Shown piece by piece: positions 1-26,867 of a stretch of 26,867 bases of DNA. The number at the start of each line of letters is the position of its first letter. Position 1 is the first letter of the stretch. Origin of the DNA: a virus. Where the stretch lies: the IMG/VR virus record IMGVR_UViG_3300006119_000054, positions 1 through 26,867 of that record; one strand, given 5' to 3'. Under the pieces are notes generated by a model. That model worked only from the letters and a program-made list of their open reading frames with translations. It made no database searches and was not told the DNA's origin. The position numbers and the translations under genes were made by a program.

Positions 1-50
1 CCCGTGTTGAGTGGGCTAAGTCGCAGGTGGAACAGCAAACCCTGTTTTAG
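1..50 (+). CDS. 3' end of an unidentified plus-strand gene (partial)
   Basis: Frame 3 is open from the window edge and ends at a TAG at 48-50, giving a charged tail (RVEWAKSQVEQQTLF). The mix of charged and polar residues looks like a real protein C-terminus, and the other two plus frames look less natural. It would converge on the leftward gene ending at 79, leaving only 28 bases between the two stops. With 15 residues no family can be assigned, and a chance open frame of this length is quite possible. Confidence 0.35.
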   Translation, partial: RVEWAKSQVEQQTLF

Positions 51-78
51 GCAAGGACTTGTTGTTTAGCCTCGTCAG

Positions 79-690
79 TTAGTTTCCAGAGGCGTGTTGG
101 TTTCCGTAAAAAGGGTGGCCTTGCTGTGCGCCGACCTTACCGGTTCCCTTTGGAACAGAAACGCCAGCAGCGGCCTCACGAGACTCACGATTTGCTGAAA
201 CCTGATAACGGTCGTTTAGGTCGTTATTAATTTCCTTAAGGTTTTTCTGTTCGTCTTTGATTTTGCCAACGACTTCCTTTGCCGCATCGAGGTGGTGTCC
301 GGCAAGAACGGCGTGAACTTTTCCTGTTAGACCATCCCCCGATTTGGAAGCGTGGTCATTGGCGGCGTCAATGTGATTTTGGAGTTTGCTTTTCAGCCCG
401 CTAATAGTGCTAACTGATTCATCGCGCATATTCTTAAGTTCGCTTTTAACGGCGGGGCGAGCGCGTACACCATAAGCCTCCGCCTCGGTATTATTAACCC
501 TTACGGCGTTTGGATACTTCTTTACTGCGGCATCAACTTTTTTGTTGTATTCGTGGATTTGGCTTTGGAGTTCATCGTGCCTTTTCATACCGTAGGCAAC
601 GGCTGCGCCAATTAAAACAGCGTTTTTGCTGACACGAGAGTAGATGCCTTGGTTGGCAAGAAGTTCGTCTGAAGAAAAGGCGTTGCTCAT
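79..690 (-). CDS. Hypothetical helical phage protein, 203 aa
   Basis: I do not recognise a family. A short hydrophobic patch (residues about 23-35, NAVLIGAAVAYGM) is followed by a long, highly charged helical region (about 36-165) rich in Lys, Asp, Glu and Asn that looks coiled-coil-like. The C-terminus is Gly-rich and carries GHPFYGNQ near residues 190-197. From memory, very similar motifs end several unrelated phage proteins, so it may be a small transferable tag or binding peptide. The ATG at 688-690 has no convincing Shine-Dalgarno sequence. A TATTAT box sits seven bases upstream of it, so the gene may be read from its own leaderless transcript rather than from the operon to its right, which ends 42 bases away. 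The hydrophobic patch is too short for a confident membrane span. Confidence 0.75.
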   Translation of the reverse strand: MSNAFSSDELLANQGIYSRVSKNAVLIGAAVAYGMKRHDELQSQIHEYNKKVDAAVKKYPNAVRVNNTEAEAYGVRARPAVKSELKNMRDESVSTISGLKSKLQNHIDAANDHASKSGDGLTGKVHAVLAGHHLDAAKEVVGKIKDEQKNLKEINNDLNDRYQVSANRESREAAAGVSVPKGTGKVGAQQGHPFYGNQHASGN

Positions 691-697
691 AGCCCCA

Positions 698-703
698 ATA
701 ATA
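698..703 (-). promoter_or_regulatory. Possible -10 box for a leaderless transcript
   Basis: On the minus strand TATTAT is followed by exactly seven bases and then the ATG of the 203-aa gene, which places the expected transcription start at or next to the A of the ATG. No TTGACA-like -35 is present; the bases at the right distance are AT-rich only. It matches two other SD-less starts in this window (at 4295 and 7288). It is a weak call on its own. Confidence 0.35.
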
Positions 704-732
704 GAGCCCGATTTAGATTTTTTTGATTTTGG

Positions 733-1212
733 TTATTCCCAAGAGTGCTTGGTTAATCCGAGTTCGTGGGCTTTGGTGGGGTTATCTTCTATCCACGAGT
801 TGTGGTGATTACAAACGAGGATAATCCCCGACATATCCAAGAGGTTCGCATCGCTTTGGCCCGACCGAGCGCGTGAAAGGATTTCGTGACCGTTTACATC
901 TCCGAAGCAAGGTGTTCCGATTATCTCTCTAACTGAACACTTCCAAGTCTCACGCTTGCCGAAGTGCTCGAGCATCGCCTCTCGGCGTTTGGTATTCACC
1001 TCACGGCGTTTGTCGCTTATGGGGTTGAGCCGAGTTCGCTTCATCTGCGTTGGCTTGCGTTCCAACGGCTTGCGCTTTAGGGCTTTGGTTTTCGTTTCAG
1101 CACTACGGCAGTTCTTACAACGAGGCAAGAACTTTTCTGGCTTGTCACGGCGAGGTATGAAGTCACTAGTAGGGAGCAGTTCCCTACACGAACCGCAACG
1201 CTTGATGTCCAC
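733..1212 (-). CDS. HNH-type nuclease-like protein with N-terminal zinc ribbon, 159 aa
   Basis: The N-terminus has two Cys pairs (CGSC near residues 6-9 and CKNC near 32-35) that would form a zinc ribbon. A very basic linker (about 40-80) follows, then an HNH-like C-terminal half: a Cys pair region (C..EIIGTPC), GHEILSRARSG, an Asn-rich turn, VCNHHNSWIEDNP and a closing AHELGL. The GHE and CNHHNSWIE elements supply the His/Asn/His residues expected of a beta-beta-alpha metal nuclease. It starts with GTG at 1212, whose first base overlaps the TAG of the upstream gene (TAGTG), so translation is probably coupled. Small HNH proteins of this kind are common in actinophages. Some assist packaging, others are homing-type nucleases; its place in a replication operon does not decide which. 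Confidence 0.72.
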   Translation of the reverse strand: MDIKRCGSCRELLPTSDFIPRRDKPEKFLPRCKNCRSAETKTKALKRKPLERKPTQMKRTRLNPISDKRREVNTKRREAMLEHFGKRETWKCSVREIIGTPCFGDVNGHEILSRARSGQSDANLLDMSGIILVCNHHNSWIEDNPTKAHELGLTKHSWE

Positions 1213-1748
1213 TACTTAGTGGTGTAGATAGCGTTATCGGTTGTGTAGATAGTTTGGACCGTCTTCTCGGCGGCCAAATACTTCGCTACTTCCGTTTGGA
1301 AAGCGGGGAGTTGTGAGGTGTTCTCAATCACGCTCAATCCAATAACTGTCAAACCCTCAAGTGCTTGTGCTTGTGCCGCAATCGCTTGGTTAAGGGTTTT
1401 GCTTGGTGAACCAATCGCATTGTTGAGTGCGTTTATATCTTCCGACAAACGAACGAAGTATTTGTTGGTGGTAGTGACATTGTTAGCGGCGAGTGCTTTC
1501 TGTGTATTGTTGTAATCCGCAAGAGTGTGCTTTTCAGCAACAACGAAAGTTGGCTTCCAAATCTTCCACATAGCCGCTTCTGCTTGTGCCTTTGTGGTGG
1601 TAGTAGTCGTTGGGCCAGAGGTGCTAATGACGCCAGCCGACATAAGAAGAATCGTTGCTACTAGAGCGAAGACCACTGCGGCGACCCACTTGGTCTTAGT
1701 GCTTAGTGCGAGGAATCGCTCGGATGGCTTGATAGGTGTAGTGGTCAT
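1212..1748 (-). CDS. Single-pass membrane protein with helical ectodomain, 178 aa
   Basis: A basic N-terminus (about residues 1-20, including STKTKW) is followed by one clear transmembrane segment (about 21-41, WVAAVVFALVATILLMSAGV) and a Thr-rich linker (TTTTTT). The remaining ~125 residues are polar, Ala/Asn-rich and probably helical. With the positive residues on the inside, the C-terminal domain should lie outside the membrane. It has no lipobox and no recognised domain. Its ATG overlaps the stop of the loader-like gene by four bases (ATGA), so it is co-translated with replication proteins, which is an odd place for a membrane protein. A superinfection-exclusion role or a membrane anchor for the replication complex are guesses only. 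Confidence 0.72.
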   Translation of the reverse strand: MTTTPIKPSERFLALSTKTKWVAAVVFALVATILLMSAGVISTSGPTTTTTTKAQAEAAMWKIWKPTFVVAEKHTLADYNNTQKALAANNVTTTNKYFVRLSEDINALNNAIGSPSKTLNQAIAAQAQALEGLTVIGLSVIENTSQLPAFQTEVAKYLAAEKTVQTIYTTDNAIYTTK

Positions 1749-2296
1749 TGTTCGCCCCTTGCTAGTGCGTTTTGGTTATTAGAACTTACCATAGTGATAC
1801 CCGGCACACTTACAGGCCCAGCCCCTAGAGCAAATCCACTGCTGAAAAGAACTTCGTTGTTGTTCTTCTCGGAGAACTCGTTATACATTTTGATAAATTG
1901 CGCTCGGACAGTTGAGGGATTATCCGTCTGGCAAATCTCCCACCAGCCGATTGCTTTTACGGTTTTGGAAATTGCTTCGTTCGACCAAGGTGGCCGTGAG
2001 AGGTTTTGCCAATTGTGTAATCCGTATCGCTCAACGGCATCTGCTACTTCGGCCCACGCTTCGTTGGCACTCATAGATAACACGCCAGCGATTTCAGCAC
2101 AGCGCTTTCGGATGCCCGCAATCGTGGGGTATCGCTCTTCTTTGAGAATCCAATCTTGGGCGGCCCTAAACACGAGCCCGACATCTAAGTCTCCGAGCAT
2201 CGCATTCCACATCTCCACCGTTTCAGCACTCATAGTGAGATTTGGAAACGCCGCCGATAGGAGAGCGCAAACTTTTGCTGTGTCAATCCGTTCCAT
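1745..2296 (-). CDS. G39P-like DnaB helicase loader/inhibitor, 183 aa
   Basis: The N-terminal half matches the pattern I know from the phage SPP1 G39P group: LLSAAFPNLTMSAETVEMW, then a W-x-x-M-L-x-D-L-D stretch, LVFRAAQDWI and the signature RYPTIAGIRKRCAEI near residues 55-70. G39P binds the replicative helicase and hands it to the origin-bound initiator. The C-terminal third is low-complexity and Gly/Ser/Asn-rich, which suits the flexible helicase-binding tail of that group. Its ATG overlaps the stop of the initiator gene (TAATG at 2294-2298), so loader and initiator are translationally coupled, as expected for partners. No DnaB or DnaC homologue is visible in the window, so it may recruit a host helicase or one encoded elsewhere. 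Confidence 0.7.
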   Translation of the reverse strand: MERIDTAKVCALLSAAFPNLTMSAETVEMWNAMLGDLDVGLVFRAAQDWILKEERYPTIAGIRKRCAEIAGVLSMSANEAWAEVADAVERYGLHNWQNLSRPPWSNEAISKTVKAIGWWEICQTDNPSTVRAQFIKMYNEFSEKNNNEVLFSSGFALGAGPVSVPGITMVSSNNQNALARGEQ

Positions 2297-3078
2297 TATT
2301 CGCCCCTCTGTAGGAACTCTTCGATACCGCTAAAGCCCTTTGGCTTCTTGGTGTCGGTCTTTAGACCCTCACCGTCAGAAAGATAATCTTTCCAGCGTTG
2401 CTTAGGGCCGAAGAAAGTCGAGGCGTGGAGTGTGTATTCGATTTCCTTGCCTTTTCTGAAAGCGGCATAATTTACAACTGCTTCTCTCAATTCTGCTGGT
2501 GATACCCCAGAGCGAAGTACGGACTTTAGTGCTTGTAGTGCTGCCGAGCGACCTACCTTGCGGGGGTATATTTCCCAAAGGTCGTTGAAGACAGATTCGT
2601 ATTCCGATTCCTTTTTTGCTTTCTCCGCTTTTTTAGAAGCGGGGGAAGTACTTTTAGTACTTTCTTTCTGTTTATTTATATAAAGAGGTGAGTCCTCTTC
2701 AGAAGGGACGAAATGTCCACCTATTCGGACAGGATGTCCACCTATTCGGACAAAATGTCCACCTATTTCTTCCTCTTCGGGAACAAAATCCGGGGTGATA
2801 TCCACATCAGTTTGTGGGAAAAGAAACTCATATTCGGCCACTCTGCGACCTGATGCGGGGCGCAATAAACGCAAGAATCCATCTTCGACCATTTGTGCTT
2901 TTGCGCGCTGAACTGATTTGGTTGAGCAGCGACACAACTTCGCAAGATTTTCGTCAGCGATGAAGAGCCGGTGGTTGTAAGTGTCGTTTTCGATATTGCC
3001 GAGTCGTAGGTGAATTAGAAACATAGTCCCGGTGTAGGGGGAGTGCTTTTCTACGTATGCTCTGCCAGCATCACTCAT
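2296..3078 (-). CDS. Winged-helix replication initiator (lambda O / DnaD-like), 260 aa
   Basis: The probable start is the ATG at 3076-3078, preceded by a good SD (AAAGGAATTACCT); an in-frame GTG 36 bases upstream has a poor one. Residues about 10-100 form a winged helix-turn-helix, with the recognition region near ADENLAKLCRCSTKSVQRAK and a wing around RPASGRRVAEYEF. A low-complexity linker holds an imperfect triple repeat built on IGGHFVR. The C-terminal domain (about 165-235) has LWEIYPRKVGRSAALQALK, LREAVVNYAAF and HASTFFGPKQRWKDYL, a pattern I know from the C-terminus of many phage replication proteins. The linker repeat is encoded by near-identical 21-bp DNA repeats, which suggests that the origin lies inside the gene, as in lambda O. 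The helicase-loader-like gene follows immediately. Confidence 0.8.
   Translation of the reverse strand: MSDAGRAYVEKHSPYTGTMFLIHLRLGNIENDTYNHRLFIADENLAKLCRCSTKSVQRAKAQMVEDGFLRLLRPASGRRVAEYEFLFPQTDVDITPDFVPEEEEIGGHFVRIGGHPVRIGGHFVPSEEDSPLYINKQKESTKSTSPASKKAEKAKKESEYESVFNDLWEIYPRKVGRSAALQALKSVLRSGVSPAELREAVVNYAAFRKGKEIEYTLHASTFFGPKQRWKDYLSDGEGLKTDTKKPKGFSGIEEFLQRGE
2646..2760. other. Candidate replication origin inside the initiator gene
   Basis: Reading in the direction of the gene, three iteron-like palindromes (2760 to 2706) are followed by an inverted repeat AAGAGG/CCTCTT (2683-2699). Then comes an AT-rich stretch (2661-2684, almost all A and T) and a second perfect inverted repeat AAGTACT-TTT-AGTACTT (2646-2662). 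The order of DNA-binding-domain codons, iterons, AT-rich DNA and C-terminal codons is the order found in the lambda O gene and its origin. The origin role is an inference; the sequence elements are directly visible. Confidence 0.6.
2706..2760. repeat. Three 13-bp palindromic iterons at 21-bp period
   Basis: GGAC-N5-GTCC occurs at 2706-2718, 2727-2739 and 2748-2760, each exactly 21 bp from the next, about two helical turns. The surrounding unit is repeated nearly exactly: ATGTCCACCTATTCGGAC at 2713-2730 and 2734-2751, and its first 13 bases at 2755-2767. Third codon positions are conserved too, so the constraint appears to be on the DNA and not only on the IGGH protein repeat. Confidence 0.8.
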
Positions 3079-3163
3079 AGGTAATTCCTTTGTTAGTTCT
3101 AGAGGCAAAGACACTACCCTGCCGAGAAGGGCCAGCGCACGGCTTATTTGGGCCTAAAAAGCC

Positions 3164-3200
3164 AAAAACCCCCGGAGTGGTATCTCCGAGGGCTTTTGGT
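3164..3200 (-). terminator. Rho-independent terminator after the ATPase gene
   Basis: Arms at 3169-3177 and 3184-3192 pair with one mismatch around a six-base loop (GGAG/CTCC core plus CCC/GGG). On the minus strand the hairpin is followed by GTTTTTGG (the A-run at 3164-3168 read in reverse), giving a usable U-tract just past the stop of the ATPase gene. The opposite side also has a short T-run (3194-3197). A smaller hairpin (CGCCT-ACAA-AGGCG, 3208-3221) lies between it and the gene. The gap 3079-3239 holds nothing else except a GGCTT/AAGCC repeat (3141-3163). A promoter for the initiator operon should lie in 3079-3160, but I see no convincing -35/-10 pair. Confidence 0.7.
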
Positions 3201-3239
3201 TCTAGAACGCCTACAAAGGCGATTTAGGGGGGTATGCGC

Positions 3240-4154
3240 CTATTCTGGCACTACCTCTGCTGAAACCTTTGCCTTGGTCTTAGCGATTTTGTTCAGAAGA
3301 GCGTCGGCTTCTTCGTAGCGAGACTCTGGCAAGTTGGCTACTTTGGGGAAGTTGCCCTCGGCCCACAAGCCCTTGAGAACCTCACGCTGTTCGGGGGTGA
3401 GTTGGCGAATCTTGCTGTCGAGAACATCACGCTGGGTAGCGGTGATGATTGGGTCGCCCGACTTGAGCCAAGTCAAGAACTCGTTTGCGCCATCAACGCC
3501 CTTGTTCGGTGGGAACACCTTGTCGGCCAAAGACTCACAACGGGTCTTACCGATAATCGTGCGGTGGTCGGTGTCCATCTCAACTACGAGGGTGAACTCA
3601 TACTCAATTCCGTCACGCTGTTGTGGTGCTAGACCAACTTTCTTCGGTGAGGTGCGACCGGTGCGCTCGTCTTTCTCCAAAGTCCACTCGGTCTTAGAAC
3701 GCATAGTGGCGATGATGTGACCGTTGAAGTTCAGAATCGCATCAACCATCTGTTGCTGAATTGGCGTAGCGACTTTCCAACCGGCGAAAGAGTTGCCCTT
3801 TGCCGCCGCACCTGCTTGGTCAACAAGTTCGAGCAATCCGCCTTGACCGTTGTAGAAGTGAGTCAAGGAGTCAACAACTACGCAAGCGTAGCCTTCTGCT
3901 TCAGCAGCCTTGAGTGCCTCAATCAAACGGTTTGGGTGGTAGGGGGCAGACATCGTAAGTGAGTCAAACTCAAATCGGTCGGCGTATAACTTCGCGCTAT
4001 CGCGCTCGGTGTCAATAACGGCAATCTTTCCACCCTCGGCAAGTGTGGTAGCCCACAACAAAGCCGAGTAGGTTTTGCCTGACCCAGAGGGTCCTGTCAC
4101 AGCGATTCGGGCCTTTGCTTCGGCCTTTACCGCCTTGGTAAATAATGAACTCAT
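3240..4154 (-). CDS. RecA-fold/AAA ATPase, phage recombination-associated (AAA_24, Sak-like), 304 aa
   Basis: The Walker A motif GPSGSGKT lies near residues 21-28. A Walker B-like strand (ACVVVDS) is near 90-96, followed by an acidic/aromatic region and a Gln-rich turn (TPIQQQM) typical of RecA-like sensors. The middle (about 145-205) reads IIATMRSKTEW, then KVGLAPQQRDGIEYEFTLV, a pattern characteristic of the phage AAA_24 ATPase group often annotated as nucleotide-binding or Sak3/Sak4-like. Such proteins act with single-strand DNA-binding or annealing proteins in phage recombination and repair. The ATG at 4152-4154 is chosen because AAAGGTGA lies just upstream; an in-frame GTG three codons earlier would overlap that SD. 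A strong promoter precedes it and a terminator follows, so it appears to be a one-gene unit. Confidence 0.8.
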   Translation of the reverse strand: MSSLFTKAVKAEAKARIAVTGPSGSGKTYSALLWATTLAEGGKIAVIDTERDSAKLYADRFEFDSLTMSAPYHPNRLIEALKAAEAEGYACVVVDSLTHFYNGQGGLLELVDQAGAAAKGNSFAGWKVATPIQQQMVDAILNFNGHIIATMRSKTEWTLEKDERTGRTSPKKVGLAPQQRDGIEYEFTLVVEMDTDHRTIIGKTRCESLADKVFPPNKGVDGANEFLTWLKSGDPIITATQRDVLDSKIRQLTPEQREVLKGLWAEGNFPKVANLPESRYEEADALLNKIAKTKAKVSAEVVPE

Positions 4155-4201
4155 TTGGTTCACCTTTCATCTATTACTCAACAATTACTACGAGTGGTGA
4201 A

Positions 4202-4229
4202 ATCTTACCAGAATCTATAGCCGTGTCAA
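4202..4229 (-). promoter_or_regulatory. Leftward promoter, TTGACA-N16-TAAGAT
   Basis: On the minus strand a perfect -35 (TTGACA, complement of 4224-4229) is followed after 16 bases by TAAGAT (complement of 4202-4207). Transcription would start near 4195, leaving a leader of about 40 bases with the AAAGGTGA SD before the ATPase ATG. The hexamers are identical to those of the promoter before the holin-like gene at 6925-6954. It is probably read by the host's housekeeping sigma factor. Confidence 0.72.
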
Positions 4230-4240
4230 GTCAAAAAAAG

Positions 4241-4292
4241 CCCTAAATTGCAAGGGTTCTTGCTATGTCACACCCTTTATACTAAACTAGGG
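4241..4292. repeat. CCCT/AGGG repeats around the divergent promoters (possible operator)
   Basis: CCCT (4241-4244), AGGG (4253-4256), CCCT (4273-4276) and AGGG (4289-4292) alternate through the control region. AAGGGT (4252-4257) and ACCCTT (4272-4277) form a perfect inverted repeat over the expected -35 zone of the rightward promoter, and AGGGTT is a direct repeat at 4253-4258 and 4289-4294. This is the kind of arrangement a repressor could use, but four-base cores are short and no repressor gene is visible in the window. Confidence 0.35.
4255..4283 (+). promoter_or_regulatory. Rightward early promoter, -10 TATACT
   Basis: TATACT at 4278-4283 is a near-perfect -10 box. The hexamer 17 bases upstream (4255-4260, GGTTCT) is a poor -35. 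The start would be near 4290, only about five bases before the ATG at 4295. No SD exists in that space, so the first gene of the operon is probably translated from a leaderless or very short-leader mRNA. Confidence 0.55.
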
Positions 4293-4294
4293 TT

Positions 4295-4810
4295 ATGGAA
4301 GCGATGACCAAGACCATTAGCCAAGAGGTTCTCAACGAACTTGCTCTTACGCCGGTGCTTGAGTCTGCTACGCCCAATCGCTACAAGGGCAAGTGTGCTG
4401 GTTGCGGTGCGAAAGTTGCTGAAGCCGAGGGCGCATACGCCAACGGTTCGACTTGGTGCGCCGTAGCACTCGTGAGCCGAGAGTTCGGATACATCTGCCC
4501 GAACGCCAATGGCATCATCGAGCAAGTATCAGCACAACACGAAATCAATCGGGCTCGTGAGGTTGAGGTTGCTGCGAAGAACGAGGCTATCTCTGCCGAG
4601 GCAGAAGCCCGCCGAATTGCTTACGCCGAATCTGATGAGGGTAAGGCCGAGGTTGCTGCACGCAAGGCTAAGGCCGCCGAACTCAAGAAGAACGGCCTAA
4701 AGATTTGTCGCCGTTGCGGTGGTGCTGGTGAAGCCGACAAGTGGCTTAACACAGGTCGTGTTTGCTATGGGTGCGGTGGTAGTGGATACATCACACCCGA
4801 AGTGCTATAG
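4295..4810 (+). CDS. Protein with two zinc sites, the second DnaJ-like, 171 aa
   Basis: The N-terminal third contains CAGCGAKVAEAEG with further Cys residues (TWCAVAL, YICP), suggesting a first zinc site. Residues about 75-130 are Ala/Glu/Arg-rich and look like one long helix or coiled coil. The C-terminus has CRRCGGAGEADKW and CYGCGGSGYI, two CxxCGGxG motifs as in the cysteine-rich zinc domain of DnaJ, but with no J domain. It is the first gene of the rightward operon. The ATG at 4295 has no SD; an alternative ATG at 4304 has GGAAG only two bases away, which is too close. It may be a chaperone-like or nucleic-acid-binding adaptor. The function is unknown. Confidence 0.75.
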   Translation: MEAMTKTISQEVLNELALTPVLESATPNRYKGKCAGCGAKVAEAEGAYANGSTWCAVALVSREFGYICPNANGIIEQVSAQHEINRAREVEVAAKNEAISAEAEARRIAYAESDEGKAEVAARKAKAAELKKNGLKICRRCGGAGEADKWLNTGRVCYGCGGSGYITPEVL

Positions 4811-4841
4811 TAGAGTTTAGTTATTGAGTAATAGGAGTGGT

Positions 4842-5228
4842 ATGGAAGTTATCCGTGAGTTTGGTGCTGACTTGGCTTTTGCCGGTCTAGACACTATTGG
4901 TATGTCGGCGCGGGGTGTAAATCTCACCGGGCGTGACGAGATTGTAGTTTCGGTTGCCGATGGTGAATGGCGAGCCGAGATTGGTGGCTTTGTATCGGTT
5001 GAGCAAGCCGAGGCCGCTATGAGTATGGTCCACCAAGGAAGCCTCGTTCGAGACATAGTTGGTGAAAACAACAAGAATCGTTTTGACTTTGCCGTTGGCG
5101 TTCTCAAGATGATTGCTGACCAATCGTATGTGTTGCCTACGCCCGCTAAGGACAGCGAGTTAGATGACGCTTTGACCGAGAGTATCCTTGAGGATATTTT
5201 CGTTGAGCGTATGTCGGAGATGGAGTAG
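4842..5228 (+). CDS. Hypothetical acidic early protein, 128 aa
   Basis: I do not recognise a family. The ATG at 4842 is preceded by AGGAG at a good distance; the longer reading from a TTG at 4824 would include the SD in the gene. The sequence is mixed alpha/beta. It has a strand-rich middle (EIVVSVADGEWRAEIGG), then VSVEQAEAAM, and an acidic C-terminal helix (ELDDALTESILEDIF). The phrase F-x-S-x-EQA-x-A also occurs in the next gene, so the two may share a small fold. It is the second gene of the early operon, 31 bases after the zinc-site gene and two bases before the next. Confidence 0.7.
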   Translation: MEVIREFGADLAFAGLDTIGMSARGVNLTGRDEIVVSVADGEWRAEIGGFVSVEQAEAAMSMVHQGSLVRDIVGENNKNRFDFAVGVLKMIADQSYVLPTPAKDSELDDALTESILEDIFVERMSEME

Positions 5229-5230
5229 TT

Positions 5231-5515
5231 ATGTCAGACAACTTTTGGACCAAGCGTGATTACGAGTTCCTAGACGAACGAGGTGCTGATTACTTCGTTC
5301 ACGATGAGGGCGTGTTTGCTTTCCAAGCGTTCCGTATTTCGGAGAGCAATCCATACTTCGTATCCTTTGACCGAATTGATGCTGGTAAGTCGGCAAAGGT
5401 AGGTGACTTCGATTCCCTAGAGCAAGCACAGGCGTTTATTGAATACGCTCGCCGCAAGGGGAACTTCTACACTTCACCAGCAGGTTTCGTATCAAAGAAA
5501 AAGGAGAATAACTAA
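5231..5515 (+). CDS. Hypothetical small early protein, 94 aa
   Basis: No family is recognised. It has an acidic, aromatic N-terminus (FWTKRDYEFLDERGADYF), a central beta-like part, FDSLEQAQAFIEYARRKG near residues 60-77, and a basic tail (SKKKENN). GGAG from the end of the previous gene serves as SD five bases before the ATG. Its stop overlaps the ATG of the next gene (TAATG), so it is translationally coupled in the operon. The EQA-containing segment resembles one in the preceding protein. Confidence 0.7.
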   Translation: MSDNFWTKRDYEFLDERGADYFVHDEGVFAFQAFRISESNPYFVSFDRIDAGKSAKVGDFDSLEQAQAFIEYARRKGNFYTSPAGFVSKKKENN

Positions 5516-5877
5516 TGGGGCTTTCACTCCAAGTAGATGACAGGCAGTATTGGAAGAGCACATACTCGGCTTTCGGAGAGTTCCGTAGAGAGGTAGAGCG
5601 AGCGAGTGGAATCACCACCGAGTCGCTTCTCGACAAGGGGTTCACCGAGGCTAATGTTCAGGGTCTATGGGCCGAGAAGCCTAGAGAGCCACTAGCGTTC
5701 TTGTTCATTCACTCTGACTGTGACGGAGTTATTGAGGCCGAAGATGCCGAGGTCTTGGCTAATCGCCTTGAGGGTCTGCTTCCGAACTTTAGTGAGGATT
5801 GGACTGAAGATGTTGAGGTGTTCATTGACACGCTTCGTGCCGCCGTTGATACCGGGCAACAAGTTGAGTTTTGGTAA
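5515..5877 (+). CDS. Conserved actinophage-type protein with HSDCDG motif, 120 aa
   Basis: It begins MGLSLQVDDRQYW and has the core FLFIHSDCDGVIEAEDAEVL near residues 62-81, followed by a Leu-rich helix. From memory, a family of small actinophage and actinobacterial proteins shares this start and the H-S-D-C-D-G-x-I-x-x-x-x-A core; its function is unknown. The D-C-D-G-V-I-E-A-E-D segment looks like a shortened EF-hand-type acidic loop, so metal binding is possible. It overlaps the previous gene by one base and is followed by the Gam-like gene, whose SD starts at its stop codon. Confidence 0.7.
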   Translation: MGLSLQVDDRQYWKSTYSAFGEFRREVERASGITTESLLDKGFTEANVQGLWAEKPREPLAFLFIHSDCDGVIEAEDAEVLANRLEGLLPNFSEDWTEDVEVFIDTLRAAVDTGQQVEFW

Positions 5878-5888
5878 AGGAGATACAG

Positions 5889-6473
5889 GTGTCAGATTTT
5901 GATTTCAGCAACGAAGAGATGCCGAGCCTTGAGGATTTTTTGGCTCAAGACGGACAGCCCGAAGATTTTGGTAGCGACGACTACGCTATCAAGAACGATG
6001 ACGAGGCTCTGTGGGCCGTTCGCCGTATCGCCCAATCGCAACGCCGAATTGACGAGGTGAAGCGACAGGCTCAAATCGAACTCGACCGAATCAATCGTTG
6101 GGTCGAAGAAAACACGGTCGGCAACCAGCGCGTAGTTGATTACTTCGAGCGCATAGTTGGTGAATACCTAGTGCGTATCCGTGAAGATGAGCAAGACGGT
6201 CGTAAGTCACTTGACTTCCCCGATGGCAAGGTGACTAGTCGCAATACGCCTAGCAAGGTATCTGTCTCGGACTTGGATTCGTTCCTTGAGTGGGCCGAAT
6301 CAAACGGACACTCGGATTGGGTGCGTATCAAGCGTGAGGCTGATGTTTCCACTATCAAAAAAGTCGTAGACTTTAACGGCGAGGAAGTTATCGACCCAAT
6401 CACGGGCGCGGTGATTTCCGGCCTCTCGCACACCGAGGGTGGCGTGTCGGTATCGGTAAAGGTATCCGAGTAA
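5889..6473 (+). CDS. Mu Gam / Gp157-like DNA-end-binding protein, 194 aa
   Basis: An acidic N-terminal tail (about residues 1-40) leads into a long helix pair (ALWAVRRIAQSQRRIDEV to about residue 95). After it come GRKSLDFPDGKVTSRNTPSK and an alternating beta/alpha C-terminal part with SWVRIK-like and STIKKVV segments. Helical hairpin, then KSLxxPxGKVxxR, then a short C-terminal domain is the layout of the Mu Gam and Gp157 group. Gam binds double-stranded DNA ends and blocks RecBCD-type exonucleases. The GTG at 5889 has AAAGGAG six bases upstream; the in-frame TTG at 5871 lies inside the SD region. It is the last gene of the early operon. The ATPase and this protein together suggest end-protected replication or recombination of linear DNA. 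Confidence 0.72.
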   Translation: MSDFDFSNEEMPSLEDFLAQDGQPEDFGSDDYAIKNDDEALWAVRRIAQSQRRIDEVKRQAQIELDRINRWVEENTVGNQRVVDYFERIVGEYLVRIREDEQDGRKSLDFPDGKVTSRNTPSKVSVSDLDSFLEWAESNGHSDWVRIKREADVSTIKKVVDFNGEEVIDPITGAVISGLSHTEGGVSVSVKVSE

Positions 6474-6483
6474 GGCACAAGGT

Positions 6484-6527
6484 TTGTGTTGGCGGGTAGT
6501 TCTACTCCGCTCTATTCGCCAACACAA
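6484..6527. repeat. 11-bp perfect inverted repeat with nested mini-hairpin
   Basis: TTGTGTTGGCG (6484-6494) pairs perfectly with CGCCAACACAA (6517-6527), and the 22-base loop itself contains GTAG-TT-CTAC (6496-6505). It lies ten bases past the stop of the Gam-like gene. There is no T-run on either side, so it is not a standard terminator. It could be an mRNA 3'-end stabiliser, a processing site or a protein-binding site. Confidence 0.7.
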
Positions 6528-6538
6528 TTACAAAGAGA

Positions 6539-6579
6539 AAGCCCGCTAGGTCTGGTGATTAGCCAAACTTAGCGGGCTT
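6539..6579. terminator. Bidirectional terminator between convergent operons
   Basis: AAGCCCGCTA (6539-6548) pairs perfectly with TAGCGGGCTT (6570-6579), with a short inner TGG/CCA pair. The plus side runs into CTTCTTGCTCTT and the minus side into TTTCTCTTTG, so both directions have a pyrimidine-rich tract. It separates the rightward early operon from the leftward late block. The rest of 6580-6613 shows nothing. Confidence 0.78.
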
Positions 6580-6613
6580 CTTGCTCTTAGAGCAAACAAT
6601 CGCTAATGCGAGA

Positions 6614-6868
6614 TTACTTCGTGATTGAGGTGGGCTTTACTGCGCCGAGGATTCGGTTAAGTGCTGGGTACTTCGCCTCAAGTGCGTGGGCCAGAGTGCT
6701 GTATCCGGTCGCTACGGCTGGGGCTACGATTGCGTAAGCCTGCGTTGGCGAGAGGTTAAAGCCAGCCTTTGCTGCTACCGATACGAGCAGACCGACCAGA
6801 GCCGGAACGACATAACGAGTGATTTCAGCAGTAATTGCCTTTGGGTCCAATGCTGGGGTTGTTGCCAT
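6614..6868 (-). CDS. Holin-like small membrane protein, 84 aa
   Basis: It has two hydrophobic segments, about residues 19-36 (YVVPALVGLLVSVAAKAG) and 44-62 (AYAIVAPAVATGYSTLAHA), joined by a short polar turn. An amphipathic basic tail ending YPALNRILGAVKPTS follows. The pattern of VVPALV...AKAG..L...AYA.VAP followed by EAKYPALNRILGA is one I associate with small putative holins of actinophages. A strong SD (AAGGAGATAATT) precedes the ATG. It has its own upstream promoter (6925-6954) and ends at the bidirectional terminator, so its timing can be set apart from the tail genes. No endolysin is seen in the window. Confidence 0.65.
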   Translation of the reverse strand: MATTPALDPKAITAEITRYVVPALVGLLVSVAAKAGFNLSPTQAYAIVAPAVATGYSTLAHALEAKYPALNRILGAVKPTSITK

Positions 6869-6924
6869 AATTATCTCCTTTTCAGAGTATCTAGAGCACC
6901 CCAGAGAAACCGAGATGCTTACTT

Positions 6925-6954
6925 ATCTTACCGATATCCGAGTATCGGTGTCAA
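6925..6954 (-). promoter_or_regulatory. Promoter TTGACA-N18-TAAGAT before the holin-like gene
   Basis: On the minus strand TTGACA (complement of 6949-6954) and TAAGAT (complement of 6925-6930) are 18 bases apart. The start would be near 6918, leaving a leader of about 50 bases with a strong SD. The same two hexamers form the promoter at 4202-4229. The spacer consists almost wholly of a palindrome, listed separately. Confidence 0.68.
6930..6949. promoter_or_regulatory. Palindrome ACCGATA-N6-TATCGGT in the promoter spacer (operator candidate)
   Basis: Two perfect 7-bp arms fill the space between the -10 and -35 of the holin-like gene's promoter and touch both elements. A dimeric regulator bound here would block or remodel the promoter. 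It could also form a hairpin in read-through RNA from the late operon, but it has no T-run for termination. Confidence 0.6.
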
Positions 6955-6958
6955 AGAT

Positions 6959-7288
6959 TTAGGAATCTATTTCGGGGGCCGAATCGCGCTTTAGGAGTTT
7001 TTCCAAACCTTTTTCAGCATCCGCCCGGTGCCACCCCAAGTGCCGTTCTACCTTGTCTTCTATGGAATCTAGGCGTAGGTCTATGCGCTCGAATTGGGTG
7101 TCGGCGCGCTCAAACTTGAGGTCAATTTGGTCAAATCGGGTGTCGTGGCGTTCCAAAATAGAGAGGATTTTTTCGCTATCGCTATGCCCCTCGGAGCGCA
7201 TTTTGTGACTAGAGTGCCAGTTTCCAATCGCAACGATAATCGTTGTGAATGCGGTTATACACGCTGCGATTACATACGGCTGGGTCAT
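6959..7288 (-). CDS. Membrane-anchored coiled-coil protein, 109 aa
   Basis: There is one N-terminal transmembrane helix (about residues 4-23, ending VAIGNW), a short basic turn (HSSHKMRSEGH), then a coiled coil with a regular repeat: RFDQIDLKFE, QFERIDLRLD and SIEDKVERH. The general design recalls XhlA-type accessory lysis proteins and many small phage membrane proteins, but XhlA has its membrane span at the other end, so I do not assign it. There is no SD before the ATG; TAAAAT lies six bases upstream, suggesting a leaderless transcript. It sits between the spike-like gene and the holin-like gene, a lysis-accessory position. Confidence 0.65.
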   Translation of the reverse strand: MTQPYVIAACITAFTTIIVAIGNWHSSHKMRSEGHSDSEKILSILERHDTRFDQIDLKFERADTQFERIDLRLDSIEDKVERHLGWHRADAEKGLEKLLKRDSAPEIDS

Positions 7289-7294
7289 AGCAGG

Positions 7295-7300
7295 ATTTTA
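7295..7300 (-). promoter_or_regulatory. Possible -10 box (TAAAAT) for a leaderless transcript
   Basis: On the minus strand TAAAAT is separated by six bases from the ATG at 7288, and there is no SD in between. No good -35 is found at 16-18 bases. The pattern repeats that seen before the 203-aa gene. Confidence 0.35.
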
Positions 7301-7327
7301 GACTGGGATTTCCAAATCTCGGTTGCT

Positions 7328-8695
7328 CTAAGAGGCTACGCCACAGTCGTAAATAAACATCTGCTGACTAACATTTGTAATCGCAAAGGATGCCGAGCCC
7401 GAAAGTTTCATAGCGGCTTGCCACTTAAATTGTGGCCCTTGACCAAGATTCCAAGTTCTCGGAGTTTGGACAGCGCTTGGTATTTCCCAAAAGGTTTGTG
7501 CGCCTGTAATCGTTATTTGTTTACCATCGTAAGCACCAGTGATATCTATTTTGGTGATTTCTTGATACTTACCGCCACCTTGTAAAGCGTTTGGTGCGAT
7601 TACTCCGATAGAAACTTCGGCAAGGTTGCTACTTGAGTTTTGACCAGAGGTTCCGTTTGTGACACTCACGGTTGGCTCGGTGGTGATAGTCGCAGTGGTA
7701 GAGGCAATAGTTGGGGCTTGGTTGAGCAACTGAATATTTACATTGGACATAAAGGTAGCGGTGGTCGAGCCAAAGAACTTGCTATAGGTTCCGCCGCTGA
7801 AATACACTTCGTAGGCATTGGTGGAAACATTAGACCACGCCGAGGGTGCGGCCTGCGCTGTCGCCCCAGATGGATAAGTTCCGGTAAACCCCGTTCCTGT
7901 AGTTTGCCAATTACACCCAATAACCTGAACGCCATCGGCTAATCCGAACCCGGTTGCGATAACCGGGCCAGTACGGTTAATCATATTTGGAACTTCGTTT
8001 AGCCAGCCACCTACATTTGTTCCAATAGCGTAAACGCCGTTGTTTGGAAGAGAGTAGGTGTGGCTGTTTGCTACTGGCGCGCCCGTTGCTGAACCGATTG
8101 GGAAGTCAACCTGAATAGCCTCGGTGTAGATAGTTGGAACGGATAGGGTGGGAACTGTCGCCTGTCCACCCGAAAGGCTTACGCCTGTTCCGCTATTCAG
8201 CAGTTGTGGTGCGCCCGAAATCGTAAAAGTAGTTGTTAGTTCGGCTCGGTAGATTCGGTTAGGCAAGTATGGCGTAGTGGATACGACACTTGGGAAATTG
8301 TGGATTGTGCCACTCGTGGTATTGGTGAACGCACTTGTGTCGGTGTATTCCGTTCCTTTTAGAACCACGACTGGTGAACGGAGTTGCCCGATAACTTCTT
8401 TCGGCGCACCCGCCAACGAGCCCATAACCCAAGCATCAGGGCCAGAGAGGGCTACCCAAACGGTGTCACCGATATTTGGAACATACGACTCGGAGAACCG
8501 AATACGGTGCATTGGTGTCGTGTCGCCCGCGAGAGTGATACTTACGAATGGATAACTGTGCTTCTTGGCGGTGGTGTCGTAGTTGGGGTCGTAGCCAATC
8601 ACCACAGCCATACGGATTTCCGTATTTGGCTGGTGGCGAAAGTCGCCATCGTTCTTGATGAGTTCGGCTAAACGCTTGAAGTCTGTAGATGCCAT
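7328..8695 (-). CDS. Tail tip/spike-like protein with N-terminal OB-fold, 455 aa
   Basis: Residues about 25-110 read as a small beta barrel: IRMAVVIGYDPNY, YPFVSITLAG, ESYVPNIGDTVWVALSGPDAW and VMGSLAG. The phrase GDTVWV followed by G-x-x-A-W-V-M-G is typical of OB-fold domains in tail spike and baseplate hub proteins of the gpV/gp5 type. The rest is Thr/Ser/Gly/Asn-rich and beta-like, ending in a compact C-terminal sandwich (YQEITKIDITG to MFIYDC). Its ATG overlaps the TAA of the hub gene (TAATG), so hub and spike are made together. No lysozyme or peptidase motif is visible. It probably tops or caps the tail tip; receptor binding by the C-terminal part is possible. Confidence 0.65.
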   Translation of the reverse strand: MASTDFKRLAELIKNDGDFRHQPNTEIRMAVVIGYDPNYDTTAKKHSYPFVSITLAGDTTPMHRIRFSESYVPNIGDTVWVALSGPDAWVMGSLAGAPKEVIGQLRSPVVVLKGTEYTDTSAFTNTTSGTIHNFPSVVSTTPYLPNRIYRAELTTTFTISGAPQLLNSGTGVSLSGGQATVPTLSVPTIYTEAIQVDFPIGSATGAPVANSHTYSLPNNGVYAIGTNVGGWLNEVPNMINRTGPVIATGFGLADGVQVIGCNWQTTGTGFTGTYPSGATAQAAPSAWSNVSTNAYEVYFSGGTYSKFFGSTTATFMSNVNIQLLNQAPTIASTTATITTEPTVSVTNGTSGQNSSSNLAEVSIGVIAPNALQGGGKYQEITKIDITGAYDGKQITITGAQTFWEIPSAVQTPRTWNLGQGPQFKWQAAMKLSGSASFAITNVSQQMFIYDCGVAS

Positions 8696-10320
8696 TAGTT
8701 GACCTGTCCTTGGTCGTATGCGGCCTGACGGATAGCATCCTTTTTACTACCGTGGCGACGGGCGCGCGCGGTGATTTGTAGTGGGCTATCAAGGTCGAGT
8801 GGAATAACCAATTTGTCCACGAAGTAGGAAACGCTCCCATCGCTAGGCAAAGTTGGGTCAACGACAATACAGTTCTTGCGATAGGTCACATTGGGGCGGA
8901 AAGGCTCGACATTCAGCACCGTATCTCCCGGCGATACGCTTTGCGAAAGAACCACATCTTGCGAAGAGAAGTTGTTTAATAAACGAATAGTCGTTCCTGC
9001 TGGAAGCGAGGTTGCATTTTTGGGAAGACGAACTGGTGAACAGATAATCGAACTATAAAGTTGGCCCGTATAGACATCCATTTTGAGGTCGGTAAAGACT
9101 GTGGCGGCATCGTAGATACCCAAGTGCTTACGGCGAACCTTGATAATGTCTGCCACATCAAGAGCGGGATTCACGACTCCCTCGATAGAAACCTGCTCGT
9201 CAGCACCCACATACCAGTTGAGGTAAGTGTTAGCGGCGTTCTGAACCTGCTGAATTGTGTATAACTGCTTACGCCCAGACTCACGCCCAACGATACGGCC
9301 AAGCGGTCCTTGATAGTAGGTAGGCGAAGTTGGGTCATTGTCAATCGCTTCAGCGCGGAGTGGAACGGCGACTCCAACGCCTTCGCCAGTCGCAATAACG
9401 AAGTTCACGGTCTTGTCGACATTGATTTCACGAGTCACTTTGGTAAGTAGCCCACCATCACCATCTAGGAAACTCCAAACTGGCGGTAGCGAGTTCGGGT
9501 CGGGAACGGTGCGAAGAACGAACTTGCCTCTCGCATCTACAAACAATTCAGCACCAAGCGCAGTTGCTAGAGCCGTAATGTCTTGCCACGGCGAGCCTGA
9601 TGAGGTAGCACCGTTATAGGAACTACCCATAATTACGGCATCGGTAATCGGCATATCAACTACGCCAGAGAAGTCAAACTCTGGTGGGCCAAAAGCGGGG
9701 TGAACCGGCCATCGGTTATTGATAAGAATCTTTATGGCTTCCATAATCGTTTGAGCCACATAGGTCTGCTCTGGGGTGATGTCAAACGAAGAGATAGCCT
9801 CGACTGGAATTGTGTATGGGGTGCGACCTACCGTGACCGGGCCGGTCCATTGGTTTTGAGACAAAACAAGCGATATGTCAGACCCCTTAATGGTGGTCAC
9901 GACATTTCCCTCTTTGTCTTCGTCAGTAGAAACGCTAGTGATTCGGAATACGCCCATAGGGATTAGTTCGTAGGCTTGGTTATCTGGCACAAGCAAGTTT
10001 TCTGGGATTGGGGCTTGGCAAGTCCAAAGGGCAGGGTCAATCTGGCTTGAGTTCCAAAGAACGCCACGATAGACATACAACTGGTGAGCGTAAACATTGA
10101 CAGGGCCGTAGGCATCGTAAAGGTCGGGAACGATACTCTCGTCTGTGATGGTGATTTCTACAGTTCGGCGCGCGTCTTGGGCCGTGTGGTCAACCGTGAC
10201 AGTTCCCTTTTCGATATTTAGGTTTGTCACTAATCCGTGCGGAGACTTTGCTTTCACCACGACCATAGGGCGATTAGACCCCAAAAGGGATTGGCGCAGT
10301 TTGTCGCTCATCTTTTGCAT
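8695..10320 (-). CDS. Tail hub / minor tail protein, DUF5047-like N-terminus, 541 aa
   Basis: The N-terminus runs from LRQSLLGSNRPMVVVKAKSP through TVTVDHTAQDARRTVEITI and YGPVNVYAH to MGVFRITSVS and a KGSDISLVL turn. This resembles the DUF5047 proteins of actinobacterial phages, which look like gp27/hub tail proteins. The middle has SPWQDITALATALGAELFVD and FVLRTVPDP, another phrase common to these hub proteins. The C-terminal third is beta-rich (NNFSSQDVVLSQSVSPGDTV). The ATG at 10320 has GGAAG upstream; a second ATG three codons later is possible. It lies between the giant tail protein and the OB-fold protein, the normal hub position distal to the tape measure. It probably forms the ring that carries the spike. 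Confidence 0.68.
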   Translation of the reverse strand: MQKMSDKLRQSLLGSNRPMVVVKAKSPHGLVTNLNIEKGTVTVDHTAQDARRTVEITITDESIVPDLYDAYGPVNVYAHQLYVYRGVLWNSSQIDPALWTCQAPIPENLLVPDNQAYELIPMGVFRITSVSTDEDKEGNVVTTIKGSDISLVLSQNQWTGPVTVGRTPYTIPVEAISSFDITPEQTYVAQTIMEAIKILINNRWPVHPAFGPPEFDFSGVVDMPITDAVIMGSSYNGATSSGSPWQDITALATALGAELFVDARGKFVLRTVPDPNSLPPVWSFLDGDGGLLTKVTREINVDKTVNFVIATGEGVGVAVPLRAEAIDNDPTSPTYYQGPLGRIVGRESGRKQLYTIQQVQNAANTYLNWYVGADEQVSIEGVVNPALDVADIIKVRRKHLGIYDAATVFTDLKMDVYTGQLYSSIICSPVRLPKNATSLPAGTTIRLLNNFSSQDVVLSQSVSPGDTVLNVEPFRPNVTYRKNCIVVDPTLPSDGSVSYFVDKLVIPLDLDSPLQITARARRHGSKKDAIRQAAYDQGQVN

Positions 10321-10322
10321 AG

Positions 10323-13300
10323 TTAACTTCCGTAGGTGTAGCCGTAGCCGGGTGGTGCGGCTTCTACTGTATCAATCACTAGTTCACGATAGGGCTGTGT
10401 TGATGCGTAGTGCGTGACCTGAACATCAGTTTGGATAAAGACATAGCGACGCTCGGCTTCTACAGGGTCAATCAGGATTAGGGTTTCGCCTGTATTCAGC
10501 AGATTGAGGAAGTTAGGCCACTCTGCTTCGTTTTCCCAGATAACGGTGAGTTTGGAGTCACGGCCCTGAACCACACCAGCGATTGTGTATGGTCGGCTAG
10601 AACCAAGTGGGTAGAAGATACCAACAGGGTGCTTCTGCGATTCCTCAACCTTGTTCTGAACGAGGATTGGGAAGCGTAGGGTGACATCGCTAGAACTAGA
10701 AATCCACCAAGAGTTGACAGTAAGTTGGGTCGGCCCAAGCGCAGGGGTGGTCAATCCAGCCACAGGGGAAGTGGAATCGTTGTTCGTAGAGGTTGCTTGT
10801 AGGCGATAATAAATATTCTTGCTAGGTGAGCATTCATAGTCATCTACATAGCCAATGCCCGATGCTGAAATAGGTAGGTTCTTAGCCTTGCGAAGCGTAG
10901 TCCAAGTTGTTCCGTTGTCTTCGGTTCGGTCAATCTTTACGGTGTAAGAGTCGTTAGCCTCGTTGAGCCAGCCAGAGTTATTCCAAGTAATTGCGGCAAC
11001 GCGCGTTCCAATTGCTTGCGGGGTGATTACTTCGGTGGACAAACCAGCGGCGGTAGCCGAGGCAAGAGCGCCGAGAGAGTGGACATACCAAATAGGTGTG
11101 GTGAGTGGAACTGTGAGTGAGCCATCCCAATTAGCGGCGTCAATCATAACTGTCTCTTCGTTGGCGTTTCCGTAGTCAAGGGTGATTTGACCCGAATCGG
11201 CCAAGTCATCAACATTAGAAAGGTTTACGAACTTTGCACCGACAAAAGTAGGAACTGTAAGAGTTGCCGTAAAGGTTGGCAATTCAGCACCTAACTTGAT
11301 TTCACGAGTTCCCTTGTCGTTGGTGGGGTCAAGAACCCAAAGGGTGTAAGCACCATCCATAGGGGTATTGATTGGAACCGCTAGTGATGTGCCAGTTCCA
11401 ATAGTCGGGTCGCAAGGTGCTGAAATAGTTGGAATTGCACTATTCAGAATCGTGTAGTTGTTTGCCGTTCCGTCAATCGGAAGAGGTGGGGCTACGGCTT
11501 GGAACATAATGTTTGAGAGCGCGTAGATATCACCAGTGACACCTGTAGCGCCCGGGCTCACACTTGCGAGTTGGATTCGTGGACAAGCACGAGTGGCGTT
11601 GATAGAGAGAGTGGCGGTATCGCCGGGGTAGGCGGTGACTCTTGCGTAGATAGTCGTAGCACCAATGCTCGTGTCGCCAATAGTGACTACCTGAACGCCG
11701 TTGGTGGTGGTTAGGGTTGTGCCTGCTTTGATGAAGAGTGTCGTTGCTGATGGGAGAGTAAAGGTTCCCGTAGCCGTAGTTGCTAGGTCGTAGGCGAATA
11801 TTGCGTTTGTGGCTACTACTACATTTGAGGGGGCTTGGGCGATAATCGCATTGGGGTAGAAACCCTTATTGCTATCCGAGTTGGGGTCAACTGTTGGGTC
11901 TAGACCCAGAGCCCCAATTTTCACGCCCATAATCGCTGCCGTAGTGGAAACGGTGCTAGTGGTGTCGTAGTGGGTTCGACCGTCACTTGTGCCAATAAAG
12001 TTTCCTGCCTCGTCATACCAGTCAATAAACATACTGAAAGTTGGAACCGAGTAGGCGATATAGCCAGTCGAAAGTGATGCCGTAGTTGATACTGGTTGGC
12101 TCAAAGTTAGGGTGTTGCCAGAGATAGCCGTGATAGTCGTTCCTGCTGAAATGCCAGAACCACTAATAGTCATATTCGCAAGCAGACCTGCTGGGGCTGT
12201 GGTGGAGAGGGTAAAGGTTGTTCCACTCGCAGAGGTAGCGCTTAGAGAGAAGTAAGCGCCGTTGATTGATTGGATAAAGCCTGCTAATCCATACCAGCCA
12301 GAGGGTTCTACGGAAGCAGAGTTGGCGCTAGACCAAGCCAAGCCATCATAGATTCCAATTTCGGTGACTCCTGCCGTTGGACCATTTGCCGTAGTGGTAG
12401 AGGCCGATGGCTGCAAGAGAAGTGGGTTAAGGACATCCGTTCCATCTGTAAATTGAGTCGGTGCTGAAATGTGGACAGGCGTGTATTGGGGGAAGTCGGT
12501 CTTTGGCTGGAAAGTTCCAACATAGATACTTCGGCTACCTGCTGGTGTCACAGGGGCGGCAATACTTGTTGCTACAAGGTTGATAGGTGCGTGGAGAGAA
12601 ACGTGCGGAGAGAGGTTCGACGGGGCGTAGGCCGTAGCGGTTGAGGTTGGCCCTGTCGCACTTGAGGTCACGGTGAATGAGCCGGTAGTGGCAGTAGCGA
12701 CTGTAAAGTTTCCGTTAAAAGCCTGATTGTACGCCCCAACAATAGAAACTCGCTGACCACTAACAAAAGTGTTGCTTGCTGTATAAGTGACCGTTGTTCC
12801 GCTCCCACTAATAGCCGTAATATTGGCATTCCCCGGCGTGACTCCGTAGAGAACTGTGCCGGGATTCGATAGGTAGGCAATAAAACTACCGCCAGAAGTA
12901 GGGCCGTGACTCGTGATACGAGTTCCAGTCTCAATGCCATCTCCGGCAACTTCCCAGTTTTGATATTGGTTTGCTGAAATAGTGGCAGTAGTGGCGATAG
13001 TGACACTTTGGAAAGTATCTGTTCCGGCTATCGTATTTGCCGTGACCCCAGAGGTAAAGGGAATAGTATTGCCCGAACCTAACGGCCCAATCACTTGTAG
13101 CAAGTGCTCAAAGGTTGTGTAGGTATAAGTAAATTGTTGGGTGTACCCAGTTAGTTTGCTGAAACCCGGTGCGGCCGTTGCCCCAACATCAAGGTTTGCC
13201 GACTCTAGGTAGTCGCCCTCGACTAAGTGAAGACCCTTATAGTCTCCTTGACCAATAGTGTTCTTTTGGAAGTAAACGAGTTTGTATTTGGACGGTGTTT

Positions 13301-16300
13301 CCGATGTATAAACTTGGATTTCAGTTCCAGCGGGGATAATAAAAGACGAACTAGAGAGTGGGCCGGTTGATTTAGTGCCGAACTTTTGGAAAGCCCATCC
13401 GTTTCCGATTGGTCGGATATTAAAGGTCTTTTCACCATCGTTTCCGTTAGGGCCTGTTGGCCCTTGCCAATGAGAGGACAGAACGGCTGTCATTTTGCTA
13501 GAACCGTTAACAAAACGGATTTTTGTTCCTGCTGGTAGAAGTCGTGATGTTCCGACCTTTTGGTTTTTCTTTATGTTGGTGTCGAAAAGCCCCATAAATC
13601 CAGTCACGGACATTTTGATAGGAACGCTCTTTACATTTTGGTATTTGTATTTAGGCGGCGTAGTTGGGGGTAGGATTAGTTGGCGTGAGCCGTAGGTATC
13701 AGCAGTGACCTGACCAAAGGTAGTCCAGCCACCTTGTTTGATTGGTGGCATTGCGTGGACGCTATCAATAGTTGCTACTTCAGCAATATTTGAGCGAACA
13801 ACTTTGGTGGTTGCTTTTAACTTCTTCTGGGCCTTTTTGCCAGAAGTTCCACTTGCTTTTGGTTGCGGAACGGTGAAGTGGGTGTAGTGGACATTTATTT
13901 TTTTGCCCGCGCCTTGTCCGGGTGCGTAGAAAGCATTATTGGGGTCGTGGATAACGACCTTAAGTGGGTGTTCTTTGCTATTTCCCTTGTGAACAACAAA
14001 ACGGTTTTTTACAGGGGCAGAACCCTTACCAGTTGCGACAAAAGCGTAATCAGGTTTTGGTCGTGAATGCTTAGTTTTCTGTGTCCAAGACATATTTGCC
14101 GTTGAGCCGAAATAAACAGGTGCTTGAAGACCAAATGAAACGTTGTCTCCCGAAGCGTGGGCCGCTGGCGTTGTGGAAGCACCGACCGGGCCATATTGGA
14201 CAGGGAAAGCGCGCTGAAGAATCTTGTATGTTCCACTTGTTGTGGTTTGAGAAACGGTCTGAAGCAAAATGTTTTCACTTGTCTTACCAGAGATGTTTCC
14301 GCTAATAACGCCTGTGGTTGCGTCAATCGCCCCACCGATATTTACCCAAAAACTCCCAGAAATAGGTAGACCCGCACCATTGATAGTGATATTTGTTCCG
14401 GCCGTAGTGGTAGTTGCGATAGGTGTAGCAAGGGTTGCATCGGTTCCAATAGGAAGTTGGGTGTAAATCTTGGTCTTGTCTAGCGACTGCTGAATATGAG
14501 TAGATACGAGTCCAACAGATAGTTGGGTATTTGCCGTGTCGTTCGCCGTAATTGTCCAGTTGCCGATATTGCTTGGGAAATCAGCATTGGCTTCGGAAAG
14601 CAAGTTGTCGCTTGACTGAACGATTAGGCGATTGATTGCGTTTTCGCCATCGCTATAGACAGCCAACATTGGAAGTTGAGGTTGCGCTGGGTCAACTAAG
14701 AAGTGCTTGACATTCCAAGAGCCAAACCAAGATTTGTTTTGGAAAGATTTGGATACTCGAACATAGGCGTAGTAAAGGGTGTTGTCCTTAAAACCGATAG
14801 AGGAATCAATCAAAGTTTGGGTAGAGTCATCATTCCCCGATTTTGACCAAATAGGCGTAGATGTATCTGGTGAAAAACCAAGACTTTGGTAGGTGGTGTC
14901 ATCAAAGATACGGACTTCCCATCCGTTCTGTGGGTCTTCGTCAAAGTCGCTGTATTTCCAACCGATAGCGGGCGTTTCACCAGCCGAGAAAGTCACGGTA
15001 TCTGTTGGCTTGATTAGAACATCATCAACCGAGGGGGCAGACCTAAAAACAATGTGCATTCCGAGACTACGGAAAGCAACTTGCTTGCCCGGCGGAACGG
15101 CGGCCTGAATGTGCATCTGAACTCGCGAGAGAACATCGTAAGTCCACTCGACATTGTTGGGGTCGTTTCCAAACAAAGAGCCGAAGTGGGTGGTGTAGGC
15201 AACGCTTGAGTTGTTGGTGAAAGTGTCCTGCTGGGTTTCTGTCTTGTTAATAGGGTCGTAGAGTGAAAACAACTCTTTATCTAGACCGCCGTTCGCACCA
15301 AGCATTGTGTAGATAGGCTGAACCGACTGAACGCGCGCGTATCGCCATCCGAGGCCGTCATACATTTGGAATTGGTTGAGGTCGGGTCGGTAGCAAACAT
15401 CAGCAATATTTGGGCTCTGGGGCATCTGATACCAAAGAACTTGCGAGTTGATAGCGTGGTTATTCATCATCGGCGTTCCGAGGATTACCTGATAAGGGGC
15501 AGAGAATCCGTCAGCGGCTAGTGAAGACGGTGCTGAAACGGGATAAATCTTCTCTTGGAGACTTCCGGTATCAACAGATAACTCGTAAGTCTTTACGACA
15601 GTCGCATTAGCGTCGTATGCGTAGTTTGGCTGGAAAGTCTTTACGGAGATTTGCTTTGCTCGGATAGTAGACGCTTTATCCACTTCAAGGAGTTGAGTAA
15701 AGTAAACCGTGATAGTAGAAGCATTTGGGATAGTAAAAGAACCAGCCGCCACGCTAACTCCGGTTAAAGTGCTTCCCGAAATGCCGGTGTAAAACACTTC
15801 TTTCATAACCTTGTTGATGATTACGCTAAAAGCGCCATTATTGGGCCAATTAGTAGGGGCAGAAGTTAGGGCTAGGGTCGTGGGCGTTGTGCTGATACTT
15901 GTTGCCCCACTTGTAGTGGCTGTATAAGTCTCGGAAAGAACTAGGGAGTCTCCCGGTGAGAGTGGTTCGGTCAACTGAACCGAAACAATCGCACCAACGG
16001 CGTCGGTGTTGTTCGGCTGGTTAAACGCACTATTCACGACTCCGTTAGTTCCAAAGTTAGTTGGGTAAAAGTTGTAGAAAGCGTAAAACGCGCTGTAGTA
16101 GGTGTATGAACTACCGATTGTTCCGAGGCTCTGACCAGCGGCAAGCGTAATTGTAATACTTGGCGTAGTTGAGGTTGCTGAAATGCTCGCAATACTTCCA
16201 ATAACTGTGTCGGAACTAGAAGCGTAAATATTCTGGCCGATAAAAAGATTGCCGGCTAAATAACTAGCCGAACTATTAGTGATGGTTAGGGTTGTGGTGC

Positions 16301-17051
16301 TAACAACTGTCGCTACTATTCGGCTATTGGCAACATTGATACTCGTCTGCCCAGCAACGGCATTGAGTTGGGCTCCAGCGCCACCGTTTCGCACGATTAA
16401 GTCTTGGTAGAACAAGCCCTGATGGATAGTGAGGGGTGTTTTGTCAGCGATTGAGTATGGAAGTGGTGATACTGGCAGAGAACCGTAGTTTTGGCCGTTT
16501 GAGATGTCAATCCCTGTTCCCGTTAGGAAAGCGTGTGGTAATTCCAAAGAAGAGTATGAGCCCCTAGTGTCTAGGTTGGCGAGGTGAATAGGCGTTCCAA
16601 CGCCGTAAGAAGCACCAACCGCAGTGGCGAGGTTGATGGTTGCCGAGGATACACTTGCGCTAGTTGTAGCGGTCGTAGGAACGACATAGGTGATTGTGGA
16701 AGCCGTAAGGGTCGTTCCACCTATCGTGAAGTTAAAAGGCGCGGCAATAGGAAGTTGTGTGGTTGCGTTAAAGGTGATAGTGGTGTCAGTAGTGGCAACA
16801 ACTACCGAAACACGGCCGATTTCGGGCAAGGCAAAGTAGCCGGGGCTAGTGGTGGAAACCGAGTTGTTAAAAGCCGGGAAAACATCGGGGTATGAGGTGG
16901 GGAATCCGGCCCGACTTTGGACAACGATACTTTCATCGCCAGCAGAAGTGGGGGCAACGAGTTGGGTATTGATATTGGGCTGACCGTTAATGCCCGTTGT
17001 TAACCACGGCTGGTCGAAATCTAGGTAGGCGTCAGTGGTGATTGATGGCAT
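10323..17051 (-). CDS. Giant modular minor tail protein / adhesin, 2242 aa
   Basis: This is a very long Thr/Ser/Gly/Ala-rich beta protein. Visible modules: an N-terminal beta region; an FN3-like domain near residues 674-785 (NGWEVRIFDD to LYYAYVRVSKSF); a Lys-rich segment near 990-1120; four collagen-like triplets (GPTGPNGNDGEK) near 1195; a VTYTASNTFVSGQRVSI module near 1400; an ISGSGISAGTTITAI module near 1620; a second FN3-like domain near 2008-2088; and a compact C-terminal domain (about 2120-2242, with GRDSKLTVIW, EWPNFLNLLNTGETLILIDP and YRELVIDTVEA). The C-terminus resembles the end of actinophage minor tail proteins that dock on the baseplate. SD TAGAGG precedes the ATG. It probably forms side fibres or a tail-tip lattice that contacts the host. 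No enzyme motif was seen. Confidence 0.7.
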   Translation of the reverse strand: MPSITTDAYLDFDQPWLTTGINGQPNINTQLVAPTSAGDESIVVQSRAGFPTSYPDVFPAFNNSVSTTSPGYFALPEIGRVSVVVATTDTTITFNATTQLPIAAPFNFTIGGTTLTASTITYVVPTTATTSASVSSATINLATAVGASYGVGTPIHLANLDTRGSYSSLELPHAFLTGTGIDISNGQNYGSLPVSPLPYSIADKTPLTIHQGLFYQDLIVRNGGAGAQLNAVAGQTSINVANSRIVATVVSTTTLTITNSSASYLAGNLFIGQNIYASSSDTVIGSIASISATSTTPSITITLAAGQSLGTIGSSYTYYSAFYAFYNFYPTNFGTNGVVNSAFNQPNNTDAVGAIVSVQLTEPLSPGDSLVLSETYTATTSGATSISTTPTTLALTSAPTNWPNNGAFSVIINKVMKEVFYTGISGSTLTGVSVAAGSFTIPNASTITVYFTQLLEVDKASTIRAKQISVKTFQPNYAYDANATVVKTYELSVDTGSLQEKIYPVSAPSSLAADGFSAPYQVILGTPMMNNHAINSQVLWYQMPQSPNIADVCYRPDLNQFQMYDGLGWRYARVQSVQPIYTMLGANGGLDKELFSLYDPINKTETQQDTFTNNSSVAYTTHFGSLFGNDPNNVEWTYDVLSRVQMHIQAAVPPGKQVAFRSLGMHIVFRSAPSVDDVLIKPTDTVTFSAGETPAIGWKYSDFDEDPQNGWEVRIFDDTTYQSLGFSPDTSTPIWSKSGNDDSTQTLIDSSIGFKDNTLYYAYVRVSKSFQNKSWFGSWNVKHFLVDPAQPQLPMLAVYSDGENAINRLIVQSSDNLLSEANADFPSNIGNWTITANDTANTQLSVGLVSTHIQQSLDKTKIYTQLPIGTDATLATPIATTTTAGTNITINGAGLPISGSFWVNIGGAIDATTGVISGNISGKTSENILLQTVSQTTTSGTYKILQRAFPVQYGPVGASTTPAAHASGDNVSFGLQAPVYFGSTANMSWTQKTKHSRPKPDYAFVATGKGSAPVKNRFVVHKGNSKEHPLKVVIHDPNNAFYAPGQGAGKKINVHYTHFTVPQPKASGTSGKKAQKKLKATTKVVRSNIAEVATIDSVHAMPPIKQGGWTTFGQVTADTYGSRQLILPPTTPPKYKYQNVKSVPIKMSVTGFMGLFDTNIKKNQKVGTSRLLPAGTKIRFVNGSSKMTAVLSSHWQGPTGPNGNDGEKTFNIRPIGNGWAFQKFGTKSTGPLSSSSFIIPAGTEIQVYTSETPSKYKLVYFQKNTIGQGDYKGLHLVEGDYLESANLDVGATAAPGFSKLTGYTQQFTYTYTTFEHLLQVIGPLGSGNTIPFTSGVTANTIAGTDTFQSVTIATTATISANQYQNWEVAGDGIETGTRITSHGPTSGGSFIAYLSNPGTVLYGVTPGNANITAISGSGTTVTYTASNTFVSGQRVSIVGAYNQAFNGNFTVATATTGSFTVTSSATGPTSTATAYAPSNLSPHVSLHAPINLVATSIAAPVTPAGSRSIYVGTFQPKTDFPQYTPVHISAPTQFTDGTDVLNPLLLQPSASTTTANGPTAGVTEIGIYDGLAWSSANSASVEPSGWYGLAGFIQSINGAYFSLSATSASGTTFTLSTTAPAGLLANMTISGSGISAGTTITAISGNTLTLSQPVSTTASLSTGYIAYSVPTFSMFIDWYDEAGNFIGTSDGRTHYDTTSTVSTTAAIMGVKIGALGLDPTVDPNSDSNKGFYPNAIIAQAPSNVVVATNAIFAYDLATTATGTFTLPSATTLFIKAGTTLTTTNGVQVVTIGDTSIGATTIYARVTAYPGDTATLSINATRACPRIQLASVSPGATGVTGDIYALSNIMFQAVAPPLPIDGTANNYTILNSAIPTISAPCDPTIGTGTSLAVPINTPMDGAYTLWVLDPTNDKGTREIKLGAELPTFTATLTVPTFVGAKFVNLSNVDDLADSGQITLDYGNANEETVMIDAANWDGSLTVPLTTPIWYVHSLGALASATAAGLSTEVITPQAIGTRVAAITWNNSGWLNEANDSYTVKIDRTEDNGTTWTTLRKAKNLPISASGIGYVDDYECSPSKNIYYRLQATSTNNDSTSPVAGLTTPALGPTQLTVNSWWISSSSDVTLRFPILVQNKVEESQKHPVGIFYPLGSSRPYTIAGVVQGRDSKLTVIWENEAEWPNFLNLLNTGETLILIDPVEAERRYVFIQTDVQVTHYASTQPYRELVIDTVEAAPPGYGYTYGS

Positions 17052-17059
17052 AGGGTCCT

Positions 17060-20000
17060 CTAGATATTCTGCGCTATCAATGCCGTAGATGATGTCGCAC
17101 TAGTTGTAGTGCTTGTATCTGGCGAGCCAATAACAGGGGTATCCGCACCGTGGTCGTTCGTTAGCGGATTGGTGTAGCAAAGGATATTTGGGGTGAAAAT
17201 AGGCTCACCGGCGTAGTGGTCGAATCGGAAAGTGTTGCCGGGAACCAAATCCCAAACGATAGGAACATTGTTTAGCGAGCCATCCACGCCGACATACGAG
17301 CCCGAAAGCAAAACGGATTCTTGGGTCTTGCCCGTTCCAATAATCGCCACGCTCACATCGTTGGCGATATCAGCAGTTAGGTTCATAATATTGCTCGAAA
17401 ATGTGATATTCTCGACTCCACTAATAGTGGCGTTGTTAGAGATAGAGATTATTCCAGCAGTGGGTAGCCCGGTAGATGCGACTACATAAGGTGCAACGAC
17501 AGAAGTGACTACAGAACCGCTAGGGATTCCCGTTCCCTGAACCAACATACCTACGATTACGCCCGTGACTGACCCATAGGTGTTCGCGCCAGCCAAAGTC
17601 GCAAGTTGGTTGCCTCCGCTAGAGAGCGTGAGGTTTAGGGATACCGAGGTTTGGGCCGGTGCTGGGCTTGCGATAAACGAAGTCGAGACTCCACCCATCA
17701 AATCTGAATAGAGACTTGAGGTGTAGCGAGAACCGATTTGGTCTGCGTTAAGGGCTTCCAAATCAGCAGCCGTATTCGACCCAATCCAACGCTTTCCGAG
17801 GATGTAAGAGCCGACTGTAGTTCCGGCTAAGTGAACGCCACCGATAGTTCCGTTCTGTAGTGAGACTACGCCGCTACCCGTTCCATCGTAGTTTGCTGCT
17901 GAAAGCGAAGAGCCGAGTGGGATAGTCCAAGCAAGGTAGAAAGGATTGGTGTTTCCATTGGCAAGCGTTGGCGACTGCTCGACTTCCCATAGATAGATGT
18001 AGTTCTGACTATCACCGTTGTAATAGGCGTTTTGTGCTGGTGCGTAGTTATCTAAGGAAGAGTTGTTGATGTAGAAAGAGTTGGTGCTATCTGTTGGGAT
18101 ACCAGTCACCTGCCAATACGGCGTTGGCCCTGAAGTCAAAACACTAGTATTCCAGCGCGCACCCTCGCCACGGAAAGTTAGGTAAAGGCTCTTGCCACTA
18201 TTAGTCGCTTGGGTATAGAGGCTAGAGATAGTGGAGTTGTTATCGCAGGTCACTAACGCCGGTGCTGATATGACGGTGGCGGTCCAAGTCGTGTTAGTCG
18301 TGCTAATAGGATTACTTACATAACCTATTAAAGCCGTGGTGTCGACATAGGTGAGGTAGCAAGTGCTAGATGTGACCCCAGCGCCAGACAAGAGAAGTAC
18401 GCCCGTGCCAGAAATCATATTGCTTAGAGTTTGTGCGTCTGATGAGGATAGGTTTATCAACTCATAGCCAGTGACTGGTTGGCCGTGGCGGTCGATAATC
18501 GTATTGGCATAACCTGTTGCTTGGAAACTAAACGGTGAGGTGATACCCGTAGTACTCACTAGCGAAATGCTTACGAACGAGGCTACCGGCGTTGAGCGAT
18601 AAGTATCAATCGTTCCGGTGAAAATAAGGTTTTTTAGATATGGATAGAACCATATGTTTGAGCCTGTGCTTCCATAGAAACCATTTGTTTCATCTCCAAG
18701 CGAAACCATATTGGCTGTTCCTGTTAGTGCGCTCGGCGTTGTTGTGGATGTCGTGGCAACGACAAAGTTGGTGCTAGTAGTGGAGACAATCTGGTAAATA
18801 CCCGCATATGGGGAACCAGATATATTTACAGAAACCGTTTGACCCGCCTTAAAAGAGTTGGTGGCGTTAAAGGTGAGTTGTCCGCCCGAATAGGTGACAC
18901 TAGTGATGTTCGCTTTCGTTCCGATAGAGTTCGCACCTAGAGGTGATGGGTCAATAGAGGAATAGTAAGGGGGTGTTGGGCCTAAGACTACGGAGTAGGT
19001 GTTATTTCCCGGTGTGGTGACTATGCCCTTGTAGCGTTGGTCGCTGTCCGAGAGCATAATGACATCTCCCGCCGACACGGTTTCCGATGGGCCAGTACCA
19101 GAATAGGAAAGGGGCTGTGCGAGGGTTGAGTTTGTAGCAATAACAAACGAAGTAGGTGAATTGACTGCGGAGATTTCGCTAGAGAGGATTTGCGCTCCCA
19201 AACCAGAGTTCGTGGCACTAAGCACATAAACATTTTGATTTACGGTAGCCGTGATAGGTGCGGTGACTGTTCCGGCGACTGTTGGTGCGCCGACCGTTGA
19301 GGTGAAAGTAAAGGTTAGGGCAGAGGTGTTGATAGCCGTAATCGTGTTAGTTCCCTGAAGCGTTGCCGTTCCAGCACTAAGGGTCGCACCTACCTGTGGT
19401 GGCTGACCCGTGTAAGTTCCCATTAGCGAGCCAGCAGAGACATTGAGGGTTGATGACCTAGTGGCCCAAGAAGATACGATAGTGGTTGCCGACGAAGTGG
19501 TTGACACAACAACGGAGCCGACCGTTCCAATAGCCAAGTCTGCTGAAACGCTAGAAGCAAAGATAGGTGTGTAAACAGTTAGCGTTGAGGTAGTGCTTAC
19601 GGTCGCCGTTGTGTTGATAACAAGGTTGCCCTGCGTTGCCGTAGTAGCCGTTCCGACTACAGAAGCAAAGTAGTTTTGGATAGTTCCCACCGTGTTAAAG
19701 AACGATGCTGAAACCTTGTTGCCGCCCATAATCGTTCCTACGGGCTCGTAGGTTTCCAAAGTAGAAGCCGTTGCTACAACGGTGTTGCTACCAGAGGTGG
19801 CAGTGACAGAGAAAGTCGCCGTGAGGTTTAACCAGTTTGCCACTATTGGGTTTTGGAAAGAAAGGGTTGTGTAAGTTCCCGAAATAGGCAAAGTTGCGGT
19901 CGTGCTAGTGACCCCACTAATAAGACCTAAGTAGTCGCCCTTGGCATCAAAAACTATTTGGCCGGGTTGCCACGAGCCGACTAGTGGTGTGTTCCCATTG

Positions 20001-20629
20001 AGGCCGCTATTAAAGACCGTGATTTGCGTTGAGGTTGTGGAAACCACATAGTCGTATGTCCAATCGGGAACGATTCCCGTGATTTCAGCAGTAGGCGTTC
20101 CGCCCGAACAAGTAAAGTAAAGGCCTTGATTCATTTCGTTTCCCACATTGTATGGAGAAGAAATAACGGAAGAGTTTGTAAAGTTTGCATTGGTAATTGA
20201 CTGCGTGATAGGGATTTGACCGGCCGAACCCACAGTTCCCCACTCTGAATAAAAAGCAGGGGAGTTTTGCTGACTATCGCCTTCCAAAACAATCACTTCC
20301 TGTGTGGGGGCGAATCCGCTTGTGTCGTTGACATAGATAAAGCCATCGCCGGTGTAGGTGTAGTTCTTGGCCGCCGAATACCAAGCACTACTTGGCACAT
20401 AGGCGTATGGGGCTACTTGCGTATCTTGCGAAAGGCTTGTAAGGCTTGTAAAGAGTTTGGTGAGGTTATCTACGTGGACTTGGTAGATATTGGTATCAGC
20501 AGTTCTGATTGCAGTGCAACTAAGGCGAGTTGTGTCGTTTTGTGCCGTTGCCCCATCGGGCGCGCCATTAATTACCCAATATCTAGGGTCAATATTTGCT
20601 GAAGTCGGAGTGGCGGTCAGAGTCTTCAT
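17060..20629 (-). CDS. Large modular tail protein, 1189 aa
   Basis: It lies directly after the tape measure, where a distal tail protein would be expected, but it is several times longer than usual. The N-terminus has an alpha/beta part (ANIDPRYWVING, NIYQVHVDNLTKLFTSLTSL, SGFAPTQEVIVLEGD) that could be the docking domain. A long Thr/Ser-rich beta region follows, with several Ig-like or adhesin modules, including LTFNATNSFKAGQTVSVNI near residue 580 and VGMLVQGTGIPSGSVVTSV near 1020. Both have counterparts in the 2242-aa protein. Near 970-990 is GSRYTSSLYSDLMGGVSTSF, and the C-terminus is a Thr/Ser tail. The SD is weak (AGGGT). It is probably a Dit-like ring protein expanded with carbohydrate- or surface-binding modules; the exact role is not clear. 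Confidence 0.65.
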   Translation of the reverse strand: MKTLTATPTSANIDPRYWVINGAPDGATAQNDTTRLSCTAIRTADTNIYQVHVDNLTKLFTSLTSLSQDTQVAPYAYVPSSAWYSAAKNYTYTGDGFIYVNDTSGFAPTQEVIVLEGDSQQNSPAFYSEWGTVGSAGQIPITQSITNANFTNSSVISSPYNVGNEMNQGLYFTCSGGTPTAEITGIVPDWTYDYVVSTTSTQITVFNSGLNGNTPLVGSWQPGQIVFDAKGDYLGLISGVTSTTATLPISGTYTTLSFQNPIVANWLNLTATFSVTATSGSNTVVATASTLETYEPVGTIMGGNKVSASFFNTVGTIQNYFASVVGTATTATQGNLVINTTATVSTTSTLTVYTPIFASSVSADLAIGTVGSVVVSTTSSATTIVSSWATRSSTLNVSAGSLMGTYTGQPPQVGATLSAGTATLQGTNTITAINTSALTFTFTSTVGAPTVAGTVTAPITATVNQNVYVLSATNSGLGAQILSSEISAVNSPTSFVIATNSTLAQPLSYSGTGPSETVSAGDVIMLSDSDQRYKGIVTTPGNNTYSVVLGPTPPYYSSIDPSPLGANSIGTKANITSVTYSGGQLTFNATNSFKAGQTVSVNISGSPYAGIYQIVSTTSTNFVVATTSTTTPSALTGTANMVSLGDETNGFYGSTGSNIWFYPYLKNLIFTGTIDTYRSTPVASFVSISLVSTTGITSPFSFQATGYANTIIDRHGQPVTGYELINLSSSDAQTLSNMISGTGVLLLSGAGVTSSTCYLTYVDTTALIGYVSNPISTTNTTWTATVISAPALVTCDNNSTISSLYTQATNSGKSLYLTFRGEGARWNTSVLTSGPTPYWQVTGIPTDSTNSFYINNSSLDNYAPAQNAYYNGDSQNYIYLWEVEQSPTLANGNTNPFYLAWTIPLGSSLSAANYDGTGSGVVSLQNGTIGGVHLAGTTVGSYILGKRWIGSNTAADLEALNADQIGSRYTSSLYSDLMGGVSTSFIASPAPAQTSVSLNLTLSSGGNQLATLAGANTYGSVTGVIVGMLVQGTGIPSGSVVTSVVAPYVVASTGLPTAGIISISNNATISGVENITFSSNIMNLTADIANDVSVAIIGTGKTQESVLLSGSYVGVDGSLNNVPIVWDLVPGNTFRFDHYAGEPIFTPNILCYTNPLTNDHGADTPVIGSPDTSTTTSATSSTALIAQNI

Positions 20630-20661
20630 TAGAACCCTACTCTATCGCTAGTTTGGAAGAA

Positions 20662-23649
20662 TTAACGACCTAAAGAGCGTAATTGCCTGTGAAGTTCCTT
20701 AAATTGGTCATCAACATAGGTCTTGACTTCCCTACCAACGGTCTTGTCCATATTGCCGTGAACTTGGATAGTAAAAGCACCGGGGGCAATATGAACGACC
20801 GTTTCACCACGCCCAACGGCATTAGATGCACGCCCGTTTAGTGCTCGACCCGCCTGAACGCCCATAATGTGCACATTCAGCGCACCACCAGTAAAGGTCA
20901 TCTTGTTGAGTTGGCCGATATTTGGGGTTGAGGGCTTGCTAGAGCCGCCACCACCAAACAGACCACCAAAGAATCCACCAATAGCACTAACCGCGCCACC
21001 GACTAAGTGGGCCGCGCCCTTAGCGATATTCGCAGCACCAGTGACTAGGTGTTTGCCGACATTGAGAACAGCGTGACCAACGTGCGCGCTGAACTTGACA
21101 TATGACTTGGCGACATCTTTTACGCCATTAAACAAGTGACCGGCCTCCTTGCTCGCCCACTTGCCGACATCTTTGGCCCCATTCCAAAGGTGATGTGCTG
21201 TGGTTGAGACAAAGTGGTTGATTTGTTTGTGCCACTTGATATAGGCCGCTGTCGCTGCAGCAACGGCTACGGAGACACCGAGAGTCTCTGGTCCGAGAGC
21301 CGCACCTGTTTCCATAGTTCCCGCAACTTCAGCACCAGTCGCCGCTTCGTCGCCCAGAGCCTCCGCACCACCGCCGCCAAACAGTCTGCCGACAAGGTTC
21401 TTACCCATAGAAACGAGGTTCTTCGCTTTACTAGCGAGGCCCCTGCCTTTCTTTAGGTCGTCGATTAATGACTTGCCCTTTTTGACATCGTTCTCGACCG
21501 TCTTTAGGGGGTTGGAACTATTGCCCCCACCACCACCCATACCGCCTGACTGAATAGTGGAGATTAGGTTGTTGATTGCGTCAATTAGGTTGTTGGTAGC
21601 AGATAGTTGGTTATCGGCATTATCCGAGGCTTGACCAGCCCCACTAACACCAAAGAGGTTGCCAGCAACGCCGAAGAAGCCCTTAAACAAGCCTTTCCAG
21701 CGGCCTTTCTTTGCCTCTTCACCAGCATCCTTAAAAAGAGTTTTGCCGAGATTGGAGTCAGCGATTTTCTCGAAGTATGAGGTTTTCTTCTTGAGTTCTT
21801 CTGCGCGCTTAGCCCAGTGAGCAGCCATAAATCCGCCGTGTTCGGCTTTCTGCTCATACGCCTTGATTTTTGCCGCGCGCTCAACTGCTGAAATGTCGGC
21901 TCGGTTGTTGAGCAAGCGACCCAAACGAGAACCGGCGGTCATTGGGTTGCCCTTGGCATCTGTCATTCCCCTATTTTGGAAGAACTGCTTAAAGAGCGAA
22001 CCGGTCTTACGCAGTGTGCCACCAAGACTAAGAACCTTGCCCGATAGAAGCGTGATGCCTTCCATAGCCATCTTGATTGGCGTGAGGAAGAGGTTTCGGG
22101 TGAACCAAGCGGCCGCCAAAATAGCAATCGCTTCGGTAAGACCCTTGTTCCCGGTAATCCAACCAATCAACTTGCTGATTGCGTTTATGATAATAAGAAT
22201 TGCTGGGGTTAGTGCGACTAATAGTTTCGCCCAGACCTGAAGAATCTTTACGAGTGCTGGCCCAGCAGCAATAAAGATAGGCGCTAGGGCAACCATTAGG
22301 TTTGCGACTGCTATTGCAACGGCAGGAAGAATAGGCTCTAGCGTTGCGATTACCTTTACAAAACCCTGAAGCATCGCATTGAGTTGGCCGTTTTTCACCA
22401 TTTTTGTAAAGGCATCGGCTATGGCTTTTACACCAACCATAAGGCTCTTGCTTACCGCGGCCCCCATAGTGCTAAAGATTCCCGAAAGGGTCTTCATACC
22501 GCTACCCGTTCCGATAATCTTATCCAAAGCCTTTGCCAATGGGGTGAAAATGTCGTTTGCTAACTTAAAGAACGGCGTAATCATTTGCAACAATACGGGA
22601 AGCAAGTTATTTACAAATAAGTCAACAAGAGGTTTAATCACTTGGAAGATAGTTCCAAGTTCTTGTCCCAATGAACCTAATACCTGCCCAAGAGCATCAC
22701 CCGCACTTTGGAAAAGTGGCATAAGTGCTGTCACTACGGTTCCGAGAGAAGTTGCTAGTGCCTTAAAGAACGGCAACAATCCCTGACCAATAGTTGTATA
22801 AATAATTTGGAAATCGTTTTTCAGCATCTCAATAGGCGAAGTTGCCACTTGAGCCGTGTTCTTAACGTGGTTGTTGATATCCACGAGAAGTTGTTGCTGG
22901 GCTGCGTAAAGACCATTGGTTGATTCCAAAGTCTTGATTCGCATCTGTTCCGATTGCGACAAGGTGAATCCGTATCGGGCCATACTAGCCATACGCTGCA
23001 TCGGGTTCGATAAAGTTCGGGTCAGCATACGAGCCGAAGAAGCAACCGAACCGCCGTGACCGCCACCCATTGTCTCCGACAGGTTGATGGCGTCGGTAAT
23101 CATAAGTTGCATATTTTGGTGAATGCCGTTTAGCGGTTGACCTGCCGCGCCTAAAGCACCTTTCACCATTGGGCCGGTCGAAACCAACTTGGCGATATCG
23201 GTATTAGTTAGAGCAAGAGTCTGCGCTTGGGTGATTTGCGCTCGGTTTACGCCCGTCTGAACAGAGAGGTAGTTTGATTGGTTGGCAAGCATTTTGGAAT
23301 AGAACGCAGCACTCCAGTTGCCAATAGCCTTTTGCTGGTCATACTGCTGTTTGGTCATACTTAGGTCGTATTGCCTAGCAAGACCTTGGTTTGTTAAGAG
23401 GTTTGCTTGTACGGCCTGAACTTGCTCAAGTTGAGAAGCCGAATCAACGGCTTTCTCAAACATTGTGCTAAGACCGATAATTCCAATCGTGCTTTTGATG
23501 AACTCACCAGCACGGCGAAACTCTTCTGTAATTTTTTCAGCAGCGATGTGCGCAGAATCCGTAGCCTGTGAAAGCGCGGTCTTCATAGAGGATGTGTCGG
23601 CTAAAAACCGTGCGCGGATGTCCATATTTCCGCCTTCGCCCATACTCAT
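20662..23649 (-). CDS. Tape measure protein, 995 aa
   Basis: The N-terminus (MDIRARFLADTSSMKTALSQ) has the usual phage tape-measure start, followed by long Ala/Gln-rich helices. Hydrophobic stretches lie near residues 285-320 and 435-505 (AIAVANLMVALAPIFIAAG, LLVALTPAILIIINAISKLI), as expected for a protein that inserts into the host membrane. A Gly-rich hinge (GGMGGGGGNSS) follows. Near 830-920 an amphipathic element recurs (WNGAKDVGKWA, FNGVKDVAKSY). It ends with a charged helix (GREVKTYVDDQFKELHRQL). At about 1.5 angstrom per residue it would set a tail of about 150 nm. The first ATG has GAGG seven bases upstream and is preferred over the two later ATGs. It follows the frameshifted chaperone gene, the standard siphovirus order. 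No lysozyme or peptidase motif was seen. Confidence 0.88.
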   Translation of the reverse strand: MSMGEGGNMDIRARFLADTSSMKTALSQATDSAHIAAEKITEEFRRAGEFIKSTIGIIGLSTMFEKAVDSASQLEQVQAVQANLLTNQGLARQYDLSMTKQQYDQQKAIGNWSAAFYSKMLANQSNYLSVQTGVNRAQITQAQTLALTNTDIAKLVSTGPMVKGALGAAGQPLNGIHQNMQLMITDAINLSETMGGGHGGSVASSARMLTRTLSNPMQRMASMARYGFTLSQSEQMRIKTLESTNGLYAAQQQLLVDINNHVKNTAQVATSPIEMLKNDFQIIYTTIGQGLLPFFKALATSLGTVVTALMPLFQSAGDALGQVLGSLGQELGTIFQVIKPLVDLFVNNLLPVLLQMITPFFKLANDIFTPLAKALDKIIGTGSGMKTLSGIFSTMGAAVSKSLMVGVKAIADAFTKMVKNGQLNAMLQGFVKVIATLEPILPAVAIAVANLMVALAPIFIAAGPALVKILQVWAKLLVALTPAILIIINAISKLIGWITGNKGLTEAIAILAAAWFTRNLFLTPIKMAMEGITLLSGKVLSLGGTLRKTGSLFKQFFQNRGMTDAKGNPMTAGSRLGRLLNNRADISAVERAAKIKAYEQKAEHGGFMAAHWAKRAEELKKKTSYFEKIADSNLGKTLFKDAGEEAKKGRWKGLFKGFFGVAGNLFGVSGAGQASDNADNQLSATNNLIDAINNLISTIQSGGMGGGGGNSSNPLKTVENDVKKGKSLIDDLKKGRGLASKAKNLVSMGKNLVGRLFGGGGAEALGDEAATGAEVAGTMETGAALGPETLGVSVAVAAATAAYIKWHKQINHFVSTTAHHLWNGAKDVGKWASKEAGHLFNGVKDVAKSYVKFSAHVGHAVLNVGKHLVTGAANIAKGAAHLVGGAVSAIGGFFGGLFGGGGSSKPSTPNIGQLNKMTFTGGALNVHIMGVQAGRALNGRASNAVGRGETVVHIAPGAFTIQVHGNMDKTVGREVKTYVDDQFKELHRQLRSLGR

Positions 23650-23674
23650 CTACTCACCTCGCTTTCCAAACTAG

Positions 23675-24213
23675 TTATTGTGCTTTATCCATCGCCTCTT
23701 GCTGCTCGTGATTCCTGATTTGCCATACTGCCTGCCACTCAACCAATTCCATTGCTGAAAGTGGTTTGTGGGCGGGAGAACCATCAAGAAGTTCGCCAAC
23801 TGTTCTCCCCAACTTTTCCGCTAGTTCGTAGAGGAAACGTCGTTCTGGGTTGGCGAAGATTCTTTTCCCGCTGCCTCAACAGCATCATCGGTCATTCCTG
23901 AAAGTCGCATAGCCGCTTGAGCAATAACTTCAATAGGGCCTGAAGACTTAGCCATTACAGCCTCACGGTCCGAGTCCAAGAACACACGCTCGCCCGTTGT
24001 GGGGTCGTAGGTGCACTGAAGAACGAGGTCTGGGAGAATCTGCTGAATGTTGAATTGTCCGTTTACGCTGGTAGCGATAGCGTTATCAATCATTAGAGCG
24101 CGTGACTTAGCCGAAAGCGACTTGACTAGAACCTCGACACCCCATTGTGGGATGGCAACGAGTTCTGATTCAATATCGTCAGCGGCGAAAATCTTTGCTG
24201 ATAGTTCTGACAT
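23675..24213 (-). CDS. Tail assembly chaperone, -1 frameshift product (GT-type), about 179 aa
   Basis: The 0-frame part (codons 1-117) continues after a -1 slip at the heptamer 23863-23869 into a second frame. That frame is open to a TAA at 23675-23677, adding about 62 residues with no ATG/SD of its own. The extension has the classic chaperone-T pattern: FLYELAEKLGRTVGELL followed by LSAMELVEWQAVWQIRN. It corresponds to lambda gpGT, where the T part binds the tail tube protein while the G part coats the tape measure. The extension ends 25 bases before the tape measure ATG, exactly where it should be. Confidence 0.88.
23821..24213 (-). CDS. Tail assembly chaperone, unshifted form (G-type), 130 aa
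   Basis: It begins MSELSAKIFAADDIESELV and has the beta-rich head (PQWGVEVLVKSLSAKSRALM) and acidic helical tail common to phage tail assembly chaperones. SD TAGGAGA precedes the ATG. Near its end the slippery site GCG-GGA-AAA diverts a fraction of ribosomes. The unshifted form ends 14 codons later (SSPTQNDVSSTN). It acts transiently in the cytoplasm during tail assembly and is not expected in virions. Confidence 0.85.
   Translation of the reverse strand: MSELSAKIFAADDIESELVAIPQWGVEVLVKSLSAKSRALMIDNAIATSVNGQFNIQQILPDLVLQCTYDPTTGERVFLDSDREAVMAKSSGPIEVIAQAAMRLSGMTDDAVEAAGKESSPTQNDVSSTN
23863..23869 (-). promoter_or_regulatory. Programmed -1 ribosomal frameshift site GGGAAAA
   Basis: On the minus strand the bases are split by the 0 frame as GC(G GGA AAA), the X-XXY-YYZ phase required for tandem slippage. 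After the slip the next codon is AGA and the frame stays open for 62 codons with clear chaperone-T similarity. Lambda uses GGGAAAG in the same gene. I see no strong hairpin immediately downstream, so the stimulator, if any, is not obvious. Confidence 0.88.
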
Positions 24214-24241
24214 CTGTAAATCTCCTAACTAGGGTTTATCC

Positions 24242-24973
24242 CTAGAGTGTAGTGCGGAATACAGGGCCAGTCACCTGTAATTCGCCATCAAATGTCACAA
24301 CAGCACCAACGGCACTCTTGAGGTCATACTTGGTCAAAACGCCAGTTCCGTAGTACTTGGTGTCGCCAGTCAAACCGGTAAATCCACCGGGGGTTGCTGG
24401 GCCATAAACGAAGTTTCCGATACGGCCAGAGTCCTGCCAAGAAGAAAGACCGTTCATAATTGCGTCAATTCCACCTGCGTAGCCGGTGTTAACGGCAGTC
24501 TCGTCGAACATACCCGAAAAGGTAAGAGTCCAAGACTTCAGACCCACGATGTAGGTCTTCACGCCGTACTGCGAGAAAGTCGTGGTTTCTTGGGCCTCGA
24601 TAGCGTATGGCAACGAGACATCGTTGATGAACTCCGAGATGTTAATCATTGGAACCATTGGGGTAGCGACCGAAGTGGTAGCCACGTTGCCCGAAGAAAC
24701 GGTCATTGAGGTTGTGCTTAGGGCCGTTCCGTAAACAGGAACACCACCGAAGAACGCACCGTAAACCGAGTTTCCGGCCCCTGCGTAAGTCATTGGGTTG
24801 TTCTGCGTAAGCAACGAGCCAGTTCCAGCACCAGAGATGGTGAGCGAAGTGGTCGTGGTTGCCGTAGCGGTTGCTTGAACCAAAGAACCAGCAGTCAAAC
24901 CGAGGTCATAACCGAGAGCAAGAAACGCATTCTTACCGTGCTGGAAAGTTGGAGTAGTTGTTGAAGTAGCCAT
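24242..24973 (-). CDS. Major tail tube protein, paralogue 2, 243 aa
   Basis: It begins MATSTTTPTFQHGKNAFLAL and contains ISEFINDVSLPYAIEAQETT, then FSQYGVKTYIVGLKSWTLTF and an end region LQVTGPVFRT. The same sequence of motifs occurs in the neighbouring 324-aa gene. This pattern of a near-invariant ETTTF followed by G-x-K-x-Y/F-I-x-G-L-K is typical of actinophage tail tube proteins. Residues about 25-110 hold a Thr-rich beta insertion. Its place right before the chaperone gene is that of the tube protein in siphophages. SD AGGAAAGG lies about ten bases upstream of the ATG. The shorter of the two paralogues is the better candidate for the polymerising tube subunit. Confidence 0.75.
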   Translation of the reverse strand: MATSTTTPTFQHGKNAFLALGYDLGLTAGSLVQATATATTTTSLTISGAGTGSLLTQNNPMTYAGAGNSVYGAFFGGVPVYGTALSTTSMTVSSGNVATTSVATPMVPMINISEFINDVSLPYAIEAQETTTFSQYGVKTYIVGLKSWTLTFSGMFDETAVNTGYAGGIDAIMNGLSSWQDSGRIGNFVYGPATPGGFTGLTGDTKYYGTGVLTKYDLKSAVGAVVTFDGELQVTGPVFRTTL

Positions 24974-24990
24974 TTTGGTCTATTCCTTTC

Positions 24991-25965
24991 CTAGTATCGG
25001 GCGAACCCGTAGTAAATTACTGCTGATGTGTTTGTTCCGCCAATAGTCCACGCCAAGCGTGTGTATTGGTAGATTGTTCCGGTGAGCAAAGTCACCGAGC
25101 CGCCAGCACTTGAAAAAGTCGCAAGGTTGGCCCAAGTGGTGCCATCCTGCGAGTGCTGAAATGCGAGCGAAATTGTTGGGTTCGTTCCTACGACCGTAGA
25201 AATACCCATAATCAAAGAGCCACCCTTAGTGGTAGAGGCTGTTCCTGAAGAAGCGGCTGGCGTTGAGGTGTAAGCCGTGCTATTTCCCGTAGTTGATACA
25301 ACGAGGTATTGGCCGTTTCCGCGCCAAACTCCGCCATCGGCCTGAAGTTCCATATCGTTTGTGACAACGCCCGCGACTGGTGATTTGATGTCGAACTTCG
25401 TAGTCACGCCGTTCGCCATAAGGCAACGCTCGTTGTCGGTCGTGCCACCAGCGGGGAATACGAGAACTGACTTGTCTCCTGCCGTTGAGGTCGCACCGTG
25501 AATGATTGCGCTGGTTCCGCCGATAGTGCCATCGTGGAAGCCAGACAAGGTGATTGTGCCGTCTTTGAGGCCGGGGATAAAGGTCTTTGAGCCACCCTGT
25601 AAGAAAGTCGTTGTTTCTTCGGCTGCTACGGCGTAGGTCACGCTCGCATCGTTAAAGAATGGTGAAAGGTCGAAGCCCGCACCCGTGCTTGAGAGGGTCA
25701 CAGACACGCCAGAAGCCGTTGCGGTGGCCGCTGCTGACAGAGTAATGTTCTGCCCCTGTATAGCCGTAATAGTCGCCCCAGAGGGGATTCCAGAGCCGCT
25801 AACGGACTGTCCGAGTGAGGCTGGCCCGATAACGGTCGTGGAAACGATAACGGCACTGCCGTTGGTCGTGTTGGCCGTAATAACAGCAGAAGAGAACAAT
25901 GGGTTCACGAAAAGAACTCGTGTGTTCTTACCGTGTAGGAAGTTAGGGGCGGTAGTGGTAGCCAT
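24991..25965 (-). CDS. Major tail tube protein, paralogue 1 with added beta domains, 324 aa
   Basis: It starts MATTTAPNFLHGKNTRVLFV and has the same core as its neighbour: FFNDASVTYAVAAEETTTFL, GGSKTFIPGLKDGTITLSG and a DMELQADGGVWR end. Two additions mark it out. An N-terminal module near residues 25-95 (SVSGSGIPSGATITAIQGQN) is related to modules in the two giant tail proteins. A C-terminal extension (about 235-324) looks like an Ig-like surface sandwich (SLAFQHSQDGTTWANLATFS). It may be a decorated form of the tube, a tail terminator-like ring, or a second tube protein mixed into the tail. Its ATG overlaps the stop of the 62-aa gene (TAATG). Confidence 0.72.
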   Translation of the reverse strand: MATTTAPNFLHGKNTRVLFVNPLFSSAVITANTTNGSAVIVSTTVIGPASLGQSVSGSGIPSGATITAIQGQNITLSAAATATASGVSVTLSSTGAGFDLSPFFNDASVTYAVAAEETTTFLQGGSKTFIPGLKDGTITLSGFHDGTIGGTSAIIHGATSTAGDKSVLVFPAGGTTDNERCLMANGVTTKFDIKSPVAGVVTNDMELQADGGVWRGNGQYLVVSTTGNSTAYTSTPAASSGTASTTKGGSLIMGISTVVGTNPTISLAFQHSQDGTTWANLATFSSAGGSVTLLTGTIYQYTRLAWTIGGTNTSAVIYYGFARY

Positions 25966-26153
25966 TAGTTGTCGCTCGTTTCAGCATCTACTTTGGAAGC
26001 CGAGGCTGACACAATAAACCCATCGGCTAGAAGCCAAGAAATGCTCTCGCCGGGAAGGTCCGTGACCGTATCACCGGGATTGGCAGTCTTGCCGAGATAC
26101 GACAAAGGAGACTGGTCAGTGACGACATACGCCACAGTATTTGACTTAGCCAT
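25965..26153 (-). CDS. Small head-tail region protein, 62 aa
   Basis: The ATG at 26151-26153 has AGGAAAGG at a good distance; a longer reading from a TTG at 26186 would run through that SD. The protein has a beta-like N-terminus (NTVAYVVTDQSPLSYLGK), then GDTVTDLPGESISWLLADGF and a short polar tail. Small phage proteins with the phrase D-L-P-x-x-S-x-x-W-L-L-x-x-G are familiar from head-tail gene clusters, but their function is unknown to me. It is coupled by a TAATG overlap to the tail tube paralogue. Confidence 0.65.
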   Translation of the reverse strand: MAKSNTVAYVVTDQSPLSYLGKTANPGDTVTDLPGESISWLLADGFIVSASASKVDAETSDN

Positions 26154-26211
26154 AGTGCCTTTCCTAGTGAGGTTGCCTTGCGACAAATCGTATCACCACG
26201 TTTGGAAAAAC

Positions 26212-26484
26212 CTATTTGTCGTTTTCCTCTGCGACTTTGGGCTTTCTGGCTCTTTTGGCTGGTGGCTTGCTCACCCGATTGGGGTAGAAAGAGCGATTCG
26301 TCTTCCTGCCGTTTGGCCCGCCGTAAACATTGACAGCGATAATCTCGCCATCTCGCTCGTGTGCTGAAATAAAGATGAAGTCGCCGCGCTCGTTGGAAAC
26401 ACGGATGGGGTCGTCTTTTCCAAACCCATTCCACTCGGAGAGTTCAATCCACGAGGGGGTGTGTTGAGGCGTAGGCGTTTTCAT
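26212..26484 (-). CDS. Hypothetical protein with basic tail, 90 aa
   Basis: No family is recognised. It has a short beta-like domain (PSWIELSEWNG, DDPIRVSNERGDFIFISAH, EIIAVNVYGGPNGR) followed by a Lys/Arg-rich tail (PPAKRARKPKVAEENDK). SD AGAGG lies five bases before the ATG. It lies in the head-tail gene cluster, 22 bases from the next gene upstream. The fold and position could suit a small connector or decoration protein, but the basic tail could equally bind DNA. Confidence 0.62.
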   Translation of the reverse strand: MKTPTPQHTPSWIELSEWNGFGKDDPIRVSNERGDFIFISAHERDGEIIAVNVYGGPNGRKTNRSFYPNRVSKPPAKRARKPKVAEENDK

Positions 26485-26506
26485 AACGGCCTCTAATTTA
26501 GCCTAT

Positions 26507-26767
26507 TTATTGGAGTCTCTGCTGAAAACCGCAGTGGCAAATTAGATACCGACCCTGAACGGTGGCGGCTTCTACTGCTTCGGAGTGGTCACAACCACCC
26601 TCGCTGGTTTCGGTTGTTTCAGTTGCGGGTTCTGGCTGGTTTGGAAAGCCATTGGAGAATCCCAACAGCCGCTCGACTGTTTCTAGCGCGCGGATAGATG
26701 CGACATTGGCGGCTTTGGCTGCTGAAATAGCGGCTTGAATCGCATCGAGTTCGGGGTTATTGGACAT
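26507..26767 (-). CDS. Hypothetical protein with C-terminal Cys/His zinc-like motif, 86 aa
   Basis: I use the ATG at 26765-26767; a TTG nine bases upstream is the longest reading. An N-terminal Ala-rich helix (LDAIQAAISAAKAANVASIR) is followed by an acidic Thr/Pro-rich linker and GGCDHSEAVEA, then YLICHCGFQQR. The C-x-H plus C-x-C set would make one small zinc site, a pattern I know from short actinophage proteins. It overlaps the end of the upstream gene by 11 bases, and the SD (GAGG) is only three bases from the ATG, so it is probably reinitiated. Function unknown. Confidence 0.6.
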   Translation of the reverse strand: MSNNPELDAIQAAISAAKAANVASIRALETVERLLGFSNGFPNQPEPATETTETSEGGCDHSEAVEAATVQGRYLICHCGFQQRLQ

Positions 26768-26867
26768 TGGCCTCAAAGTTTATTGTGAACTTGGGTCGGT
26801 TGCCATCATCATACGGCATTGGGCTAATCGTTCCAAGCGGGGCCATACGAAGAATATGGATTCCATC
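26757..26867 (-). CDS. C-terminal part of a head-tail region protein (partial)
   Basis: The frame is open from the right edge to a TAA at 26757-26759, giving 36 residues. It contains HILRMAPLGTISPMPY, then a charged turn and KFTINFEANVQ at the end. The sequence looks like the end of a beta-rich virion protein. By position, before the small genes and the tail tube, it could be a tail terminator, a connector or the end of a capsid protein; nothing in it decides. Confidence 0.6.
   Translation of the reverse strand, partial: DGIHILRMAPLGTISPMPYDDGNRPKFTINFEANVQ

Follow-up and report, generated by a model that had tools for sequence, protein, structure and literature searches.

The locus described here raises the question whether the last gene of a leftward phage operon has a promoter of its own, and whether the palindrome in the spacer of that promoter is an operator. 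The window, i.e., the whole stretch of DNA that was analyzed, is an entire virus record (G000) of 26,867 bases. Its leftward genes comprise tail genes, with matches to tail, tape measure and major tail proteins, followed by the genes of a 109-aa protein and of a holin-like 84-aa protein, and the rightward genes finish with a Gam-like protein. The coordinates of the features are listed in Table 1.

According to the first-pass annotation, TTGACA-N18-TAAGAT is located just upstream of the holin-like gene and its spacer consists almost entirely of ACCGATA-N6-TATCGGT. Both statements hold. The hexamers were recovered by sequence reading and by a promoter scan (10 of 12 matches), and the palindrome, which reads ACCGATA-CTCGGA-TATCGGT with 0 mismatches, shares one base with each hexamer and has the same centre as the spacer. 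The distance between the hexamers lies within the 16–18 bp of a sigma-A promoter, and a dyad overlapping the promoter, as a repressor-controlled sigma-A promoter would need, is present as a putative operator. The annotation had further proposed that the holin-like gene is transcribed from this site, which is plausible because the gene is the last of its operon; lysis timed apart from the tail operon, as it also suggested, would be a hypothetical consequence. A perfect TTGACA is combined with a −10 element of the TANNNT type at sigma-70 spacing, in an intergenic position and in the correct orientation; a Shine–Dalgarno-like site and the gene start follow at a fitting distance, the latter 56 nt from the 3′ end of TAAGAT; and the same pair of hexamers is found before the Sak4-like gene of this phage. 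Judging from the positions of the hexamers, transcription would start at about 6918–6919. Two other roles of the palindrome were rejected. The sequence is single-copy in the record at up to two mismatches, which rules out a recurrent phage operator, and a T run is missing 3′ of it on both strands, which rules out an intrinsic terminator.

Table 1. Features of the holin-like gene region and of related sites in the window.
Feature	Position	Strand	Remarks
−35-like hexamer TTGACA	6949..6954	-	Sequence and scan; kept in G001, G002, G003 and G004
Palindrome ACCGATA-N6-TATCGGT, proposed operator	6930..6949	.	Midpoint shared with the 18-base spacer; G004 has one different arm base, at position 6936
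−10-like hexamer TAAGAT	6925..6930	-	Scan; kept in G001–G004
90-nt intergenic region, lineage-private	6869..6958	-	Missing from the 20 remaining loci of the holin family, with gene overlap established for 16 of these
9-bp stem-loop GCATCTCGG-N5-CTGGGGTGC	6896..6918	-	Fold −15.5 kcal/mol for 6918–6868, z −2.67
Shine–Dalgarno-like AAGGAG	6875..6880	-	Sequence reading
Holin-like small membrane protein of 84 aa; phrog_10742 (function unassigned)	6614..6868	-	Last gene of the leftward operon
109-aa protein	6959..7288	-	One N-terminal hydrophobic stretch; likely coiled coil (by eye)
Long inverted repeat between convergent operons, likely two-way terminator	6539..6579	.	−30.7 and −34.3 kcal/mol
Second promoter-like site TTGACA-N16-TAAGAT, before the Sak4-like gene	4202..4229	-	Identical hexamers, without palindrome

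The term holin-like is used as a description only. Over 19 residues, the hydropathy of the 84-aa protein reaches 1.79 in a strong and 1.12 in a weak hydrophobic stretch, so that small size and a membrane span are present as in phage holins, but a match to a known holin family is lacking. No Pfam match was obtained at E values up to 1, and the single matching PHROG has no assigned function. An endolysin was not recognised among the proteins scanned, which leave out the three largest or structural ones at 10323–17051, 17060–20629 and 24242–24973. Moreover, a collection of named phages yielded no relative of the holin-like protein, of the 109-aa upstream protein or of the leader DNA.

To what extent the element is conserved was followed in relatives gathered by an exact palindrome scan and by searches with the two small proteins. 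Retention of the palindrome in relatives, on which the first-pass annotation had made its proposal depend, was found within the species but not beyond it. G001, G002 and G003, three near-identical records that belong to the same species, have the 30-base element unchanged; in G004, both hexamers are intact and one of the seven arm pairs is broken. In G004, the same leader extends as far as the Shine–Dalgarno site, after which comes a holin-like allele at 41% identity, so a near-constant leader stands before two different alleles. Across the 90-nt region, G003 has a single change and G004 has one in the palindrome and three beside the start codon. As the records of the lineage are too alike here, this conservation is nearly uninformative on selection.

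A wider census was made by a profile search built on ten holin-like proteins, which gave 24 loci, several of them near-copies that do not count as independent. The four loci of the lineage have an intergenic gap of 90 or 91 nt. In relatives, the end of the 109-aa gene overlaps the start of the holin-like gene: at 15 of the 20 loci outside the lineage, the overlap with the upstream gene measures 29 to 62 nt, and a 16th overlapping locus (L172) was read by translation, as the motif used to locate the upstream stop missed five of the 24 (L172, L173, L174, L175 and L177). At none of these 20 loci do the 130 nt 5′ of the start contain a promoter-like site or a 7-bp inverted repeat, and the promoter-like site therefore arrives together with the intergenic region. 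Among the loci compared, this region is private to one lineage. Its absence from the other 20 implies a gain specific to the lineage or, as the less simple alternative, that all the others have lost it, and insertion is its putative origin. The palindrome itself was also considered as a widespread virus motif. The exact scan of viral_contigs returned 111 stretches, but among the loci whose context was checked a perfect TTGACA adjoins it only in this lineage and in L001, and the motif was rejected in that role. A looser pattern that also requires AAGAT returned six stretches, of which four belong to the lineage and two (L049 and L136) are without TTGACA.

From these elements, we tentatively favor a sigma-A-type promoter that serves a single-gene unit and has the operator of a repressor in its spacer. 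The promoter would lie in the 90-nt region separating two genes that overlap in relatives, and would direct transcription of the holin-like gene alone, ending at the terminator-like repeat at 6539–6579 (z about −6 on both strands). A dimeric DNA-binding protein would use the palindrome as its operator; this protein, whose gene would belong to the host or to a part of the phage genome that was not sequenced, would most likely act as a repressor and block RNA polymerase. At its 5′ end, the transcript would have a stem-loop able to protect that end: the 9-bp stem-loop would sit at the extreme 5′ end of an RNA begun at about 6918–6919, and only 3 of 200 shuffles match the fold energy of 6918–6868.

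Promoters with an operator in the spacer are common. In repressible promoters of the TetR or lambda type, the dyad bound by the dimer lies between −35 and −10, and repressor and polymerase compete. The present layout is an ordinary and plausible kind of gene switch; as in those promoters, the dyad lies between −35 and −10, here as a single site for a putative binding protein. Phage repressors often use several operators, whereas here there is one copy. Narrow literature searches found no repressor/operator promoter 5′ of a holin gene and, for holin genes with their own promoter, a sole match that concerns biofilm and rare tRNAs. Among phage systems, the available text on Cluster O mycobacteriophages describes 17-bp dyads with a 3-bp centre that occur genome-wide, with 34 copies in Corndog (PMC4351075). 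The palindrome resembles these in having 7-bp inverted arms in a putative actinobacteriophage, but occurs once, has a 6-bp centre and lies within a promoter spacer. The stoperators of Cluster A mycobacteriophages, as far as the available text describes them, are phage repressor sites that are sometimes linked to promoters, as proposed here; they are asymmetric and numerous, whereas the site described here is symmetric and single (PMC9283540).

The strongest rival is a plain, unregulated sigma-A-type promoter in whose spacer the palindrome is a coincidence, which we regard as a real but lesser possibility. Neither a promoter-like site alone nor an inverted repeat alone is unusual against chance. 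The first 20,000 positions hold 13 promoter-like sites versus 16.5 expected, sites with at least 10 of 12 matches number three versus a shuffle mean of 4.2, and inverted repeats with arms of at least 7 and gaps of up to 10 number 16 versus 13.4 on average over 20 shuffles. A coincidental palindrome would also agree with its single copy and with the arm pair broken in G004, which argues against an operator. On the other hand, the palindrome is exactly centred and fills the spacer. A promoter-like site with a perfect 7-bp inverted repeat at mid-spacer arose in 17 of 400 shuffles at a threshold of at least 9 of 12 matches and in 1 of 400 at a threshold of at least 10 of 12; as this joint test was run post hoc, when the feature had already been pointed out, its result is moderate evidence.

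The searches for a regulator, empty above cut-off, are in line with a plain promoter as well. In the 15 related records, window included, all of them incomplete, no match was found for MerR_1 (PF13411), HTH_3 or HTH_17, and TetR_N gave none above cut-off but two weak matches below it, both outside the lineage. As a control, each family was detected in 11 to 14 of 14 control genomes. It is possible that the regulator is encoded by the host. A contig of Methylobacterium gossipiicola (L138, to which the L001 sequence is identical) carries TTGACA, ACCGATA-N6-TATCGGT and TA in the same arrangement at an intergenic position, with an HTH/S24 repressor gene about 500 bp away. By our own estimate from the base count, about 0.5 such matches are expected by chance, so this arrangement is a lead only and may have arisen by chance. 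The promoter region in this contig (L138:4990–5044) has several adjacent ACCG...CGGT dyads and lies near the HTH/S24 repressor gene and a YdaS-type gene.

Rather improbable is a second alternative, in which the site is no promoter and the palindrome works as an RNA element. As a hairpin in the long late transcript it would, together with a second stem-loop, govern processing or stability and thereby set the expression of the last gene apart. The palindrome can indeed form a 7-bp RNA hairpin (−7.7 kcal/mol) 9 nt past the upstream stop codon, the 9-bp hairpin follows downstream, and the gene pair is without overlap in this lineage. However, the leader as a whole folds with an energy only 1.9 s.d. 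from that of shuffles, and an RNA role leaves the intact TTGACA and TAAGAT unaccounted for. No known RNA family and no tRNA was found at the locus. The leader has a 10-mer, TATCCGAGTA, in common with the end of the Gam-like gene, which was judged to be chance.

The first-pass annotation had compared the spacer to promoters that need a twisting activator of the MerR type, which would bind the palindrome and untwist an overlong spacer. The palindrome does lie midway between the hexamers, as it does in MerR-family promoters, which are sigma-A/sigma-70 promoters with a palindrome at mid-spacer, but the spacer of those promoters measures 19–20 bp according to the available text of the sources (PMC8113463; PMC1526738). 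With a spacer of 18 bp here and no MerR gene found in the 15 incomplete records, the MerR reading is rejected as very unlikely, although the host may encode a MerR protein. Equally remote is a functionless promoter-like string, since the number of such sites in the first 20 kb fits chance but the perfect −35, the intergenic position, the right orientation and a leader kept before two different downstream alleles do not.

The favored promoter with a spacer operator, if active, would illustrate on a small natural scale how a phage puts a probable lysis gene that was firmly coupled to its neighbor under separate control; otherwise, what is left is an ordinary promoter whose operator is a possibility. 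A more far-reaching scenario, which we consider doubtful as a whole, would be that the last two genes of the late operon were translationally coupled until a short insertion separated them and thereby provided the probable lysis gene with a repressible promoter and a 5′-protecting leader. A host regulator would then set the time of lysis, and the leader would have persisted through a later exchange of the lysis gene.

Some further observations concern other parts of the window. The promoter-like site of the Sak4-like gene has GG before its −10, as is the case at the holin-like gene. The Sak4-like protein has 407 matching records, and as the best 20 of these 407 are all Mycobacterium phages, an actinobacterial host is hinted at. 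At 4275–4298, TATACT directly precedes the ATG at 4295, and the transcript of the rightward operon would thus be nearly leaderless. The gene at 4295–4810 is strongly diverged from G003 (window positions of about 4300–4800) between nearly identical flanks, resembling a gene exchange.

Promoter spacers in larger relatives contain motifs as well. In G013 and G007, ACTAAACCCC recurs in either orientation between TTGAC and TANNNT, perhaps as an operator of these phages or as part of their promoters. Of the 19 promoter-like sites in G013, 5 contain it at up to two mismatches, versus 0 of 15 reversed-pattern controls; at up to three mismatches, it is present in 8 of the 14 sites in G007 versus 0 of 8 controls. 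Examples are 9901 (minus), 92064 (plus) and 106631 (minus) in G013 (L146–L151) and 56686 (plus) in G007 (L142–L145). The motif is not in excess in G010. In G011 and G012, several promoter-like matches carry GGGTTGTG after TTGAC, which by eye looks as if the spacer motif were phage-specific.
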